Below are positions 1 to 64,000 of a DNA stretch of 64,000 nucleotides, in pieces. Origin of the DNA: a virus; the IMG/VR virus record IMGVR_UViG_3300031551_000001, positions 1-64,000 of that record; one strand, 5' to 3'. Made by a program: the position numbers and the translations under genes. The notes below the pieces were generated by a model that saw only the letters and a program-made list of their open reading frames with translations, ran no database searches and was not told the origin of the DNA. Numbering within the stretch: the stretch's first letter is position 1; each line of letters begins with the position of its first letter.

Positions 1-155
1 TTCAGTTTTTCATCTAAATATTGAAGTATTCCGGCCAGTTGATACTTTGTATATACATTTCCATCAAATATTACTTCATCGAATATGCTACGCCATTTAA
101 TCTTTGACATTTTCTTTTTCAGGCGATTATAATCCTTTTCAGTTATCGTTATCAT
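1..155 (-). CDS. Partial hypothetical protein, 3' end outside window
   Basis: From an ATG at 155 the frame stays open leftwards to the edge of the window, 51 codons. The visible N-terminus is lysine-rich (MITITEKDYNRLKKKM); a second in-frame ATG lies at 110. The start overlaps the end of the upstream gene (139-837) by 17 nt, as is common in this operon. No family recognised; function unknown. Confidence 0.55.
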   Translation of the reverse strand, partial: MITITEKDYNRLKKKMSKIKWRSIFDEVIFDGNVYTKYQLAGILQYLDEKL

Positions 156-837
156 TATTTAAAAATTCATACAGTTTATTGATTTCTGTTTTAGTTATGG
201 TTTCTCCGCTGACAACCATTTGGGTTATTTCAAAATCTTTTAAATCTTTGATGAGTTTTAAAAGCCTTTTTAAGGAATAATCTTTACAGCCTATTTTTAC
301 TTGTGGACCATTTATTTCTACTTTATGCCCACAAATTCTTAAAGATTCATCTTTAATAATCTCTGCCCATTTACCGTTCAAATAAACCGTTCCCCCACAA
401 CCATCAGTTAATTGATCAACACCTATATAATATTTAAGTTTTTCCTTAATTTCAAACACAGGAGCCTCAGTATAGCAACCAATATATTTTACCCCAATTT
501 TGTACCCCCTCCTATCAGCTTCCTTAATAAGATAATCTTCAATTTCTTTTTCTGTAAGTTTTCTTGTTATGTCACGCAAATCACAATAATATTCACTATA
601 ATCTGTGTGAATCTCCTCATCACTAAGGTAATGAGTAGTTGAAGAGGCCACAATCTCCTTATCGCAAATTTTTTCTATTCTGAAAATAAACGATTTATGT
701 TTACCAATTTCATTTTCTCCACCCAACACCCAATCTCCGGGTTTATATCCAGAATCTTCATTTAGTTTTTCCTCAAGTTCGGTTATCCTTTTGTTGAACT
801 CTTCCTTCAGTTTGTTTATTTTTTCTTGTGTTTTCAT
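139..837 (-). CDS. Hypothetical phage protein, 232 aa
   Basis: A charged N-terminal helix (about residues 1-30, K/E-rich, likely coiled coil) is followed by a compact region beginning GYKPGDWVLGG and a segment CDLRDITRKLTEKEIEDYL of a type often seen in accessory proteins of Bacteroidota phages. No catalytic motif is visible. It is the first complete gene of a minus-strand run of small genes and overlaps the next one by 17 nt. Function not assigned. Confidence 0.8.
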   Translation of the reverse strand: MKTQEKINKLKEEFNKRITELEEKLNEDSGYKPGDWVLGGENEIGKHKSFIFRIEKICDKEIVASSTTHYLSDEEIHTDYSEYYCDLRDITRKLTEKEIEDYLIKEADRRGYKIGVKYIGCYTEAPVFEIKEKLKYYIGVDQLTDGCGGTVYLNGKWAEIIKDESLRICGHKVEINGPQVKIGCKDYSLKRLLKLIKDLKDFEITQMVVSGETITKTEINKLYEFLNNDNDN

Positions 838-875
838 ATTGTTGTTAATTATTATTGCTTATCAAATAGGAAATG

Positions 876-1085
876 TCAGGGTTTTGATCTGTATATGACT
901 ATTTTGAAAATGATGTAGTATAAAAGAATCCAGGAAATAAACCATAATAATATTTCAACACCCTTCCAGGGTATAATTACAGAATACAACCACCCAAATC
1001 CATACAAACCACTTACAGCAATCAGCGCCATTACTATTTTAAATAGTAAATCTTTTGTTTTTTTAGTTAATTTTAATGTTTTCAT
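876..1085 (-). CDS. Small membrane protein, 69 aa
   Basis: Start taken at MKTLKLTKK (1085) because the ten residues upstream have no start-site support and most genes here begin MKT. Two hydrophobic segments, about residues 15-35 and 43-60, predict two membrane spans with a short loop; both ends are basic. Likely an inner-membrane peptide of the early region. No family recognised. Confidence 0.7.
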   Translation of the reverse strand: MKTLKLTKKTKDLLFKIVMALIAVSGLYGFGWLYSVIIPWKGVEILLWFISWILLYYIIFKIVIYRSKP

Positions 1086-1173
1086 TTTATTTTTCAATTT
1101 TAAATTAGTACTCAATATATCGAAATCGAATTATATCATTTCATATCGTATCATTTTATCCATTGTTGGCATA

Positions 1174-2106
1174 TTATAATTTATTTTTATTAAATCCATT
1201 AATTGAAGATGGGGCATCGGTTTTTATCGAAGGTTTAATATATCGTTTATTTATTATGTTTTTAATAGTATTAAGAGCTTCATTATAGTCATATTTTAGA
1301 ACATATACTGAAAGAATAAGTTCTTTTAAATGATCAATCGTGAAACCTTCGGTATCTTTTATCCATTTATTGATATTATCAATTTCCCCAACAAAATTTT
1401 CAATATAATATTTTCTAACTTCAGGAGACGGAGATGATATTTCATATCGCCTATCGAAACGAGAGGGTCTATTAGATATTCTTTCGCTTAATTTTTCCGG
1501 GTAATTAGTGGTAGCTATTGTTATAACATTACTCATTCTTGAATTTCCGTCAAGTATATTTACAAGCATTGTTTCAATTCTCTTTTCTAATATTAAACCG
1601 TCTATATCTTCGAATACAATAATTATTTTTCTTTTCTTTTCAATACTTTTTAATCTATATTGAATTAAATTAAAATATCTTAAAGTTTCTTCAGAATTTA
1701 TATTAATAATAATTCCTTGATATTTTTCGGTGATTTCATAAGAAACGAGTTCTATGATACTTGTTTTTCCATTACCGGGAGGACCATATAAAAGAACCCC
1801 CCTTTTGTACAAAAACTCATATTTATTATAAAGAAGTTCATTAGCCCAGAATGATTTTATGTCTTTTAAAATATAATCTATAACCGGGTCTGGTAATATT
1901 AAAAGTTTCTCATGTTCAATAATTACTTTTTCAAAACCCACCTTCCCGGTTGTTGGGTCATAATAAGGTATATAACTTCCAGAAGGAAGAAACATTACCG
2001 TTTTCCCTTGTGGGAGAAATTTATTTCCATCAACAGACCATTGTACATCTGATGAAGAATAACCATTCTCTTCTTTTTTACTCGTATTTTCAATTGATTT
2101 TGACAT
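1174..2106 (-). CDS. AAA+ ATPase, BCS1/FtsH-like AAA domain
   Basis: 310 aa. The N-terminal about 90 residues are unassigned. The AAA core has Walker A GPPGNGKT (residues 108-115), Walker B IIIVFEDID (162-170), sensor-1 Asn at about 201 in TIATTNYPEKL, and the arginine-finger stretch RPSRFDRR (213-220). This is a classical AAA module in which ATP hydrolysis drives remodelling of a protein or complex, resembling BCS1-type single-domain AAA proteins. No transmembrane helix or protease domain is present, so it probably acts as a soluble chaperone or remodeller. Neighbours are small unknown genes and give no substrate hint. Confidence 0.9.
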   Translation of the reverse strand: MSKSIENTSKKEENGYSSSDVQWSVDGNKFLPQGKTVMFLPSGSYIPYYDPTTGKVGFEKVIIEHEKLLILPDPVIDYILKDIKSFWANELLYNKYEFLYKRGVLLYGPPGNGKTSIIELVSYEITEKYQGIIININSEETLRYFNLIQYRLKSIEKKRKIIIVFEDIDGLILEKRIETMLVNILDGNSRMSNVITIATTNYPEKLSERISNRPSRFDRRYEISSPSPEVRKYYIENFVGEIDNINKWIKDTEGFTIDHLKELILSVYVLKYDYNEALNTIKNIINKRYIKPSIKTDAPSSINGFNKNKL

Positions 2107-2116
2107 TATTTAAAGT

Positions 2117-2422
2117 TTATTTTTCTAAATACAAATTACCGGAAAAAGCAATTTCTATAAATTCTTCCCATCCGTATTTAGATGAGAATTGTGTGCGCCA
2201 TAGGCCATGAAGGAAAGAGAGGTTTCTCTTTGTCCACCAATCCTTTTTATGCTTATAATATCTTTCTTTCAGCATATTAACCCTCAACATCTTCTTTTGC
2301 TTGCGTTTAATGAATTCACTATCCTCATGACAGTTAAATTCCACCAACAACCTGAATATTGCCCACATAGCGATCATCCAGGATATTCCACAAAAAATAA
2401 ATAAGTAATTTGGTTGTGTCAT
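2117..2422 (-). CDS. Hypothetical protein with one membrane segment, 101 aa
   Basis: An N-terminal hydrophobic stretch (about residues 5-26, containing FIFCGISWMIAMWAIF) predicts a membrane anchor. It is followed by a strongly basic region (KRKQKKMLRVNMLKERYYKHK) and an aromatic tail. Probably an inner-membrane protein with a cytoplasmic basic domain. It ends 10 nt before the AAA ATPase start and may be co-transcribed. No family recognised. Confidence 0.7.
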   Translation of the reverse strand: MTQPNYLFIFCGISWMIAMWAIFRLLVEFNCHEDSEFIKRKQKKMLRVNMLKERYYKHKKDWWTKRNLSFLHGLWRTQFSSKYGWEEFIEIAFSGNLYLEK

Positions 2423-2427
2423 AGAAT

Positions 2428-2619
2428 TTAAAAGTTTGAAATTATTGTTTCTTTAATTTTATTGCATTTTTTGCATTTATAAATAATAATATACTTAGAA
2501 ATTCCGAAAGATGCTGGCATGCTTTCAGCCTTGCCCTTATTTTCCATAAATAATTCAAGTTGGCTTTTGAGGTAGTGGTCTTTTATTATTTCATAATCAT
2601 GTCTACAAAAAAAGTTCAT
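2428..2619 (-). CDS. Small zinc-ribbon-like protein, 63 aa
   Basis: The N-terminal CRHDY and the C-terminal CKKC form a plausible four-ligand zinc site (C5, H7, C49, C52), the CxH...CxxC arrangement of many small phage zinc proteins. No catalytic residues are visible. It lies 5 nt upstream of the next minus-strand gene. Function unknown; nucleic-acid or protein binding is only a guess. Confidence 0.7.
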   Translation of the reverse strand: MNFFCRHDYEIIKDHYLKSQLELFMENKGKAESMPASFGISKYIIIYKCKKCNKIKETIISNF

Positions 2620-2640
2620 AACGTTCGGTTTTAAATTATT

Positions 2641-3006
2641 GTTAATTTCAATTTAAAGCATAGGACTTCTATAGGTGATATCAGAGTGGTGTCACATTCA
2701 ATAGATTAATAGTCTATTCAGTCTTCTTTGTCGTCCTTATAGGCGTAATAAGGTCTTTTCCTGTTTAACTTTCGCTATCACCTACCAGTCATCAAGTCCT
2801 CAGATGTTGCTGGATTTTCTTTGGAAAAGAAACAATTACAGACGTTTATACTCCGCTTTTGTTTTATCTTCGATAAATCAAGAAGTCTGGTGCAGATTAT
2901 AGAACCAGCTATGTTGGTAGATAAACAATCTAACAATGAAGCCAGGAAAGTAACCAACATAGACTGGTCTATTCTTTTATGTACTTTTTGAGTCATTATT
3001 AAATTA
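2641..3006 (-). ncRNA. Candidate structured RNA region with its own promoter
   Basis: Two nested long-range stems lie here. Outer AGGACTT (2662-2668) pairs with AAGTCCT (2795-2801), and TAGGTGATA (2672-2680) with TATCACCTA (2776-2784). They enclose hairpins AATAGA/TCTATT (2700-2718) and CCTTAT/ATAAGG (2735-2753), giving a multibranch fold. A second structure at 2901-2970 pairs CTATGTTGGT (2909-2918) with ACCAACATAG (2953-2962), extended by CCAG/CTGG and AGA/TCT, with a small AGAT/ATCT hairpin inside. A -7 box at 3018-3025 would drive a leftward transcript. A 73-aa frame at 2778-2998 also exists but looks unlike neighbouring proteins. No known RNA family recognised; strand and ends are inferred. 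Confidence 0.45.
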
Positions 3007-3017
3007 TTTATCTGACG

Positions 3018-3052
3018 CAAATATACAAAAAGTTTTTTAACCTGTTTTCAAA
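3018..3052 (-). promoter_or_regulatory. Candidate Bacteroidota promoter for the 2.64-3.0 kb RNA region
   Basis: On the minus strand TATATTTG (3025-3018) matches the -7 consensus TAnnTTTG. TTTG at 3052-3049 may be the -33 box, but the 23-nt gap is longer than usual. It fires leftwards into the structured region. Confidence 0.45.
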
Positions 3053-3071
3053 GAACTATCTCAGTAGTTTA

Positions 3072-3096
3072 AATTACTTATATAAAGTAGTTAGTA
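3072..3096 (-). repeat. Gene-end repeat, copy A
   Basis: Minus strand reads TAACTACTTTATATAAG. It is one of six copies of an AT-rich element found at or just after gene ends (others at 11798, 12787, 13102, 14638 and 33718). Here the TAA stop of the 3091-3393 gene lies inside the repeat. Confidence 0.7.
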
Positions 3097-3393
3097 GCTA
3101 GTAAAGAAAAGACTTTCTGGTACTTTAAATTCTTTTCTTTCATCAGTCATAGCGTTTATTACTATAAGCTTGCCTTTTATCTTCTTTACATAATCTTCAA
3201 TGGCTTGTTCTGGACTTTTGCCGGTTCCATAGTCTCCGATAAGCATAATGCCCTCTTTAAGCTCTGCATCTTCAATTTTTGCAATCCATCTACCTTTCTG
3301 GTTTGCATATCTTCGCAATTCTAAATTACTATCAATTGTGTCTAAAAAGGCAAACAGATTAATGCTATGTGTATTTGAAGTTTCGTTTTTCAT
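3091..3393 (-). CDS. Hypothetical phage protein, 100 aa
   Basis: Contains RWIAKIEDAELKEG, then GDYGTGKSPEQAIEDYVKKI. The GTGKS segment superficially resembles a P-loop, but the protein is too short for a NTPase and has no Walker B. The form 'W.A.le...lkeG...yG.GktPeeAi.dY' recurs in small proteins of Bacteroidota phages, with no known role. Its stop codon sits in a repeated 3' element, and a structured element lies in its 5' leader. Confidence 0.8.
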   Translation of the reverse strand: MKNETSNTHSINLFAFLDTIDSNLELRRYANQKGRWIAKIEDAELKEGIMLIGDYGTGKSPEQAIEDYVKKIKGKLIVINAMTDERKEFKVPESLFFTSY

Positions 3394-3435
3394 TTTCAGT
3401 AATTTTTAAATTAGTATATATGGTGTTAATAGACG

Positions 3436-3498
3436 CTCAGATGCACGATCTTTTTAAAGTTGATATAATATACCACTCAAAAATATCGTGTCTCTGAG
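3436..3498 (-). promoter_or_regulatory. Intergenic long stem-loop
   Basis: CTCAGATGCACGAT (3436-3449) pairs with ATCGTGTCTCTGAG (3485-3498) except for a 2x2 internal loop. The 35-nt loop contains a further TTGA/TCAA pairing. It lies between the genes at 3507-3977 and 3091-3393, in the leader of the latter. It could be a leader control element or an RNase-processing site. Confidence 0.5.
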
Positions 3499-3506
3499 GG
3501 CTCATT

Positions 3507-3977
3507 TTAGTTATCGCTTGCAGTTATAGTGTTCATATCAGATAAATGTTTACCTTCCCATATTTGCCATCTATTGGTCATGCACAATTTTTTTAAATCT
3601 GATCTTACTTTTTGTTTATATTTTAAAAGCTCACGGGCAATTACATATTGTTCTCTGGCTTTATTATACTCATGAACATCATAAACACTAGCGTTATTAA
3701 AATTACACCATTTATTGGTCATGTTTATTTTTAGTTTACCTACATCATCCATCAATTGTTTTATTTCATGTTTTAATAGTTTCTTATAAGCTATTAAATC
3801 TCTTCTAACTTTTAACCACTTGTTTACACCTCTGGCAAGCATGGAAATTCTTACAATATTAATTTGTTCTTCCGTAAACCCCTCATTTTTAAGGTCATTA
3901 ATAATAAGTTCAGGATGATTTTGCTTATAGTTCCAAATATTAATTGGTGTGACTTTAAAAATATTTTCATTTTTCAT
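3507..3977 (-). CDS. Hypothetical helical protein, 156 aa
   Basis: Start chosen at the ATG at 3977 rather than the TTG two codons upstream. The protein is Lys/Arg-rich and probably mostly helical. It contains two related segments, NMTNKWCNFNN and CMTNRWQIWEG, suggesting a weak internal repeat around MTN(K/R)W. No enzymatic motif. Function unknown. Confidence 0.75.
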   Translation of the reverse strand: MKNENIFKVTPINIWNYKQNHPELIINDLKNEGFTEEQINIVRISMLARGVNKWLKVRRDLIAYKKLLKHEIKQLMDDVGKLKINMTNKWCNFNNASVYDVHEYNKAREQYVIARELLKYKQKVRSDLKKLCMTNRWQIWEGKHLSDMNTITASDN

Positions 3978-4038
3978 CTTCAATCATTTTTAGTTTAATA
4001 AGCGAGTGCCCATAAAACAGAGCACTCACCAATATTGT

Positions 4039-4275
4039 TTATTGGGTTCTCCATATTCTTACCCCGTCATTTGTTGTGCGACAAGTAAAAACATGCCCGT
4101 TAGCATTTTGTTTAGCCCACCTGCTTGCGGCGTTACCTACCCTTGCCAATACTTGCTTTGTAGGTTCACCGGCAATGAAAGAATCTCCCACCTTCATTTC
4201 TCCAAAAGGATATTTTGACATATACCTTTCGAACTTTGAAGGAATTTTTACTCCTTTTTCAATTTTGAATTCCAT
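4039..4275 (-). CDS. Hypothetical phage protein, 78 aa
   Basis: Start set at MEFKIEKGVKIP (4275); upstream residues overlap non-coding leader. The pattern 'YPFGEMKVGDSF ... ARVGNAASRWAKQN.G..FTCRT..DGVRIWRTQ' is recurrent in small phage proteins whose function is unknown, and the C-terminal half looks like a small DNA-binding-type fold. No direct evidence for DNA binding here. Confidence 0.8.
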   Translation of the reverse strand: MEFKIEKGVKIPSKFERYMSKYPFGEMKVGDSFIAGEPTKQVLARVGNAASRWAKQNANGHVFTCRTTNDGVRIWRTQ

Positions 4276-4303
4276 TTTAATCGTTTTTAAGTTAATAATA
4301 GTA

Positions 4304-4552
4304 TCATATTTGATATTTGTACTTTTCATGTAATTTTAAAATCTTATCAATAAGGGAGGGGAATTGATCCATTTCTATACCAGAGTAGAATGGGTCGCTA
4401 ATTGGTTGATCGTATTCGAATAAAAGAGCTATGAGTTCATCCTTTAGGCTTGCTGGTTTTTCAGGTTCCGTAGTCTCGATTCGTGCGCCTATATATTCAG
4501 CAGCCTTCATAATCGAGTTTGTTAATCTGTTAAGATCTTCTTTTGTTGTCAT
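4304..4552 (-). CDS. Hypothetical protein, 82 aa
   Basis: Acidic, largely helical small protein (MTTKEDLNRLTNSIMKAAEY). Hydrophobic positions spaced like a helical bundle. It lies immediately downstream of the 48-aa gene at 4553-4699 with no spacer, consistent with one polycistronic message. No family recognised. Confidence 0.65.
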   Translation of the reverse strand: MTTKEDLNRLTNSIMKAAEYIGARIETTEPEKPASLKDELIALLFEYDQPISDPFYSGIEMDQFPSLIDKILKLHEKYKYQI

Positions 4553-4699
4553 TTAATTTAAATTTACAGAACAAAGTAAAGAAACATTTTGAGTTTCCAC
4601 AAATATTTGAGCATTCGTATTAAAAACATGACATTTCACTCCTGTCGGCAAGAACCACACTTCACCCTCGGACACAATATCAAAAGATTTTGTTTTCAT
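4553..4699 (-). CDS. Small hypothetical protein, 48 aa
   Basis: Translated by eye from the ATG at 4699 (MKTKSFDIVSEGEVWFLPTG) to a TAA at 4553. MKT starts are the rule in this operon and the spacing to both neighbours is tight (3 nt upstream, 0 downstream). Alternating hydrophobic pattern suggests a small beta protein. No family recognised. Confidence 0.55.
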   Translation of the reverse strand: MKTKSFDIVSEGEVWFLPTGVKCHVFNTNAQIFVETQNVSLLCSVNLN

Positions 4700-4702
4700 T
4701 TG

Positions 4703-4870
4703 TTAAATTTTATCGTATACTTTCACTTTGAAATTTCCTATTTTACGAATATTGGTTTCTTTAAGACCGTATTTCCGGCAAGTGGAAATGATGGCTTTCT
4801 CTGTTGAGTTGTTGCGTCTTATTTCTTTAATGCAACGATATACTTTTGCTGTGTGGGGTTTTAGGGACAT
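4703..4870 (-). CDS. Small basic protein, 55 aa, HTH-like pattern
   Basis: From ATG at 4870 (MSLKPHTAKVYRCIKEI) to TAA at 4703. Sequence is strongly basic with a pattern 'STEKAIISTCRKYGLKETNIRKIG' that resembles a helix-turn-helix (residues about 20-45, helix-GL-turn-helix). A small DNA-binding role is possible but not shown. Packed tightly between neighbours. Confidence 0.55.
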   Translation of the reverse strand: MSLKPHTAKVYRCIKEIRRNNSTEKAIISTCRKYGLKETNIRKIGNFKVKVYDKI

Positions 4871-4882
4871 TCTTTAAATGAT

Positions 4883-5023
4883 TTAATTGTTGATCCGATT
4901 CTCACTTGGCGAAACCAGTATTTCCCCTCCAGTTACGGGAGAATAGTATTTCCCATTAATTTTTAAGGCTACCTTGTAGCCCGTGAATTCTTTTAAATTA
5001 CAAGTTCCTGTTATTGTACACAT
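4883..5023 (-). CDS. Small hypothetical protein, 46 aa
   Basis: From ATG at 5023 (MCTITGTCNLKEFTGYKVAL) to TAA at 4883. The core 'GYKVALKINGKYYSPVTGGEI' looks like a compact beta structure and is the kind of motif seen in short phage peptides. Two Cys near the N-terminus. Unknown function. Confidence 0.55.
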   Translation of the reverse strand: MCTITGTCNLKEFTGYKVALKINGKYYSPVTGGEILVSPSENRINN

Positions 5024-5025
5024 GA

Positions 5026-5196
5026 TTATAAATTTATTATTTCAAATGAATGATAGTTTTTAATATAATTATGCCTATCAAAAGATGAATGTGTCACATG
5101 AAGTACAAGATCTCTGATGTTCCCGTCAAATTTTTCTGATGGGCTGAGTACCATTTTAGTATTCTTATCCGAATCAAGGTATATTATTATTTTCAT
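5026..5196 (-). CDS. Small hypothetical protein, 56 aa
   Basis: From ATG at 5196 (MKIIIYLDSDKNTKMVLSPS) to TAA at 5026. The start overlaps the end of the Imm5-like gene by 4 nt (ATGA), a translational-coupling signature that supports both calls. Mixed alpha/beta composition; no known family. Confidence 0.6.
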   Translation of the reverse strand: MKIIIYLDSDKNTKMVLSPSEKFDGNIRDLVLHVTHSSFDRHNYIKNYHSFEIINL

Positions 5197-5705
5197 TTTA
5201 ATAATGTTAGTCCGTAATCAAAGATTTTTATTAGTAATTTTTGTTTTTCAACATGATTAGCAACAGCAGCAGCAGCATAAGTAGCGGCAGTATAAGGAGC
5301 AGCCTCGGCAGCACAAGCAGAATAAGCAGCAGCAGTATTAGAGTAAGTAATATAAGTAATATAAGCAGCATCATTAGCGGCAGCAATAATGTTGTTATTT
5401 TTTTGAGAACCATATTTTAAGCATTTCTCAGCTGCTTCAATTGCTTTTCTTGGTCGCAAATCATCAGGATATTTTTTCTCATAAATAGATAAAACCTGTT
5501 TTGCCGCAAAAACAGCATATCTTATTTTATCTTTATGAGTCATTAATCTCACAATTAACCAATTCCCCCAATCCAAATGTTCTTTGGTTTTAATAAAATG
5601 ATTGATAATATCAATTGGGTTTTTCAGGGGTTGATTTTTGAACCATTGGATCGCTTCCTCACAAGCTCTTTGTTTTTTAAGCCAATTTACTGTTAATGTT
5701 TTCAT
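5193..5705 (-). CDS. Imm5-like putative immunity-family protein, alanine-rich
   Basis: 170 aa. Residues about 10-105 match the layout of the Imm5-like putative immunity family (ACEEAIQWFKN, then a conserved stretch ending LSIYEKKYPDDLRPRKAIEA). Residues about 108-155 are a low-complexity Ala/Tyr/Thr run typical of the family, predicted as Ala-rich helices. Family members occur in phages and bacterial genomes; their biochemical role is not established. The repeat also creates a Leu-rich shadow frame, not counted as a gene. Coupled to the next gene by ATGA. Confidence 0.7.
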   Translation of the reverse strand: MKTLTVNWLKKQRACEEAIQWFKNQPLKNPIDIINHFIKTKEHLDWGNWLIVRLMTHKDKIRYAVFAAKQVLSIYEKKYPDDLRPRKAIEAAEKCLKYGSQKNNNIIAAANDAAYITYITYSNTAAAYSACAAEAAPYTAATYAAAAVANHVEKQKLLIKIFDYGLTLLK

Positions 5706-5761
5706 TATATTAAAATTAAGAATTAAACAATATTATAAAATGTTTTTGTAATAAACAAATA

Positions 5762-5863
5762 TTAGTTAACTTTTTTTGACCTGACATTCCTATTTGTTGG
5801 CCTCATCTCCTTATATCCTGCATAGAGAACAATAAATATAAGTATTAGAGTGAATAGTATCAT
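5762..5863 (-). CDS. Very small membrane peptide, 33 aa
   Basis: From ATG at 5863 (MILFTLILIFIVLYAGYK) to TAA at 5762. One hydrophobic helix (residues 1-15) then a basic tail. Separated from the next upstream gene by 1 nt. Similar tiny single-span peptides recur in this region (6380-6484, 7279-7386, 15407-15526). Confidence 0.45.
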   Translation of the reverse strand: MILFTLILIFIVLYAGYKEMRPTNRNVRSKKVN

Positions 5864-5864
5864 T

Positions 5865-5999
5865 TTATACAAAATTTGTGTTTAAACCTTTATAAGATCT
5901 TTTAAGGACCAGGTTAATTTCCTGTTTGCTTAACAAAAGGGAGAGGTCAGTTTTCTCGCAGATGTATAATTGTCCGTGTTTTTCTATAGTGTACGTCAT
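5865..5999 (-). CDS. Small hypothetical protein, 44 aa
   Basis: From ATG at 5999 (MTYTIEKHGQLYICEKTD) to TAA at 5865. Mixed composition, one Cys, compact. Follows the 6015-6383 gene at 15 nt. Unknown function. Confidence 0.5.
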   Translation of the reverse strand: MTYTIEKHGQLYICEKTDLSLLLSKQEINLVLKRSYKGLNTNFV

Positions 6000-6014
6000 G
6001 GCGTTATTATAGAT

Positions 6015-6383
6015 TTATTCTGTGGCTTTTTTGATTGTTTCTTTAGCTTCTCTTATCATTGAGCTTTCATATTCTAATTTCAGATTGTCAGCAAATTTGA
6101 TAAATCTTTGTAATGCCCTTAACAATTCATTCCTTTGTTCCAGTAATTGGCGGGGAGTTAGATTAGTTTGATTAAATATTGCAATAGATTCAGTTTCAAT
6201 ATTTTCAATCCCACTATCTTTAAAAGTTGTTTCTTCCCATTTTTGCGGATAGAATTTACCGGAAAGTTTATCAAATCTTGTTTCTTCTATTCCGTGTAAT
6301 GGACATTTCATTGTTTCGTATTGGTGGATTCCTTTACTTGCACCACAATAAAAACATACATCTGTTTCGATTTGTGTTTTCAT
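6015..6383 (-). CDS. Hypothetical zinc-containing phage protein, 122 aa
   Basis: N-terminal knuckle CFYCGASKGIHQYETMKCPLHG offers C/C/C/H zinc ligands. The C-terminal half, LTPRQLLEQRNELLRALQRF, is a predicted coiled coil. This zinc-knuckle plus 'LLeQRneLLeAL' organisation is common in short phage proteins of unknown role. Start codon ATG at 6383 just downstream of the 34-aa gene, which it overlaps by 4 nt. Confidence 0.75.
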   Translation of the reverse strand: MKTQIETDVCFYCGASKGIHQYETMKCPLHGIEETRFDKLSGKFYPQKWEETTFKDSGIENIETESIAIFNQTNLTPRQLLEQRNELLRALQRFIKFADNLKLEYESSMIREAKETIKKATE

Positions 6384-6484
6384 ATTCCATATTTTAAGGT
6401 TATCATTATTCTAACAGAGAAATAAATCAATGCAGCTATACAAATAGCCGCGCATAGATAGTCATATTTAGTCCAGATTTTCAT
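6380..6484 (-). CDS. Very small membrane peptide, 34 aa
   Basis: From ATG at 6484 (MKIWTKYDYLCAAICIAALI) to TGA at 6380. One predicted membrane helix (residues 9-30). Both ends overlap neighbouring genes by 1-4 nt, supporting translation in a coupled operon. Confidence 0.55.
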   Translation of the reverse strand: MKIWTKYDYLCAAICIAALIYFSVRIMITLKYGI

Positions 6485-6762
6485 TATATTTTTATAAATT
6501 TACATGAAATTAAATCATAATAAGGAATAGAAATCTCAGAATTCGGTATGTTTTCCCCTTGCCAATAGTAACCATCTGTTTTTTTTATAAGGTTTGTTTT
6601 GTGGTTGGTTTTAGAAGAAAAAACAAAACATAAAATGTTTCCAAATCTTCGTTCTGAATATTTATATATTCTATGAACTGATTTTTTAGAATTAATATGT
6701 TTCACAAAGTAATGTGAACCAGTTTGTAAAACTGTTCCATCATTTAATACGTGGTTATTCAT
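6484..6762 (-). CDS. Hypothetical protein, 92 aa
   Basis: Beta-rich composition (LNDGTVLQTGSHYFVKHI ... YYWQGENIPNSEISIPYYDLI). No motif recognised. Its leader contains a predicted three-way-junction RNA fold (6794-6852), which may control it. Confidence 0.7.
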   Translation of the reverse strand: MNNHVLNDGTVLQTGSHYFVKHINSKKSVHRIYKYSERRFGNILCFVFSSKTNHKTNLIKKTDGYYWQGENIPNSEISIPYYDLISCKFIKI

Positions 6763-6793
6763 AATATTAAAGTTTTAGTTAATAATGTATTGT

Positions 6794-6852
6794 GCCAGCA
6801 AACAGAAACGATCTGTTACCCCTTATTATTTTGGGGTTGCCTTCATGCTGGC
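6794..6852 (-). promoter_or_regulatory. Three-way-junction RNA element in leader of the 6484-6762 gene
   Basis: GCCAGCA (6794-6800) pairs with TGCTGGC (6846-6852). Directly inside are two hairpins, AACAGA/TCTGTT (6801-6817) and ACCCC/GGGGT (6818-6837). All three helices abut with almost no unpaired bases on one side, which is unlikely by chance in AT-rich DNA. No T-run follows, so it is not a simple terminator. No known riboswitch recognised. Confidence 0.5.
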
Positions 6853-6858
6853 TGAAGA

Positions 6859-7254
6859 TTACCGATATTTATCCCAATTATGTTCTTCTCTCCATTCTTT
6901 TTTATCTAAATCAATAACATAGAGATGTTCAATATCTCCATGTAACCCTGTAGTTGGTTCATAAGCACCACATTTCCAGTCTTTAGGAGATTCTATTGTG
7001 TCTGTGTCTTTCAGGTAACCTTGATCGGTCGCATACTTAGGTATTGTATCATACTCCATAGTGCCTAAAAGAATTAACCAACCGGAAGATTGAGGGATAT
7101 TATTACGAATAATATCCTTCTTAAGCCAACTCACAAATAAATCAAGGGTTGGTTTTACCCCTTCGGGGTATCCATCAGAATGGCGATAAAAATAAAGTTT
7201 TTTTGGTATAGCAAATTCCTTTGATTCGATAATAATATTAGCTCTTGTACTCAT
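6859..7254 (-). CDS. Hypothetical phage protein, MSTRANI family, 131 aa
   Basis: Starts MSTRANIIIESKE and contains LYFYRHSDGYPEGVKPTL. The pairing of an N-terminal STRANI and a later 'HSDGYPE' block is a recurring phage protein type with no known function. Length is normal for the type. Upstream and downstream genes give no clue. Confidence 0.85.
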   Translation of the reverse strand: MSTRANIIIESKEFAIPKKLYFYRHSDGYPEGVKPTLDLFVSWLKKDIIRNNIPQSSGWLILLGTMEYDTIPKYATDQGYLKDTDTIESPKDWKCGAYEPTTGLHGDIEHLYVIDLDKKEWREEHNWDKYR

Positions 7255-7278
7255 AGCATTATAATTTAAGTTAATAAT

Positions 7279-7386
7279 TTACCAACCAATAGGTATAAAA
7301 ATACATAAGATCGTAGTAATCGCAATAGCAAGCGTAAAGACGATAGCTGCTAAAATGTTAGTTTGTTTTTGTAAGGGTGTTTTCAT
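7279..7386 (-). CDS. Small membrane peptide, 35 aa
   Basis: From ATG at 7386 (MKTPLQKQTNILAAIVFTLA) to TAA at 7279. A hydrophobic helix spans about residues 11-33. Spaced 6 nt from the upstream gene end. Function unknown. Confidence 0.55.
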   Translation of the reverse strand: MKTPLQKQTNILAAIVFTLAIAITTILCIFIPIGW

Positions 7387-7392
7387 AATAAA

Positions 7393-7782
7393 TCAAATTA
7401 ATGTTTTTAAATATTCAACAACTTTCTCATGTAAAATAACCAGTCTAACACAAGACCTATTATGAATATTATGGCCAGCATAAACATGAAATGATTTTTC
7501 AATAATCATTTTATTTAAAACTTTGTACAAATCAAACGGATTACTGGCTTTTAATTTATTTACAATTTCTTTATATTGACATTTAAAATCGTAATAATAA
7601 GGAGACATATTTTTATTTTTATCACTCATTATCGTTGATGAGTTTATAATAAAACAATTAGGGTGCATACTAATTCGTTTAATTTTCGAATTATCAGGGA
7701 GTTTTCTTATTTTACTATTAATTTTTCTTTTAATAGTTAATAACTCCCATTGTAAATAAAGTATACGATTTTCTACTTGCAT
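7393..7782 (-). CDS. Hypothetical protein, 129 aa
   Basis: Basic protein with a helical N-terminus (LYLQWELLTIKRKINSKIRKL) and a region containing YAGHNIHNRSCVRLV. No catalytic motif. Follows the SEC-C gene by 3 nt. Confidence 0.7.
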   Translation of the reverse strand: MQVENRILYLQWELLTIKRKINSKIRKLPDNSKIKRISMHPNCFIINSSTIMSDKNKNMSPYYYDFKCQYKEIVNKLKASNPFDLYKVLNKMIIEKSFHVYAGHNIHNRSCVRLVILHEKVVEYLKTLI

Positions 7783-7785
7783 GAT

Positions 7786-8091
7786 TTAAAATTTAATAGA
7801 AGTTAATTGTTTCACATTTAATTCTTGCATTGGTGTTCCACATTCCGGGAACCCTTCTTTACATTTATTGAATTTTTCACCACTACCACAAGCACAAAGA
7901 TCAATTCCCCAATTATTAACACAATAATTGCAGTTATCCCAATTATTTTCTTCAGGAACTTTCATGGTAGGGAAATATTTTTTAAATAATTTAACAGGCA
8001 TAGAGTTTTGGACTTCCTCTCCTTTTTCATTTTGATAAAATATAGTAATTGCCCCGCAACTACATTTAAAAATATTAATTTGTGTTTTCAT
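7786..8091 (-). CDS. SEC-C motif protein, 101 aa
   Basis: Central to C-terminal segment LCACGSGEKFNKC matches the SEC-C zinc motif (CxCGSGxxxKxC) first known from the SecA tail. Additional paired cysteines (CSCGA near the N-terminus, CNYC) suggest a second metal site. SEC-C proteins bind zinc and often mediate protein contacts; the partner here is unknown. Compact length fits a stand-alone phage adaptor. Confidence 0.75.
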   Translation of the reverse strand: MKTQINIFKCSCGAITIFYQNEKGEEVQNSMPVKLFKKYFPTMKVPEENNWDNCNYCVNNWGIDLCACGSGEKFNKCKEGFPECGTPMQELNVKQLTSIKF

Positions 8092-8103
8092 TGTATTGTA
8101 GAA

Positions 8104-8397
8104 TTACATCATTTTTGATACACATCCTTGATAAGTATAATTAGTATGTAATGCTTCGTTTTCTTCTACTTCGAAAACAGCAACATTATTAGTGTCTTCC
8201 TGAAAATGTTTGTAGTACCATGCCTGTTCTGCATTGTCTGCTTGCATATCAATGCCTTCAGGGTCAAAGTTTGTAGCTTTCCACATACGGATAAATTCGT
8301 CTTTGACCTCTTCCAGATTTTCACTTGCAAAAACTTCTTTAGCTATTTGCTGTCCATTTTTGTAAGTTCCAATTTTGTAAATTGTTTGTGGTTTCAT
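8104..8397 (-). CDS. Hypothetical protein, 97 aa
   Basis: Alpha/beta small protein opening MKPQTIYKIGTYKNGQQIAK. A double-psi or ferredoxin-like fold is plausible, but nothing specific is recognised. Part of the tightly packed minus-strand operon. Confidence 0.7.
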   Translation of the reverse strand: MKPQTIYKIGTYKNGQQIAKEVFASENLEEVKDEFIRMWKATNFDPEGIDMQADNAEQAWYYKHFQEDTNNVAVFEVEENEALHTNYTYQGCVSKMM

Positions 8398-8420
8398 AAT
8401 AATATAGTGTTAATATGTGT

Positions 8421-8687
8421 TTATCCTTCTGTTAAATATTTAATAATTAATTTTTCTGCTATATCCATAGTAACGTTAATATCTTCAGGAGAATATAATA
8501 GCTTATCAAAGAATATTAAATCATTCTCAATTCCCCATTGTAAAAATTTTTCAATTATAAATCCTTCTGGTTCATGTTTTTGAATACATTCAATAATAAA
8601 TGAATTATGCATACATGACACTTTTGACATTTCTTTATATGTTTCCAGCGCGTGCTCTCTTAATTCTTTTAATTTTGTTGTTTTCAT
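8421..8687 (-). CDS. Hypothetical helical protein, 88 aa
   Basis: Start placed at MKTTKLKELREHALETYKEM (8687); the ten residues upstream would overlap the neighbouring gene's coding end. Nearly all-helical, acidic C-terminus. No known domain. Confidence 0.65.
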   Translation of the reverse strand: MKTTKLKELREHALETYKEMSKVSCMHNSFIIECIQKHEPEGFIIEKFLQWGIENDLIFFDKLLYSPEDINVTMDIAEKLIIKYLTEG

Positions 8688-8704
8688 TTTATGCGAATAT
8701 AATT

Positions 8705-8956
8705 TTAATAATTCCAATATTCAATATAAGCTGTTTTGTTGTAATTAATTAAGCCTTTTGCATGCTTTTCATGTTGTACATTCCATAGATATTTAAAAGG
8801 AATATTCAGAGATTCACAAACTCCATAAATAGCATTTTCCGCCCCTCTATGATAATCTTTATTAGAATGTTCCAGCCTCACATAATAAGCCAACCAACTT
8901 AAAGCAATAAACTGCTCATTTGTTAGTGTGTTTTTATAGTCAATTTCCTTTTTCAT
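8705..8956 (-). CDS. Hypothetical protein, 83 aa
   Basis: Mostly helical with conserved-looking aromatic residues (LSWLAYYVRLEHSNKDYHRG). No motif recognised. Separated by 17 nt from the next gene. Confidence 0.65.
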   Translation of the reverse strand: MKKEIDYKNTLTNEQFIALSWLAYYVRLEHSNKDYHRGAENAIYGVCESLNIPFKYLWNVQHEKHAKGLINYNKTAYIEYWNY

Positions 8957-8978
8957 AATATTAGATTTTAATTATTTG

Positions 8979-9140
8979 TTATTTTTTTTTTAACTCACCT
9001 GCTCTTTTATATAATTGACTGGAAATTATAGACAATTCATTTTTAATTTTATAAGACTCTGTACAATCACTTCCAATCAATTCGTTAATTACCGTGCTGG
9101 CAATTTGTAATGCCTCTATTTTAGCTTGTCTTTTATTCAT
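8979..9140 (-). CDS. Small helical protein, 53 aa
   Basis: Start set at MNKRQAKIEALQIASTVI (9140), which overlaps the upstream gene by 8 nt. The pattern 'KRqAKieALqiAs.vI.eLi' is shared by small helical proteins of other phages. It may form a helical hairpin; function unknown. Confidence 0.65.
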   Translation of the reverse strand: MNKRQAKIEALQIASTVINELIGSDCTESYKIKNELSIISSQLYKRAGELKKK

Positions 9141-9387
9141 GATTTTTATAAATAGTCCCGTGTTTGACAAAATGTTCAGAAAATGAATTAATCATTTTAG
9201 TTTTTAATTCTTTTAATGTAGGTGCAAATATTTTCTTTTTTTTATCGAATTGTTCACAAACACACACCCATTTATTATTTGTTGATTTGACAACCGACAT
9301 TAAATGAGGAGCCCAAAATTCATTATCATCATTTACAAATGTTGGCGTATAAACATTTAAGTAAATATGTTCTAATTTTATTTTCAT
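9133..9387 (-). CDS. Hypothetical protein, 84 aa
   Basis: Beta-rich N-terminus (MKIKLEHIYLNVYTPTFVND) then a basic helical region. No family recognised. Preceded by a GC-rich double-hairpin leader (9425-9485). Confidence 0.65.
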   Translation of the reverse strand: MKIKLEHIYLNVYTPTFVNDDNEFWAPHLMSVVKSTNNKWVCVCEQFDKKKKIFAPTLKELKTKMINSFSEHFVKHGTIYKNHE

Positions 9388-9424
9388 TGTATTAGATTTT
9401 AGTAAAACATTCCTTTTTCTACTG

Positions 9425-9485
9425 CCAAAACCCCTAAACCTGGGGGAGTAGGGGCAACCCTGCCATTACTTACGACAGGATGAAG
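9425..9485 (-). promoter_or_regulatory. GC-rich double hairpin between genes
   Basis: CCCCTA pairs with TAGGGG and CCCTGCC with GGCAGGG, two adjacent strong hairpins in otherwise AT-rich DNA. They lie 5' of the 9133-9387 gene and 3' of 9494-9709 in the direction of transcription. No poly-T tract follows on the minus strand, so a leader element or processing site is more likely than a terminator. Confidence 0.45.
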
Positions 9486-9493
9486 GCAGGGAT

Positions 9494-9709
9494 TTATGTT
9501 AATATTTCAATATCTTTCAAGGTTTCAACAACATACTTAAGATTTTTTGTAAAATTTCTCTTCTTAAGCCATTCCCATAATGCGTCATGTTCAAAATCAG
9601 CAATAAACCGCCATAATTGAATAAATTTTGTTTGATTTGTTTGGTTATCTAAAGCACAGGATAATACGTGTTTAAATTCCATGTTTCTAAGTGATTTATA
9701 AGTTTTCAT
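9494..9709 (-). CDS. Hypothetical protein, 71 aa
   Basis: Start placed at MKTYKSLRNMEFKHVLSC (9709), directly after a leader ACTAACGCTTACGACA. The in-frame extension upstream would run through two hairpins and is rejected. Helical, one Trp-rich patch (LWRFIADFEHDALWEWL). Unknown function. Confidence 0.6.
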   Translation of the reverse strand: MKTYKSLRNMEFKHVLSCALDNQTNQTKFIQLWRFIADFEHDALWEWLKKRNFTKNLKYVVETLKDIEILT

Positions 9710-9771
9710 TGTCGTAAGCGTTAGTTTGACATAGACCCCTTCCGGGGTTTCGACCATTCAGGCCTCGTCAG
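9710..9771 (-). promoter_or_regulatory. Structured leader with two hairpins
   Basis: On the minus strand CAGGC/GCCTG forms a hairpin (9751-9771). ACCCC-GGAA-GGGGT, a GGAA-tetraloop hairpin, follows, then ACTAACG and the start codon at 9709. The tail TTACGACA before the ATG is shared with the neighbouring gene starting at 9971. This looks like an untranslated leader with regulatory structure. Confidence 0.45.
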
Positions 9772-9782
9772 TATGCCTGCAA

Positions 9783-9971
9783 TTATTTTAATTCAACATA
9801 TAACCAAAATCCACCAAAGAAGACCATAGTTAAAGTAATACCATAAAATATAGGTAATATAATTTCAGAAGGGATGAAGGTTAAGGCAGGAGCTATTAAT
9901 ATCATTAATATAAATAATATTCCGCTTATAGCCCCCAGATATCCTGTTAATTTAATTAATTTTGCTTTCAT
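9783..9971 (-). CDS. Small two-span membrane protein, 62 aa
   Basis: Two hydrophobic segments (about residues 8-30 and 36-58) with a Pro-containing turn (APALTFIPSEIILPIF). Short basic N-terminus, so probably both ends cytoplasmic. Could be holin-like in topology, but no lysis neighbours support this. First gene of a unit after a candidate promoter at 10008. Confidence 0.65.
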   Translation of the reverse strand: MKAKLIKLTGYLGAISGILFILMILIAPALTFIPSEIILPIFYGITLTMVFFGGFWLYVELK

Positions 9972-10007
9972 TTGTCGTAAGTATTAAGTGAGTAATGAAT
10001 CAATAAT

Positions 10008-10015
10008 CAAATATA
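10008..10015 (-). promoter_or_regulatory. Candidate -7 box TATATTTG
   Basis: Minus-strand TATATTTG 37 nt upstream of the start at 9971 matches TAnnTTTG; a clear -33 TTTG at standard spacing is not seen. The region 9972-10246 around it holds no gene. Confidence 0.4.
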
Positions 10016-10246
10016 CAACAATGAACCCCCAAAAGTCAAGTAAAAAGTGAATTATTTTGAGATCGTTCGTTAGAATGGCTAAAAATGGCCTTTATGTGCA
10101 TTTTGGGTGTTTTTGGGCTGAGTGAGGGTTTTGTATTACTCGGTACGAGATCGTGCAACAGAGGGCTTTAAAATGAGCTTATTTTGATATATTCACCTTC
10201 ATAATGAGTAAGTGAGCCTAAATTTCACATTTTAGATATAATAAGA
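10016..10246. other. Non-coding gap
   Basis: No convincing gene on either strand. Two copies of a GAGATCGT motif occur (10059-10066, 10147-10154); a third lies at 11463-11470. There is also a small CTCG/CGAG palindrome near 10140. Probably promoter and operator DNA separating two minus-strand units. Confidence 0.5.
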
Positions 10247-10271
10247 AAAGCCAGATAATTAGTCTGGCTTT
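10247..10271 (-). terminator. Rho-independent terminator
   Basis: AGCCAGA/TCTGGCT perfect hairpin with a 7-nt loop; on the minus strand it is followed by TTTTCTT. Ends the unit containing the genes at 10357-10596 and 10270-10347. A-rich on the other side, so it may be bidirectional. Confidence 0.7.
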
Positions 10272-10347
10272 AATGTTCTTCGTAATCCTCTTTCTTTTGA
10301 GTATACGCCGTAGATTTAGTTTTCCGGATCTCGGCTTTGTAGTTCAT
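10270..10347 (-). CDS. Possible micro-protein, 25 aa
   Basis: From ATG at 10347 (MNYKAEIRKTKSTAYTQKKE) to a TAA that touches the terminator. Highly charged. It lies between a real gene and a terminator, which is the only support besides the open frame. Confidence 0.3.
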   Translation of the reverse strand: MNYKAEIRKTKSTAYTQKKEDYEEH

Positions 10348-10356
10348 ATCAGCGGT

Positions 10357-10596
10357 TTATAATTTTGCGAATTCTTTTTGCATTTCATAAAGTTCGGCGG
10401 TCATTTGATCTAATATTTCAGTTTTTATATCTTCATCATTTTTCAGATGAATATATGAATGTATTCCGGGATTTGTGTTGTCGTTAATCCCAAAGGTAAT
10501 ATGATAATTATCAGATTTCAATAAATTAATTTTCTGTGAAAGTTCTTTTATTGAATCTGAAAGACTAAGAGCTTTTGATAAATCTTTTTCAGTCAT
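10357..10596 (-). CDS. Hypothetical protein, 79 aa
   Basis: N-terminal helix, a central beta hairpin (HITFGINDNTNPGIHSYIHL) and a C-terminal helix ending MQKEFAKL. Preceded by a 95-nt leader and a good promoter at 10692-10722; followed by a terminator. No family recognised. Confidence 0.7.
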   Translation of the reverse strand: MTEKDLSKALSLSDSIKELSQKINLLKSDNYHITFGINDNTNPGIHSYIHLKNDEDIKTEILDQMTAELYEMQKEFAKL

Positions 10597-10691
10597 TGTT
10601 TTAATTTTAAGTTAAAATTATATCTATCTTATTTGATTTGTAAAAAGTATTGACGAACTAATCGAATTCATTATACTTTCAAAGAACATAA

Positions 10692-10722
10692 CAAATATAA
10701 AACAAATATTTTAAACTACAAA
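10692..10722 (-). promoter_or_regulatory. Strong Bacteroidota-type promoter
   Basis: Minus strand: -33 TTTG (10722-10719), 19 nt, -7 TATATTTG (10699-10692). Both boxes and the spacing fit the Bacteroidota consensus. Drives the 10357-10596 unit. Confidence 0.7.
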
Positions 10723-11797
10723 ATAATTAATATATTTTTTGTCCAGTTTTTACTGGTAAAAACAAGACATTCTATAAGAGTGTGTTTGCTACGAGTAAAA
10801 TTATCTAAGCGGACAAGTTATACTGACAGCAAACCAAGGAAAAAAGAACTCTAAAACATTCATTCTATAACTTACATTATAACAATGACTTACAACAGTA
10901 AAATCTTGACATCTCATTCTTGACGTGTACTACTAATACTATAACAAACACAACAATAATATATAAAGTTTTGAAGTGTAAAGTTGTGGTAAACCCCCGA
11001 AGGGGGTTGAATAGTGAGGATTAAAGAACCAGGAAAGGAGTGAAGGTGAAGTAAGGAGGAGTATGAAAAGAGTGGGTTGGGGAATGAGGGGAGGAAATGA
11101 ATAAAGAAAAGGTGGGGAATAAATAAGGGGTTTGGGGTGCTGATTTATGCAAATAATTTACTGTTCGTATTTTTACGAACAACTCCTTGCTTTTTACTTT
11201 TATTCTCCTTATATTTACCGAAACAAGCCAAGGTTTATACACGCAGAACAACCTAACGGTATACATCTTAACATATATAGATAACTCCATACTCTTATCC
11301 TGCTTGCGTTACAGAAGTTTAGTCTGATAACTTGTATTATGTTAAATAGACCAGCTCAAAACACACCCAACACAGGACCACCAACACCATACAGCACATT
11401 ATATCAAAACAAAGCCTCACACAGTTTTACCCCTCAAGTGATACCTCTATACCACTCACCTTGAGATCGTGCGTCAGCGGTCTCATAACAGCCATATTCA
11501 CTATTAATTTTGATAGGTCTGTTGCCTTTGATTAGGACAGCATAATAAGGATGAAATGTTATGATCCTGTGTGACCTTTTGGTGTATTATGATGTTTGCG
11601 GTTATGCAGATCTCATTAATGTACCTGGGTGTGCGAATGTGCCGGATCGACGGGGGGTGGTTAGCAAAATTGGGCTTTCCCGGTGGGGTGATACCCCCGT
11701 ATAATTACATATTATTTGGAAGCTCTACCCCTCCCACCAATACTCCATCACTTAGACCACCAATTCCCCTCCTTCCCCACCCTTTTCTTTGTACACA
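10723..11797. other. 1.1-kb non-coding region with G-runs and inverted repeats (origin-like)
   Basis: No gene is credible. 11025-11140 is a purine-rich strand with repeated runs of 3-4 G. 11720-11790 is the mirror case, C-rich, so the two flank the region in inverted orientation: AAAGAAAAGGTGGGG at 11103-11117 resembles the reverse complement at 11775-11790. Hairpins include CCAGT/ACTGG near 10745, AACCCCC/GGGGGTT at about 10992-11008, GTTCGTA/TACGAAC at about 11163-11180 and GGGG/CCCC near 11684-11697. A replication origin, packaging site or termini-associated region would explain the strand asymmetry; none is proved. Confidence 0.5.
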
Positions 11798-11825
11798 TTT
11801 GAGTTATTAATACAAAGTAGTTAGC
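11798..11825 (-). repeat. Gene-end repeat, copy B
   Basis: Minus strand GCTAACTACTTTGTATTAAT, a diverged copy, 17 nt after the stop of the 11842-12123 gene and at the border of the G-run region. Confidence 0.6.
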
Positions 11826-11841
11826 GTCATTTACTAACGCA

Positions 11842-12123
11842 CTATTTAAACCGAAAATGTTTATTCCAAATTTCCTCATCCATATCATCATTCCATCCTT
11901 GTATTGATTTTTCGTGCCTAAATTCAGCTTCCTCGTCTCCAATTTCATAAGGCAGTACATTTCTACGCTCTTCAAATTCTAAATCTTCCTGATCACATCC
12001 GAAGCATAAATCATTTTCTTTGGACAGGTATTTTGTTTGCACTCCACACCTAATACATTCACCTTCATATAAATGAAAATTTGGGTCAACTTTCTTTGCT
12101 TTTTGTCTTTCTTTATTTGTCAT
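11842..12123 (-). CDS. Zinc-ribbon protein, 93 aa
   Basis: Start placed at MTNKERQKAKKVDPNFHL (12123), overlapping the methyltransferase-like gene stop by 4 nt; the longer frame would run deep into that gene. CIRC...CFGC gives a four-cysteine zinc ribbon (residues about 22-43). Acidic C-terminus. A role with the adjacent methyltransferase-like gene is possible through coupling only. Confidence 0.7.
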   Translation of the reverse strand: MTNKERQKAKKVDPNFHLYEGECIRCGVQTKYLSKENDLCFGCDQEDLEFEERRNVLPYEIGDEEAEFRHEKSIQGWNDDMDEEIWNKHFRFK

Positions 12124-12719
12124 AATAATTTCCCCCATTGATTTGCTATTGCTTCTGCAATTCCGGGGAAAGTCCTCGATCTTACTTTCCATCTATCTAG
12201 GCTTGGTGTGGCATAATATACCATTGACCATTCTTTGTATTCATCAGTTCCTTTTTCGGGAGGATTTAATTTATTCGTTGGTAAAAGTTCAGGAATACCC
12301 CTCAACCATAAACAGGTAGCTTTGAAATAAGGATCACCAAACCACCAGGGTTGGATAACTTGGTCTTGTTCGCGTGTAATTCTTTGTTTAGTATGTTTGT
12401 GCTGAATAGGATTTTCTGAATAACCGGGACGCGGATCATTTATTGTTAAATTAAATATACTAGTTGCTTCTTCTAATTCATCCCATCTTCCCTCTTTTTC
12501 ATATAACCATCTGACGCCACAATTAGCCATAACCCTGCATTCATAATGAAATCCTATAAAATCCCATGTGTCTTGTATTACTGATCTGAAATCAGCTTTA
12601 ATATGCTTTCCTGGGATTTCAGTATCTAAAAAATCACAAGACCATGCATTATGTCCTCTTTTTTTAAATTCCTCACGAATACGACCTGAAAATTCACATG
12701 CTATTAATACTTTTGCCAT
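12120..12719 (-). CDS. C5-cytosine DNA methyltransferase-like protein, altered PC motif
   Basis: 199 aa. Opening VLIACEFSGRIREEFKKRGH is the SAM-binding motif I of a phage Dcm-like family, followed by NAWSCDFLDTEIPGKH. The usual family motif 'HPPC..l..SG.rWl' appears as FHYECRVMANCGVRWL: the catalytic-position Cys remains but the preceding Pro is Glu. GYSENP and a 'W' rich C-terminal target region follow. Expected reaction is SAM-dependent 5-methylation of cytosine to evade host restriction; activity is uncertain because of the motif change. Length is normal for the short family. Confidence 0.7.
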   Translation of the reverse strand: MAKVLIACEFSGRIREEFKKRGHNAWSCDFLDTEIPGKHIKADFRSVIQDTWDFIGFHYECRVMANCGVRWLYEKEGRWDELEEATSIFNLTINDPRPGYSENPIQHKHTKQRITREQDQVIQPWWFGDPYFKATCLWLRGIPELLPTNKLNPPEKGTDEYKEWSMVYYATPSLDRWKVRSRTFPGIAEAIANQWGKLL

Positions 12720-12786
12720 TATAATATTAGGTTTGTTGCTTTTTATATTGTTTTTTGTATATTATTAGAAATAGGAGTTAGTTTTA

Positions 12787-12837
12787 TTTTGCCAGTCAAA
12801 TGGAATATGTTATGAATTCTTAATGTAAAGTAGTTAG
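12787..12837 (-). repeat. Gene-end repeat, copy C (extended form)
   Basis: 51 nt differing at about six positions from copy D (13102-13152), so the two intergenic regions share ancestry beyond the core. Begins 9 nt after the stop of the 12846-13070 gene and leads into the leader of the 12120-12719 gene. Confidence 0.7.
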
Positions 12838-12845
12838 GCGTAATG

Positions 12846-13070
12846 CTACGGATTACATTCTTCTTCATCTATCCAAAATGTTTTATCATCAAACTTTGCA
12901 ATCTTGGCAGTTCCTACTGTACTAAATTGGTATTCAACAGAAAATGACCTCATAGGGCAAACAACGTCAGGATCTTTACATCTAACATTTTCTTGGTAAA
13001 AATCCCAAACCCTTTCTATTTGTTTATCTGTCATTTTCATTTCCTGTATAAAATATTCTTTATTTGTCAT
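12846..13070 (-). CDS. Hypothetical protein, 74 aa
   Basis: N-terminal helical MTNKEYFIQEMKMTDKQIER, a Cys pair in CKDPDVVCPMRSF, then an acidic tail with DEEECNP. Three cysteines may bind metal. Flanked on both sides by copies of the same repeat. Confidence 0.65.
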   Translation of the reverse strand: MTNKEYFIQEMKMTDKQIERVWDFYQENVRCKDPDVVCPMRSFSVEYQFSTVGTAKIAKFDDKTFWIDEEECNP

Positions 13071-13101
13071 AATTATATTCTATTTATATTGTTCTTTTTT
13101 G

Positions 13102-13152
13102 TTTTGCTTGTCAAGTGGGATATGTTATGAATTGTTTATGTAAAGTAGTTAG
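13102..13152 (-). repeat. Gene-end repeat, copy D (extended form)
   Basis: The last codons and TAA stop of the 13136-13504 gene lie inside it. Extended identity with copy C covers the following leader, including CATAACATAT and TTGAC stretches. Confidence 0.7.
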
Positions 13153-13504
13153 TTATATTATCTATTTTACTAATTATATGTAGTTCTCTATCTTTTAATT
13201 TCTTTTCATCAAAAAATCTAATTGCTTTTCTGAATGCTTTTCGTTCTGTGTCCTCATCAATGATTAGAATTTCATTTGTATCAACATCCTGTATTGTGAA
13301 CCGATAACGTTTGCTAAAATCAAATATAGCATAATTTGAGGGTTTTGAGATAAATTCTTTCCCGCGCTCTACTTCTATTATGGCAATTATTTCAATGCTT
13401 TCATTTTTTTCGTTTTGCCAAAAATTATCTTCTGCCCCTCCTGGGGTTATAGCCTGTATTATTTTACTATATTTTGTTGTAAATACTTCATAAGTTTTAG
13501 CCAT
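13136..13504 (-). CDS. Hypothetical protein, 122 aa
   Basis: Start at the second ATG (13504, MAKTYEVFTTKYSKIIQAIT). Beta-rich first half with RYRFTIQDVDTNEILIIDED, helical second half. Its last residues are encoded by the repeat at 13102-13152. No family recognised. Confidence 0.65.
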   Translation of the reverse strand: MAKTYEVFTTKYSKIIQAITPGGAEDNFWQNEKNESIEIIAIIEVERGKEFISKPSNYAIFDFSKRYRFTIQDVDTNEILIIDEDTERKAFRKAIRFFDEKKLKDRELHIISKIDNITNYFT

Positions 13505-13610
13505 CACACAATATTTTAAGTTATATAATCAATGTAAAATGCTTTTTCCTAAATATGCCTTAAATGTAAAATATATTTTACTTTATTTGCTTTTTGTCTT
13601 TTTTCGTATA

Positions 13611-13641
13611 TGCACAATAGCGTTATATATGTTATCGTGCA
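13611..13641. promoter_or_regulatory. 31-bp imperfect palindrome
   Basis: TGCAC...GTGCA arms enclose a quasi-symmetric centre with a TATATAT core, in a 215-nt gene-free stretch upstream of the 13136-13504 gene. Could be an operator for a dimeric repressor; nothing else supports this. Confidence 0.35.
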
Positions 13642-13719
13642 AATTAGCGTTATTATATTGATGTTCAATATATCAGGAATAAAGCATATTTCAGAATATA
13701 TCATAAAAAGTGCATATTT

Positions 13720-13878
13720 CTAATTCATTACAAATGGATGATAAATTCTCTCCCCCTTACAAACAGATGACTTACAAACACAATTGTATTTTTCACAATG
13801 CATACAATTGTCTTCTCCCCGAACAGCAACACCATTTCTCACACATTCCTTATATTGATCTCTGAACGATTTATACAT
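13720..13878 (-). CDS. Cys-rich small protein, 52 aa
   Basis: From ATG at 13878 (MYKSFRDQYKECVRNGVAV) to TAG at 13720. Six cysteines, including CMHC, CVC and CK, suggest one or two zinc sites. Typical of short phage zinc proteins. Unknown function. Confidence 0.6.
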   Translation of the reverse strand: MYKSFRDQYKECVRNGVAVRGEDNCMHCEKYNCVCKSSVCKGERIYHPFVMN

Positions 13879-13904
13879 AAATATTCAAATTTTTCTCTAT
13901 TCAA

Positions 13905-14192
13905 TCAAGCAATTTCCATTAATTTATTTAAAATACAATCAGCTTGAGTATTTAACTCACGAATACGATCAAGTAAAATGGAAAGACGATCTTTAAAGAA
14001 GTTTGGTTCTTGTTTTTTCTCCGTGTCTTCGTTAAGCTTGTTCCAGCTTTGCCTTTCACCACTAATTCTAAAAATTCTGTTTTCTATAGAATCATTTTTT
14101 GCTTTTATTTCATCCAATAATGAATTGCTTGTTGTTAAGAATTCATTCAAAATAGTTTTTCTTTTTGCTTCGCTTTCTGATATTGTTGCCAT
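13905..14192 (-). CDS. Hypothetical coiled-coil protein, 95 aa
   Basis: Nearly all helical with heptad-like Leu/Ile spacing (FLTTSNSLLDEIKAKNDSIE, later FFKDRLSILLDRIRELN). Probably a dimeric or trimeric coiled coil. No enzymatic motif. Confidence 0.75.
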   Translation of the reverse strand: MATISESEAKRKTILNEFLTTSNSLLDEIKAKNDSIENRIFRISGERQSWNKLNEDTEKKQEPNFFKDRLSILLDRIRELNTQADCILNKLMEIA

Positions 14193-14252
14193 TGTTTTAA
14201 AATTTAATTATTAAACAAATTTAAACCAAATAAACAATAAATACAAATAAAA

Positions 14253-14278
14253 AACAGGGTTATTCCCCCTGTTTCTTC
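14253..14278 (-). terminator. Rho-independent terminator
   Basis: AAACAGGG pairs with CCCTGTTT around a short loop on the minus strand, then a T-run. Overlaps the stop codon of the 14260-14400 gene and ends that unit. Confidence 0.7.
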
Positions 14279-14400
14279 AATTTTTCATACTGTTCGAATG
14301 AAATTTTGCCTCTTGCGTAGAGGCTGGTGGCTTGATCTACTCCTCTTTTGTTTCGACCGTGTTTTTTATCTCCACCTTTTTTCCTTTGTACATTTTTCAC
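14260..14400 (-). CDS. Small basic protein, 46 aa, GTG start
   Basis: Reads from GTG at 14400 (VKNVQRKKGGDKKHGRNKR) to a TAA in the terminator. The 'KGG.KKHGRNK' signature is that of small basic phage proteins of unknown role. The frame upstream contains an ATG at 14427 with an ideal Shine-Dalgarno, but it is ATG ACA TAG TAA, two stops in frame, so GTG is the first usable start. It may be a damaged or a specially controlled gene. Confidence 0.55.
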   Translation of the reverse strand: MKNVQRKKGGDKKHGRNKRGVDQATSLYARGKISFEQYEKLKKQGE

Positions 14401-14418
14401 GACATTGAATGTTGATTA

Positions 14419-14439
14419 CTATGTCATGATTACCTCCTT
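14419..14439 (-). promoter_or_regulatory. Perfect Shine-Dalgarno before a two-codon frame
   Basis: AAGGAGGT (14439-14432) lies 4 nt before ATG ACA TAG. Such a strong SD is unusual for this genome, where most starts have A-rich leaders. The ATG is in frame with the downstream basic protein. Confidence 0.5.
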
Positions 14440-14449
14440 TTTAAAGATT

Positions 14450-14597
14450 AATAAAAAAGTGTTCGTTATGGTTCTTTTGACGCTTTGGCGGCTCTATTTA
14501 CTAAGGCATGAAGCCTTAGCGACCATCGGAATAGACCAGAACACCCGACTGACTATTGCCAGCCTACCTCCGCATAAAACCCAGTTTTTACACGGAT
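14450..14597 (-). ncRNA. Candidate small non-coding RNA, about 148 nt
   Basis: A promoter (14603-14631) and a terminal stem followed by six T define a short transcript. Closing stem GTGTTC/GAACAC (plus TGG/CCA) uses 539-544 and 459-464. Inside, TCTATT/AATAGA (493-498 with 530-535), a perfect 7-bp hairpin CTAAGGC/GCCTTAG (501-519) and a CGC-CAAA-GCG tetraloop hairpin (481-490) are nested consistently (positions are 14xxx). No start codon with a usable frame lies inside. Not recognised as 6S, tmRNA, RNase P or a known riboswitch. Confidence 0.6.
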
Positions 14598-14602
14598 CAA
14601 TA

Positions 14603-14631
14603 CAAAGATATATATTTTTATTAAAAGCAAA
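14603..14631 (-). promoter_or_regulatory. Bacteroidota promoter for the 14.45-kb RNA
   Basis: Minus strand: -33 TTTG (14631-14628), 17 nt, -7 TATCTTTG (14610-14603). Both boxes match the consensus exactly. It lies right after repeat copy E. Confidence 0.7.
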
Positions 14632-14637
14632 TAGTGA

Positions 14638-14665
14638 TTTTGAATTGTTTATGTAAAGTAATTAG
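14638..14665 (-). repeat. Gene-end repeat, copy E
   Basis: Minus strand GCTAATTACTTTACATAAAC. The TAA stop of the 14662-15045 gene is inside. Followed at once by the promoter of the candidate RNA. Confidence 0.7.
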
Positions 14666-15045
14666 CACCCAGTGAAAAGCACATGCACAGTTTCTGTATG
14701 GCAAAATGCAGAACATCTTCCACAGGTCTTACATAAATTACCATTTGTAGCTCTTTCGTAATGATGCCATTCGCTCGGATTATCGTATTGCCAACCGCAT
14801 TTCAAATCACATACTAATATCTCTTTATTAACTATTTCAGGGTTTTTTATTTCTTCTTCATCGTTACTTGTTGATTCATAATTAGCGTTTTGCCAATCAG
14901 CCCAATTATCTCTATGTGAACATATATCACACATTCCGGCCTCGCACCCATAACACTCAGAATTAATATCATCAACGGGTGCTAACACCGTATTATAACT
15001 CATTTGGGTTTCGGTGTTGTTTTGTTTATTTGTCTCTATTTCCAT
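14662..15045 (-). CDS. Cys-rich protein with zinc sites, 127 aa
   Basis: Start at the second ATG (MEIETNKQNNTE). Two cysteine clusters: CYGCEAGMCDICSHRDNW (about residues 35-52) and CDLKC...CKTCGRCSAFCHTETVH near the C-terminus, offering several zinc sites. Acidic Ser/Asn-rich linker between them. No known domain assigned. Confidence 0.7.
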   Translation of the reverse strand: MEIETNKQNNTETQMSYNTVLAPVDDINSECYGCEAGMCDICSHRDNWADWQNANYESTSNDEEEIKNPEIVNKEILVCDLKCGWQYDNPSEWHHYERATNGNLCKTCGRCSAFCHTETVHVLFTGC

Positions 15046-15084
15046 CACACAATATTTTAAGTTAATTTAATATAGTTATAGTGT

Positions 15085-15348
15085 TTAAGCTGTTAAGCAA
15101 GCGCCCTGTAAAGCATACCGAATAGCATCGTGCATAGTGTTAAAATCTCCCCATGTGTTTACATCCATAAAACCACTATCTGCTATACGCACTTCAATGT
15201 CATATCTAGTTAAATTGTTGTGTTTCGGCTTGCCGTGTCCATGTTCACTTGTTATATATATATCATGCCCTTTATAAGTGGCGTGAAATGTAGTTTTGGT
15301 ATATTCATGAATCATTCGTTTTTGAATTATCGCTTCTGCTATTTTCAT
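15085..15348 (-). CDS. Hypothetical protein, 87 aa
   Basis: A compact alpha/beta protein with FHATYKGHDIYITSEHGHGK and a C-terminal helix containing MHDAIRYALQGACL. No family recognised, though the ending 'ai.yAl.gA' is common in phage proteins that pair a beta hairpin with a helix. Confidence 0.7.
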   Translation of the reverse strand: MKIAEAIIQKRMIHEYTKTTFHATYKGHDIYITSEHGHGKPKHNNLTRYDIEVRIADSGFMDVNTWGDFNTMHDAIRYALQGACLTA

Positions 15349-15406
15349 TTTATTTTAAGTTAATTTAATTCTGAGTTGTTTGCAGTAAGAAAACCACAAA
15401 CCATTT

Positions 15407-15526
15407 TCAATCATTTAAATTATTTATAAACCAACTCAATCGAACTCCTATATATTCTAATATTCTGGAAATAAATAAAAATAAGTTAGCTATAAATTTT
15501 AACGGATATATTAATATTTTTTTCAT
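15407..15526 (-). CDS. Small membrane peptide, 39 aa
   Basis: Start set at MKKILIYPLKFIANLFLF (15526); the longer frame runs into a tRNA-like sequence. One amphipathic to hydrophobic helix (residues 4-33) with basic N-terminus. Unknown. Confidence 0.5.
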   Translation of the reverse strand: MKKILIYPLKFIANLFLFISRILEYIGVRLSWFINNLND

Positions 15527-15547
15527 GTTTTTAATTCTTAAAAGAAT

Positions 15548-15627
15548 GTATGCGGGCAAGATTCGAACTTGCACGTGAGTTTGACAGTCAAAACCATGTT
15601 GAAAAAACTTACACACCCATCCTCATA
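15548..15627 (-). tRNA. tRNA-like gene, anticodon unresolved, possibly degenerate
   Basis: Read on the minus strand, acceptor halves TATGAGG (15627-15621) and CCGCATA (15555-15549) pair with one A-G mismatch. The T-arm is perfect: GCAAG TTCGAAT CTTGC (15572-15556). The anticodon stem GGTTT/AAACT closes an 8-nt loop TGACTGTC instead of 7, and the D-arm spacing is irregular. No encoded CCA. It may be a degenerate phage tRNA, a tRNA with unusual arms, or a tRNA fragment left by integration. Confidence 0.4.
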
Positions 15628-15861
15628 ATAGTTCATTTTCTATTACTAACCTGTATTAGAAGATTCCTCCTCTTGGAGTATACCGACATCTCAGTCTACT
15701 TTGTGTCTTTCCACAGCCAGCGTTTAACCACTATTTGTACTTCCGCCACCGCATACATTCAAAGAACAACTAGATTCATTATTCAAATTTACAAAACTTT
15801 TTTAAATAAACAATAGTTTTTGTAAAAAATATTATTTATTTTTACATAAAAAATAATAATC

Positions 15862-16035
15862 ATGCCTGATGAACAGAAATTAAAACCATGCCCTTTTTGT
15901 GGCGGGACTAATCTTTACACATTAAAAGATTACAATGATAAGGAAATATGTGTTATGTGTGAAGATTGTGAGGCTGAAGGGCCTAATTGTTTTGGCCAGA
16001 AAACGGCATTAGAACTCTGGAACAAAAGGAAATGA
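15862..16035 (+). CDS. Lar-like restriction-alleviation family protein, 57 aa
   Basis: Translated from ATG at 15862 (MPDEQKLKPCPFCGG). 'LKPCPFCGG ... VMCEDCEAEGP ... TALELWNKRK' matches the Lar family layout: CPFCGG knuckle, second Cys pair and a C-terminal 'a...WN.R'. Lar of Rac prophage modulates type I restriction; for most phage relatives activity is untested. Stop overlaps the next start by 3 nt (ATGA). Confidence 0.75.
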   Translation: MPDEQKLKPCPFCGGTNLYTLKDYNDKEICVMCEDCEAEGPNCFGQKTALELWNKRK

Positions 16036-16475
16036 AACGGAGATTAAACATACGAGAACTAAGAATAGGAAATTATATAAAAGATTTTGATGGGTATATA
16101 GATAAAATACAATCTATAATAAATCCAAATGAGGATAATTTACATTGGTTAAGTTTTATTGAAAACACAGACAAAAAACCGATTGTATTTTTAGATAACT
16201 TTGTCGGTCCTTTACACATAAATATGATAGATCCTGTTTTATTAAAAGAAGAATGGTTATTAAAATTTGGGTTTAATAAATTCAGGGAATATAAAATATA
16301 TAGTCGGGAAAATAATAAGTGGTGGTATCAAATCGAAAAACACCCATCCTATAAAAGCGGATATGTTTTTTTTATTGATATAAAAGGGGTTAATGCTCCA
16401 CCAAGTATTCGCATAAAATATGTTCATCAACTCCAAAATCTATATTTTTCTCTCACTGGTAGGGAATTAAGTTAA
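16032..16475 (+). CDS. Hypothetical phage protein, ELRIGNYI family, 147 aa
   Basis: Start at ATG 16032, coupled to the Lar-like gene. 'RELRIGNYI', 'LLKEEWLLKFGF' and C-terminal 'YVHQLQNLYFSLTGRELS' are the hallmark segments of a family common in Bacteroidota phages and mobile elements. No biochemical role known. The aromatic C-terminus suggests a protein contact surface. Confidence 0.85.
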   Translation: MKRRLNIRELRIGNYIKDFDGYIDKIQSIINPNEDNLHWLSFIENTDKKPIVFLDNFVGPLHINMIDPVLLKEEWLLKFGFNKFREYKIYSRENNKWWYQIEKHPSYKSGYVFFIDIKGVNAPPSIRIKYVHQLQNLYFSLTGRELS

Positions 16476-16482
16476 TTTATAT

Positions 16483-16617
16483 ATGAAACAACACTCTATC
16501 TTTAAACGCATTCCAAAAACAAAGAAAAACAGAAAAGGAATACACTCAAAAACAAAAACAAGCAAAAACAAACATTCTAAATTATACAAAAAACTTTATC
16601 ATGGACAAGGACAATAA
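16483..16617 (+). CDS. Small very basic protein, 44 aa
   Basis: From ATG 16483 (MKQHSIFKRIPKTKKNRKG) to TAA 16615-16617, ending HGQGQ. Extremely Lys/Arg/Ser-rich with no hydrophobic core, suggesting nucleic-acid binding or a disordered role. Overlaps the next start by 17 nt. Confidence 0.6.
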   Translation: MKQHSIFKRIPKTKKNRKGIHSKTKTSKNKHSKLYKKLYHGQGQ

Positions 16618-16789
16618 ATTCAAAACAGGAGACTTGGTAAGACTAAAGTCTGGAGGATCTATAATGACCGTTGGTGATGTAAGCGGGGAAGATATTACTT
16701 GTACTTGGTTCATACACGGAGAATGCAGAATGTGGAAATTCAAAGAAGACCAGCTTGTTGAAATTACCGAAATAACATCCAAATTCTAA
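16601..16789 (+). CDS. DUF2158/YodC-like protein, 62 aa
   Basis: 'FKTGDLVRLKSGGSIMTVGDV ... CTWFIHGECRMWKFKEDQLV' follows the DUF2158 pattern (GDlVrLKSGGp.MTV ... C.WF). Beta-barrel small protein; YodC relatives have no firm function. Last gene of a four-gene plus-strand operon, followed by a terminator. Confidence 0.85.
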   Translation: MDKDNKFKTGDLVRLKSGGSIMTVGDVSGEDITCTWFIHGECRMWKFKEDQLVEITEITSKF

Positions 16790-16790
16790 A

Positions 16791-16828
16791 CAAAAAAAAT
16801 CCGCATATCCTGCGGATTTTATTTTTTA
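16791..16828. terminator. Bidirectional terminator
   Basis: ATCCGCA/TGCGGAT with a 5-nt loop, A-run on the left and T-run on the right. It sits between converging genes (16601-16789 plus, 16841-17326 minus). Confidence 0.85.
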
Positions 16829-16840
16829 TCTTCAAAGCAA

Positions 16841-17326
16841 TTAAATTCCAGATTCGGAATAACTGTAAGAAGTAGATTCTCTCCTGTTTATTTCGTTAAT
16901 CGTGTGAGCCACGTCAAGGACAAGAATGTTAAATGCCCCTTCGTCTACCCATACTTTAGCACTTAAACCATCTGCGTTATCATAAGCCAAAACAAAAGAA
17001 TCTACATTTATGTATTCTACCCTGTTGACTATGTTTTTCATTCTGAACTTGTGGCCTCTTGTATTTACATACAGAGGAATAACCGGTTCGTTGGCTTCTT
17101 CTCTGAGTAACCATTCAAATTCTGCTACTGTATGTGCGATCTTGTACGTAGTGTGTTGTGGGTTTTCTCGTCTGTCTCTCCGTAAATCATAGGTAACTAC
17201 GGTGTAATTTGTGTCTACCGGATGTGCGTGGAAGTTACGCACGTTGTTGTTGTTAATGAGAAGTTGTTTTTCAAACTCCTGCCCGTCTCTCTCGACTACA
17301 TTAACAAGGACTAATGCTGAGTTCAT
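16841..17326 (-). CDS. Hypothetical protein, 161 aa
   Basis: Beta-rich with 'VVERDGQEFEKQLLINNNN' and 'NYTVVTYDLRRDRRENPQH'. Two Arg/Asn-rich loops. No catalytic triad evident. Own promoter (-7 TATCTTFG-type box at 17359-17366) and terminator make it a monocistronic unit, which suggests separate regulation. Function unknown. Confidence 0.75.
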   Translation of the reverse strand: MNSALVLVNVVERDGQEFEKQLLINNNNVRNFHAHPVDTNYTVVTYDLRRDRRENPQHTTYKIAHTVAEFEWLLREEANEPVIPLYVNTRGHKFRMKNIVNRVEYINVDSFVLAYDNADGLSAKVWVDEGAFNILVLDVAHTINEINRRESTSYSYSESGI

Positions 17327-17358
17327 ATCTTTATAGATGTTTTTGGTTAATACTTCTA

Positions 17359-17366
17359 CAAAGATA
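17359..17366 (-). promoter_or_regulatory. -7 box TATCTTTG
   Basis: Minus-strand TATCTTTG, 33 nt upstream of the start at 17326. A -33 TTTG at normal spacing is not evident. Confidence 0.55.
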
Positions 17367-17389
17367 AAAACTTAAAAATTAAGTGGTTT

Positions 17390-18019
17390 TCATATACACG
17401 AAAGAATAATTTCTTTACATAATTCAACTGGTATTCTTCCCCTATCAAGAGATGACATTTTAGCTTGAACTCCAGTTTTTGAACCACGTGGTGCTGGTGT
17501 ATGATGGCAATTTTTATTTCCGTTATGACATTCGGGTCTAGGAATCCAAGTTTTTGAATTAGTAAAAATATCTGTAGGTTTAGCTCTCGTGTCCCCATAT
17601 TGACAATACCATACTGTATATCTATTAAATTTTTGTATAAATGGCATTTTACGATACATTCCTCTTGGATTTTCTATAAAAAATACCATATTAGGATTTA
17701 TTTTTAACCATTTTTTAATTAAACTAATAAAATGGATATTAACCAAATCACATTTTTTAGCATATTCAGATTTTGGATTTATTCCGTTTCTATGCGCTCT
17801 TAAACCAGCTATAGAATATGTTGTACAATCTGGAGATGCCCATATTAAATCTGGGATAAAGGGAATATCTGATATTTTTAATTTTTCAATATCTTTTACA
17901 AGATTTATTTTTGGTAATGATTCCCAGTCTACAGAAAAAACATTCATCCCATAAGAATCTGCCACATTCCCAATTGATCTATTTCCAGCGAATAATTCAA
18001 GTATATTTTTTATTTCCAT
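17390..18019 (-). CDS. C5-cytosine DNA methyltransferase (Dcm-like)
   Basis: 209 aa. SAM motif I LELFAGNRSIGNVADSYG (residues 8-25), motif IV region IWASPDCTTYSIAG with the catalytic Cys in a PDC context, and motif VI FFIENPRG. The C-terminal target recognition part is short, with a His/Cys-rich patch (NKNCHHTP). Likely methylates the phage genome at cytosines, protecting it from restriction. Overlaps the preceding glycosyltransferase gene by 10 nt, so it is in the same transcript. Confidence 0.85.
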   Translation of the reverse strand: MEIKNILELFAGNRSIGNVADSYGMNVFSVDWESLPKINLVKDIEKLKISDIPFIPDLIWASPDCTTYSIAGLRAHRNGINPKSEYAKKCDLVNIHFISLIKKWLKINPNMVFFIENPRGMYRKMPFIQKFNRYTVWYCQYGDTRAKPTDIFTNSKTWIPRPECHNGNKNCHHTPAPRGSKTGVQAKMSSLDRGRIPVELCKEIILSCI

Positions 18020-20898
18020 TGTTCTATATATTCTAATAATTGTTCTTTATTCATCTTAACAGACTTCTCGTATTCTTCTACATTTTTTTGATAATGAGGA
18101 TGAAATTTAGAGCTGTTAACACCCTGATAATGCCATAAATGGTATAGCTTACCAGGAATAGTATGTATGATGTATCCTAACTCTTTGAAGCGGTGGTAAA
18201 GTTCTATGTCCTCAAGCCCCCACGACATGAAAAGTTCATTTTCCCCTCCGGCCTCTAAATACTTTAACCTGTTAAAGAGTATCATTCCTCCCAGGCTCTT
18301 AACTGACGACTGCCCAGATCTAAAACTAAAATCCTTCTTCATCATGGTAGAATCATTTTTATCCATCTTTACAAATTCATCGAATGGATATACTACGTCT
18401 GCTTTGTTTATAGATATGGTTTCTATGGCGTCTTCCAGTTGCTGTTCAGGAATTATAACGTCAGCGTCACATACTACTATTATGTCGCTTCCAGAAGCTT
18501 TAGCCATTTCATTTAACATTTTAGTCCTGTGAAAATCAGGTATGTCAAACTCCATATAAGTACATTTGTCTTTTAGATATTCGAAATATCCTTTTCCCCT
18601 TTGTAACTGTTCTCCAATAATTATATCTGAGTATGCCGTAGACTCCAAATAGTTTATTACCGTGTCTAAATTCTTCTTTCGCATAGCACCATCATAGAAC
18701 AGTGGTATAAGGAATGTAACAGATACATCTGATAAGTCTTTGTATTCTGTGTTGCATGTTACATACTCCCTTATTTCTGCTGAAGAGTATAGATTGTATT
18801 TTACTTTTAAGTTAGTCAGTATGCTTTGATCGTGCCTATGATCTATGAACCCTTTGTGGAATTCAGGATTTGGTTGGTCCATTAATATCTCACCACCATT
18901 ATATGCACACCATTCAAGCCATTCTGTCATTATCCACATTGTCCTTTCAGACTTCTTACACACAATTATACCAGCCTCCATCTGTGGTTGGTCAAAGTAT
19001 TTCTTCTCCATGCAATCCATCTTCTCAAAACACAACTTCTTAGTGTATGTAATGTTTGGATGACATCCATCAGTCAGGAGTATATCTAATCCCTGCATTT
19101 TTTGCAGTAAAAAGTCCCTGTAATCTCCGCTTATTATATCCCCACTATCCATGTAAAGTAATATGTCACCATCATCCATGGTGTTAAGTGTAGCTATGAT
19201 GAAGTAAGGCTTCCACAGCCAGTATCCACCACCCCTTTTCTTATTCAATATTGAAGCATACTTCTTGTAAAACTCTGAGGCAGTGAGGTGTGATCTTGTA
19301 ATTTGATATGTTTTATCAACCATGCCCGAAGTAGTTACCCTGTTTATGAGTTTATCTTGTTGTGGTTTATAATTATCGTCTGCATAGCAAAGGAACACTA
19401 CTTTACGCTTTTCAAACTTAACCCTGTCTTGCAGTTGTTTTTTACTTAGTGTTTTTATGTGTTTTAGTTCTTGCTTCCCCTGTTGGAAAAAAGGATTGAA
19501 TATTGTGCTTATTGATGTGCAGTGGTGATTGAGATGATATAATCCTCCTTTTGTTCTTCCTACTTTATACCCTAATCTTCTAAATCTATCATACCTTTCT
19601 GCATCTTCTGGAGCATACGCTATAAACATTTCGTTCTCTCCACCTGCAGATATAAATGATTTCTTGTTGTACCCAATGGCTCCACCCACGCTTTTATCAT
19701 CTTTACCAACAAAGTCTATCCCGGATAACACCCCCACATCCCCACACTTAACCATATCAATATATTTTCTATTCCTGGCATATACTCCGTCTCCTACTCT
19801 TAAGAAGGCTCCATTGTAAGGATAAACAAAGTCATACCCATTTCTTAGCATTTTAACCATTTCGTACAGGTCAAAAGGAGATGTCAGAACATCAGCGTCC
19901 CAGTTAACAATGTATGGTGTGTTGGCTAAACTTGTCATTCTGTTTAACATCTTTGTCCTATGGAACTCCTTGTACGGAAATCTTACGTACTTGTCTCCAT
20001 AGTCTTTGAATTTACGGGTATGCTGTTCTCCTATGATTATGTTAGTGTCGAAGCATTTCCTTAAAAAGTTAATAGATATTTTAAGGTTCTCACGCCTGTC
20101 CATATGGTCGTATCGTACAGGAATAATGAATGTTGTATCTTTCAGATCTGTTTTATAATCATCATGGCATATCCATTCCGGTTCCCAGAAGTCTTTTTCG
20201 TTATGTGTTTTGGCTAGTGGACCTGAGAATATCTTTGGAGGTCTGATGCATTTCTTACTGTTAGCCAGGAAAGCACCCCACCAAGAGAAACTGCTATTAG
20301 CCAATATATGATTCTCACACCCAGCCATAATAGCTATATCTTGCATTGGCGTTCTTTCTTCTATTATGTATTGTTTCCCCTTAAAGTGAATCTTAGCATA
20401 TTCTACATCGTCTGTGCAAATGTAAAACTTGTATTTGGGATCGTTAAAGTATTTTACTATGGCTGATAGGTAGTATTCTGGGGGGAGGTTTATGTAGTTT
20501 GGATTGTTTATGTAGTCTCCTCTCCTTATGTGAATAGCAACAGTGTTGTCTCCAAGATAATCTGCAGACTTGGGCTTAAACCATTTGCGTATATCTTCTT
20601 TAATATTTTCCCAATACTTATATGATTGAAAAGTTCCAGTTAAATTAACCACACCTACATTAATATTATCTAATAAGGCAGGGTCATAATGAAAATATTT
20701 TTCTATTATTTCTACATCAGGAGTTACGTCTTTGTAAAATTCTTCTGGTAAATTTAATTGATATCTATATTTCCAATCTGTTATAATGGCTGGTTTGGAT
20801 TTATATTTATAAGCTTGGCCAATAACACATGCGGCCTCTAGCATATTGTTAGCCAATCGACCATATGTATTTAATTTTTTGAATGTGATATATTCCAT
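18010..20898 (-). CDS. Four-domain glycosyltransferase fusion, 962 aa
   Basis: Residues about 1-250: GT11-like alpha-1,2-fucosyltransferase (IHIRRGDY nucleotide-sugar motif, FSWWGAFLA). About 251-497: GT-A domain with WDADV as metal-binding DxD and a C-terminal GGAIGYNKKSF...YAPEDAERYDRF block. About 498-715: a third domain with GGGYWLWKPYFI and YMDSGDI. About 716-962: a second GT-A domain with CDADV, clearly duplicated from the first (both contain FHRTKMLN and AGGENE(M/L)F). Expected to add several sugars in sequence to a lipid-linked or surface glycan, in the cytoplasm. Far longer than single-domain relatives. Confidence 0.85.
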   Translation of the reverse strand: MEYITFKKLNTYGRLANNMLEAACVIGQAYKYKSKPAIITDWKYRYQLNLPEEFYKDVTPDVEIIEKYFHYDPALLDNINVGVVNLTGTFQSYKYWENIKEDIRKWFKPKSADYLGDNTVAIHIRRGDYINNPNYINLPPEYYLSAIVKYFNDPKYKFYICTDDVEYAKIHFKGKQYIIEERTPMQDIAIMAGCENHILANSSFSWWGAFLANSKKCIRPPKIFSGPLAKTHNEKDFWEPEWICHDDYKTDLKDTTFIIPVRYDHMDRRENLKISINFLRKCFDTNIIIGEQHTRKFKDYGDKYVRFPYKEFHRTKMLNRMTSLANTPYIVNWDADVLTSPFDLYEMVKMLRNGYDFVYPYNGAFLRVGDGVYARNRKYIDMVKCGDVGVLSGIDFVGKDDKSVGGAIGYNKKSFISAGGENEMFIAYAPEDAERYDRFRRLGYKVGRTKGGLYHLNHHCTSISTIFNPFFQQGKQELKHIKTLSKKQLQDRVKFEKRKVVFLCYADDNYKPQQDKLINRVTTSGMVDKTYQITRSHLTASEFYKKYASILNKKRGGGYWLWKPYFIIATLNTMDDGDILLYMDSGDIISGDYRDFLLQKMQGLDILLTDGCHPNITYTKKLCFEKMDCMEKKYFDQPQMEAGIIVCKKSERTMWIMTEWLEWCAYNGGEILMDQPNPEFHKGFIDHRHDQSILTNLKVKYNLYSSAEIREYVTCNTEYKDLSDVSVTFLIPLFYDGAMRKKNLDTVINYLESTAYSDIIIGEQLQRGKGYFEYLKDKCTYMEFDIPDFHRTKMLNEMAKASGSDIIVVCDADVIIPEQQLEDAIETISINKADVVYPFDEFVKMDKNDSTMMKKDFSFRSGQSSVKSLGGMILFNRLKYLEAGGENELFMSWGLEDIELYHRFKELGYIIHTIPGKLYHLWHYQGVNSSKFHPHYQKNVEEYEKSVKMNKEQLLEYIEQWK

Positions 20899-20919
20899 AA
20901 AATGTATAGTAGAATTATC

Positions 20920-21567
20920 CTAATCCAGTTTATTCTTAAAATATTTATGAGCTAAATGATAGTCAACATCATTAAACGCCACATCGCTGTATCCTGCCAT
21001 ATGATCTACTGGCCAAGGAATAAGTGCTAAACAATTAAATACAGGATGTACCTTCAAAGCATAGAACTCGTCAATCCCATAAGTGTATGTTGCGTTTTCA
21101 ATGATATAGTCATATAAATTATCGGCAATAATATAAGCATATGTGCCAGAAATTTGATTGGCTTTATAAACGTATGGATTGTCTGTGGGCGTTATGTCTT
21201 TGTCTGGAAATTCAAAATGTCCACCAAGATATAACATGTCAAAACCTCTGTCCACGGAATTCACTCTTTCTACGAAGTCCTCAGCTAACACTATATCATC
21301 CTCAAGAACAACAATATACTTGTATTGTTTTTCCTTAGCATGTTTGATGAGGCTTACATGAGACATTAAGCACCCTAATATTCCTTGTGCGTTACGTTCT
21401 CCATATTTCCTACTGTCTTCCGGTACTTCGAGGGTTCTACCATCTGTAGCTTCCCACCTGGTAAACGTTAGTCCAAGATTATCTAGTTTGGTTTTCATGT
21501 CGTTTAACCTATCTGTACGATGAGGAAGATTAACAACGAATATTGGTATGTCAGCTATTTTAATCAT
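20920..21567 (-). CDS. GT25-like glycosyltransferase (LPS/LOS biosynthesis type)
   Basis: 215 aa. IFVVNLPHRTDRLNDMKTKL at the N-terminus, GCLMSHVSLIKHAKEKQY and VVLEDDIVL (DDD/EDD metal site) are GT25 signatures; ends near YHLAHKYFK. GT25 enzymes add galactose or glucose to LPS, LOS or other glycans. Length is typical. Precedes the fusion gene by 21 nt in the same operon. Confidence 0.85.
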   Translation of the reverse strand: MIKIADIPIFVVNLPHRTDRLNDMKTKLDNLGLTFTRWEATDGRTLEVPEDSRKYGERNAQGILGCLMSHVSLIKHAKEKQYKYIVVLEDDIVLAEDFVERVNSVDRGFDMLYLGGHFEFPDKDITPTDNPYVYKANQISGTYAYIIADNLYDYIIENATYTYGIDEFYALKVHPVFNCLALIPWPVDHMAGYSDVAFNDVDYHLAHKYFKNKLD

Positions 21568-21582
21568 ATATGTGTGTTTTAA

Positions 21583-21623
21583 GGCTCATATGAGCGTTTG
21601 TGACAGCTTTAGATTCAAAGTTA
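21583..21623 (-). promoter_or_regulatory. Promoter with palindromic operator for the GT operon
   Basis: Minus-strand -7 TAACTTTG (21623-21616) then the perfect palindrome GCTCATATGAGC (21594-21583) between promoter and start at 21567. The palindrome position suits a dimeric repressor or a leader hairpin. Confidence 0.45.
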
Positions 21624-21688
21624 AGGTTTTTGTTGTCTTTTATATTATATCGCCCTCAGCGTCCTCTGAGGAAGCCACAGGGTATAAA

Positions 21689-22411
21689 TTATCTTTGTTT
21701 GTTTGTGTCATATAACCATACATAATTAATATTAGGATAAAAAAAGTTCTTGCGTTCATACATAGACCTAAATCTTGCGTTATCAGTGACTAAACAATCT
21801 ACGTTAATGTGTTTGTTTCTTTTCAGGGCAGATGCTAATGAATGTCCACCAGAATTAAGACATATATACCTCTTGCATGAAGATATGTAATTACATAACT
21901 CATATATATTGTTTACCGTGATAGTATCATTTACGTATATTCTGTCACTGCATATCTTTTCTCCTACTATCTGCACTAAACCTCCCCCCCCCTGCTTATC
22001 CAAGTATTCTTGTAAAACATTCTCATCATAGTCTCCTTCTCTTTTACTTGTTTTACATGACATGTCTACGAGTGTGATATCGGATAGTTCTGGGCAAAGG
22101 ACAGGTTGATAATATATTATCGGATAATCATTTGTATAAGGTAAAAAATTTGCAATCTCCCAATTGCCAATAAAGGATCCACATACGTTCTTTGGTTCAC
22201 GTCCTATTATTTCTCCACAGTTTCCGGGTTTATCCATCTTACCTTTAACAAATGGACTTAACCCCCACACCAACTCATATACTTCATCACTGCATGGAGT
22301 CTCTGCACTTATGTACACATCGTATCCCTGTTGGTGGAATAATGATGGTAAAGTACTGTGCTGTAAGCTATCACCAAGTCCATCATGCCACGATCTAATT
22401 ATTTTGTCCAT
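21689..22411 (-). CDS. GT9-like (heptosyltransferase-type) glycosyltransferase
   Basis: 240 aa. IIRSWHDGLGDSLQHSTLPS resembles the N-terminal GDxL/loop of ADP-heptose:LPS heptosyltransferases. CLNSGGHSLASALKR matches the C-terminal nucleotide-binding 'gGghSl.Aal.k' segment. Shorter than true WaaC/WaaF (about 320 aa), so a minimal GT-B variant or truncated family. Probable glycan role by context. Start overlaps the methyltransferase gene end by 13 nt. Confidence 0.65.
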   Translation of the reverse strand: MDKIIRSWHDGLGDSLQHSTLPSLFHQQGYDVYISAETPCSDEVYELVWGLSPFVKGKMDKPGNCGEIIGREPKNVCGSFIGNWEIANFLPYTNDYPIIYYQPVLCPELSDITLVDMSCKTSKREGDYDENVLQEYLDKQGGGGLVQIVGEKICSDRIYVNDTITVNNIYELCNYISSCKRYICLNSGGHSLASALKRNKHINVDCLVTDNARFRSMYERKNFFYPNINYVWLYDTNKQR

Positions 22412-22971
22412 ATCCCGTAGCTACATTGATGAGTATGAAAGTCATGTATCCCTTGTCCTGCCTCATAATATTGAACACAATCTCCGAAATGTCCTATAAA
22501 GAAGCCCATAGTAAATTCATGGTGATGAGCTTTATCTTTTCCGGCTTCTATTGGTTCAAAGAAACGAATTATTTTAGAAGCTTTTTTTGCCTTGTCAATA
22601 ATGATGTTAGGGTCTAACACGTGTTGAAGAACGTTCATTAACCACACCTCATCTACTTTAGGAAAGTCTATTTCTTCTGCTGGTTTTGTTAATAGAGTGA
22701 ATCCGGCTTTATCACATGTGTTTCGTAGTAATGATGATGGCATGGGTTCTATTATGTAGCAGTTACCGTGGTTATGACAGTAATCTAAGGCAGAAAAATC
22801 TGCTGGTCCTATCTCTATTATGTCCTTCTCCTGCAGGTCTGGATTTATTTGTAGGTAGTGGAAGTAGTTTCTGTAAGAATTTTTGTAGTGTTTTCTTCCT
22901 TCTATCTCGTCAAAGATATGATGTCTACGTTCCTCTATTTGTCCTAATTCCCATTTACTTCTTTCTATCAT
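22399..22971 (-). CDS. SAM-dependent methyltransferase, 190 aa
   Basis: Start chosen at MIERSKWELGQIEERRHH (22971), because its ATG overlaps the upstream stop as ATGA; an ATG at 22983 is possible. IIEIGPADFSAL is the SAM motif I, and WLMNVLQHVLDP, the motif IV/V region, is typical of class I small-molecule methyltransferases. Context argues for methylation of a sugar or glycan chain end. Between other glycan genes. Confidence 0.75.
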   Translation of the reverse strand: MIERSKWELGQIEERRHHIFDEIEGRKHYKNSYRNYFHYLQINPDLQEKDIIEIGPADFSALDYCHNHGNCYIIEPMPSSLLRNTCDKAGFTLLTKPAEEIDFPKVDEVWLMNVLQHVLDPNIIIDKAKKASKIIRFFEPIEAGKDKAHHHEFTMGFFIGHFGDCVQYYEAGQGIHDFHTHQCSYGIWTK

Positions 22972-23060
22972 TTTATTTCCCATTTATGATAAGCGTGTTC
23001 TTTTATTTGCCCTTCCTCCCATTGGCTTATGGGGACATCCTTAAATTCATTTTGTTTCAT
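22968..23060 (-). CDS. Micro-protein, 30 aa, coupled between two genes
   Basis: From ATG at 23060 (MKQNEFKDVPISQWEEGQI) to TGA at 22968. ATGA overlaps exist at both its start and its stop, a strong sign of translation. Its segment SQWEEGQIKEHAYHKWE resembles SKWELGQIEERRHHIFDE at the start of the next gene, suggesting a duplicated N-terminus. Confidence 0.55.
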   Translation of the reverse strand: MKQNEFKDVPISQWEEGQIKEHAYHKWEIK

Positions 23061-23674
23061 TTCTTTCTTTTTCTTAGCCATTTTGCAAGTGGATATGCGG
23101 GGTTGCAATCTGCATGATTATAATTATCACTAAAATATTCAGCAAACTCAATCATGTCCTTTTTATTAAATTGAGGTTTATTCTCTTTTATATATTGTTC
23201 AGCTTTTTCTTTTGATGAGAATATTTTATAATTATTAGAATAACGTGGCAATCTTGAAAAAAATACACTTTGCATTATATCATTATCAATATTATTTGTA
23301 TCTAAACAATAGAAAACTTGTCCATCACAAAGTTCTTTACCATCTTCTGTCTTTAAAGTTGGTTGTTTTTCTATTAATCTCGGGCCATAATCATTACCGC
23401 CGACTAACATGAAATTAATCGATTTAGTAAAATCTTTCCATTCCTTTTCTTCTAATTCGAATTTATCCTCTTCTATCTTTTCAAACCATGATGGATGTTG
23501 GTTTAATAATAATTTTATTTTGAATTTATCATCTTCCAATATACAATATCTTCTATATTTTTTATCTATAAATGGATTGTCAATTACTATATCTAAATTA
23601 TCTTTAAAGGTAATTATTGCAAATTCTTGTATACCATACCAATCAAGATTATCTGTGATTACTTTATATTTCAT
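23057..23674 (-). CDS. Hypothetical protein, 205 aa
   Basis: N-terminal MKYKVITDNLDWYGIQEF, then an alternating beta region (YCILEDDKFKIKLLLNQHPS) and a helical tail ending KWLRKRKK. The tail style, with aromatic and charged residues before a basic end, recurs in phage accessory proteins. No catalytic motif. Coupled to the micro-protein. Confidence 0.7.
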   Translation of the reverse strand: MKYKVITDNLDWYGIQEFAIITFKDNLDIVIDNPFIDKKYRRYCILEDDKFKIKLLLNQHPSWFEKIEEDKFELEEKEWKDFTKSINFMLVGGNDYGPRLIEKQPTLKTEDGKELCDGQVFYCLDTNNIDNDIMQSVFFSRLPRYSNNYKIFSSKEKAEQYIKENKPQFNKKDMIEFAEYFSDNYNHADCNPAYPLAKWLRKRKK

Positions 23675-23999
23675 TGTTTATTATTTTTAATAAAAAAGAC
23701 AAATTATTTTTATAAAGATATTTAATTCGTTGTTCTCTTTTTTCTAATTCTTCTTCTGAAATTTGTTTTTCTCTTCCATCGAGATAATCATATCCATTAT
23801 AATAATTGTATAAACCATAATCATTACAAACACTACCATTCCTAATTTTAAAATGCCCAATAATTTGTCCTTCTTTATATTTTAGTGGATGTTCTAATTT
23901 GTAATTTAATTCTTTTAACTTTTCATTTTCATTTTCTAATTTTGCGTTTTTTTCATGAAGACGATCAATAAGCCTTGTTTCTTCTGTTGCTTTTTTCAT
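23664..23999 (-). CDS. Hypothetical coiled-coil protein, 111 aa
   Basis: N-terminal coiled coil (LIDRLHEKNAKLENENEKL), then a small beta domain with GQIIGHFKIRNGS and a charged C-terminal helix. Probably a dimer. Start overlaps the DUF5672-like gene end by 35 nt. Unknown role. Confidence 0.7.
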   Translation of the reverse strand: MKKATEETRLIDRLHEKNAKLENENEKLKELNYKLEHPLKYKEGQIIGHFKIRNGSVCNDYGLYNYYNGYDYLDGREKQISEEELEKREQRIKYLYKNNLSFLLKIINNEI

Positions 24000-24699
24000 T
24001 ATTTTTAAGATTTAATATTTCGTTTCCGTTTATAAAGTTGCAATGATGAAATCCAAAATGTTTATTCACGTCAAAATAGAAGGGTTCTCTGTAATCATCC
24101 CCAAATTCACTACATCTGTTTTCGTAAGAAAATCTGTATGCGAGGTCTAATGGTGGAAATTTTATTTGATATTCCATACATTTTTCATAATTTATTGCCG
24201 TCAGAAAGATGTCTTCCCCCAAATACCCACATGTAATGAATTGATTGGAATATTCAAGGAACTTTCTACTTCTCAGAGAAAACCCCCCGTTGCCTATTCT
24301 GTTTTTAGAAATTGCTTTTCGTATAATATCTCGTTTATCTGGTGACTGATCTTGTATCCACTCTTCATCATCCGGCCAAGGGGCTCCAATATAATCATAC
24401 TTCAAAAACTCATCTGTCCACATATCTGGGTTCACAACATATCCATCTGACTGGATGACAAGCACATAATCATTATCTATATACTCTATTAAGTTAAGCA
24501 TAAAATTGTTGTACATCAGGACAGAGGAGAGGTGCGGAATCGCTATCTTTTCCACCCCCTCATATACTCTGTCTGTGCTTGATAAAAGAACAATCCTCCC
24601 AAAATTTATATCTTTTGATGAATATCTGAGTGCTGCTACAGCATCATCTGGACAATCGCAATTTACAGCTACAAGGGCTATTTTATCTTCCCTTTTCAT
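23965..24699 (-). CDS. DUF5672-like probable glycosyltransferase, 244 aa
   Basis: Start placed at MKREDKIALVAVNCDC (24699), the first ATG after the overlap with the phosphatase gene. VLVIQSDGYVV (DxD-like SDG), YDYIGAPWP, RIGNGGFSLRSR and FGFHHCNF fit the DUF5672 family, found in glycan loci and thought to be a GT-A enzyme. Likely sugar transfer to a surface glycan. Length normal for the family. Confidence 0.75.
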   Translation of the reverse strand: MKREDKIALVAVNCDCPDDAVAALRYSSKDINFGRIVLLSSTDRVYEGVEKIAIPHLSSVLMYNNFMLNLIEYIDNDYVLVIQSDGYVVNPDMWTDEFLKYDYIGAPWPDDEEWIQDQSPDKRDIIRKAISKNRIGNGGFSLRSRKFLEYSNQFITCGYLGEDIFLTAINYEKCMEYQIKFPPLDLAYRFSYENRCSEFGDDYREPFYFDVNKHFGFHHCNFINGNEILNLKNNEKSNRRNKAY

Positions 24700-25378
24700 C
24701 TGGGTACAAATTTTTAACCAAATCACTTTGCCAAAATTCTTTAGTATCTATATTTATTAAGGTTAATTTCCCTTCCCATCCAGCACCTTGATCAATATTC
24801 CATAAATTACGAATATGTACAGGACTTAAATCACTTTTAGTTCTTGATGTTGTTGTGTGACCAATATAAATTTCATCATAATCTTTTACCTCAAAAATAG
24901 GAGAAAATAGATAAGACCAAAATAAATCTCTGTCCCATGTTAAATCATATATAGATTGCTTAGAAATATCCTTCACTAAAGAAAAACCTCCATGAACAAA
25001 CAATTTATTATCTTTTGTTATATAATAAGGTTTCGCATTCTCAAGAAATTTCTCATGTTTTTGTTCATAATTTGAATCTTGTACTCTATAATAAGCATTT
25101 AAAGTGGCTTCTCCTCCTTGGGACGTCCATATTCTTGGTTTATTATAAGTTTTGAAATAATCCAGCAACCACCGATCATGATTTCCTAAAATATAAATTA
25201 GATTTTTAAACTTCATAAGTTCTTCAAAACATTCAGGAACTTGGCTCCATCCATCAGCTACATCCCCCAAGCTTATTAATAAATCATTATCGTAATCTAT
25301 CCCTGATTTTTCAATAACCTGCATTAGCGCTTTATATGCACCATGAATATCTCCCAAACAAAATCTTTTTATTTCCAT
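24683..25378 (-). CDS. Calcineurin-like metallophosphatase, 231 aa
   Basis: GDIHGAYKAL (residues 9-18), GDVADGWSQ and GNHDRW are the three metal-ligand blocks of the PPP/metallophosphoesterase family, and a later GHTTTSR supplies the final His. Resembles phage lambda-type Ser/Thr phosphatases. Substrate could be a protein or a sugar phosphate; location inside a glycan island favours the latter, weakly. Confidence 0.9.
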   Translation of the reverse strand: MEIKRFCLGDIHGAYKALMQVIEKSGIDYDNDLLISLGDVADGWSQVPECFEELMKFKNLIYILGNHDRWLLDYFKTYNKPRIWTSQGGEATLNAYYRVQDSNYEQKHEKFLENAKPYYITKDNKLFVHGGFSLVKDISKQSIYDLTWDRDLFWSYLFSPIFEVKDYDEIYIGHTTTSRTKSDLSPVHIRNLWNIDQGAGWEGKLTLINIDTKEFWQSDLVKNLYPDEKGR

Positions 25379-26355
25379 ATTGTAGGTAAATTTTTATATA
25401 CCTCTATGTTCGTAAATTCTTTCGATTCTTCAATTTCCTGAGTATTTGCCCATTCAACCATTTTGTTAATTCCGTCCCATATCTGTGTTTTATTTATAGA
25501 AGGAAAATGCTTCTTGATCTTATCAATAGAACAATATGCATTATGCACTTCATTTCTTGCTTTAACATGCATTATTTGTTGATGAGACCCCATAGCACGC
25601 TTTACCATTTCTGCTATATCGTTTACAGAATATGTCTTTTCTGCTCCTATGTTAAAAGTTTTATTATACATTTCAGGTTTAAAAGCAGATTGAGCTATTT
25701 TAGGGGCTATGTCCCCTATAAATGAAAATGCTCTTGTCTGAGTGCCGTCTCCGAACACGGTCAATGGCTTATCAGAAAGAATTTGATTAATAAAAATACC
25801 AAGAACATTTCTATATTTATCGTTGAGTCGTTGTCTTGGCCCGTAAATATTGTATGGGCGAAAGATAATGTAATCAAGACCAAACATTTTATTGGCTGCT
25901 ATTATATCAAGTTCTGTGGCATATTTAGCTATACCGTATGGGTCTATGGGTTGTGGTTGTGTTTCTTCTGTAAACGGTGGTTCTGCATCTCCATAACAAG
26001 CTATTGAACTAAAAAAGATAAGTTTTGCTTCATGTTTTATGCATTCATTGATAATATTCATAGAACCTACTACATTGTTGGTATAATTGAAATTGCGTAT
26101 AAAATGAGAGAGCCCTTCGGCAGCATAAGCAGCCAAATGAAATACATATTCGAATTTATAGTCTACGAACATCCAGCTCATTTGCCTTTTGTCATTGACT
26201 GTCATCTGGTAAAAATGAGACTTCCTGTTTATATTGTTCGTGCTTCCCCCGCTTAAATTATCCACGACATAAACATCATGTTTGAGATTTATGAGTTCGT
26301 CAACTATATGAGAACCAATAAACCCTAAACCTCCGGTTACAAGTATATTACTCAT
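25369..26355 (-). CDS. NAD-dependent sugar epimerase/dehydratase (extended SDR)
   Basis: 328 aa. Rossmann motif GGLGFIGSH (8-16), DNLSGG, catalytic Ser in SSIACYGD and the Y140xxxK144 pair in DPYGIAKYATE. Matches the UDP-glucose/UDP-GlcNAc 4-epimerase group in length and sequence. Likely makes or interconverts a nucleotide-sugar donor used by the transferases in this island. Overlaps the phosphatase by 10 nt. Confidence 0.9.
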   Translation of the reverse strand: MSNILVTGGLGFIGSHIVDELINLKHDVYVVDNLSGGSTNNINRKSHFYQMTVNDKRQMSWMFVDYKFEYVFHLAAYAAEGLSHFIRNFNYTNNVVGSMNIINECIKHEAKLIFFSSIACYGDAEPPFTEETQPQPIDPYGIAKYATELDIIAANKMFGLDYIIFRPYNIYGPRQRLNDKYRNVLGIFINQILSDKPLTVFGDGTQTRAFSFIGDIAPKIAQSAFKPEMYNKTFNIGAEKTYSVNDIAEMVKRAMGSHQQIMHVKARNEVHNAYCSIDKIKKHFPSINKTQIWDGINKMVEWANTQEIEESKEFTNIEVYKNLPTIWK

Positions 26356-26362
26356 TTTCTAA

Positions 26363-26548
26363 TTATTTTAGGTTTATAAACCAAGAATAATTTATCACAA
26401 TAAACACACCTAGAATAAATACAACCACTCCACACATCCATTTCCCATGTAAGTTTTGGTTTGTGAAAACCAAATAAACATTTAATCTTTCTAAACATTT
26501 TGGTTTTAAATCATCAATACCACTATCAATATTTTTTAATGTCTTCAT
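26363..26548 (-). CDS. Small membrane-anchored protein, 61 aa
   Basis: Start at MKTLKNIDSGIDDLKPKC (26548). One hydrophobic helix near the C-terminus (CGVVVFILGVFIVINYSWF). Overlaps the upstream small gene by 23 nt. Unknown function. Confidence 0.55.
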   Translation of the reverse strand: MKTLKNIDSGIDDLKPKCLERLNVYLVFTNQNLHGKWMCGVVVFILGVFIVINYSWFINLK

Positions 26549-26684
26549 GAATAGTTTCATCTATGCTCTCTAAATATTCATCATATAAACCCTCACTTAA
26601 ACCTTCGCTAAAAAGAGCAAAACCAACATCCAAAATATTCAATACCCGATCTTTATTGAGATGTTTTTCGGTGAACTGCTTCAT
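26526..26684 (-). CDS. Small acidic protein, 52 aa
   Basis: Start at MKQFTEKHLNKDRVLNIL (26684), after the YopX-like stop; an in-frame ATG at 26708 is alternative. Helical, acidic tail (YLESIDETIHEDI). Unknown. Confidence 0.5.
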   Translation of the reverse strand: MKQFTEKHLNKDRVLNILDVGFALFSEGLSEGLYDEYLESIDETIHEDIKKY

Positions 26685-26694
26685 TATATAGTAG

Positions 26695-27108
26695 CTATTC
26701 CAATGCATTTTTTCTTAATAATTCTAAATTTTCGTAAATATTTCCAATTATTTCAATATCTTTAATCGAATATAATTCTGTAAAATTAAATTCATTTCCA
26801 TATAACGTATCGTTAGGTTTTCCCCTAAATGCCCCATTTTTGAAAATAATACTCCATACAGAATTTACCATTTTAGAAGCGTCATTCTGAACAATATCAC
26901 CTTCATAAATCTCTTTGCCTTGACGATCATGTAATCCAGTAAATTGCATTAAAATTGCATGTTTATTAGTAGGATAATTTTTATTTGGAGTTTCTTTTAT
27001 TGGCCATATTCTTAAAAAAGACTCATCTGGCATTTGCATAATAGTTTGTACAAATACCATTCTTTTTTCATTTATTAGCCATGCCCTGAATTTAATTTCT
27101 CTATTCAT
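26695..27108 (-). CDS. YopX-family protein, 137 aa
   Basis: REIKFRAWLINEKRMVFV at the start and QFTGLHDRQGKEIYEGDIV in the middle are the family signatures, followed by a beta region and GNIYENLELL. YopX proteins are frequent in phages and integrative elements of Gram-positives and Bacteroidota; function not established. Position between glycan genes probably has no meaning. Confidence 0.9.
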   Translation of the reverse strand: MNREIKFRAWLINEKRMVFVQTIMQMPDESFLRIWPIKETPNKNYPTNKHAILMQFTGLHDRQGKEIYEGDIVQNDASKMVNSVWSIIFKNGAFRGKPNDTLYGNEFNFTELYSIKDIEIIGNIYENLELLRKNALE

Positions 27109-27907
27109 ATCTTGATTTTTTTTTAAAGTTTTTCACAATCCATGTTTTTAAAGGATAATCAGGCTTGCCCCAATACAAACCTGTATCGTTAAAATTCAAC
27201 CATGTTTTCCCGGCTATAGCAACCTCTATATCCTTATAGGTGTCCTGTTTAAAACACGTGGTTCTGTTCTCATAAAAACCCTCGAACCCAACTTTATAAT
27301 CATTCTCCTCCACCAATGGTTTTCCTGAATACTCATCAGGATAAAGATTAAAATATAGTGTGGCAAGAGAATATGGCCGTGCCTGTTCCCAAAACTTATA
27401 TTCATTGAACATTTGTTTCAATAAGTCTTTCTTATAAATTAAAGGGAGATGATGTTCAAAGCTGTATTTTGCTTTATGGAGAATATATGCTTGGTTAGTG
27501 GTTTTCCCATTATGAGAAGACTGGTTTACTTTAAATAGTTTATTTGTATAGTGTAGCCAAGGTACGTTCTTTATCCCCGTTTTATCTATTTGTTTAAGAA
27601 GAATAATATCATCATATATATAACAAAACTCTTTTGGGCATTGTTCTGAATTGACGTATGTATAAACCTTATTCAAAACATCAAAATAATTTTCAAACGG
27701 CCTGTGTCCGTTGTTGATTTTTAATAACCTTTCAGGATAAAATCTTTCTATTTGTTCTGAATATCCTTTGTACCATTCAGGGGTAGTGGTTGAATAAAGA
27801 ACTACATCAAATTCATCCATAAAATTAGCCTGTAAGGATCTGAGCATATATTTAAGCTCATTATTCCCCCACAGACTATTAATTCCTAATGGAACAAAAA
27901 ATATCAT
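27101..27907 (-). CDS. Stealth-like / GT-A glycosyltransferase candidate, 268 aa
   Basis: Start at ATG 27907 (MIFFVPLGINSLWGNN), which overlaps the upstream stop as ATGA. FCYIYDDIILLKQI provides a DD metal site like Stealth CR2, and FEHHLPLIYKKDLLKQM resembles the later conserved block. Stealth proteins are phosphotransferases of capsule synthesis. Function assigned by motif and by its glycan neighbours; alternative GT-A families cannot be excluded. Confidence 0.6.
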   Translation of the reverse strand: MIFFVPLGINSLWGNNELKYMLRSLQANFMDEFDVVLYSTTTPEWYKGYSEQIERFYPERLLKINNGHRPFENYFDVLNKVYTYVNSEQCPKEFCYIYDDIILLKQIDKTGIKNVPWLHYTNKLFKVNQSSHNGKTTNQAYILHKAKYSFEHHLPLIYKKDLLKQMFNEYKFWEQARPYSLATLYFNLYPDEYSGKPLVEENDYKVGFEGFYENRTTCFKQDTYKDIEVAIAGKTWLNFNDTGLYWGKPDYPLKTWIVKNFKKKSRYE

Positions 27908-28122
27908 ATCAAATTGAATATAACTATTATAAGCATCCCACAAAGTCCAACTCCAAAAACTAATATTGTTTCTATGATTACGATTATTTTAAAAATATCG
28001 CATCCTTTTAAGTAATAAGATTTGTCATTAAAAATCTGATCAAATACGAACATTTTTAGAAATCCTGTGCCAATCAGAGATATAAGTGACACGATTAAAA
28101 TAAGTTTGAATATTTCGAACAT
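27904..28122 (-). CDS. Small membrane protein, 72 aa
   Basis: Two predicted membrane helices (about residues 5-25 and 45-68) with a short Lys/Tyr loop. ATGA overlap with the downstream gene supports translation. No family recognised. Confidence 0.65.
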   Translation of the reverse strand: MFEIFKLILIVSLISLIGTGFLKMFVFDQIFNDKSYYLKGCDIFKIIVIIETILVFGVGLCGMLIIVIFNLI

Positions 28123-28154
28123 AGCTTTAAAATTTAAGGTTCCAAAGTTAATAA

Positions 28155-28313
28155 TTACTCCATCATTGCCTTTCCCAATGACAAGAGTGTAAACATAAAA
28201 GAATTGTACTCCAAACTACCAACAATTATCACACACGGTATATATAGCGGTAAATACAGAGTATACACTAAAAGTATAATGATAAAACCTATAAATCTAA
28301 TAATTAAATTCAT
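28155..28313 (-). CDS. Small membrane protein, 52 aa
   Basis: From ATG at 28313 (MNLIIRFIGFIIILLVYTLY) to TAA at 28155. Strongly hydrophobic N-terminal 35 residues, one or two spans. A perfect palindrome lies 20 nt upstream of its start. Unknown. Confidence 0.5.
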   Translation of the reverse strand: MNLIIRFIGFIIILLVYTLYLPLYIPCVIIVGSLEYNSFMFTLLSLGKAMME

Positions 28314-28332
28314 TATTATTAGTATCATTGTT

Positions 28333-28349
28333 GTCAGGTTTAACCTGAC
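28333..28349. promoter_or_regulatory. Palindrome GTCAGGTT-AACCTGAC
   Basis: Perfect 8-bp arms with a single-base centre, between the HD gene (minus, ends 28387) and the 28155-28313 gene. No T-run follows on either strand, so an operator is more likely than a terminator. Confidence 0.4.
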
Positions 28350-28386
28350 TTATTTACTATGATAAATAAATATATTTCTACACAAT

Positions 28387-28944
28387 CTAAATAGCGTTGG
28401 TAATTTGTTTTGTCGTTGGAGTCCACATGTCTTGTTTCCCACCTTTATGTTCATCTACCCATTTTTTCAGATAATTACAAACACCATTAAACCAATCTAC
28501 CTGAGATTTAGTAGTTACTTTCATTGAAGCATATTTACCTGCTCTAGCATCTTTCATGTATTCTTTAATTTCCCCGGTAAGTCTTACTCTTGGAAGATAT
28601 AACCAATAAGGCTCTAAACATATAGATAATTTATCTGCTGCACAAAGTTTAGAGGGATTAACATTGTCTTTTTTTGCATAAAATCTTGAGTGATATTTAG
28701 ACAAATTAGCCCATCTTTCCCCAAATACAGACATAATTTTCGCACCAAATTCCACGTGAGATTCTCCTTCTTCTCCATCCATATTTGGCTTACCAACATA
28801 ACCCAAATCATGCACAAAAAACAATAGCCATAATCTTGGATCAAAAGGAAATCCATAGAGTTTCCACCAAGCTATAAACACAAACACAGGATGAATAAAA
28901 AAACAATGAGCACCAAACAACACTGATTTAGTTCCTACTTTCAT
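28387..28944 (-). CDS. HD-domain phosphohydrolase-like protein, 185 aa
   Basis: H18, the H45-D46 pair in FFVHDLGYVG, H63/H85 and D104 in CAADKLSICL reproduce the HD superfamily metal site spacing. HD enzymes hydrolyse nucleotides or cyclic nucleotides; the substrate here is not deducible. Hydrophobic N-terminal third may contact membrane. Sits at the entry of a regulatory cluster with XRE, HU and DHH genes. Confidence 0.7.
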   Translation of the reverse strand: MKVGTKSVLFGAHCFFIHPVFVFIAWWKLYGFPFDPRLWLLFFVHDLGYVGKPNMDGEEGESHVEFGAKIMSVFGERWANLSKYHSRFYAKKDNVNPSKLCAADKLSICLEPYWLYLPRVRLTGEIKEYMKDARAGKYASMKVTTKSQVDWFNGVCNYLKKWVDEHKGGKQDMWTPTTKQITNAI

Positions 28945-29037
28945 AATTAATATTGTTAGTGTTAGATTTTAATTTATTGTTATTATCCCATGATAAATAA
29001 AGATGTTGAAGATATATTATGCGATTGATTGTTTCCA

Positions 29038-29304
29038 TTATATATAGTTTGTCAATAAATTAAGTATGTCGTGTATCATCTGTTCTTCCTCCCTGACCTC
29101 CGCTTTAATCATATAAAGATAAAATTTAACATAAGACACTTTAAGCCCTTTTGCTATAGACTCTACCATTTTAAGTGTTGGAATTCGGGTGTTCGTTTCA
29201 ATTAAGCACAGATAAGATTTCCCAATACCAGCTCTTCTCGCCAGTGTTTTTTGGCTAATTTTTTGTGCTCTTCTGAGGTCTCTTATAGCCGTTCCGATTT
29301 CCAT
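29038..29304 (-). CDS. XRE-family transcriptional regulator, 88 aa
   Basis: Helix-turn-helix at residues about 8-60: IRDLRRAQKISQKTLARRAG then GKSYLCLIETNTRIPTL, the classic Cro/CI pattern. Compact, without a peptidase or ligand domain, so a simple repressor or activator. Gene position near the strand switch region is consistent with phage gene control. Confidence 0.9.
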   Translation of the reverse strand: MEIGTAIRDLRRAQKISQKTLARRAGIGKSYLCLIETNTRIPTLKMVESIAKGLKVSYVKFYLYMIKAEVREEEQMIHDILNLLTNYI

Positions 29305-29355
29305 TTCCGTTTCTTAAAAGAACAGTTAGCTTATCAAAAGATATGTTTGGGATGC

Positions 29356-29586
29356 CTATAATACTTTAGAAGCTTCCACCGTAAAGTTATGCAGGACAAC
29401 AGACGGATCAATGTTCTGCCTGTTTAATTCCTGCAAATCATCCTCACTCCAACACCCAAGCTCAAATTTGGTGGCCGGAGGTCCGCCCTTAAAATATTCA
29501 GCGGGTAAAGGACGGCTTATTAAGTAAGCCTTTACTAAACAATCCCTTAATGTTCCTATGTCTATATGTTTCTTTTTTGCCTTCAT
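29356..29586 (-). CDS. Hypothetical protein, 76 aa
   Basis: Start at MKAKKKHIDIGTLRDCLVKA (29586) instead of the frame seven codons upstream. Has RPLPAEYFKGGPPATKFELG and a helical middle. No family recognised. Confidence 0.6.
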   Translation of the reverse strand: MKAKKKHIDIGTLRDCLVKAYLISRPLPAEYFKGGPPATKFELGCWSEDDLQELNRQNIDPSVVLHNFTVEASKVL

Positions 29587-29614
29587 GGGCAAAAGTGTTA
29601 GTAACAATGCAAAT

Positions 29615-29968
29615 TTAGTAATAATAATTTTGATTAAATGTTGTGTCTGGATAAAAAGAAATGGTATCTACCGCAATAATCTTCCACACAGAATCTGGCA
29701 TTACAAAAAGAGAATCATATAATTCATGAAAAGAAGTATCTACCTCAATACTATCAAGAATAACATTCTCTACATCATTTTCAAATGATGCTCTTTCAAT
29801 AAATGCCAAGGCATCATTTTTATTAGTAAATATTGCTTCGTGATTACATTCATTTATTGTATATGTATCATAATTCCATTTAATTATTCTATCAAATTCA
29901 TCGAGTTCACAAAACGGAATTCCTTGATGTGTTATAACTAAACACCACGTTACTATATATTTCCACAT
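29615..29968 (-). CDS. Hypothetical protein with hydrophobic N-terminus, 117 aa
   Basis: Start at MWKYIVTWCLVITHQG (29968), 2 nt after the HU gene stop. The first 16 residues are hydrophobic but not a clear signal peptide. Acidic body with two segments containing 'DSIEVDTSFHELYDSLF'. No family recognised. Confidence 0.65.
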   Translation of the reverse strand: MWKYIVTWCLVITHQGIPFCELDEFDRIIKWNYDTYTINECNHEAIFTNKNDALAFIERASFENDVENVILDSIEVDTSFHELYDSLFVMPDSVWKIIAVDTISFYPDTTFNQNYYY

Positions 29969-29969
29969 A

Positions 29970-30236
29970 TCAAACTCCTTTCTTCCCAAAATATGGTCTC
30001 CAAAAAGGCATGTCCCTGGGCGGTATCATTATGGTCTTTTTGTTTCTCATGTCGTGTGCCGGACGGGGGTTTCTGTGTTTTATAATAAATCTTCCGAATC
30101 TGGAAATATGTACTTCAATTTTATTCTCAAGATTCTTTTTGATCTCACCAAAGGTAACATTGACAATAAGGTCTACCGTTTCTTTGTCAACTCCGGTTTG
30201 TTTTGCTACGTTTTTTACTAATTTTAATGTGTTCAT
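29970..30236 (-). CDS. HU/IHF-family DNA-bending protein
   Basis: 88 aa. LVKNVAKQTGVDKETVDLIV, then FGRFIIKHRNPRPAHDM with the beta-arm 'RNP' contact motif seen in HU and IHF. Length and domain order are standard. It should bend DNA and compact or assist packaging, replication or recombination. IHF/HU proteins are a known component of crAss-like phage genomes. Confidence 0.9.
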   Translation of the reverse strand: MNTLKLVKNVAKQTGVDKETVDLIVNVTFGEIKKNLENKIEVHISRFGRFIIKHRNPRPAHDMRNKKTIMIPPRDMPFWRPYFGKKGV

Positions 30237-30246
30237 ATCGTTAATT

Positions 30247-30666
30247 TCATCTGATTAATACTCTTCCTATGTCGCCCCAAGGCCTATAATATTGATTGTT
30301 GAATATTCTACTTGTAAGTTCTCTTTTGAGGGATTGATTTCTTTTTTGAGATGGAAACTGAAAAAGAAAATCTTTTTCTATATTACTCACTTTCCTGTTA
30401 AAATCTTTTTCTGTGTCTGATAAATTTTTATATGTTTTTAACCCGTTTATAATAGCTGCGTGATCTCTCTTATTAAAAATACGAGCTATATTGATTTTTG
30501 AGACATTAAGGTGATTAAATAAATTATGCCAAATAACAAATCTTCCAATAGGGATATTCCCTTCCCTTGATTTTGAAAACAACTCATCCTTTGTTACATC
30601 AAAATCCTCGCACACACGATTAATTAACCACACCAGCCTTCTTTTATTTGCAAAAGATAAATTCAC
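30247..30666 (-). CDS. DnaA domain IV-like DNA-binding protein, 139 aa
   Basis: CEDFDVTKDELFSKSREGNI and FNKRDHAAIINGLKTYK (residues 65-81) are arranged as in the DnaA C-terminal domain, whose HTH motif 'RDHTTV' recognises DnaA boxes. No AAA domain is present. A lone DnaA-box binder could regulate or imitate host replication initiation. Followed directly by HU, suggesting joint action on DNA. Confidence 0.7.
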   Translation of the reverse strand: MNLSFANKRRLVWLINRVCEDFDVTKDELFSKSREGNIPIGRFVIWHNLFNHLNVSKINIARIFNKRDHAAIINGLKTYKNLSDTEKDFNRKVSNIEKDFLFQFPSQKRNQSLKRELTSRIFNNQYYRPWGDIGRVLIR

Positions 30667-31199
30667 AATTTTATTATTTGTACCTGTCCTCTTACAGCTT
30701 GTTTAAATGCTTTACTTACGTTAATGGCTCTTATAAGGTCTGTTCCGTTAAGTGGTATTTTTCCAGACAAAAGGGAAGATGTCATGAGACTCCCAATAGC
30801 CTCTGCGTGGCCTACTCCTATTGAAGCGTATGGAAGCTCACAAGACAAGACAGTAAAATTATTATCAATCTCAAAAATCTTTTTGCCTGTGTTTATTAAT
30901 ATATTCCACAATCCATCAAGCGTAGATACCACATCATTATCCCTTAAATGATCAATAAAATTAGTATACACAGAATCTTCATCAATCAAATCTTTTGCGA
31001 TAGGATTAAATGATGTTTCATTGATCATTTTTCTTAGTTCGTGGATTATTATTGTTTTACCGGCAACACCAATTAAGATGTCTTTGTGTTGGAATATCTT
31101 CTTGTAATTTGTTCTGTAAACATTATCGCCATCATAATAATATGAATCAGAAGCCATCCACGACCCCTTACTCGATATAATTGTTGCTACTGCGCTCAT
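30663..31199 (-). CDS. Proteasome-like Ntn hydrolase (20S/HslV-fold), 178 aa
   Basis: 'VATIISSKGSWMASDS' then 'KIFQHKDILIGVAGK' follow the strand pattern of proteasome beta/HslV proteins in phages. The catalytic nucleophile would be N-terminal Thr or Ser, but here the mature end is MSAVAT, so Thr6 or Ser2 would need processing; activity is not assured. Possible role: degradation of host or phage proteins, without a visible ATPase partner next to it. The AAA ATPase at 1174-2106 is far away. Confidence 0.65.
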   Translation of the reverse strand: MSAVATIISSKGSWMASDSYYYDGDNVYRTNYKKIFQHKDILIGVAGKTIIIHELRKMINETSFNPIAKDLIDEDSVYTNFIDHLRDNDVVSTLDGLWNILINTGKKIFEIDNNFTVLSCELPYASIGVGHAEAIGSLMTSSLLSGKIPLNGTDLIRAINVSKAFKQAVRGQVQIIKL

Positions 31200-32094
31200 T
31201 TTTTATTATTTTATTAATATTTTCTGCACTTATTCTAAATCCAGCAGCCCCCTTATGACCACCACCCCCTAGGCTTTTAGCTATAATAGAACAATCAGCT
31301 TTTCCATTATCATTATATAAACTAAAATTATATGTTCCATTTGCATAATGGAAACAAGCCGCCCCATCATATCCGTCTTTATGATAATTTATGCCAAAAT
31401 TTATGGGATTAAAACGTTCTTTATTTACACAAATAAATTTCCTAACAGTGGTAATATTATTTTCTATTAATTCTACAAATTCTATAGGAAATCCATTTTT
31501 ATATGATTGCTTCGCCTCTGTACATAAGTATTTATAAATTTCTTTTCCAGATGAAATCATTCTATCAGTTAAAAATGATTCTTTTATACTTTTTTCAAGC
31601 CATTTATAACATTCGTCAACATTACTTATGTTAGCTCGGGCAGCATATTGAAATTCTAATACCTTTTGTTCTTCATTGGTTCCTTTGTGCCTAAAGCAAT
31701 CATATCTACCGAGTAAACGAACAAATTCTGGCATTGGTTCTTTAGGGAAACAATAATCCCAAGTAAGTTCACATGCGGCAAATTTATTGTCTAGATAATT
31801 AATACAAAAAGATTCTCCATCTCCAATAAATTTCTTATAATCATCAATAGCTGATTTATGGTGATCAATCCATATAAATTGCCATCCAGATCCTTTTGCA
31901 TATTTTTCCATTATCTCAATTGGAAATGAAACGTCAACCATAACAATTTTTTCGTTTTCAGGAATATTAGGAAATTCATCTCCATAATTCCATCCAAACA
32001 ATTTAAGATCAATTTCTTTTTCTTTACACCATTTTTTTACGATAGCAGCGCTACACCAACCATCTAAATCTATTGAATGATAAATACAATACAT
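31168..32094 (-). CDS. DHH/DHHA1 phosphoesterase, 308 aa
   Basis: D11, D54 and the D77-H78-H79 motif in WIDHHKSAID define the DHH fold. The C-terminal DHHA1 signature GGGGHKGAAGF supplies substrate binding. Relatives degrade oligoribonucleotides (nano-RNA) or cyclic di-AMP. In a phage it could recycle nucleotides or remove signalling oligonucleotides of host defence. Overlaps the proteasome-like gene by 32 nt. Confidence 0.85.
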   Translation of the reverse strand: MYCIYHSIDLDGWCSAAIVKKWCKEKEIDLKLFGWNYGDEFPNIPENEKIVMVDVSFPIEIMEKYAKGSGWQFIWIDHHKSAIDDYKKFIGDGESFCINYLDNKFAACELTWDYCFPKEPMPEFVRLLGRYDCFRHKGTNEEQKVLEFQYAARANISNVDECYKWLEKSIKESFLTDRMISSGKEIYKYLCTEAKQSYKNGFPIEFVELIENNITTVRKFICVNKERFNPINFGINYHKDGYDGAACFHYANGTYNFSLYNDNGKADCSIIAKSLGGGGHKGAAGFRISAENINKIIKNERSSNNYIE

Positions 32095-32106
32095 AATTTT
32101 AATGTT

Positions 32107-32451
32107 TTATGAGTGCTTAATTAAGAATGTTCCAATTTCAAGACATTGTTCTTTGGGAATTGTAATTTGAATAACAACATCTCCATTATCATTTTCTATC
32201 CAACTGGCCTTGTCAAGAGTAAAAGTGTGTCCTTCTTTTGAAGTTCCTTTAAGAATATTCTTTTCAATTTCTCTTTCTGTTTCTTCTATTATATCCTCAG
32301 TAGATTGGCCGTCAGAAGGAATGTCACTGTATAGTGGTTCTTTGATATTCGATGTAAATGGCGGAGGGTTGACGCTTTCTTTTGTCGGCTCAACAGGCGA
32401 TAATTTACCTGCCTTTTTAAGTTTACTTCCAATTTTTAATAAGTCTTTCAT
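32107..32451 (-). CDS. Hypothetical protein, 114 aa
   Basis: Pro/Ser-rich, likely disordered N-terminal half (SPVEPTKESVNPPPFTSN), acidic stretch, then a compact beta end (GDVVIQITIPKEQCLEIGTF). First gene of its unit: leader contains ACTAACGG and a promoter lies at 32477-32508. Function unknown. Confidence 0.7.
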   Translation of the reverse strand: MKDLLKIGSKLKKAGKLSPVEPTKESVNPPPFTSNIKEPLYSDIPSDGQSTEDIIEETEREIEKNILKGTSKEGHTFTLDKASWIENDNGDVVIQITIPKEQCLEIGTFLIKHS

Positions 32452-32476
32452 ATAAAGTTTCCGTTAGTTTCAAAAA

Positions 32477-32508
32477 CAAAGTACTGAAATATATTTTTAA
32501 TAAACAAA
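32477..32508 (-). promoter_or_regulatory. Promoter of the 32.4-kb minus-strand unit
   Basis: Minus strand: -33 TTTG (32508-32505), about 20 nt, GTACTTTG (32484-32477) close to TAnnTTTG. The leader that follows has AAACTAACGG before the start at 32451. Confidence 0.55.
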
Positions 32509-32638
32509 TATTTTTGATGAAAAATTAATAAAATAGTTGTGCAAATATTTTTTCATGTGAATATTTTTTCATAATATTGTCAACGGACGAATATAAATTG
32601 TCGTTTTAATGTAATTTATACCTTGTTAGCTGACTGGT

Positions 32639-33637
32639 GTGGATAATTTAGTACAAACTTTAATAAAAGAACGAATGATAGTAAAAGAAAAAAAAGGAGG
32701 GTGTTTTTTTGACTTAATACAAGGAGATTGTTCTATTGAAAACGAATATATAAAAGATGGTAGTGTTGACCTTATTTTAACTGATTTGCCTTATGGTACT
32801 GTAAAGGGTATGGGTGGAGATATGGCGAAATATAAACACCTAAGTAATGCAAGTTGGGACGTTGTTATACCTACCGAAAAGATAATGCAGATTGCAAACA
32901 GAATACTTAGGAAAAACGGCAAAATGGTATTGACCGCAAACCAACCGTTTACAACTGAGCTAATAAGTAAGCAGATACCTAACTTGCCACATTGCTATAA
33001 TATGTATTGGGATAAAATGCACTTTGCAAATTGTTTGGTTGCAAACAAAGCTCCAGTAAGCTACATGGAGGATATTTTGGTTTTTAGTAAAGATTATGAC
33101 TTTGAAAACTTGCACCCACTTAGAGAATACTTTAGTAATGTACTTTCTTTTATTGGGCTTAAAAAGAAAACCATAATTGAAACAATAGGGCAAAGGGCAG
33201 ACCATGTATTTAGGGTGAAAAGTTCGCAATTTGAATTATGCAAAAAAGAAACATATTTGGCTTTGATTGCTGAATATAGGATTAACAATATGGATGACTT
33301 TTTAAATTATACGGAACTTGAAAACATAAACGAAAAATACACAAGCACTTTTAATCTATGGGAAGGAAACAAACACAAAAGCAATATACTTAAATACAAA
33401 AAGGATTATGATGGGCTCCATCCAACACAAAAGCCTGTATTATTGCTTGAAGATTTGATTAAGACTTTTAGCAATAAAAACGACTTAGTTGTTGATTTGA
33501 CAATGGGAAGCGGAAGTACTGGTGTAGCTTGTAAGAATACCAAACGTAACTTTATAGGAATTGAAAAAGACGAGAAGTATTTTGATATAGCAGTAAACCG
33601 AATTAAAATTATTGAACCAAAACCCCAACAACTTTGA
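32639..33637 (+). CDS. Beta-class DNA N-methyltransferase, 332 aa
   Basis: GTG start at 32639; an ATG at 32675 is alternative. Motif IV DLPYG at residues 49-53 comes first, motif I DLTMGSGSTG near the C-terminus, the beta-class order of N6-adenine/N4-cytosine enzymes. NANQPFTTELI and HPTQKPV support the assignment. No restriction enzyme is adjacent, so it is an orphan methylase. It lies alone on the plus strand among minus-strand genes, suggesting late acquisition. Confidence 0.9.
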   Translation: MDNLVQTLIKERMIVKEKKGGCFFDLIQGDCSIENEYIKDGSVDLILTDLPYGTVKGMGGDMAKYKHLSNASWDVVIPTEKIMQIANRILRKNGKMVLTANQPFTTELISKQIPNLPHCYNMYWDKMHFANCLVANKAPVSYMEDILVFSKDYDFENLHPLREYFSNVLSFIGLKKKTIIETIGQRADHVFRVKSSQFELCKKETYLALIAEYRINNMDDFLNYTELENINEKYTSTFNLWEGNKHKSNILKYKKDYDGLHPTQKPVLLLEDLIKTFSNKNDLVVDLTMGSGSTGVACKNTKRNFIGIEKDEKYFDIAVNRIKIIEPKPQQL

Positions 33638-33717
33638 AAAAGTTGAAGCGGGCTGGCTTTTTTCTTTTACGGATGAACCATATAACCTTGATTAAGTGAA
33701 CGAATGTAGTGCTTGCA

Positions 33718-33746
33718 GCTAACTACTTTATATAAACAATTCAAAA
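33718..33746 (+). repeat. Gene-end repeat, copy F
   Basis: Same element as copies A-E but on the plus strand, 80 nt downstream of the methyltransferase stop, keeping the gene-to-repeat direction. Confidence 0.7.
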
Positions 33747-33864
33747 TTTTAATCTTATAACTTTTACTGTCATTAGCGGTATGTAAAATTTTTTTACTAA
33801 CTGAATTTTCTCATAATTTTTAGGCATAACTCCAATTTAAAAGAAAAGTTTGCCAACAAGAAAG

Positions 33865-33886
33865 AAGGATGTTTTGCATCCTTTTC
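33865..33886 (+). terminator. Terminator-like hairpin
   Basis: AAGGATG/CATCCTT with a 5-nt loop then TTTTC. Probably ends the methyltransferase transcript. Confidence 0.55.
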
Positions 33887-34040
33887 GAATGTTGTGCCAA
33901 ATTTATGTGCGAAGCTTATAAATTTAAGTTGTGGTATAAATAAAGAACTTTAAAAAGAAAGAAATTAAAAATAAAGAAAGAAAAATTTTACCTGATCGAA
34001 CAAATGTAAGTCTATGAACGTTTCAAACCCAAAAAGGGAA

Positions 34041-34142
34041 TCAATAAAAAACCGACTGAGTGCGCTGGTAGCTAAACACACAATCGGTTTATTGAAAAAA
34101 AATATCTTATTGCTACCAGCCCCGGTTAAATATTTAAAGAAC
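34041..34142 (-). ncRNA. Candidate small RNA with pseudoknot, about 100 nt
   Basis: Stem 1: TCAATAAA...ACCGA (34041-34055) with TCGGTTTATTGA (34084-34095), allowing a 3-nt bulge. Stem 2: GCTGGTAGC (34064-34072) with GCTACCAGC (34112-34120), a perfect 9-bp helix. The two interleave, an H-type pseudoknot topology. On the minus strand, stem 1 ends in a T-run (TCGGTTTTTT), as in an intrinsic terminator, and a -7 box precedes the region. No coding frame. Lies just left of the IS605-type element. Confidence 0.5.
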
Positions 34143-34147
34143 TGGCA

Positions 34148-34155
34148 CAAATATA
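34148..34155 (-). promoter_or_regulatory. -7 box TATATTTG
   Basis: Minus-strand TATATTTG directly upstream of the pseudoknot region. No -33 TTTG at the expected position, where the IS left end begins. Confidence 0.4.
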
Positions 34156-34305
34156 CAAAATATTTTTAATTGCTTTTTTCGAATAAAATTTTTTTCATAA
34201 ATATTTCGGCAAAGAAGCCCATTGATGCCGAAGGCTCGATGGGAGGAATTGCCGCCCCGTAATTAAATTGTTTTCAAATATAAGAAAATATATTAAATAA
34301 TTTGC

Positions 34306-34313
34306 TATCTTTG
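34306..34313 (+). promoter_or_regulatory. tnpB promoter -7 box TATCTTTG
   Basis: Matches the Bacteroidota consensus and lies only 4 nt before the start codon at 34318, so tnpB transcripts would be nearly leaderless. Confidence 0.55.
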
Positions 34314-34317
34314 TGAT

Positions 34318-35442
34318 ATGAAATTGACATTGAAAATAAAACTTTTGCCCACTGACGAACAGACTAACTTGCTTCTCGAAACGATGAAGGAAGCTAATGC
34401 TGTTTGTAATGCCATATCTGATGTTGCTTGGCAAGAAAGGATTTTCAATAATTTTAAACTCCATCACAAAGTTTACCATTCTTACAAGGCTACGTTTAAA
34501 CTTTCTTCTCAAATGCTTATCAGGCAAATAGCTAAAGTTGCTGATGCTTATAAGCTGGATAAGAAAACTAAACGTACTTTTAATCCACTTGGCGGTATCG
34601 CCTACGATAGTAGGATAATGACTTACAAGCCTGACAATGTGATTTCTTTGTGGTGTATTGGTGGCAGACAAAAGATTGATTTTGTTTGCCACAACCCTGC
34701 TTATATTCCTTACATCAAAGGGGAAGCTGATTTGGTTTACAAGAAAGGTAAGCTTTACTTGTTTCAAACTGTTGATGTACCCGAAGAAGATGTTGAGGAC
34801 GTAGAAAGCTTCGTGGGTGTGGATTTTGGTTTGGTTTCGATTGCCACACTTAGTAATGGAAAAGAATTTAACTCTAAAATACTTCAAGAATATCGAGAAA
34901 AAAGACAAAAAGTAAGAAGCTCCGTTCAAAGCAAACGCACAAGAGGAAGTAAAAAACTCTTGAAAAGGCTTTCTGGCAGAGAACGTACACACGCTTCTAT
35001 CACTAACCATACGATTGCGAAACAAATTGTTCAAATTGCAAAAGAAGAAAACAAAGGAATTGCTTTGGAAGATTTGAAAGGCATCAGATTTTCTTCTTTG
35101 AAAAAAGGCAAAAAGTTTAGAACAAAAGTTGGAAAGTGGTCTTTTAATCAGTTGCGTCAATACATTTCCTACAAAGCTATTCTTAATGGTGTTCCTGTTG
35201 TTTTGGTTAATCCAAGATACACAAGCAAAACTTGTAATAACTGCCACCACATAGGAAATAGAAAAGGAAAAGTATTTGAATGCAACAACTGCGGAAACAG
35301 TATGGATGCCGATGTTAACGCATCGCTCAATATTGCTACGCTGGGGGCAATCGTAAATTTGCCTGAAAAGTCGGATATGTATAGCTGCGCTTTGCATTAT
35401 TCAGATTTAAAGCCCACCCCATCGCTTTGCGTGGGTGGGTAG
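34318..35442 (+). CDS. tnpB: TnpB RNA-guided nuclease (IS605 OrfB)
   Basis: 374 aa. RuvC-like catalytic residues: D169 in VGVDFGL, E251 in ALEDLKGI, and D330/D332 in SMDADVNASLNI. Zinc finger: C306/C309 and C322/C325 (TCNNCHHIG...ECNNCGNS). Length and domains are full. TnpB uses a right-end omega RNA to cut DNA next to a short TAM; the 3' end of this gene overlaps the right-end hairpin, where that RNA is made. No frameshift seen, so it is probably functional. Confidence 0.95.
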   Translation: MKLTLKIKLLPTDEQTNLLLETMKEANAVCNAISDVAWQERIFNNFKLHHKVYHSYKATFKLSSQMLIRQIAKVADAYKLDKKTKRTFNPLGGIAYDSRIMTYKPDNVISLWCIGGRQKIDFVCHNPAYIPYIKGEADLVYKKGKLYLFQTVDVPEEDVEDVESFVGVDFGLVSIATLSNGKEFNSKILQEYREKRQKVRSSVQSKRTRGSKKLLKRLSGRERTHASITNHTIAKQIVQIAKEENKGIALEDLKGIRFSSLKKGKKFRTKVGKWSFNQLRQYISYKAILNGVPVVLVNPRYTSKTCNNCHHIGNRKGKVFECNNCGNSMDADVNASLNIATLGAIVNLPEKSDMYSCALHYSDLKPTPSLCVGG

Positions 35443-35948
35443 TTTACCGGATAACTTTTCAACAACTCTTTCTTTTTATTGTAAAATATACTAAAATCAG
35501 TATTTGGCCACTCTTTTTTATAATTTTCTCTTCCTTTTTCTGTTCCCTGGTCAATAAGAGTGTGTTCAATCGGGACCAATTGCATTATATTATCCGGGTT
35601 ATATCTGAATAAGGGATATTGTTTTTTGGGAAGAATATGTGCAAACATATTCAGAAATAAATTGTGATTTACTTTAGTTAAATCTCTTCCACTTATTTCA
35701 GATCTGTGAGGACGATTTTTCCATATCCACCTAAACATATTCAGCTCAGATTTGAATCCCCACTGAAACACATCAAAGTCATATTTATTTTTTGACAAGC
35801 ATTTGTTTCTTTCTTTGATGGATTTCTTCTTTATTGTTCGTACAATATCACTTCTCAGGAATTGATGTATTTTACAATATCCTTTCCCTGTATTTTTATC
35901 TGTTCCGAAAACGTTGTAATTACAATTCTGGGCACTACAAATTCTCAT
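35397..35948 (-). CDS. HNH-type endonuclease, C-terminus replaced by IS sequence
   Basis: Start at MRICSAQNCNYNVFG (35948). 'FAHILPKKQYPLFRYNPDNI' followed by 'VPIEHTLID' is an H-N-H pattern of a DNA endonuclease; N-terminal CNYN...CKIH may bind zinc. The last 14 residues or so are encoded by the right end of the IS element, which overlaps tnpB antisense, so the original C-terminus was lost. Activity may persist because the HNH core is intact. Confidence 0.7.
   Translation of the reverse strand: MRICSAQNCNYNVFGTDKNTGKGYCKIHQFLRSDIVRTIKKKSIKERNKCLSKNKYDFDVFQWGFKSELNMFRWIWKNRPHRSEISGRDLTKVNHNLFLNMFAHILPKKQYPLFRYNPDNIMQLVPIEHTLIDQGTEKGRENYKKEWPNTDFSIFYNKKKELLKSYPVNYPPTQSDGVGFKSE
35413..35439 (+). 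repeat. IS605-type right-end hairpin
   Basis: CCCACCC (35413-35419) pairs with GGGTGGG (35433-35439). In this family the right end provides the omega-RNA guide scaffold and transposase recognition. Confidence 0.7.
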
Positions 35949-36225
35949 TTTCTTTTTTCTTCTGATGTCTAACCCTGTATTCTTTACGCTTGTAGGCATC
36001 AGCACCACTAAGCAAATAGTTGTTAATATCGGAAATTGTATCCATAAATCTTTTCTTATGCCTGTTTTTTTTATATGAATTTGTTTTTTTTACCGAACAC
36101 CTCTCCAAATGAGTTCCCTTGTCTATTCCTTGTAAATAGATTGTTTTGTAAATTTCCAACCTACTTTCTCTTGACAGGGGTTGAAGCAAAAATGATTTAT
36201 CTATTTCTTCAAAATCTATAATCAT
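35935..36225 (-). CDS. Hypothetical protein, 96 aa
   Basis: Basic, Lys/Arg-rich C-terminus (KKENENL) and a helical N-terminus (FLLQPLSRESRLEIYKTI). Coupled to the HNH gene by a 14-nt overlap. Minus-strand promoter-like TATCTTTA lies just upstream of its start. Unknown function. Confidence 0.6.
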   Translation of the reverse strand: MIIDFEEIDKSFLLQPLSRESRLEIYKTIYLQGIDKGTHLERCSVKKTNSYKKNRHKKRFMDTISDINNYLLSGADAYKRKEYRVRHQKKKENENL

Positions 36226-36331
36226 GGTATAAAGATAAAAAAAATAATTGAGAAAAAATTGTTTTTTATTAAAAATTTACATAAGTTTGTCAAGAAAATT
36301 TGTGGTGTTTAATATATAAATAATTAAAGTA

Positions 36332-36520
36332 TTGGAAGCTAACGAATTAAAGGAAGAATCGCAGAAATTTATTATTTATCTGTATAAGCACTTCATAAAA
36401 ATACGAAATATTATTGAAAATATACGTAATCGTAAAGATATGATAGATGCGGATGACTGTGATGTGATTGAGCCATTACACGAACACTTCCTAGAAGAAA
36501 GGCGCATGGCTGATGACTAA
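36332..36520 (+). CDS. Hypothetical helical protein, 62 aa, TTG start
   Basis: No ATG upstream of the acidic helical sequence (EANELKEESQKFIIYLYKHF); TTG at 36332 follows a leader AAGCTAACG inside the frame. First plus-strand gene right of the divergent junction with the 35935-36225 gene. Followed by a terminator. Confidence 0.5.
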   Translation: MEANELKEESQKFIIYLYKHFIKIRNIIENIRNRKDMIDADDCDVIEPLHEHFLEERRMADD

Positions 36521-36522
36521 CG

Positions 36523-36557
36523 GAAGCTGAAACTCCCCTTCGGGGGAGCTTCTTTTT
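36523..36557 (+). terminator. Rho-independent terminator
   Basis: CTCCCC-TTCG-GGGGAG hairpin with a UUCG tetraloop, outer GAAG/CTTC, then TTTTT. Just after the 36332-36520 gene. Confidence 0.85.
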
Positions 36558-36569
36558 AAAATTAAAGAG

Positions 36570-36665
36570 ATGGAGAGAGAAAATATTCTTAAAAGTGATG
36601 AATACTGGGATGAAAAGATTGAATTGGATTTTTATGGTTTTATGGGGAAAGAACTAAAAAAATAA
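36570..36665 (+). CDS. Micro-protein, 31 aa
   Basis: From ATG 36570 (MERENILKSDEYWDEKIEL) to TAA 36663-36665. Acidic. Lies between a terminator and a real gene, so support is modest. Confidence 0.35.
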   Translation: MERENILKSDEYWDEKIELDFYGFMGKELKK

Positions 36666-36686
36666 TTAAAATCTGATATATTGAAA

Positions 36687-37070
36687 ATGAAAAATGAACT
36701 CATTAAAATATTAGAAAAAAAAATGGAAGCACCAATGACTTATTTTATGAAAAAAGTTTTAGCTAACCCTATCGCAAAAAATATTTTTTTTAAAAAAATA
36801 CAGAGTGATGAGAAAAATTTAACGATATCAAAGAATAATAATCAAATGAAGGTATTTGCTTTTTTATATAATGATTGTATTTACGAGAGCGCAGAAGCAA
36901 CAGTCAGCTTGCATTTAACAAGAAAAGGGGCGCAGTCAGCACTTCGCAAACATAAAGCAAAAAAGAAAAAAGAATGGAAAGAAATTTATTCAGGTGATTT
37001 TGAAGCAACATCACCATTCGGAACTCATGAATGGTGGGGTGTATGTGAAATGGAAATATTAAATCCTTAA
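36687..37070 (+). CDS. Hypothetical protein, 127 aa
   Basis: Start at ATG 36687 (MKNELIKILEKKMEAPMT). 'VFAFLYNDCIYESAEATVSL' then 'TRKGAQSALRKHKAKKKKEW' is a pattern shared with other phage proteins of unknown function. Mixed alpha/beta. Confidence 0.75.
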   Translation: MKNELIKILEKKMEAPMTYFMKKVLANPIAKNIFFKKIQSDEKNLTISKNNNQMKVFAFLYNDCIYESAEATVSLHLTRKGAQSALRKHKAKKKKEWKEIYSGDFEATSPFGTHEWWGVCEMEILNP

Positions 37071-37074
37071 AATT

Positions 37075-37287
37075 ATGGAAAGATTTATTGTTAAATATTG
37101 CAATGGAAAAATAAGACAACAAAAAGGAATTAATGCAACTTATCAATATCTTATTGGTATAGGCGTTATAGCCTATGTAATAGATACGAAAACAGGTGAG
37201 ATTATGTATGGTGATAAAGACGAAGCCTTACATACTGAAAAAATTTCGATTTATGAAGATTCGGATATGATAGTACCTAAAATTTAA
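37075..37287 (+). CDS. Hypothetical protein, 70 aa
   Basis: Beta-rich (MERFIVKYCNGKIRQQKGIN). No motif. Tight spacing with neighbours. Confidence 0.6.
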   Translation: MERFIVKYCNGKIRQQKGINATYQYLIGIGVIAYVIDTKTGEIMYGDKDEALHTEKISIYEDSDMIVPKI

Positions 37288-37291
37288 TGAC

Positions 37292-37693
37292 ATGAAAGAA
37301 TATAAATATAATCCAACACGCTTTATTAGATTCATAAACAAATTCACAAAAGATTTCGTTGACATTCCTTTTGTCGGGGGGACTTTCACTACAGATAGAA
37401 GAAGGATGGCAAAATTAGCACATTATTATGCTGGGTGGAATATATTCAGTAATAAAAAAGAAAAACCTAAATTTCATTTTTATGTTTTATGGAATAAAGG
37501 AGATGAGGATGTTACCATTGGAGGAATATATTTTGGTAAACCATTAAGAGATGGATCAAATATATTGACTTATGGTGTGAATTTAGATACGAATGAAATT
37601 ATAACAGACGATGTATTTAACAATGGATTAAAAAAAATAGGCATTATTTATGATGATTTTTTCAAATTACTTGAAATAAAAAATATGGCATAA
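37292..37693 (+). CDS. Hypothetical protein, 133 aa
   Basis: Has FIRFINKFTKDFVDIPFVGG and a later beta region (FYVLWNKGDEDVTIGGIYF). No catalytic residues apparent. Its stop overlaps the exonuclease start by 1 nt. Confidence 0.65.
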   Translation: MKEYKYNPTRFIRFINKFTKDFVDIPFVGGTFTTDRRRMAKLAHYYAGWNIFSNKKEKPKFHFYVLWNKGDEDVTIGGIYFGKPLRDGSNILTYGVNLDTNEIITDDVFNNGLKKIGIIYDDFFKLLEIKNMA

Positions 37694-38403
37694 TGGACAG
37701 AGAACTTTTTATTGACATTGAAACCATCCCTGCCGGGGAATATCCGAAAATTGAACTACCCCCCAGACCCAAGTTATGGGACGTAAAGGTTGGCAACCGA
37801 AAAGCTGCACTTGCAGAACAATATAGGAAACAACAATATCCGGTTCTCATCCAAAAATGGAATGAACTCAAAGAACAAATTGCCATAAAGGTTGACGAGG
37901 GATATAGAAAACAAGCCCTCGACTCTCATTTTAACAGGATAGTATGTATAGGATATGCATTTGATGATGATAAGCCGGATGCATTAACCGGAACGGAGGA
38001 AGAGATCATTAAATCTTTTCAGGAATTAATAGACAAGAAAGAAAGTAAAAAATATTCTGTTGATATTATTGGACACAACATTCAGGAATTTGATCTTCTA
38101 AACATCTACCACAAAGCGATAAAGTATAACCTTTCCTCCCTGACCAGATTTTTAAGGGGATTTACAGATTATCAGGGTAAAGAACACATAAAAGATGTAA
38201 TGAAGATTTGGGGTTTTTTGAATTACAAGTATTATGTTGCACAGAACGTCATAGCAGAATATCTTGGGGTTCCTTACAGTAAGGATATGGATGGATCAAG
38301 GGTTTTGGATGCATGGAATGACGGGAAGTATCAGGAAATTTATGATTATTGTAAAAAAGATATAGAAACTGTAAGAGGAAATTATCGTAAAATTAATATT
38401 TAA
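37693..38403 (+). CDS. 3'-5' exonuclease, DnaQ/PolB-type RNase H fold, 236 aa
   Basis: Exo I: LFIDIETIPAGE (D7, E9); Exo II: DIIGHNIQEFDLL; Exo III: YCKKDIETV with the Tyr-x3-Asp motif. These are the three blocks of the PolB-like 3'-5' exonuclease family. Probably involved in replication, recombination or DNA degradation of host. No polymerase domain follows. Confidence 0.85.
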   Translation: MDRELFIDIETIPAGEYPKIELPPRPKLWDVKVGNRKAALAEQYRKQQYPVLIQKWNELKEQIAIKVDEGYRKQALDSHFNRIVCIGYAFDDDKPDALTGTEEEIIKSFQELIDKKESKKYSVDIIGHNIQEFDLLNIYHKAIKYNLSSLTRFLRGFTDYQGKEHIKDVMKIWGFLNYKYYVAQNVIAEYLGVPYSKDMDGSRVLDAWNDGKYQEIYDYCKKDIETVRGNYRKINI

Positions 38404-38407
38404 AGAC

Positions 38408-38650
38408 ATGAATGGAATAAAATTTTTTTCTGATAAAATTGATGAATTAAGAAGAAGGGGTGATTATTGTAAATATCAATTTATAGAATTACCAAAAGAT
38501 AAGTATAGAAAAATTGAGTTATTTGTAGAGTCTAATATGTTGAATCATGATTTAAAGGAGGGGTTAGAAACAAATTTATTATTAAAAGAGCTTGGTGTCA
38601 TACTTAAGTGTAAATATAATGGGTTTATTTTCTTGATAAAATTAATTTAG
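38408..38650 (+). CDS. Hypothetical protein, 80 aa
   Basis: Helical with basic patches (FFSDKIDELRRRGDYCKYQF). Ends with a stop that overlaps the next start by 1 nt (TAGTG), so the two are coupled. No family recognised. Confidence 0.6.
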   Translation: MNGIKFFSDKIDELRRRGDYCKYQFIELPKDKYRKIELFVESNMLNHDLKEGLETNLLLKELGVILKCKYNGFIFLIKLI

Positions 38651-38985
38651 TGAATTCACGTAACAAAGGACATACATACGAAAGACAAATACGAAAAGAA
38701 CTTCGTAAATATTATTATACAGATTGTGAAACATCAAGGTATTCATCAAGATATACTGATGATATCGAGCATCGCGATTTCACAAAAACAGGATTTCTTG
38801 GGATACAGGCGAAGGCTCTTGAGCGCACACCGCCATATCATGACATTCTATCTGAAATGCCAGATGATGATAAATACAATGTAATTTTCCATAAAAGAAA
38901 TTACAAAGGAGAAGTCGTGGTAATGAAAAAAGAAGATTTTTATGAGTTACTCGACATAATGTTAGCACATGGAGTAAAAATTTAA
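38650..38985 (+). CDS. PD-(D/E)XK-type nuclease-like protein, 111 aa, GTG start
   Basis: NKGHTYERQIRKELRKYY supplies the conserved N-terminal Glu. TGFLGIQAKALER looks like the 'x-Q-x-K' arm of a PD-(D/E)XK core, as in Holliday-junction resolvase-like proteins. Catalytic Asp could be in YTDDIEHRD. Probably a small DNA resolvase or nuclease. Coupled to the upstream gene. Confidence 0.55.
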   Translation: MNSRNKGHTYERQIRKELRKYYYTDCETSRYSSRYTDDIEHRDFTKTGFLGIQAKALERTPPYHDILSEMPDDDKYNVIFHKRNYKGEVVVMKKEDFYELLDIMLAHGVKI

Positions 38986-38987
38986 TT

Positions 38988-39278
38988 ATGAGCGCAGATA
39001 ATGGAATATATATTGCAAAGTTCCCGGATGGTTATAGGATAACCTGCGCACAGGCTATTGAAAATGTAGATTATTTTCCAGAAGGTTCAAAGAAAAGGAA
39101 AAAAGAACTTAAATCATATTTTGGCGAAAGTGAAATTTATAAAACAGAGCAAGACGCTTTTAATGCTGCTCTTGAATTGTCTGCAAAGATGGAGGAAGAT
39201 GAAGAGGAAAATGGTATGGGATTTTTTGTATTAGAATATGGAATTTGTTATATTGGAGAATATGAGTTGTTTTTATAA
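38988..39278 (+). CDS. Hypothetical phage protein, 96 aa
   Basis: MSADNGIYIAKFPDGYRITC and a following acidic helix are recurrent in phage proteins, also with 'QAIEN'. No known role. Standard length. Confidence 0.8.
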   Translation: MSADNGIYIAKFPDGYRITCAQAIENVDYFPEGSKKRKKELKSYFGESEIYKTEQDAFNAALELSAKMEEDEEENGMGFFVLEYGICYIGEYELFL

Positions 39279-39280
39279 AT

Positions 39281-39778
39281 ATGGGTACATTTGTAGCGTA
39301 TAAAGGAGAGCGAGAATCATATTTAGGATGTTGTGTATCTTATATGGATGATGGTCTTTCGCTTGAAATAGAAAACGTACCCATCATTCGCATAAAAGAT
39401 AAATTACTCATTGGCATTATAAATTCGCAACTATTCCACCAATATCTCCTTGTTGATGCCTTAAACTTTCCCCAATATACTTTCCAATCAATACTTGAAT
39501 CCTTAAGGACAATACCGGAAGAAAAAGAATTTGAAAATATAGAACTTCTTATTGTAACAATAGACGGGAATTTTTTACATTGGAAAGGCGGGGTTCTTTA
39601 CCATGTAAAAAACAACTGGATTGCAATAGGGGACGGAAAAGATTATATAATGGGCGCATTATTCGGGATGAAAAGCATGAGTATTCCAGACAAATCCAAG
39701 CTGGAAATAGCTTTAGACAGTGTAAGGGAGTACAGTAAATATACATCCAAAACAATAAAAATAGAGTCGATTGGATAA
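39281..39778 (+). CDS. Hypothetical protein, 165 aa
   Basis: Opening MGTFVAYKGERESYLGCC suggests an Ntn-hydrolase-like strand pattern, with later GDGKDYIMGALFGMKSM. That pattern ('GgG..yA.Gal..G') is loosely like proteasome-like phage proteins, but the N-terminal nucleophile is not evident. Function uncertain. Confidence 0.55.
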   Translation: MGTFVAYKGERESYLGCCVSYMDDGLSLEIENVPIIRIKDKLLIGIINSQLFHQYLLVDALNFPQYTFQSILESLRTIPEEKEFENIELLIVTIDGNFLHWKGGVLYHVKNNWIAIGDGKDYIMGALFGMKSMSIPDKSKLEIALDSVREYSKYTSKTIKIESIG

Positions 39779-40634
39779 AGACAGAATAATACAAGCCAGA
39801 AATAGCGACATTACCTCTTATTTGGCAACCAAAGGGCTAAAACCAAAAAGTAAAGGATCGTATTGGATGTATATATCTCCACTACCAAACAGACCATCAA
39901 GAGACACAACAGCTTCTCTTGCGGTAAGCAGAAAATTAAATAAATGGAAGGACTTCGGGAACGATGATAATAAATGGAGAGACGTTATAGATTTGGTAAG
40001 AGAGATTGAGGGTTGCGAATTTGGCAGGGCATTAGATATTCTTCTTGGAGAACAGAAAAGTAATGTTCGTATTTTTACGAAAGACACTGCTCCTGACAAG
40101 GAAAATATACTTATTGTAGAAAGAGGGGAAGTCAAGGATGATGATCTAATAAAATATATTGAAAAAAGATGTGTTGATGTGGAAATTGCAAAGAAATATT
40201 GTAAGCAGATTCATGTACAATTTCCAAACTCTAAGAATGGTAAAACTTATAGATTGATCGGTTTCAAGAATAATCTTGGAGGATATGAATTGAGAAATGG
40301 ATTTTTTAAGATAAGCACACGCCCTAAGTGGTTCACGTTGATCGGAGATTATGGTGATAGGTATGTATTCGAGGGATTTTTTGATTTTTTATCATATCTT
40401 ACAATTAATAAGACGAACACTCCTTTTGGTGTTGCTATTATTCTAAACACCCTAACCATGTTTCCTAATGTTTATAAGTATCTGTCCACCGAAGGGAAAA
40501 ATAATTTATATTTAGATAATGATGAAGCAGCGGACAGGGCAATAAAAAAGCTTGATGATGTAGGGATTAAGTATATAGATCACAGAAATAAATATGCTCA
40601 GCATAACGATATAAACGAATACTTGAAATCATGA
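39771..40634 (+). CDS. Toprim-domain primase-like protein, zinc finger lost, 287 aa
   Basis: TTG start 8 nt inside the upstream gene. Residues about 10-90 mimic a CHC2 domain (GSYWMYISPLPNRPSRDTTA) but without the Cys/His ligands. Toprim acidic residues: E201 in VFEGFFDF, D249 and D251 in LYLDNDEAAD. Resembles DnaG-like primases of Bacteroides elements. Primer synthesis is likely the ancestral role; DNA specificity may be altered by loss of zinc. Confidence 0.7.
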   Translation: MDKDRIIQARNSDITSYLATKGLKPKSKGSYWMYISPLPNRPSRDTTASLAVSRKLNKWKDFGNDDNKWRDVIDLVREIEGCEFGRALDILLGEQKSNVRIFTKDTAPDKENILIVERGEVKDDDLIKYIEKRCVDVEIAKKYCKQIHVQFPNSKNGKTYRLIGFKNNLGGYELRNGFFKISTRPKWFTLIGDYGDRYVFEGFFDFLSYLTINKTNTPFGVAIILNTLTMFPNVYKYLSTEGKNNLYLDNDEAADRAIKKLDDVGIKYIDHRNKYAQHNDINEYLKS

Positions 40635-40897
40635 GAAGAACGCTTGTTGTTGATATGAATTTTCCTGATATTATTTTTACATTATTGGTTGGGGAAGATA
40701 ACAGGGTGTTCCACGTGGAACCAAAATTTGATGAACTGCTTCATGCGGATATTTTTCATATTTATGACCAGCACAAAGACGAAGCCACATTCTCTGAGTC
40801 CATCATCTCATTTGATGAGAAAGAAGGTTTAAAGAAAATGACAGAGAAGAATGCTGAATTAAATAAACTTATTGATGAATTTGCTTTGGAATTATGA
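40631..40897 (+). CDS. Hypothetical acidic protein, 88 aa
   Basis: Starts MRRTLVVDMNFPDIIFTL, mixed alpha/beta; ends in a helical, Glu-rich segment. ATGA overlaps with both neighbours. No motif. Confidence 0.65.
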   Translation: MRRTLVVDMNFPDIIFTLLVGEDNRVFHVEPKFDELLHADIFHIYDQHKDEATFSESIISFDEKEGLKKMTEKNAELNKLIDEFALEL

Positions 40898-41655
40898 AAG
40901 GGTTTAGTAAGAAAGGAAAGAAAAATGAGTTTGAGTTGCTAACACCAATTCGAATAAATTTAGATAAATTTAAGATTGGTCCTAAAACTAATAAAGTTTT
41001 AATAGAGGTATTTCCTGAAGATGTAAGAAAAACTGTTGGGGGAATTATAACTTATGGATTAGAATCATATAACTGGGCTGGTTTTGCTACAAGGAGAGGG
41101 ATTGTTATTCAGGCATGTTCTAATATAACCATAGCTGAAGACGATAGAAGCTCTCAAATTTGGGAGTGTGATGTAGAGGTTGGGGAGGGAGATACTGTAT
41201 ATGTAAATCATTTTGATGCATGGAACAGCTATATTTTTACAGATGATAATAAACGAATAATGAGACTTGTTCCTTACAATGCCATACAGTTGGCAATACG
41301 TGGTAACGAGGTAATTATGTGTAACGGCTACGTACTTTATGAGCAGATAGAAGAAAATGACACGTTTATTATTGCCGGGAAAGAAGTAAAGCGGGTTGGT
41401 AAAAAATATATAGAAAATGAAGGGGTGGTAAAGTATGCGGGAAGTTTAAATCGAAAATATCGAATACCTGGTGATAAAAAAGATTTAAAACGTACAGATT
41501 ATGGTACGGAGGAATTAAAAACGGGAGACAGGTTTTTAATTGAAGATCCACGAAAAACATGGGATTTGGAATCTTATGCGTTTGCAATATTTGACAATAG
41601 AAAAATGTACAAAATCGTTCAGAGGTGGAACATATCGGCGATCTACCCAAGCTAG
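40894..41655 (+). CDS. GroES-like co-chaperonin candidate, 253 aa
   Basis: 'KVLIEVFPEDVRKTVGGIIT ... RGIVIQACS ... VGEGDTVYVNHFD ... YNAIQLAIRGNEVIMCNGYV' shows the GroES beta-barrel and the mobile-loop glycine block (GGIIT), with an extra C-terminal domain of about 100 residues. Phage GroES proteins (T4 gp31 type) adapt GroEL to fold the capsid protein; location directly before the packaging genes fits this. Confidence 0.6.
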   Translation: MKGFSKKGKKNEFELLTPIRINLDKFKIGPKTNKVLIEVFPEDVRKTVGGIITYGLESYNWAGFATRRGIVIQACSNITIAEDDRSSQIWECDVEVGEGDTVYVNHFDAWNSYIFTDDNKRIMRLVPYNAIQLAIRGNEVIMCNGYVLYEQIEENDTFIIAGKEVKRVGKKYIENEGVVKYAGSLNRKYRIPGDKKDLKRTDYGTEELKTGDRFLIEDPRKTWDLESYAFAIFDNRKMYKIVQRWNISAIYPS

Positions 41656-41678
41656 TAGTTCTTTTAGTTTTCGTTTTG

Positions 41679-41706
41679 AGCAGAGGCATGTCCTCTGCTT
41701 TTTTTA
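41679..41706 (+). terminator. Rho-independent terminator
   Basis: AGCAGAGG/CCTCTGCT perfect hairpin, 5-nt loop, then seven T that merge with a promoter -7 box. Confidence 0.9.
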
Positions 41707-41712
41707 TCTTTG
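41705..41712 (+). promoter_or_regulatory. Promoter -7 box of the packaging module
   Basis: TATCTTTG 16 nt upstream of the ATG at 41729; the leader AAAACTAACGG is shared with other late promoters. The terminator T-run forms its first base. Confidence 0.65.
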
Positions 41713-41728
41713 CGAAAACTAACGGATT

Positions 41729-42406
41729 ATGGAAGCAGCAAAATTTACCGCAGATGATTTTCGTGATCAGAGATTTAATGTTTTAGCCAATACAGGCAAA
41801 TCGGTATTACAATCATTTCCTGAACTTAAAAAATATAAAGAATTTTCTATTAAGAGGTCAGATGTGGGCGTAGACCCGGATAAATTAATGAAGTATGCTT
41901 TTCTTATGTATTCAGAGAACATACTTTTCAAAACCATCCCAGACTTGCTCAGGAGAAAAAAACAAGCAGCCCTTCTTGCAGGCTTCGAAATACTCGCCAA
42001 AGGAAAGAAATTCCCAAAAAATGTAGAAGAGATATTTTATTGCAGACCACAACCAACATCACTTCTTTTTGTCAGGGTAATTCTACTTAACAGAAGCCCA
42101 ATGTTTGAACAGTATTGTGTGTATGAACAGGCAAGAGCAATAGAAATGGAAAAACTTCTTCGTTCTGATGTTGGCGTGAAGGAGGTGGGAGAAATCAGAA
42201 AAAATATAGAGTCTTTTACAGACGACATGTCAAAACTTAGAGAAAGGTTGTTTTTAGGAGATGATAGCTCTTCTTTGTTAGATGGCTTATATTACGAACT
42301 TGATAATTTTCAATTAGGCATAAGGCCGGAGGAAATAGCTGAAGCTAAATTAAAAGGAACTTTAAAACAAACATTACCAGACCCATACAACTTGAATAAT
42401 GGATAA
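41729..42406 (+). CDS. Hypothetical protein before terminase, small-terminase candidate, 225 aa
   Basis: Helical protein with VDPDKLMKYAFLMYSEN and C-terminal PDPYNLNNG. Its place immediately upstream of terL, with an 8-nt overlap, fits a small terminase subunit, but no HTH is evident. Alternative: a packaging accessory protein. Confidence 0.5.
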   Translation: MEAAKFTADDFRDQRFNVLANTGKSVLQSFPELKKYKEFSIKRSDVGVDPDKLMKYAFLMYSENILFKTIPDLLRRKKQAALLAGFEILAKGKKFPKNVEEIFYCRPQPTSLLFVRVILLNRSPMFEQYCVYEQARAIEMEKLLRSDVGVKEVGEIRKNIESFTDDMSKLRERLFLGDDSSSLLDGLYYELDNFQLGIRPEEIAEAKLKGTLKQTLPDPYNLNNG

Positions 42407-44693
42407 AGCGGAGGCAATAAGGCATAATAGGGGGAAGGTTGATAAGTGGATTCTTGATGGATATTCAAACGCGGATAAATTTATTTATTATAATGTTGAT
42501 GATCCTGATTTACAAAAATTCAAGATAGCATTACCGGAACCGCCAGATTGGAAACTAATAGATAATTATGGTCTACCGGCAAAAGACCAATATTTCCAAT
42601 ACGAGACATACCCTGAAAAGCTGAAGTATGCAGAACGTTCCGTTAGAGAAATGATGAAAAGAAACAGGAGGAAAAATGAATCCCCATTTCTTTTTGAAAG
42701 GAAGATTTATGATGCTTTATGGAAAGAAATAGAAGATAAACCAGATGAGTATATTTCTGAAATTGATTGGATTAGAAGACAGTGGTATTTTAGGGAATTT
42801 GGAAAATGGGTGTTTATTCATGGCAGGCCAACATTTTTAGACGGGTGGCATTTTTTTTATTTGAATTATTGGCGTTTAGAACAGTTAAAAACAAACGAAG
42901 GGAAACCCACATATTGGGAAAGGGATAGGAAATGGTTTCATGCTGTTAGATATTGTTATACAACTACATTAAGCCCGGAGTATAATTCAGACGGAAGTTT
43001 AATATTATATCCAGATGGCACACCTAAGATGAAGGATATGGGTGCAAGAACTGTTTATGGCCCAAATTTTTTAAAAGGCAGAAGGGTTGGAGATAGTAGC
43101 AAGGGAGAGGATGTAGACGCATGCGAAGTCACAAGTAATTTTGAATTTTATAATGGAATTCAGGGGAATAAAGAAAGTACAGCAAGTGGAATATATGAAG
43201 AAAAGTTTTTACTGGGATTTAAGAAAATGCCATTTTTCTTTAGGCCAATGATGGCCAGCTTTAATTTGGTTAGTGAGGCAAGGTTCACATCCCCTGATTT
43301 TATTGGCGGTTTAAATAGTAAAACAGATTATGCTACTACAGCAAAGAGACATTATTATGATTCAAAGAAAATTAATATATTAAATGTTGATGAACTTGGG
43401 AAAACAGAAGGGGAGAGTGTAGACCAGAGACATGATGTACATAAGCGATGCGTTGCTCTCGGTGGAGAAATAGAGGGATTAATTCTGTGCAAGAGTACTG
43501 TGGATGAAATGGAACTGGTATCTGCGAAGGAATTTCAAAAACTTACACGAGCATCTCACTTCCAAGATAGAATGACTAATGGCCAGACAAGATCTGGTTT
43601 AATAAACTTTTATTTTCCTATCTGGGAATCTTATCAGGGTTTTATAGGTCCTTACGGTGAACCCATCATTGACAGCCCTAAAGATTATCAAATTCCTTAT
43701 ATGTCCAGAATTATTAAAAATAAGGAAGAGAAGATAATGGGTTGTAGGGAATATCTTGAAAAAGAGGAGGCAGACATAAGGGCTAGTGGTGACTTGGTGA
43801 GACTTGCGGGCTGGAAGAGGATGACGCCTAAAAGTTTTAGGGATTGTTTTGCTAATACGGGAAGAAACCAGATTTTTAATTCTGATCTTTTAAACGCAAG
43901 GCTTAATTATCTTGAATTTGAAGCTGATGATAAGATAAGACCAGGAGACATTGTTCCTGTTTCCGGTTTTGGTGGTCCTGTTAAATTTGTAGATAATCCT
44001 AATGGAAGATTTAAAATAAGCTGGCTTCCTTCTGAAGAGCGACAAAGCTTGATTATAGAAGATCAGGGTATAAAAAGACCAGTTTATAAAACTTCCTTCA
44101 TAGCATCCGCAGATGCTTATAGGTTAGAAAAAACAGATGGATATAGGGTTTCTGATGGGGGCGGTGCGGTGTATTATAAACATGATCCGAACAGAGACCC
44201 ATCAACAAAACCAGTATCAGAATATGAAACAGCCCGTTTTGTTTGCACATACGTTTATAGACCCCCAACAAGAGATGAATATGCCAGAGACATGCTTAAT
44301 ATGTGCATTTTATATGGGTCCATGATGTACCCTGAAATGAATGTTTCAATTGTAGCAGATAAGTTTATCGAATGGGGCTTTTCCGGTTATCTTTTGTATG
44401 ATGTTGATATAGCTACCGGGAAAATAAAGAACAATCCTGGGTGGACTACCGCAGGCCCAACCGTTAAGGCAAAAATTTTTAATATTATGAGAGACTGGGT
44501 GAATCTTCATTCTACACGTTGCGAACATCCTGAAGTTATCAGAGAGCTTCTGGATATTGAAGGCCCGGATGATATGAAAAACAGGGATTTATTTGTTGCT
44601 ATGGCTGGTTGTTTAATGGGGCAGGAAAGCATGTATGTTGATATTATGAGAACGTTTGAGGATGAAAAAATAGATGTGACAAAGTGGATATAA
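42399..44693 (+). CDS. Terminase large subunit
   Basis: 764 aa. Deviant Walker A in GRRVGDSSKGEDV (about 227-239), Walker B-like INILNVDELGK with D331/E332. C-terminal nuclease: D572 in SADAY, a mid-domain acidic residue near VADKFIEWG, and a final Asp in KNRDLFVAMAG. Drives ATP-dependent packaging of DNA into the procapsid and cuts concatemers. Length matches the long terminases of crAss-like phages. Confidence 0.85.
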   Translation: MDKAEAIRHNRGKVDKWILDGYSNADKFIYYNVDDPDLQKFKIALPEPPDWKLIDNYGLPAKDQYFQYETYPEKLKYAERSVREMMKRNRRKNESPFLFERKIYDALWKEIEDKPDEYISEIDWIRRQWYFREFGKWVFIHGRPTFLDGWHFFYLNYWRLEQLKTNEGKPTYWERDRKWFHAVRYCYTTTLSPEYNSDGSLILYPDGTPKMKDMGARTVYGPNFLKGRRVGDSSKGEDVDACEVTSNFEFYNGIQGNKESTASGIYEEKFLLGFKKMPFFFRPMMASFNLVSEARFTSPDFIGGLNSKTDYATTAKRHYYDSKKINILNVDELGKTEGESVDQRHDVHKRCVALGGEIEGLILCKSTVDEMELVSAKEFQKLTRASHFQDRMTNGQTRSGLINFYFPIWESYQGFIGPYGEPIIDSPKDYQIPYMSRIIKNKEEKIMGCREYLEKEEADIRASGDLVRLAGWKRMTPKSFRDCFANTGRNQIFNSDLLNARLNYLEFEADDKIRPGDIVPVSGFGGPVKFVDNPNGRFKISWLPSEERQSLIIEDQGIKRPVYKTSFIASADAYRLEKTDGYRVSDGGGAVYYKHDPNRDPSTKPVSEYETARFVCTYVYRPPTRDEYARDMLNMCILYGSMMYPEMNVSIVADKFIEWGFSGYLLYDVDIATGKIKNNPGWTTAGPTVKAKIFNIMRDWVNLHSTRCEHPEVIRELLDIEGPDDMKNRDLFVAMAGCLMGQESMYVDIMRTFEDEKIDVTKWI

Positions 44694-44702
44694 AATTATC
44701 CG

Positions 44703-44710
44703 TAAATTTG
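44703..44710 (+). promoter_or_regulatory. Promoter -7 box TAAATTTG before portal gene
   Basis: Matches TAnnTTTG, 15 nt before the ATG at 44726. The leader (GTAAAAATTTTAAAACATG) is nearly the same as that before the 51761 gene, a second leader class. Confidence 0.6.
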
Positions 44711-44725
44711 TAAAAATTTTAAAAC

Positions 44726-47194
44726 ATGCCTTCAATAATTGCTAAGTTATACGAAGACGCGGGGACAAAAAAAGAATACAAAAAAACAGGAAAGTATACC
44801 CTCCCTCTTTACGAAACAATAGACCCAAAGAAAAAAGACACAACAGAATATTGCCGGGACATTACTCGTGCAGCATTTTCTATGCTTATACAGGATAAAA
44901 ATTTTCTTCCTGGTACAGCCTATAGTTATATGCAAACGTTGCGTGATTATGGTAATGGCAACCAAAATGAGTCAAAGTACATTAATATGTTCCTTAATGG
45001 AGCACCCTCTACTTCATCAACCCCCACATCTTCTTCTTCTGATGTGGATGGTGTATGGACAAGCACCGCTAAAGCAAAGAGAAAAGCATTAGAAAATATT
45101 AATACTAAAATAGTAAGTGTTGCTACAAATTTAATGAACGCTATACAGGGGATATTTTCTGTATATGATGAGAATTGTTATGTGAATTCCGTAGATAATT
45201 CTTCCATTGAAGAAGAAGAAAGGAAAATGTATGATATATTGTTTGATGTAAAAAATATTGATTTTTTAAAATCAATAAAAAATCAATACGGCATGGATTT
45301 GAGTGGGGGCAGCCAAATGCCGTCTGATGTTACATTAGAGGAATTGGAGATTTATAAAGATATGGGGGGATTTCGTGGGGAGCATGCTATCGCTGTGGAA
45401 GAGCTTATTAAATATACAGAGTTAATGAGCGATTGGGATTCTATGAAAAAAAGATATGTGAATGATATTGTTAAACTCAATATGATTTCTGGTTTGAGCG
45501 AGTATGATTTGGAGACGTGTGAGGAAAGGTGGAAATATTGTGATCCGGGGAACGTTACTATGCAATATTCTATGGATGGTGGCTTTAAGGACGCAGAATA
45601 TGGTGGTTATTTTGAACTTGTTAAAGTAAGCAAGTTGGTTCAAATGGGATTCCCTTCTAAGGAAATTATTAAATCAGCCAAAAAGTATGCAGGTATGTAT
45701 AATAATATCGCATCTCTTGATTGGGGGAGGTATACTGGGCCATCATCTTATGACAATTCTCTTCTTGATATGCAAGTACCTGTTTATCATCATTTTTGGA
45801 AGGATTGTAATATAGATAGAAAATTAAAGATAAAAGATGGGTATGGTCGGGAAATAAATCATCGAATAGATTTTGGAAAGGAAATAAAACCCATTAGTGA
45901 TTATAGAGCAAAAAAGGGAGTAGAACAATCTGAAATAAAGACCAGAAAAAGGATTGTTTATCAATGTTCTTGGGTAGTTGGCACTGATATGGTTTACAAT
46001 TATGGACCACGACCCAATCAATCCAGAGAAAGCAAAAAAGAACCAATGTTGCCTATTTTTGTTAGGCGAGGGATAAATGATGATCCAACAATGATGTTTG
46101 GATCAATCATAGAAAGTATTATTCCCTATCTTGATAATTTACAAATGGCATGGTTAAAATATCAGGATGCGCTTATTAAATCACATCCGGGTGGATGGGC
46201 ACTAAACTTAAGGTTGCTTAGAAACTTAACTGTTGGCGGAGAGGAAATGTCCGAACTTGAAGCATTTAATATGTTTTATCATACCGGCAGACTTCCTTAT
46301 CAGGACATACCCCTTGGAGAAAGGTATCGTGGAGGAGAAGTATTCCCTATTAAACAGATTGAAGGTAATTTAGGCGCATTGATGGCTGTAACAGCAGAAG
46401 AAATACACAGAAACCTGCAATTCATAGAAAAAGCTACCGGAATAAATCCGGCTCCTCTAGGACAAACACCGCAAGAAGATCAAACAGCCACAGCCACAAG
46501 AATAGCAACAGCAGGAACAAATAATGTTTTAAGACCTTTATTCGATGATATTTTTTCTTTAAAAGAAAAGTTGGCAGATTGTTCTTCTAAAAGAATCCAA
46601 CTTCTTATTCGTAATAATCCGGCCTCTAGAGACGCTTATGATAGGATTATAGGGGGGAGAAAAGTGGAGATGTTAAGGCAGATGGAAAGAAATGGAGCCG
46701 AATATGGGATGTATTTAGAAACCAGGGCTACCGATAAGGAAATACAATCGCTTATGTCGGCAGCAGAAGAAGCATTATCACCGGGAAGGGATGGAAAAAT
46801 ACAAATCAATCTTTCTCAATGGATGTATATATTTGAACAGATACGTTCTGGTGGTAATATTAAAAAGTTATCAAGAGATTTGAGTTTTATGATTCGCAGA
46901 AACGAAGAAATGCAAGCCCAGATAGCAGACAGAAACGTCCAGGCTCAAGCAGGGAGACAGGCAAAACAAGAAAATCTTAAAGCACAGCAAGACCTTATTT
47001 TAAAACAAGCAGATGCTGTTAAGCAAAAAGATGTAGATAACAATAAAGCAAAAAATGAAGCTAAGTTAGAACAATTGAAATCTAACTTGAAATATAAAGA
47101 GAATTTAATGAACACCAAAAAAGAGTTATTAAATGCCATTTCCAACAGACGATACGACAGACAGACTTCTGGAACAGGAGTTGCAGCAAGTTAA
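44726..47194 (+). CDS. Portal protein
   Basis: 822 aa, right after terL, with the mixed helical composition of portals. Central region includes GTDMVYNYGPRPNQSRES, and a long Gln/Asn-rich helical tail at the C-terminus (KQENLKAQQDLILKQADAV) could be the barrel/crown. Forms the dodecameric DNA gateway. Assigned from position and size rather than from a catalytic motif. Its last 62 nt overlap the next gene. Confidence 0.75.
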   Translation: MPSIIAKLYEDAGTKKEYKKTGKYTLPLYETIDPKKKDTTEYCRDITRAAFSMLIQDKNFLPGTAYSYMQTLRDYGNGNQNESKYINMFLNGAPSTSSTPTSSSSDVDGVWTSTAKAKRKALENINTKIVSVATNLMNAIQGIFSVYDENCYVNSVDNSSIEEEERKMYDILFDVKNIDFLKSIKNQYGMDLSGGSQMPSDVTLEELEIYKDMGGFRGEHAIAVEELIKYTELMSDWDSMKKRYVNDIVKLNMISGLSEYDLETCEERWKYCDPGNVTMQYSMDGGFKDAEYGGYFELVKVSKLVQMGFPSKEIIKSAKKYAGMYNNIASLDWGRYTGPSSYDNSLLDMQVPVYHHFWKDCNIDRKLKIKDGYGREINHRIDFGKEIKPISDYRAKKGVEQSEIKTRKRIVYQCSWVVGTDMVYNYGPRPNQSRESKKEPMLPIFVRRGINDDPTMMFGSIIESIIPYLDNLQMAWLKYQDALIKSHPGGWALNLRLLRNLTVGGEEMSELEAFNMFYHTGRLPYQDIPLGERYRGGEVFPIKQIEGNLGALMAVTAEEIHRNLQFIEKATGINPAPLGQTPQEDQTATATRIATAGTNNVLRPLFDDIFSLKEKLADCSSKRIQLLIRNNPASRDAYDRIIGGRKVEMLRQMERNGAEYGMYLETRATDKEIQSLMSAAEEALSPGRDGKIQINLSQWMYIFEQIRSGGNIKKLSRDLSFMIRRNEEMQAQIADRNVQAQAGRQAKQENLKAQQDLILKQADAVKQKDVDNNKAKNEAKLEQLKSNLKYKENLMNTKKELLNAISNRRYDRQTSGTGVAAS

Positions 47195-47888
47195 TCAAGC
47201 TTTAATAGACGCTACAGACGCAGAAGCTATTATGGCTAAACAAGGCAAAACCCTTATGGATTTTGATTTGGCTACGGAGACAATTAATGTTGGTCGAACA
47301 AAAGCAGCGATGAGAGCAGCAGATAATAAGGTAATTTCTATGCAGAGAGCTTCTCGCATAAGTGGTCAGATACCTGTACGCGAAGGAGAATTTGAGGAAA
47401 GAACAGATGTTCCTAAAAATGAAGAACAGGATGAGTATAAGCTGGCCAGAGAGAGAGTTATGTCTGCACAGGACATTTTAACTCCTGCTTTGTTTAAAAA
47501 ACACCCGGAATCAAAGGGTTTATATGAGTCAATTATAAATAGCGACATAATAGACAGGCAGAAATATTTTGAAGATTTGCCGGATTATTATCTAACATCG
47601 GATGAAGCAGCAAAGGCTATGGGCGGAGGTAAAGAGGGGAAGGAAAAATATATGCAATACACTAAAGATATTGGGTTAACCAGCACTTATTTGAACGAGC
47701 AATTTCCTACGTTATATGAGATAGGGGGAGAAAAGGAAACAGACGCGAATCAAATGCTAAAATACGGCTTAAGAAGTGCATCTCTCACAAGGTATAACAC
47801 AGACCAGCCAAGAACACTTGAGAATATTCGTAAAGAACAGGAAAAGGTTAGAAACTATTTGACAACTAAAGGTTATAGGAAAAAGTAA
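47133..47888 (+). CDS. Hypothetical head-associated protein, 251 aa
   Basis: Begins 62 nt inside the portal gene in another frame (MPFPTDDTTDRLLEQELQQV). Helical, with 'EVYMQYTKDIG'-like helical segments and a basic end KGYRKK. Between portal and scaffold, so a packaging, head-completion or inner-head protein is plausible. No motif. Confidence 0.65.
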   Translation: MPFPTDDTTDRLLEQELQQVNQALIDATDAEAIMAKQGKTLMDFDLATETINVGRTKAAMRAADNKVISMQRASRISGQIPVREGEFEERTDVPKNEEQDEYKLARERVMSAQDILTPALFKKHPESKGLYESIINSDIIDRQKYFEDLPDYYLTSDEAAKAMGGGKEGKEKYMQYTKDIGLTSTYLNEQFPTLYEIGGEKETDANQMLKYGLRSASLTRYNTDQPRTLENIRKEQEKVRNYLTTKGYRKK

Positions 47889-47975
47889 GTTGTTCAATTC
47901 CTTATTTATTTGTTTGTTATAAACGTAATTTTTATTGAATAAAGATTAGCGAAAGGGCATTTTTTTTCTTCTACT

Positions 47976-47983
47976 TATCTTTG
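47976..47983 (+). promoter_or_regulatory. Promoter -7 box TATCTTTG before scaffold gene
   Basis: Consensus box 21 nt upstream of the ATG at 48005, with leader AAAAAACTAACGATT. A gene-free 90-nt stretch precedes it. Confidence 0.65.
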
Positions 47984-48004
47984 TACCAGAAAAAACTAAC
48001 GATT

Positions 48005-49066
48005 ATGTCAGAAACGGAAAATACACAAGAAACTTCTGTGGAAAACACAGAACAAGAAACCGAAGAGACTCAGGAAACCCAATATGATTTAGAAGGGTTT
48101 AACAAGCACTTCGGAAGTGATTTTAAAGATGAAGGTTCTTTGAGAGAATTTTTAAATAGTCCTTCGAAATACGAAGAACAACTCAGCCAAAAAGACACTG
48201 AGTTACAGTCTGCTTTAGAGAGAGCCCAAAAATATGACTACTTTATCGAACACGCAGACCCTAAGAAGCTATATGGTGATGAAGATACAATGCGTTTCGT
48301 ATCGTTGAAACAAAAATTTCCTGATAAGGATTTGTCTCTTATATCACAGGTAGTAAGTCCCAATTTCGAAAAGATGTCTAATGTAGACAAGTTGGTACTC
48401 GCAGATAAGTTTGAGGTCATTGATCCATCACTTTCTGATGAGGACAGAAGGAGGGGAATATTAAGGTCGCTGAGAATTGATGCCGATGATATATCGGAAC
48501 TTACAAAAGAAGATCAATATGTCATATCAAGAGAGGTTGCTAAACACAATGAACTCTTCAAGAGCATAAGAGATCACAAACCTGAAGAGGGAGCTTATAA
48601 TCTTGCAGATGAAATTGAAAAAAACAAGCAGACAAAATCTCAACAATTGGAGGACAGAAAGAAAAAATGGGAACCGATAGCTAAATCCTTGTTGAAGAAT
48701 TTCGAATCTACCAAGGTTTACGATAAAGATGAAAAAGGAAATGATGTTGAAGTCTTTTCATATTCTGTGGATGATACTTTCAGGGAGAAGTTCGCTGAAA
48801 AGTTTCTGGAAGATTTGGTCAATTCAGGGCTTGAACCTACAAAGGAGAACGCCCAACAAGCAATGGCTTATATTGACCAGCAATTCAGAACCTCTTATTT
48901 TGATAAGATAGTTCGTGAAGCGCAGAAAGCAGCAAGAACGAAAGTAGAGGATGAAACTCACAAAGAGATTCATAACGACAGAGAGCAGAACACAACCCAG
49001 AGAGAGGCTGGTGGTGAAATTCCGAAGTCAATAAGGGAAAAATTCGGTGTCCAGAGAAATAAGTAA
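48005..49066 (+). CDS. Scaffold-like protein, 353 aa
   Basis: Start at ATG 48005 (MSETENTQETSVENTEQE), not the TTG eight codons upstream that lies in the promoter. Very acidic and Gln-rich at the N-terminus, then long charged helices and a low-complexity C-terminus, as in scaffolding proteins. Located just before the major capsid gene. It should guide capsid assembly. Confidence 0.75.
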   Translation: MSETENTQETSVENTEQETEETQETQYDLEGFNKHFGSDFKDEGSLREFLNSPSKYEEQLSQKDTELQSALERAQKYDYFIEHADPKKLYGDEDTMRFVSLKQKFPDKDLSLISQVVSPNFEKMSNVDKLVLADKFEVIDPSLSDEDRRRGILRSLRIDADDISELTKEDQYVISREVAKHNELFKSIRDHKPEEGAYNLADEIEKNKQTKSQQLEDRKKKWEPIAKSLLKNFESTKVYDKDEKGNDVEVFSYSVDDTFREKFAEKFLEDLVNSGLEPTKENAQQAMAYIDQQFRTSYFDKIVREAQKAARTKVEDETHKEIHNDREQNTTQREAGGEIPKSIREKFGVQRNK

Positions 49067-49088
49067 TAACTAAAAAACATTTTAAACA

Positions 49089-50498
49089 ATGGCAGCTCAA
49101 ACATATCCAACATCCGCATCTAAAGTTGGACAATATAATTTCGGTGAGTGGGTTTCAATATTTGATACCCGCCTCGATGAAGGTTATACGGAAGAAATTA
49201 ATCGTTATGGTTTAGGAAGTCACTACATGGACTTTCTGGAACTTGCAGATTATAAAACCAATTTAACCACAAGAAGTCCCAAGGTCTTTGAAAGGCTTGA
49301 ATGGGAAACTGCTGTAACGGTGGGAAGTGAAATCGCAGACGGGATTGCCGGGGCAGATATTAGCTTTACTGTTGCTGCTGCTGATGTTGATGCATCAGGT
49401 AATTTACCGGTAATGGAAGGAGAGGGGTTGGTTGTTCCTGCTTCTAAACAAACTCCTGCTGAAGACAGAATTTATGTCATTTCAGACATTACTGGTACTA
49501 CCGTAACGGCATCACCGCTTTCAGCAGACGGGACTACTGTAACCGCCTCGCAGATAAGCGAAGCTATTCCTGTTGGTACAGTTTTGAAAGTGCATGGTAT
49601 GTACAAAGGTCCAGGGACAGGACAACCTCCGGGACACAATACTTATCGTGCTACCCGCACATACTACACTTCAATTCCAAAGACTTCAATGAATTACGAA
49701 GGTGGAATTAATGCCATCAAATGGCGTGAAATTCCTACTGAAAGTGGGATTAATCAAGTATGGATAGAAGGACAGGAATTAGCAGAAAACTTCCACTCCA
49801 AGAGAATAGACGACATGATATTTCTTGGGGAATTAAACGACAACGCAGCTTTGACTGAAACTTCTCAATGGGGAGGTACAAATGCCCGCAGATCATCTCA
49901 GGGGTTATGGAACTGGGGTGGAGATGCAGGGCAAGATTTGACTTATGATGTGACATGGGAAACTTCTAATCTTTATGATTACAAGGATTTGATCATATCA
50001 CAGAACGTAGTTTCGAGAGAAGTTGAATTTCTGTATGGAACAGATCTTGGAAGAATGATCGAAGAAGCCAATTTAGATTGGATTCGTGAATTTTCCGGTG
50101 GATCAGATTTATTCAGAACAGCCAATGAAATTGGAGTTGACATTAAGTTCTTCAAAGGAAATGGTTTCTTATTCAAATTCCAGGAAATTAAATCTTTTGC
50201 CAACCCACTTCGTTGGGGCAACAAAGAATATAATTTCACCAAGTACGGGATAATGCTCCCGAACCAAATGGAATCTGTGGAAATCGAAGGAAGGACAGAA
50301 CGTCACGCCAATATTGCACTTGGTTATCTGAATAACAATGGTGAAGACAGAACCCGTATTGTACGTGTTCTTGATGGAATGAGTGGGAGAATGGGAATCG
50401 CTGTTGATCAGTATGATGGTTCAAACCTGTATATGCTGACTGAATTTGCACCGCTTATTTTCCGTCCTAATCAGATTGTTCGTGTATTACCACAATAA
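49089..50498 (+). CDS. Major capsid protein (HK97-fold candidate), 469 aa
   Basis: N-terminal arm AAQTYPTSASKVGQYNFGEW, a long beta/alpha body with RTYYTSIPKTSMNYEGG, and a C-terminal domain ending FRPNQIVRVLPQ. Position after scaffold, size and the high Gly/Thr/Asn composition fit a major capsid protein. An insertion-like Ala/Val/Thr-rich segment (TVAAADVDASGNLPV and VTASPLSADGTTVTAS) at about 95-155 could be a surface Ig-like loop. Confidence 0.8.
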   Translation: MAAQTYPTSASKVGQYNFGEWVSIFDTRLDEGYTEEINRYGLGSHYMDFLELADYKTNLTTRSPKVFERLEWETAVTVGSEIADGIAGADISFTVAAADVDASGNLPVMEGEGLVVPASKQTPAEDRIYVISDITGTTVTASPLSADGTTVTASQISEAIPVGTVLKVHGMYKGPGTGQPPGHNTYRATRTYYTSIPKTSMNYEGGINAIKWREIPTESGINQVWIEGQELAENFHSKRIDDMIFLGELNDNAALTETSQWGGTNARRSSQGLWNWGGDAGQDLTYDVTWETSNLYDYKDLIISQNVVSREVEFLYGTDLGRMIEEANLDWIREFSGGSDLFRTANEIGVDIKFFKGNGFLFKFQEIKSFANPLRWGNKEYNFTKYGIMLPNQMESVEIEGRTERHANIALGYLNNNGEDRTRIVRVLDGMSGRMGIAVDQYDGSNLYMLTEFAPLIFRPNQIVRVLPQ

Positions 50499-50505
50499 TA
50501 ACACA

Positions 50506-50532
50506 GGGAGGGTTAATTCCCTCCCTATTTTT
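50506..50532 (+). terminator. Terminator after capsid gene
   Basis: GGGAGGG/CCCTCCC with a 6-nt loop followed by TATTTTT. Confidence 0.85.
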
Positions 50533-50551
50533 AACTTAAAAACTAACGGAG

Positions 50552-51646
50552 ATGTTCATAGTAAACGGAGAAATCCTTTCAAAAACAAAGACACCTGAAT
50601 TATATAAATGGTATGATGAGAAAATAAGCACTATTAAGAGCTTAGAAAAAGATACATTTATATTTTCAGCGCACAAAAGGCCACATTACGAAACAGATGA
50701 TAGTGGTCGTAAGAGATTAATCAGACAATTCAAGGCATTGCCGTCCTCTTCCACTATTTGGAATGAAGAAATGAAGGAACATCAAACATGGATATTTGCT
50801 CCAAGCGTAAATTCCATTACAAATTTAGATGGGATTTCTGTTGTAAAAAACAAACGTCCCATTGTAATAGGAGGAACAACGCTTTTCAGTAAGAAGCATG
50901 ATATAGATATTATTTTCTTTTTACGATATATTTCAGAGGGTGTAAAGAATGGAAAAGCATTCGAAGTTGATATTGAAAATGACAATATAGAAGAAGCCAA
51001 GAAAAACAAGATGGCTGCTAAAGCCCAGTATTTGCTTTATGATGACGATTCTCCGATTCATCCGAATAATTTCGGGTCAGAAAAAGCAATACGTGATTTG
51101 GGTATAGCTTGGGGTGTTGTGGATGCAATGAAAATACATGTTGATGAAGTAAGAAATAAACTTTGGGAAAAAATTCTTAAGGCTGAAAAAACAAGAGATT
51201 TTTCAAGGAGAGGATTTTCTGCTTTTATTGATAAGGTGAATGATACTAAAGAAGCCGCAAAGAGAGCTCTTATATTAAGGGCAATAAATCTTGGTGTACT
51301 TACTTATGAAGACGGATCATGGTCATTACAGGCAGAAAATACAACCACAAATATATGCAGTGTATCACCGCAAATGGAAGGAGAAAAAGAGGAAGTTGTC
51401 ATTGGATATATACTTGAAAATATTCATTATTTAAGCCTTGTTGAGAAGTCGGTGGAAACGGCATCAGAAAAACAGAAAGAAAAACCAAAGCAGGCAAAAA
51501 CCGACACAGTTTCTTTTGACAGGATTAAAGCTATAGACCAATGTATAGAGGAACTTGGTTGGAAGAAGGGGGATTTATGGAAGAAAAAGAATGAAGAAAT
51601 AGAAAACATTCTTAAAAATCAGATAAAGCCTGCTGGCAGTGAATAA
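50552..51646 (+). CDS. Hypothetical virion protein, 364 aa
   Basis: ATG follows AACTAACGGAG, the late leader. Mixed fold; a middle region KDTFIFSAHKRPHYETDDSG and a charged coiled-coil end with EKQKEKPKQAK. Between capsid and tail genes, so head-completion or a decoration role; no family recognised. Confidence 0.7.
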   Translation: MFIVNGEILSKTKTPELYKWYDEKISTIKSLEKDTFIFSAHKRPHYETDDSGRKRLIRQFKALPSSSTIWNEEMKEHQTWIFAPSVNSITNLDGISVVKNKRPIVIGGTTLFSKKHDIDIIFFLRYISEGVKNGKAFEVDIENDNIEEAKKNKMAAKAQYLLYDDDSPIHPNNFGSEKAIRDLGIAWGVVDAMKIHVDEVRNKLWEKILKAEKTRDFSRRGFSAFIDKVNDTKEAAKRALILRAINLGVLTYEDGSWSLQAENTTTNICSVSPQMEGEKEEVVIGYILENIHYLSLVEKSVETASEKQKEKPKQAKTDTVSFDRIKAIDQCIEELGWKKGDLWKKKNEEIENILKNQIKPAGSE

Positions 51647-51678
51647 GAGTTTCCGTTTCCGTTAGTTCTCATAGTGCG

Positions 51679-51709
51679 CCCTTCACAGTTTATTCTGTGA
51701 GGGGTTTTG
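51679..51709 (+). terminator. Rho-independent terminator
   Basis: TCACAG/CTGTGA with extra CCC/GGG pairs and a T-rich tail. Confidence 0.8.
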
Positions 51710-51737
51710 TGTGAAAGAGCAGATTTCAAAAGATTAG

Positions 51738-51745
51738 TAAATTTG
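51738..51745 (+). promoter_or_regulatory. Promoter -7 box TAAATTTG of the tail block
   Basis: 15 nt before the ATG at 51761. Leader GTAGAAATTTAAACAAATG is near-identical to the portal leader. Confidence 0.6.
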
Positions 51746-51760
51746 TAGAAATTTAAACAA

Positions 51761-52606
51761 ATGACACTTTACGAAGCCCTTGATAATTTTGAAGATCAGT
51801 ATTTGGAGGCGGTTGAAAGCGGAAGTCTTAGAGAAATAGCAGCACTTGAATCAGACTGGATAAAAATTGATAATGAATATACTCTTTATAGGCTTGCTTT
51901 AATAGGGGGAGATGGAACATCCGCACAGGAACATTTAGATGTAATAGAATCAATTCTTTCTTCAAATGATTTAACTGTTGACGAAGGCAGTTTAGCCCCC
52001 GTTTCTATTGGTCTTAATCTTACTCCAGACAACATCAGCATTCAATGCGACGCCTCCGGTGTACCAAAGGATGGAGCCTATGATTATGCTATCGGAACTT
52101 GTTATGTATTTGTTGGAACAGCAGATGATACGGAAAATTGGACATTTACCATTAATTCAGTAACAAATTGTACAGCGGCAATTCAAAATGATGATGAAGT
52201 AAAAGTTAATAGTATAACTGATGAGTCTGGGAATGTTGTTGTGAAGGGAACAAGAACGGGATATAGTAATGTTTATCTTACACTTCGGGTATTTAAAATA
52301 AGAGATGGTCTTGCTAATTATAATCTGGATAAAGAAGCAGATAAAGACGCTGCTTTTACTAAAACATTTAGCGCAGGAGAAAAACTGGAGGCTATAGATT
52401 TTGAATATGTTAGCGGGACTCCATACATTAAAGTTGGATTGACTTTAGGAGGTACACAGGTTAGTCTTGCTGAATTGGCAGTACCTACAGACGATTATTT
52501 ATCTCTGACTGTTAACAAGATATTTTCTGCGGAAACTATTGTTTATGTAACTATAACCGGCGGGGTTGTAAATGTGAATTGGGATTACAGAACTTTATAT
52601 TTTTAG
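51761..52606 (+). CDS. Hypothetical tail/neck protein, 281 aa
   Basis: Helical first 75 residues, then beta-rich Ig-like segments (LTPDNISIQCDASGVPKDG, then beta strands VTNCTAAIQNDDEVKV). Such a helix plus Ig-like design is common in phage neck, baseplate and fibre-linked proteins. Ends just before the export-signal protein. Confidence 0.65.
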   Translation: MTLYEALDNFEDQYLEAVESGSLREIAALESDWIKIDNEYTLYRLALIGGDGTSAQEHLDVIESILSSNDLTVDEGSLAPVSIGLNLTPDNISIQCDASGVPKDGAYDYAIGTCYVFVGTADDTENWTFTINSVTNCTAAIQNDDEVKVNSITDESGNVVVKGTRTGYSNVYLTLRVFKIRDGLANYNLDKEADKDAAFTKTFSAGEKLEAIDFEYVSGTPYIKVGLTLGGTQVSLAELAVPTDDYLSLTVNKIFSAETIVYVTITGGVVNVNWDYRTLYF

Positions 52607-52609
52607 ATC

Positions 52610-54055
52610 ATGAAACGAATTATTATATTTTTATCATTGTTTTTGTTGGTAATTTCTTGTAAGGCACAAAGCCCCGGCATATTCACATTTGTTATTGTGA
52701 GGGATTCTGCTGAAATACCAACTGTAAGTATAGAAACCCTTCTTAGTATAACTGGTTGGACTAAAGTAACTGAAGATTTTGTACAAGATGGTGATACTTT
52801 GGAAAATCTTGTTGATAGTATTGATATTGTGACAATGATAGGAAATATTGGTGGGGATGTATTTTTTACCGATACAGTGTCAATTATTGCCACAAAAGCG
52901 GACACCATTTCTAAGATAGCGACAAAATATGATATTGATTCATTATATTCTTCTCTTTTAATTTATGCTAGGGATAGTGATTGGGTCTCTACTACGCATG
53001 ATACTATATTTTTTGATGATGATGGAGATTATTTTATTACTATGGGAGAGAGCGTAAATACACTTTATTTTTATTTTGATGGTGAAACGGTAACTATGTC
53101 TGATGCTTCTGGCGATTATAGTGGTACAATGATAGAATCTGATTATATATTGATAAATGATTCAATTTGTAATCGAACGGAAGGGCCTGAAGAAATGAAT
53201 TGTGTTAGTATTGATGATCTTTATACTGTAGTTTCTTCTGGTGGTAGTGGCTCTGTTGATTTTTCAGGTATACCGGACGGAAGAGTTATTTTCGCAAAAG
53301 AAGATACGGCATCATATAGTTCAAATTTTAATTTTTATGATAGTACATTACATTTATCTGTTGATACTGAACAGGAAGATACTGCTTTATTTATAGAAAA
53401 TAATGGTTCCGGGGGTATGGATGTTGGAATATCAATTCTCAACACCGGCTCAAAAGGGGTTTATATTAGTCAAACCGCAGGTGTTGGAGTTGGATTAGAT
53501 ATGGATATTGCTGATGGGACAAGTGCGATTGATATAGATTTAATGGGACAAAATGTTTATGGGGTAAGGGTTAATGCACAAAAAACAGGAGAGGCATTTA
53601 TAACGCAAGATGATGGAGATGATGTTTTTGTAATTGATTCTTCCGGTGGTGTTCACATGGAAGATTCGTTATGGTTAAATGTTTTAGAGGATGCACAACA
53701 TGATGAACAATGGTTAGGATTAAGCCACACAAATGCAGTATTTGCTGATTCACTTACTGACGCTGGGTTTGGACTTGCAGATGAATTGCTTCCAATTGAT
53801 GAATATTTAAATAATTTTCAGTATAATGAAAAAACGGGGTTTAATGAGCTTTTATGGAAATACTGGAATGGTAAAGAATATATCTCTGAATATTCTATTA
53901 AAGGAAGGCCAAGTGTCACTATTCAAAAACTTCAATGGGGTATAGAACATTCGTTTCGATATATACAACAATTAGAAGATGAAAATATGCGAATGAAAGC
54001 AAGAATATATGATATAGAAGAACGATTAAAAACATTAGAATTTAAATTAGAATGA
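52610..54055 (+). CDS. Predicted lipoprotein-signal tail fibre-like protein, 481 aa
   Basis: MKRIIIFLSLFLLVISCKAQ is a signal peptide ending in lipobox VISC, cleavage before C17. The body alternates Ser/Asp/Gly-rich beta repeats (VSIDDLYTVVSSGGSGSVDF) and a C-terminal coiled coil (QLEDENMRMKARIYDIEERL), as in tail fibres. So it resembles a fibre with a secretion lipoprotein signal. Located in the tail module. Either it is exported and displayed on host cells or the signal is a remnant. Confidence 0.7.
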   Translation: MKRIIIFLSLFLLVISCKAQSPGIFTFVIVRDSAEIPTVSIETLLSITGWTKVTEDFVQDGDTLENLVDSIDIVTMIGNIGGDVFFTDTVSIIATKADTISKIATKYDIDSLYSSLLIYARDSDWVSTTHDTIFFDDDGDYFITMGESVNTLYFYFDGETVTMSDASGDYSGTMIESDYILINDSICNRTEGPEEMNCVSIDDLYTVVSSGGSGSVDFSGIPDGRVIFAKEDTASYSSNFNFYDSTLHLSVDTEQEDTALFIENNGSGGMDVGISILNTGSKGVYISQTAGVGVGLDMDIADGTSAIDIDLMGQNVYGVRVNAQKTGEAFITQDDGDDVFVIDSSGGVHMEDSLWLNVLEDAQHDEQWLGLSHTNAVFADSLTDAGFGLADELLPIDEYLNNFQYNEKTGFNELLWKYWNGKEYISEYSIKGRPSVTIQKLQWGIEHSFRYIQQLEDENMRMKARIYDIEERLKTLEFKLE

Positions 54056-56337
54056 TAAAATATTATATTATATTGACATTTTTGGTCTTGACAAATTTTG
54101 TCAATGCACAATTAACGGCAGGTCTTACTGCTTATTGGGGGTTAGATGAAGAATCCGGGACTATTGTTGATTCTGTAGGTTCAAATGATGGTACTGTTAC
54201 GGGGGCTACCTATGAAGCAACAGGGAAACTAAATACATGCCTTTCTTTTGATGGTAATGGAGATTATATTACATTTCCTGATGTAGCAGATTTACAGGGT
54301 TATGGAGATGATTTCGGAATGGGTGCATGGATATATCCCACACAATACTCAGGGGATGATTACAGGTATATTTTTGGTGGAGAAGAATATGCTTTTGGTA
54401 TGGCAATAAATGCTATTTCTGAGGCACTTGTAATGAGGGTTATAGGCGCGTATTCATCTCCGTCAAGTTCATTTACTATTCCTTTAAATCAATGGTCTTT
54501 TGTATATTGTCAGATTGATTATTCTGAAACAACGAATGATGTTAGTTTTTATTGTAATGGTACTATGAATACGGTTACATTTAATCATGATGCAACTAGC
54601 GGTTCATCTACTAATTTAATAGGGTGTAGAGAAGTTGGTCATGATTATTTTATAGGTAGAATTGACGATTCTTTTATTACTAAAACTTTAAAAACAGAAG
54701 CACAATTAGATTCTATTTATAATTTAGGTGCTGGTAAAATATATCCTTGGGATTTTAGTGAAGGAACGGGGTTGGAATCTGGTTTTATTAGAAGTGAAAT
54801 AGCACAATCTATGTGGAGAATTGAAGTTCAGAAAATTGCATTTCGTATTCCTTATGAGTCAGAAGGCGAAGAAGAAGAAACAGAAATATCAACTTATCAC
54901 ATGGACGGTACTTGTCCCGAAAGTACACATCGTTGGGATGATTATGATTGTGCAGAAAATGATTTTGATAATCTTTCGTCAAGTTTGGCAATATCAGACA
55001 CGAACGATTTTGCAGAAGTAATTTATATTGATCCTGACGCTCCTCCTGAAGGAGATGGTACTTATGGGTCTCCTTATGATTCATGGGAAGATATAGGAAC
55101 AGGAACAAATAATTATGCTTATGTACAAAAGCGAGGAACTACTTGTGAAATTACAAGCACATTCGCCCCTACCGCTAACGGATTTATGATGGGGGCTTAT
55201 GGAGAAGGAGAGCGACCAATTATTCATAAAACAAATGCAGGAGATATTATTGATATTGATTACAAAGTGTGTATTCGAGATCTCTCTATAAGAGGTTATG
55301 CTGCTGTTGCGGATGCGGGGGAATTAATATTTTTTCATGGTGCTGCTGACGAATCATTTGTATACAATTGTGAATTAAGTTATGCTTATATTGGTCTTTT
55401 TTTATGGGCAGATAAATGCAGATTGATTAATAATGAAATATCCTATATGTATTTGGATGGAATATGGACAGGAGAAGCTTCTTATATTGAAATATCTCAT
55501 AATAATATACATCACATTAATAGAGCCTACGATACAAATCCTTCTGAAAGTGTTGCCGGAGGAGACGGAATTCAATTTGCTTATAATTGGTCGCAAGGGT
55601 GGATACACGATAATATAATAGACAGGTCAACGGAAGGAAATAAATTTTGTCTAGCTATAATCCCTGATGTAACAAAACGACCTTATAACCAAAAGTTTAT
55701 TATTGAATTTAATTCATTCACGGGCCCTCCTTATGATGAAGGAGGAGGGGCCTCCGTTATGCTAGATAGTGCTAAAAATTCAATCATCCAATATAATCAT
55801 TTTAAAGGAGTAGAAGGTACAGGCTCTAATGGGCGTGGAATATGGCTTGAATATGCATATAATGATACTTTGATGGGAAATACTTTTGAAGGTTATTGGA
55901 TAGGTATACAAGGTGCTACACCAAATATGAATATTATTTTAAACAACAATACATTTTATGATAATGATGGATATATTGCTGTTAATATTGATGGAAAATT
56001 TTATAATAATATATTTTCTGTTCCTACCGGAGCAAGTTCTTTTTCAAACATTAATTTAGACGATGAAAGTAATAATCTTTTTACAATAACTGTTCCTGTT
56101 GGATGGAGTGGGTCATTTCATGGGAATCCTCATTATGTAGATTCTTTAAACAGTGATTTCACATTGCAAAGTAATTCAGATGCTATTGATGCGGGGATAG
56201 AGCTTGATTACTATAATTATGATATTACAAAAAAAGAAATAACCGGAGATACAGATTGCGGAGCTTATGAACATAATTTATGGTGGCTTATTATGCTTTT
56301 ACCGTTCTTATTTTTCAATTATAAAAGAAAAAGATAA
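54052..56337 (+). CDS. Secreted LamG plus beta-helix protein, tailspike-like, 761 aa
   Basis: Signal peptide MIKYYIILTFLVLTNFVNAQ, cut after NA. LamG/concanavalin-like lectin domain at about 20-230 (YWGLDEESGTIVDSVGSNDG). A hinge with ESEGEEEETEIS follows. Right-handed beta helix at about 330-720 with repeats of aromatic and Asn residues (IEISHNNIHHI, NSIIQYNHFKG). C-terminus LWWLIMLLPFLFFNYKRKR is a hydrophobic helix with a basic end, like a surface-sorting tail. Likely a carbohydrate-binding or depolymerising spike, or a host-surface protein. Confidence 0.75.
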   Translation: MIKYYIILTFLVLTNFVNAQLTAGLTAYWGLDEESGTIVDSVGSNDGTVTGATYEATGKLNTCLSFDGNGDYITFPDVADLQGYGDDFGMGAWIYPTQYSGDDYRYIFGGEEYAFGMAINAISEALVMRVIGAYSSPSSSFTIPLNQWSFVYCQIDYSETTNDVSFYCNGTMNTVTFNHDATSGSSTNLIGCREVGHDYFIGRIDDSFITKTLKTEAQLDSIYNLGAGKIYPWDFSEGTGLESGFIRSEIAQSMWRIEVQKIAFRIPYESEGEEEETEISTYHMDGTCPESTHRWDDYDCAENDFDNLSSSLAISDTNDFAEVIYIDPDAPPEGDGTYGSPYDSWEDIGTGTNNYAYVQKRGTTCEITSTFAPTANGFMMGAYGEGERPIIHKTNAGDIIDIDYKVCIRDLSIRGYAAVADAGELIFFHGAADESFVYNCELSYAYIGLFLWADKCRLINNEISYMYLDGIWTGEASYIEISHNNIHHINRAYDTNPSESVAGGDGIQFAYNWSQGWIHDNIIDRSTEGNKFCLAIIPDVTKRPYNQKFIIEFNSFTGPPYDEGGGASVMLDSAKNSIIQYNHFKGVEGTGSNGRGIWLEYAYNDTLMGNTFEGYWIGIQGATPNMNIILNNNTFYDNDGYIAVNIDGKFYNNIFSVPTGASSFSNINLDDESNNLFTITVPVGWSGSFHGNPHYVDSLNSDFTLQSNSDAIDAGIELDYYNYDITKKEITGDTDCGAYEHNLWWLIMLLPFLFFNYKRKR

Positions 56338-56342
56338 AAATT

Positions 56343-57098
56343 ATGAACAATGGTGATATATTTGGATTTGTAAACGCTGTTTTAAGAAAGGAAAAAGAGG
56401 GATCTGTTTTAACTCCTGCACAGTTTAATCTTTTTCTTAAAACTTCTATGTGGGAGAAAATCAATTCAAATTTTAAGAGATTTGAAGAATCTCAGATTAT
56501 CACAGATTCGTTGGGTGAATTAAGGGTTGACGCAGAAACCCTTGCTATTGACGCGGACGGAGAGGGAGATTTGAGTGGGCTTAGTGAAACTTATTTGCAT
56601 GTAATACCAAATCCAACTTATATATATTCCGGTTCTGTAAGGGAAATTGATATTGTAACAGCGGGGGAATATGCTCATTATTCTGCGAGTGCATCAATGG
56701 CTCCAGATGCAACATGGCCTATTGCTAAAATAGTAGGGGATACAATATATGTTAATCCGCTTGTAAGCGTTAATATATCTTTTTCTTATTTTAAGGAACC
56801 GGATGAATCTTATTATGATTATTACGTAGACGCAAATGATGAGCAGGTTTATCTGGAGGTGGGGGCATCACACACTCTTTTGGCCGGAGAGGAATATGTC
56901 GATAAGGATGATGGTACGGTAAGGGGCGAAGATTATGAAATTACGGCAGAAATAAATCATTCTGTAGAATTACCATTTCCAGACAATGAAAGAATAGATG
57001 TAGCGTATAAGATTTTGCAAAAAATGGGTATTCCTGTTGACAAGATAGTTGCCACTGAATATGGTTCGTTCAGAGAACAAAAAGAAGAAATGTTATGA
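56343..57098 (+). CDS. Hypothetical tail/ring protein, 251 aa
   Basis: N-terminal helical part (MNNGDIFGFVNAVLRKEKEG), beta-rich middle and a helical end. It is the first of three genes in coupled overlap before the large tail protein, a place held in crAss-like genomes by ring or tail-hub proteins. Inferred by position. Confidence 0.6.
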   Translation: MNNGDIFGFVNAVLRKEKEGSVLTPAQFNLFLKTSMWEKINSNFKRFEESQIITDSLGELRVDAETLAIDADGEGDLSGLSETYLHVIPNPTYIYSGSVREIDIVTAGEYAHYSASASMAPDATWPIAKIVGDTIYVNPLVSVNISFSYFKEPDESYYDYYVDANDEQVYLEVGASHTLLAGEEYVDKDDGTVRGEDYEITAEINHSVELPFPDNERIDVAYKILQKMGIPVDKIVATEYGSFREQKEEML

Positions 57099-57700
57099 CA
57101 AGAGAAAGTTATATAGAAATGTTGAGAGATAGAATCAAAAGACTTGATTCTTCCGCTAGAGTTCGCCCACAATTGATAAATGCAGCTCTTGATGCCGTAT
57201 GGCAGAATATGGCATTTGAAAACATGGGATCTCTTGGTTCGGATGTAAATTTTTGTACCAAGCTATACGAAGCTGTTGATGTTGAGGAAGGCGCGGATGG
57301 AACGTATTATTCAGAGTTACCAAATGCTATAATTAATTTACCAAGGGCAGCAAGCGGTGTTGGAAGAATTAATCAGGTTAATAGCAGGGATTATGATTTT
57401 TCTCCTGTTACGGAAAGAAATTTCAGGCTTCTTACTTCTCTTGATGTATATGATATAGGTAATAAAATTTATTATTATGTTACTAAGGATTATGTTTATT
57501 ATGGTGAATCTATGACGGCAGCAATAGCGGGAGTGGGCGTGGACATGAGACTTGTAATACCATTTAAAGATTATGATTTGGATGAGAATATACCAATTCC
57601 TTCTGGACAGGCAGAGAGATTTCTTGGTGATGCGATGAATTTTTTAATGGGCACTACTCCTATTAATCAAAATAACACAAATAAAGAAACAGCACCATGA
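57095..57700 (+). CDS. Hypothetical tail/ring protein, 201 aa
   Basis: MTRESYIEMLRDRIKRLDSS, then beta/alpha body with YYYVTKDYVYYGESMTAA. Overlaps both neighbours by ATGA. Probable ring component by position; no motif. Confidence 0.6.
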   Translation: MTRESYIEMLRDRIKRLDSSARVRPQLINAALDAVWQNMAFENMGSLGSDVNFCTKLYEAVDVEEGADGTYYSELPNAIINLPRAASGVGRINQVNSRDYDFSPVTERNFRLLTSLDVYDIGNKIYYYVTKDYVYYGESMTAAIAGVGVDMRLVIPFKDYDLDENIPIPSGQAERFLGDAMNFLMGTTPINQNNTNKETAP

Positions 57701-58413
57701 GTAAGACAAGTGCATTAATAACTATAAACGATATTACTGAAGGCATCATGGCGATGACGGACGTTCCTGAAGAATATGGGTTTCGTGTTGAGCAATTGGT
57801 AATTAATGCTGTTAAAGAGCTTAATTTACTTGTTCTTGATGAAGGAAGGGTAGTTGAAAAGAAAACAATGGACAGCAATTATCTTCTTGCTATGCCAAGT
57901 GATCTTGTACGCCTTAATGGAGCATGTATACCTGTTAATGGAGAATTATGGCCGCTTACCGTAGAGAGAAAGATAGTACCCACCACCTCATTGACAGATG
58001 GGGCAGTGACGCTTGATAGCGATGACGGAGAAGGGGTAGATTTAGTAAAAGAAGGAACCGGGTTTGCATCGAGAGGTGGAGTTAACTTACATGGATATGT
58101 ATTCCCTGATTATGCAAAAAGAAGATTTGTATTTAGAAATGTGAATAGATCGGAAGTTCTTTTGGATTATAAAACGAGTGGAATTGAATTAACAGGAATC
58201 ACATACATACCAACTCATGCAAAATCTGCCATTAATGCTTATGTTCGTCTTTATCTTGAAATGAATAAATTAAAACCAAATTTTGAAATTGTATATGGTT
58301 TCCGTGATGAATATGAAAGACAAAAAGATATTTGCAGGGGAGTAAAATTTAATATGTATGAATTTCTGGATGCTATGTATAGAACAATGATACCAACTAT
58401 CGGAAGATTATGA
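57697..58413 (+). CDS. Hypothetical tail/ring protein, 238 aa
   Basis: Starts MSKTSALITINDITEGIM, contains LLVLDEGRVVEKKTM, and ends YRTMIPTIGRL. Coupled to the 1121-aa gene. Likely a ring/neck protein by position. Confidence 0.6.
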   Translation: MSKTSALITINDITEGIMAMTDVPEEYGFRVEQLVINAVKELNLLVLDEGRVVEKKTMDSNYLLAMPSDLVRLNGACIPVNGELWPLTVERKIVPTTSLTDGAVTLDSDDGEGVDLVKEGTGFASRGGVNLHGYVFPDYAKRRFVFRNVNRSEVLLDYKTSGIELTGITYIPTHAKSAINAYVRLYLEMNKLKPNFEIVYGFRDEYERQKDICRGVKFNMYEFLDAMYRTMIPTIGRL

Positions 58414-61400
58414 ATGATTTCAGGGATGTAATAAATTTTATTGAAGGTGGTCTTAATTATGATGACGACCTTATTGTTATACCTCCGGGACAAAGCAGAA
58501 ACATGAGAAATATTGTTTCTACTGATGACTCTAATTTTAATGTAAAAACAAACCTTAAAGGAAACACATTAAGAAGCACTGCTGTTGGGGGTGGTGCATT
58601 TACTTATCCTGCCGGAGTGTTAAAGGTTATAGGATTTGTAGAAGATAAGGAAGATAAGGCGGGAATATTTTTTGTTTATTCAAGCACAGGCAAACATAGT
58701 ATTATCAAATATTATTCAGATGTTAACCAACTTGAGTATATTGTCAATGGCGCCACTTATGGTTCCTTATTGAATTTTGCTTCCGATTCTTTTATAGATG
58801 CTGTAATAATAGGTAATGAAGATGATAAACAACTTGTTTGGGTTGATGGGAATAATAACGAACCAAGGTCTTGTCTTATTGATAGTGATATTTATGTTTC
58901 TTCAGATGTTTTAAGTTATTACAGAAAACCTCTTCTTTCAGAGGTAAACGTTATATATATTGATACAAATCTTAATAAGAACAACCTTAAAGGAAAGCTT
59001 TTCCAATTTGCTATAAGAAAAAAATTTCTGATAGACAATTCATTTTCTGTATTAAGTCCTTATACTAAAATTCCTATTCCTCAGAATGATGAGAATCCAA
59101 GCGGAAGATTTACTACAATAGCTAAAAATAATGTTATAGCCGTATCTTTCGTTGATCCGGGGGAGTTAAATGTAGAATATGAATTATGTTACAGAATTAT
59201 TGATATAGGTTTGGGGGCTCCGAGTGATTGGTATATTTCAGGTGTTAAAATGCAGCATAGTGGTATTAATGCTTATTTTAATTTTACAAATGATGAGACA
59301 GGAGTTTTACTAGAAAGTACTGAGTCGGACAGGGTTTATGATTATGTGCCGGATTATGCAAATCATGTAGCAACCATAGATTCTAATCAGGTTGTATTTG
59401 GGGGAGTTACTGAGGGATATGACAACATGGACCTAGATGATGTAGATGTTACTTTAACGGGTAGTGTGGTTACATTGACAACATCTATAGTCACAACCAT
59501 AACAAAGAGCACTACAATAGCCCACAGTGCACCCCGTGAAAGATTTTATGTAACCAAAGATACAGATGATGATTATTATTATTTGGTTGTTGTAAGTGGC
59601 GGGGCACAGGGTGTTTTCAGTTATGCAAACACCGAAGGGGTAACGGATGATGATGTGAGATATTATCTCATTGCTCAAATAGGTAATCTAGCAAATGTAA
59701 GCACCATGGGTTCTGCTGATGATTATATAGACGTGACAAATACAACGGGTTCTGATTTATTGGTTAGTTTATTTGTAATTAAGGCAGGAGTAAAACAGCC
59801 ATCCTTTAAATTAGGCTCTAAACAATTTTTCGGAATCCAATATTTAAGAAATGGGAAACCATTTTATGTAACGGGGAACACAGATTATGACTCAACAAAC
59901 AATCCATTCGTATTTGACGTTCCAGAGGGAACAGGTGTTGGTTATTCCAATAGATTCAACAATTTTTACTATAGAATTAAATGGGAAATTAATCATAGTC
60001 CACCTGAATTAGCTACTCATTGGCAATGGGTATATCTTGGAAATAATATTGATTATCATGAAGTTTATCTGGTAAGTAAGGAAGATGATGTAACTCATGA
60101 GGGAGATTTCACTCTTTTATCTAAAAGCATGATTTCTAATTTTAAATTAGCTTATGGAGATGATATAAATTATGGATTTGATATACAAAAGGGAGATAGA
60201 ATAAGATTTTCTGGTTTTTTTGCTAATGGTGATTATGTACATATCCCGCAAGTAGAAATGTTTCAGGACAGCGTATTTGATTACGAGGTATTGGCCGTTG
60301 ATGACGATTATATCAAAATTCAGAATATAGAAAGAGAATCATTTTTTGATTCAAATGATTTCTTTTATGTACAGGCTTACAGATTTAAGGGAATAAGCGA
60401 AACAGCAGGAATTTATCAGGCAATTTCACCGGTATATGAAATTTATACTTCTGGGGTAAACCGGTATCACAGAGGAGATGATAATGATCAAACAGCGATT
60501 CATGCGGCGGATGGATATTTTAATTCTTATTTTGGAAATTGTTTTAAACAATATACGGTATTTGTAAATGAAAGTAATGCTGATGAATATACCTCGCTTA
60601 AATCAGCGTTTGGGTGGATGGAAAATCACAATGCATCTCTTTTATATGACTCCAATATTCAGTCTTTCGGGAAGACCAATATATTGAATGAATTTGCGGA
60701 AAGAAGAACGTGGAATAAAATAAGGTGGGGAGGCATGTATCTTGATGAATCTGGCATAAATTATATGAGAAGTTTTGGTTATATAGACGAAAAACCTCTA
60801 GATGATCGAAACGGTCAGATTACAAAACTTGAACAACTGGGAGATACATTGAAAGCATATCAGGAAAGAAAAACAACATCTTTTTATCTGAAAGCAAAAT
60901 CATCTGTTAATCCTGATGGTTCATTAACTTATGTATTTAGTAACGATGTAATGTCTGACGGAAGACAAAGCATAACTGATTATGGCTGTACTCATTTTTC
61001 CAGCTATGTAAAGAATGTGAGAGGAGCATATTTTTTTGATATTATTAATGCAGTAGTAATAAAAGACACTCAGGGTGGGTTAGTCCCAATATCAGATATA
61101 AAAATGCATACTTATTTCAAGGATAAGGCAAGGGCAATTTTAGAATATGGTATATCTGATGTAGATATACTTGGCGGATGGGATGAAGATTTGGATATAT
61201 ATTTTATTACTTTCAGGGTTCCGGGGGACTCTCAGAGTTCCATTAATGAAACAATAGGATTTTTTGAGAGTAAAGACAGGTGGGAATGTTTTTGTGATTT
61301 TATACCCGAATATTATGGAAAGATTTCAGGTTTTACGGCACTTGCTTTTCATGAGGGCACATTATATACCCAGAACACAAATTCCACAAGAAATAATTTC

Positions 61401-61775
61401 TTCGGAGTACAATATGGTTCTATAATTGATGTAATAGCAAAAGGAAATCCGTCTGTGGTGAAAACATGGGAATCTATATCCATTATTTCAAGTGGGCAGT
61501 GGTCACCGTCTACTAATGGAGATATAGAAATCACAATTCCGTCTCTTATGCAATCAAGGTTGGTTGCTGGCAAGTTCAAGCAGCAGGAAGGAATATACAA
61601 ATCGGAGTTCCTGAGAAACGCTTTAGATGGAAATAGTAACTTTGTAAGAAATAGACTTCAGACGGGTCATGTTTTGAGGGGGAATGTAGTAAGGATTAGA
61701 TTACGCAATTCGGACACTTCTGAAGCTAATATAAGAATGGTAATAATTAACAGTAAAGTAAGCGATAATGGCTAA
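58410..61775 (+). CDS. Large tail stabilisation/nozzle-like protein, 1121 aa
   Basis: MNDFRDVINFIEGGLNYDDD at the N-terminus is of the kind seen in the long stabilisation protein of crAss-like podoviruses, though this is memory, not alignment. Beta-rich throughout with Asp/Tyr-dense loops, one central Thr-rich segment (SVVTLTTSIVTTITKSTTI). Position after the ring genes fits the DNA-retaining tail nozzle. Confidence 0.6.
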   Translation: MNDFRDVINFIEGGLNYDDDLIVIPPGQSRNMRNIVSTDDSNFNVKTNLKGNTLRSTAVGGGAFTYPAGVLKVIGFVEDKEDKAGIFFVYSSTGKHSIIKYYSDVNQLEYIVNGATYGSLLNFASDSFIDAVIIGNEDDKQLVWVDGNNNEPRSCLIDSDIYVSSDVLSYYRKPLLSEVNVIYIDTNLNKNNLKGKLFQFAIRKKFLIDNSFSVLSPYTKIPIPQNDENPSGRFTTIAKNNVIAVSFVDPGELNVEYELCYRIIDIGLGAPSDWYISGVKMQHSGINAYFNFTNDETGVLLESTESDRVYDYVPDYANHVATIDSNQVVFGGVTEGYDNMDLDDVDVTLTGSVVTLTTSIVTTITKSTTIAHSAPRERFYVTKDTDDDYYYLVVVSGGAQGVFSYANTEGVTDDDVRYYLIAQIGNLANVSTMGSADDYIDVTNTTGSDLLVSLFVIKAGVKQPSFKLGSKQFFGIQYLRNGKPFYVTGNTDYDSTNNPFVFDVPEGTGVGYSNRFNNFYYRIKWEINHSPPELATHWQWVYLGNNIDYHEVYLVSKEDDVTHEGDFTLLSKSMISNFKLAYGDDINYGFDIQKGDRIRFSGFFANGDYVHIPQVEMFQDSVFDYEVLAVDDDYIKIQNIERESFFDSNDFFYVQAYRFKGISETAGIYQAISPVYEIYTSGVNRYHRGDDNDQTAIHAADGYFNSYFGNCFKQYTVFVNESNADEYTSLKSAFGWMENHNASLLYDSNIQSFGKTNILNEFAERRTWNKIRWGGMYLDESGINYMRSFGYIDEKPLDDRNGQITKLEQLGDTLKAYQERKTTSFYLKAKSSVNPDGSLTYVFSNDVMSDGRQSITDYGCTHFSSYVKNVRGAYFFDIINAVVIKDTQGGLVPISDIKMHTYFKDKARAILEYGISDVDILGGWDEDLDIYFITFRVPGDSQSSINETIGFFESKDRWECFCDFIPEYYGKISGFTALAFHEGTLYTQNTNSTRNNFFGVQYGSIIDVIAKGNPSVVKTWESISIISSGQWSPSTNGDIEITIPSLMQSRLVAGKFKQQEGIYKSEFLRNALDGNSNFVRNRLQTGHVLRGNVVRIRLRNSDTSEANIRMVIINSKVSDNG

Positions 61776-62667
61776 AGAAAGAAGTGATACTGGCAGCATA
61801 GGAGGAGGTTTCAGGTCATTTCTGGGATCAATGCCGTGGTCGGCAATTATCCAGATGATTAATCAGGAGGGGGAAGCATCCAGGGGAAGAAGAGAAGCTT
61901 ATGATCCCTCTACAGGACAATTTTATGATAGTAATCGCGTAGAAACAGGGTATGGGCTTGGTGCTACATTCGCACCACATAAGGCTTTATCAGACCCAGA
62001 TGTAGCACCTATAGATAAATGGATGACAGGAATATTGGGATTAGGGGCACTTTCTTATTTTACCGGCGGAGGGAAAAGGTATCGTGAAAGAAAAGAGGCA
62101 AGACTGAAAGAACAGACAGAAAAAGCACATGAAATATTCAGAAACGCTCCTAAGTATGAAATACCGCAGGAAGCTCTGGATATTTTAGAAATGTCACAAG
62201 AAGGAGCACAAAAAGCTCGCGGATATACTGAGAAGGCTCTTGGTCTTGCAAGGGAAGCAACAGAAAGCGAAATGCCGGGCATGGGTATAATAAAAGAAGA
62301 CATTCTTTCCTCAGGAGCAAATGTGGCCAGTAATATTTCTAGGAGTGGAAATATTAATGATTTAACTGAAGTACACAGAGCAACTACAAGTTCTCTTCAG
62401 AAATTACACTCACAGAATGTAGCTTATAAAGACAGAGCGAGTAAAGATTTACAGAGCACAATGATGGGGGCAGCACAGAATGAGGTAGCTGCCGCGAATC
62501 TACAGATAAAGGGGTTGAGTAGCATGGTTGATCAAAAAGAGCAAGCTTTTCAAATCAATTACTTAGACCCCAGATATAACGAGTTGCAATATGATTTGAT
62601 ACAACTTGGTAATCAGATGGCGTTGTCCAATTCAAGTGGTGGTTTTTTAAGTGGAATGTTTAATTAA
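61768..62667 (+). CDS. Internal virion/ejection protein, paralog 1, 299 aa
   Basis: Gly/Ala-rich N-terminus with LGLGALSYFTGGGKRYRERK, then a long helical region. Shares 'Y.IPQEALDI', 'AAxExxIKG' and 'EQ.FQIN.LDP' with the next gene, so the pair arose by duplication. Helical, Ala/Gln-rich segments fit ejection or cargo proteins. Overlaps the previous gene by 8 nt. Confidence 0.65.
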   Translation: MAKERSDTGSIGGGFRSFLGSMPWSAIIQMINQEGEASRGRREAYDPSTGQFYDSNRVETGYGLGATFAPHKALSDPDVAPIDKWMTGILGLGALSYFTGGGKRYRERKEARLKEQTEKAHEIFRNAPKYEIPQEALDILEMSQEGAQKARGYTEKALGLAREATESEMPGMGIIKEDILSSGANVASNISRSGNINDLTEVHRATTSSLQKLHSQNVAYKDRASKDLQSTMMGAAQNEVAAANLQIKGLSSMVDQKEQAFQINYLDPRYNELQYDLIQLGNQMALSNSSGGFLSGMFN

Positions 62668-62677
62668 ATAAAATGTT

Positions 62678-63346
62678 ATGAGAGCAAGTGCACCCGAAGG
62701 ATATGAGAGGAATCCTCTTTCTTATATGGTTCCTATTGAAAAGGAAAAAGAATCTAATAGAATGTTTGAATCAGGAGAAGGATTCCACTTTAAACTTTCT
62801 GATACGATTAATCCTTATAAGTACAGAATTCCACAGGAGGCTTTAGATATAATGAGTACTTATGAAGAATCAGCAGATTATCTCAGGGATACTTCTCAGG
62901 AAATGACTGATATAGCTAATTATAATAGAAATTTAGCAGAAGTTCGGGGAATGGGTGGATTGGGTGCGGATATATCTCAGGCAGAATCAAATGTGATGGG
63001 GAGGGCTGTTTCTGTTGGCGGTGCATCCACATCTTCTATGGGAATAGCAAGTGAGTTGAGAAGTCAAAGTATAAGTTCTATGAGAGATGCAGCCATACAA
63101 GCACAAGCATCAAGACAACAAAAAGAAGAAGAATATAAAAACACTGTATTAAGTCAAGGGGGGGCAGAAATAGCTGCTTCTGAAATGGAAATTAAAGGAA
63201 AACAAGAAATGTTAAGGCAGAGAGAACAGGAATTTCAGATTAATGTTCTTGATCCTTATTATTTTAAACAACAAAAGGAATTAATTGAATTAAGTAAACA
63301 ACCGGAAAGCGGGGGTCTTAGTTTTTTAAATCCTAAAAACTGGTAA
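62678..63346 (+). CDS. Internal virion/ejection protein, pa paralog 2, 222 aa
   Basis: Shares YRIPQEALDIM, AASEMEIKGKQEM and EFQINVLDPYY with paralog 1, in the same order, but lacks its Gly-rich N-terminal region. Mostly helical with Ala/Ser patches. Probably a related structural or cargo protein. Confidence 0.65.
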   Translation: MRASAPEGYERNPLSYMVPIEKEKESNRMFESGEGFHFKLSDTINPYKYRIPQEALDIMSTYEESADYLRDTSQEMTDIANYNRNLAEVRGMGGLGADISQAESNVMGRAVSVGGASTSSMGIASELRSQSISSMRDAAIQAQASRQQKEEEYKNTVLSQGGAEIAASEMEIKGKQEMLRQREQEFQINVLDPYYFKQQKELIELSKQPESGGLSFLNPKNW

Positions 63347-63350
63347 TAAT

Positions 63351-64000
63351 ATGCCCGTACGAACACCAAAATTGGATTTTTCTTTTTTAGATCAACGAAG
63401 TTTGATCTATCAGGATCGCATTAACAGGAGTCGTCTGTTGGGTGATATAGCGCAGGGTGTTATAGGCGCTGTTCAGGAAGGAGCTAGGTATAAAAGAGCA
63501 CAAGAAATAAAAAGTCAAGCTGAGTTAGCAGAAGCAATGGCCTTTGATACTAATATTACCGGAGATCATATTATTGACACAAAACTCACTCAATGGTATA
63601 ACGATTATTTAAAAGAACCAGGAACAGCTCTCTTGTATGATAAAAAGGGGAAAATAACTGGTGTAGATAAAATTGCTTTAAAAACAAAACAAAAAGAGTT
63701 TATGCGAATAGCTAATTTCTGGAAGAATGAATTTTTAGCTGATGTAAATAATGCAAAAAAAACCTCTTTTTCTTCACAGAATCAGGGTTTATATGATTAT
63801 GATGGAGATGAAATACAAAGAGTTTATGATGATTTAATGAATGATAGATTGAATTTGGCTGATGGCCCGGCTTATTATAATAAAATTTATGCAGATAAAT
63901 ATGATACAGGACAGTATTTTGTCAGCATGAGGCCAATTGACCCTTCTGTGACAGTAGAAAAAATATTAGCTGAATTTCAGAAAGCAACAAAAAGACCTAT
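63351..64000 (+). CDS. Partial large virion protein, N-terminal part
   Basis: Starts MPVRTPKLDFSFLDQRSLIY and runs off the window (216 codons visible). Helical with Tyr/Asp-rich stretches (DYDGDEIQRVYDDLMNDRLN). Its place after ejection-type genes, where crAss-like phages have very large cargo proteins, suggests one of those. Not a tape measure by any visible signature. Confidence 0.65.
   Translation, partial: MPVRTPKLDFSFLDQRSLIYQDRINRSRLLGDIAQGVIGAVQEGARYKRAQEIKSQAELAEAMAFDTNITGDHIIDTKLTQWYNDYLKEPGTALLYDKKGKITGVDKIALKTKQKEFMRIANFWKNEFLADVNNAKKTSFSSQNQGLYDYDGDEIQRVYDDLMNDRLNLADGPAYYNKIYADKYDTGQYFVSMRPIDPSVTVEKILAEFQKATKRP

Follow-up and report, generated by a model that had tools for sequence, protein, structure and literature searches.

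A candidate glycan-assembly cassette of cyanophage type in a probable Bacteroidota-type podovirus

Results

A minus-strand island of glycosyltransferases and one epimerase

From an IMG/VR virus contig of 81,885 bases (record IMGVR_UViG_3300031551_000001) we analysed the first 64,000 nucleotides, a stretch referred to below as the window. Between positions 17390 and 27907, the minus strand carries an island with at least seven glycosyltransferase (GT) domains, a DUF5672 protein being counted among them, and one epimerase. This island is very probably a coherent glycan-assembly cassette: its family content, intact motifs, GTs without membrane helices, conserved neighbourhood and gene turnover are all directly supported. 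A fuller explanation, to which we give an even chance, is that it is a horizontally shared viral cassette, the acceptor most likely being a lipid-linked intermediate of LPS, O-antigen or capsule. The features of the island, all on the minus strand, are as follows:

17390..18019, minus strand: C5-cytosine DNA methyltransferase, not a glycan gene (phrog_757, E 5e-22); its start overlaps the GT962 stop by 10 nt
18010..20898, minus strand: GT962, a single 962-aa chain, GT11 / GT-A (GT7C) / GT-A (GT8-like) / GT-A (GT7C, GT2), from profiles and fold
20170..20898, minus strand: GT962 domain 1, aa 1-243, GT11 alpha-1,2-fucosyltransferase type (PF01531 63 bits, cut-off 23.9; phrog_2644 E 2e-43)
19423..20151, minus strand: GT962 domain 2, aa 250-492, GT-A, galactosyltransferase-C type with a DAD motif (phrog_15655 E 2e-77)
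18733..19410, minus strand: GT962 domain 3 (dom3), aa 497-722, predicted GT-A fold of GT8/GT6 type (AlphaFold pLDDT 93.6, Foldseek)
18028..18732, minus strand: GT962 domain 4, aa 723-957, GT2/GT7C type (PF02709 50 bits, PF00535 43 bits, whole protein)
20920..21567, minus strand: GT25 glycosyltransferase with an EDD motif (PF01755 63.6 bits, cut-off 24; phrog_2835)
21689..22411, minus strand: GT9-like protein, predicted GT-B heptosyltransferase fold (AlphaFold/Foldseek)
22399..22983, minus strand: putative SAM methyltransferase (phrog_3603 E 6e-10; Methyltransf_11 E 0.023, below cut-off), overlapping the GT9-like gene by 13 nt
23965..24699, minus strand: DUF5672 protein, putative GT (PF18922 72 bits, cut-off 24.4)
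24683..25378, minus strand: NinI-like Ser/Thr protein phosphatase (phrog_246 E 3e-49)
25369..26355, minus strand: nucleotide-sugar epimerase (SDR), GalE-like (PF01370 173 bits, cut-off 20.9; 4zrm E 1.5e-51)
26526..26708, minus strand: remnant of a second SAM methyltransferase, 60 codons (comparison with the sister contig)
26695..27108, minus strand: phrog_98 protein, function unassigned, a passenger (phrog_98 E 4e-35)
27101..27907, minus strand: Stealth-like/phrog_7999 protein, possible GT (phrog_7999 E 4e-10; Stealth_CR2 16.2 bits, below cut-off)

In order of transcription, the genes are orf72, the Stealth-like gene, the phrog_98 gene, the methyltransferase remnant, orf65, the epimerase, the NinI-like phosphatase, DUF5672, orf111, orf205, the SAM methyltransferase, GT9-like, GT25, GT962 and the C5-cytosine DNA methyltransferase. 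The phrog_98 protein, the remnant (orf60), orf65, orf111 and orf205 have no known glycan role. Predicted membrane helices are confined to orf72 (two) and orf65 (one), the larger island proteins, GTs included, having none.

The original prediction had placed on this strand a four-domain transferase, GT25-, GT9-, DUF5672- and Stealth-like proteins, a SAM methyltransferase, an epimerase and a phosphatase. When the profile searches it proposed were run, most of these glycan families were recovered where it had put them, the GT11, GT7C/GT2, GT25, DUF5672 and epimerase profiles all scoring far over their Pfam cut-offs, so that by sequence the products of 20920..21567 and 23965..24699 classify as GT25 and DUF5672 proteins. 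Across the island enzymes the DxD-type, GT11, GT25 EDD and SDR motifs are intact, the last being GGLGFIG and YxxxK in the epimerase, which is nearest by sequence to UDP-glucose 4-epimerases and reaches no NCBIfam equivalog cut-off. The methyltransferase is a probable one, matching its PHROGs family while staying below the Pfam cut-off.

Other parts of the prediction did not hold. Its ATGA coupling occurs solely between orf72 and the Stealth-like gene, most island junctions being overlaps of 8-35 nt. The Stealth assignment was dropped: CR2 reaches 16.2 bits where the cut-off is 39.4, no other Stealth region was matched, and phrog_7999, of unassigned function, is the better match. Also dropped was a sugar-phosphatase role for 24683..25378, a relative of Ser/Thr protein phosphatases; among the cassette loci described below the sister contig alone also carries such a gene, which is probably a passenger. 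Neither this phosphatase nor the gene at 17390 is a glycan gene, no initiating transferase, flippase or polymerase was found in the island, and its sugar-nucleotide supply amounts to one epimerase, leaving the proposed "complete small pathway" unsupported.

GT962 fuses four glycosyltransferase domains in a conserved order

The predicted four-domain transferase was borne out as GT962, in which one GT11 and three GT-A domains follow one another. By profile and by motif (HIRRGDY and SSFSWWGA, both intact) domain 1 classifies as a GT11 fucosyltransferase, and domains 2 and 4 are paralogues. Domain 3 has no Pfam match; its AlphaFold model, like that of the GT9-like protein, was built from an alignment of relatives, and in Foldseek the predicted fold matches LgtC, xylosyltransferases and GT6 enzymes, together with mimivirus GTs and a capsid GT of PBCV-1.

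The domain order of GT962 is the gene order GT11-GT7C-dom3-GT2 of 17 other loci: wherever GT11, GT7C and dom3 are contiguous, the locus continues with GT2, either adjacent to dom3 or fused with it (17 of 17). One such dom3-GT2 fusion already exists as gp185 of Prochlorococcus phage P-TIM68. Because domain order and gene order coincide, we read this as evidence that the fused GTs would work in sequence.

The GT9-like protein belongs to a nearly virus-restricted family

The GT9-like protein had been named as such in the prediction, and the name holds in part: there is no match in Pfam, PHROGs or NCBIfam, the curated GT9 profile included, while the AlphaFold model (pLDDT 87) matches the heptosyltransferases TibC (E 2e-7), WaaF (E 5e-5) and WaaC (E 1e-3) in Foldseek. 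It is thus a predicted GT-B enzyme with heptosyltransferases as best structural matches. TibC is a heptosyltransferase that acts on protein. The predicted GT-B fold and an invariant N-terminal GLGD motif are common to all four proteins, but the GT9-like protein is some 80-150 residues shorter than the other three and, unlike them, has no Pfam or NCBIfam match.

By tblastn against 50,697 phage records, GT9-like genes were found solely in P-TIM68 (two records) and Marine virus AG-345-E08. In IMG/VR, an alignment of four GT9-like proteins as the query returned 57 loci, sister contig included; the alignment was required, single-protein scans of viral contigs having recovered solely the sister. Among 84,980 prokaryote genomes two loci were detected by a scan with two short patterns, which makes rarity likely rather than exact, Bacteroidota genomes not being covered by the profile; among 251 Prochlorococcaceae genomes there was one. 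One of the two scan loci (L067, PBYV01000054.1), binned to an Acidimicrobiaceae MAG, has phage-cassette-like gene content and is probably viral. The other belongs to a Prochlorococcus single-cell genome and is alone in being clearly cellular; it is part of a surface-polysaccharide locus, where its neighbours are dom3, GT11, an initiating transferase of the Bac_transf family (207 bits), an ABC-type membrane protein and nucleotide-sugar enzymes (names partly assigned by eye). The GT9-like family is therefore likely to be nearly virus-restricted and without a database model, and it could serve as a metagenome marker of such cassettes. The window's member sits on a long branch, with about 27-40% identity to all relatives except the sister, and a recent transfer from cyanophages to Bacteroidota phages was set aside as unsupported.

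The window phage is probably of Bacteroidota type

TerL and portal are 21-24% identical, over about 80% of their length, to those of podoviruses of Flavobacterium, Cellulophaga and Tenacibaculum. A Shine-Dalgarno-like word precedes 4 of 87 ORFs, with 4.2 expected from shuffled sequence, and the frequency of A at -13 to -11 is 0.64 as against 0.43 further upstream, an enrichment not found in the cyanophage contigs compared. An A-rich upstream start context without Shine-Dalgarno is characteristic of Bacteroidetes (PMC6847099), and on this ground the window phage, a Bacteroidota-type podovirus by its genes, probably has a Bacteroidota host; neither the TerL/portal relatives nor the start-codon context indicates a cyanophage. 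The contig also encodes, at 64753-69645 (+), a 1630-aa structural-region protein without Pfam matches.

The same families recur together in cyanophage-type cassettes

Comparison with other phages, likewise proposed in the original prediction, showed the same families recurring as neighbours in dozens of phage contigs, beyond chance. P-TIM68 and AG-345-E08 match GT962 over 98% of its length and also carry epimerase homologues. Iterative profile searches within about 10 kb of the GT9-like gene in 61 loci found an epimerase in 57, dom3 in 45, GT11 in 42, GT7C in 41 and GT25 in 41; a ninth GT (12), the SAM methyltransferase (10) and DUF5672 (9) were less common. The loci having been selected by GT9-like, these counts show its partners and not an unbiased frequency. 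In the viral loci, nearly all proteins near GT9-like lack a predicted membrane helix.

The DUF5672 protein, the epimerase and the ninth GT of window or sister are nearest to cassettes that hold all three (AG-345-E08, L047, L048, L050, L054, L060), with identities of 46-54%, 42-44% and 48-52%, respectively; L048 has all nine families and a psbA-type gene on the same contig. PsbA/psbD-type genes occur in 13 of 49 records tested, the Prochlorococcus genome itself among them, and a T4-type Gp23 capsid gene, searched alongside, in five. The larger contigs L014, L044, L057 and L064, in which no psbA was seen, may be different phages. In the records L024 and L025 (G011:C1:30029-31711, G012:C1:150042-151724) the Gp23-type capsid match of a large phage is split in two, with a gap and an in-frame TAA, a pattern that an intron or an interruption could produce.

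TerL of the window matches none of the cassette contigs tested, many of which are fragments; this speaks weakly against a close kinship with the window phage. In 38-40 of the relative loci there are genes for a PfkB sugar kinase, a HIGH nucleotidyltransferase and a cupin isomerase, none of which appears in the Pfam matches of the island and the 79 other phage proteins. Judged by gene content, a cassette typical of cyanophages is present in another lineage, which suggests that phages of different phyla have in common a set of tools for making a sugar chain of their own, whether it is placed on the host surface or on the virion.

Near-identical phages differ in single glycosyltransferase genes

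A sister contig (IMGVR_UViG_3300031278_000132, L002; 35,863 bp) is 96-99% identical across most of the island. Relative to it, the window has a 1.1-kb deletion that left the 60-codon methyltransferase remnant (26526-26708) and removed the rest of this second methyltransferase, intact in the sister, together with the adjacent ninth GT (L002:726-1930). In the sister, the middle of the DUF5672 gene is replaced by a LAGLIDADG ORF (L002:3983-4561), both ends being still recognisable.

The terminase-portal-capsid stretch (13 kb) is collinear with the sister at 97.4% identity, whereas several window genes outside the island are missing from it. Stretches absent from the sister include 32675-33637 (+), 31168-32094 (-) and 28387-28944 (-), holding an N6/N4 DNA methylase gene, a DHH-family gene and a gene without a Pfam match. 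Because the sister differs elsewhere on the accessory strand too, turnover is a property of that strand, the island being one of its sites, and a claim of island-specific hypervariability was toned down. The sister's TnpB genes lie at sites other than the window's, one of them within the glycan island; since the sites differ between near-identical contigs, TnpB/Y1 elements appear to move between such phages. IS200/IS605-type TnpB and Y1 transposase genes are located at 34318-35442 (+) of the window and at 72800-73336 (-) and 73619-74887 (+) of the contig.

Proposed function: host surface or virion

We infer the following mechanism. Soluble phage GTs would act one after another in the host cytoplasm, adding phage-specified sugars (from fucose-, galactose- and heptose-type donors, judging by family) to a host-supplied acceptor, with O-methylation as an optional step. 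The epimerase would provide one modified nucleotide sugar and the host the remaining donors, and fusion of four GTs in one chain could hold successive steps together. The acceptor would most likely be a lipid-linked intermediate of LPS, O-antigen or capsule, and the altered surface of the infected cell would no longer be bound by rival or sibling phages.

That the host surface is the target is a tentative reading, just short of an even chance, and remodelling of this surface is somewhat favoured over decoration of the virion, both targets having been named in the original prediction. GT9 and GT25 are LPS-type families, and the cellular GT9-like copy of Prochlorococcus lies in a surface-polysaccharide locus. 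Gene turnover between strains that are 96-99% identical fits selection on a surface trait, although it is not island-specific. Published interpretations of the GT clusters in cyanophages and pelagimyophages lean towards a change of the host surface (PMC7824862, PMC7029224, PMC9602691). Because the island has neither initiating transferase, flippase and polymerase nor GTs with membrane helices, an LPS target would need the lipid carriers of the host.

The absence of lipid-carrier, flippase and polymerase genes also suits glycosylation of the virion, a possible but less probable reading in which proteins of the capsid, fibres or tail would receive an oligosaccharide from the same soluble GTs while in the cytoplasm, by analogy with PBCV-1, which would alter virion stability, adsorption or antigenicity. 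The GTs of PBCV-1 are mostly soluble and cytoplasmic, among them a three-domain galactosyl/xylosyl/fucosyl transferase and one GT for which a methyltransferase domain is predicted; in antigenic variants of this virus the GT gene has point mutations or deletions (PMC7826918, PMC5408694). The window is like it in design: it has a soluble GT of several domains as well as a methyltransferase, and a GT has been lost at strain level. The fold of GT962 domain 3 matches mimivirus GTs and a capsid GT of PBCV-1. The nearest fold match of the GT9-like protein, TibC, acts on proteins, which counts against the host surface. So does the finding that the cassettes of cyanophages include kinase and nucleotidyltransferase genes of heptose type, heptose being reported as absent from cyanobacterial LPS (PMC4515613). 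However, the fold matches, at TM about 0.45-0.6, are distant and extend to LPS enzymes, no acceptor protein was identified, and the island has non-structural genes as its company, the structural ones being encoded on the other strand. A broader proposal, which we regard as unlikely, is that unrelated marine phage lineages, with at least Cyanobacteria and Bacteroidota as hosts, would have in common an essentially viral, modular glycan system, its GT families scarcely occurring in cells, that decorates their own virions with a phage-encoded, strain-variable oligosaccharide, a counterpart of chlorovirus capsid glycosylation.

It is improbable that the island is a loose collection of unrelated accessory genes with no joint function, gathered by TnpB and homing elements in a variable region: TnpB and LAGLIDADG genes and several passengers do lie in or near the block and near-identical strains differ in gene content, but across dozens of phage contigs the same families are found side by side and their order is conserved, and no catalytic-type motif is disrupted. 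Glycosylation of modified DNA bases, with the C5-cytosine methyltransferase that overlaps the GT962 stop as first step, is very unlikely because no TET/JBP, hydroxymethylase or other base hydroxylase was found by Pfam in the 79 other phage proteins of a contig that may be incomplete, nor in the island, whose proteins have no match to the T4-type DNA-GT family (Pfam, PHROGs). Together with at least seven GT domains, the epimerase and the homologous cyanophage cassettes, this upholds the earlier label of a glycan-modification island and the remark that there is more glycan enzymology here than DNA hypermodification needs.

Comparison with known systems

GtrABC seroconversion combines a multi-membrane GtrA flippase with a GtrC transferase, whereas the window's GTs have no predicted helix and no GtrA match was found among the proteins outside the island. 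The GTs of pelagimyophage host-recognition clusters, for which a role in altering the O-chain of the host has been proposed (PMC7029224), are a likeness in that they too form phage GT clusters, but they are GT8-dominated and lie largely in the tail-fibre region, in contrast to the GT11/GT25/GT9-like set of the window, which stands away from structural genes. With PBCV-1 capsid glycosylation (PMC7826918, PMC5408694), the window has in common soluble multi-domain GTs, a methyltransferase and GT loss in variants; PBCV-1, however, is a eukaryotic virus with a capsid glycan, and the window is likened to it by design and fold, being known from its genes alone.

Phage "LPS clusters" of GTs and an epimerase have long been noted in cyanophages. 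By gene content the window belongs with these LPS/capsular polysaccharide clusters (P-SSM2 type; gp181-gp197 of P-TIM68), having several GT families and an NAD-dependent epimerase clustered, with homologous genes: GT11, GT7C, dom3, GT9-like and distant GT25 and epimerase homologues are common to P-TIM68 and the window. The cassette of AG-345-E08 (L008) resembles the window's in DUF5672 (54%), epimerase (43%) and GT9-like (33%), and the sister's in the ninth GT (48%); it also has GT25, GT11, GT7C and dom3, and a D1/psbA-like ORF (by eye). Unlike in the window, its GT11, GT7C, dom3 and GT2 are separate, its genes form two opposed strings, and no NinI-type phosphatase was found. The window differs from the cyanophage clusters in its Bacteroidota-type podovirus setting, in the fusion of four GTs and in lacking the PfkB kinase, HIGH nucleotidyltransferase and cupin.

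To our knowledge, four things are new: the occurrence of cyanophage-type modules as a set in a podovirus of Bacteroidota type, the fusion of four GTs, the GT9-like family and natural variants by GT gain or loss. It appears not to be settled which of the two, host surface or virion, is changed by cyanophage "LPS clusters"; the sister strain, which differs in single GT genes, offers natural variants for comparison, and the presence of these modules in a podovirus whose host belongs to another phylum shows that the cassette does not depend on photosynthetic hosts.
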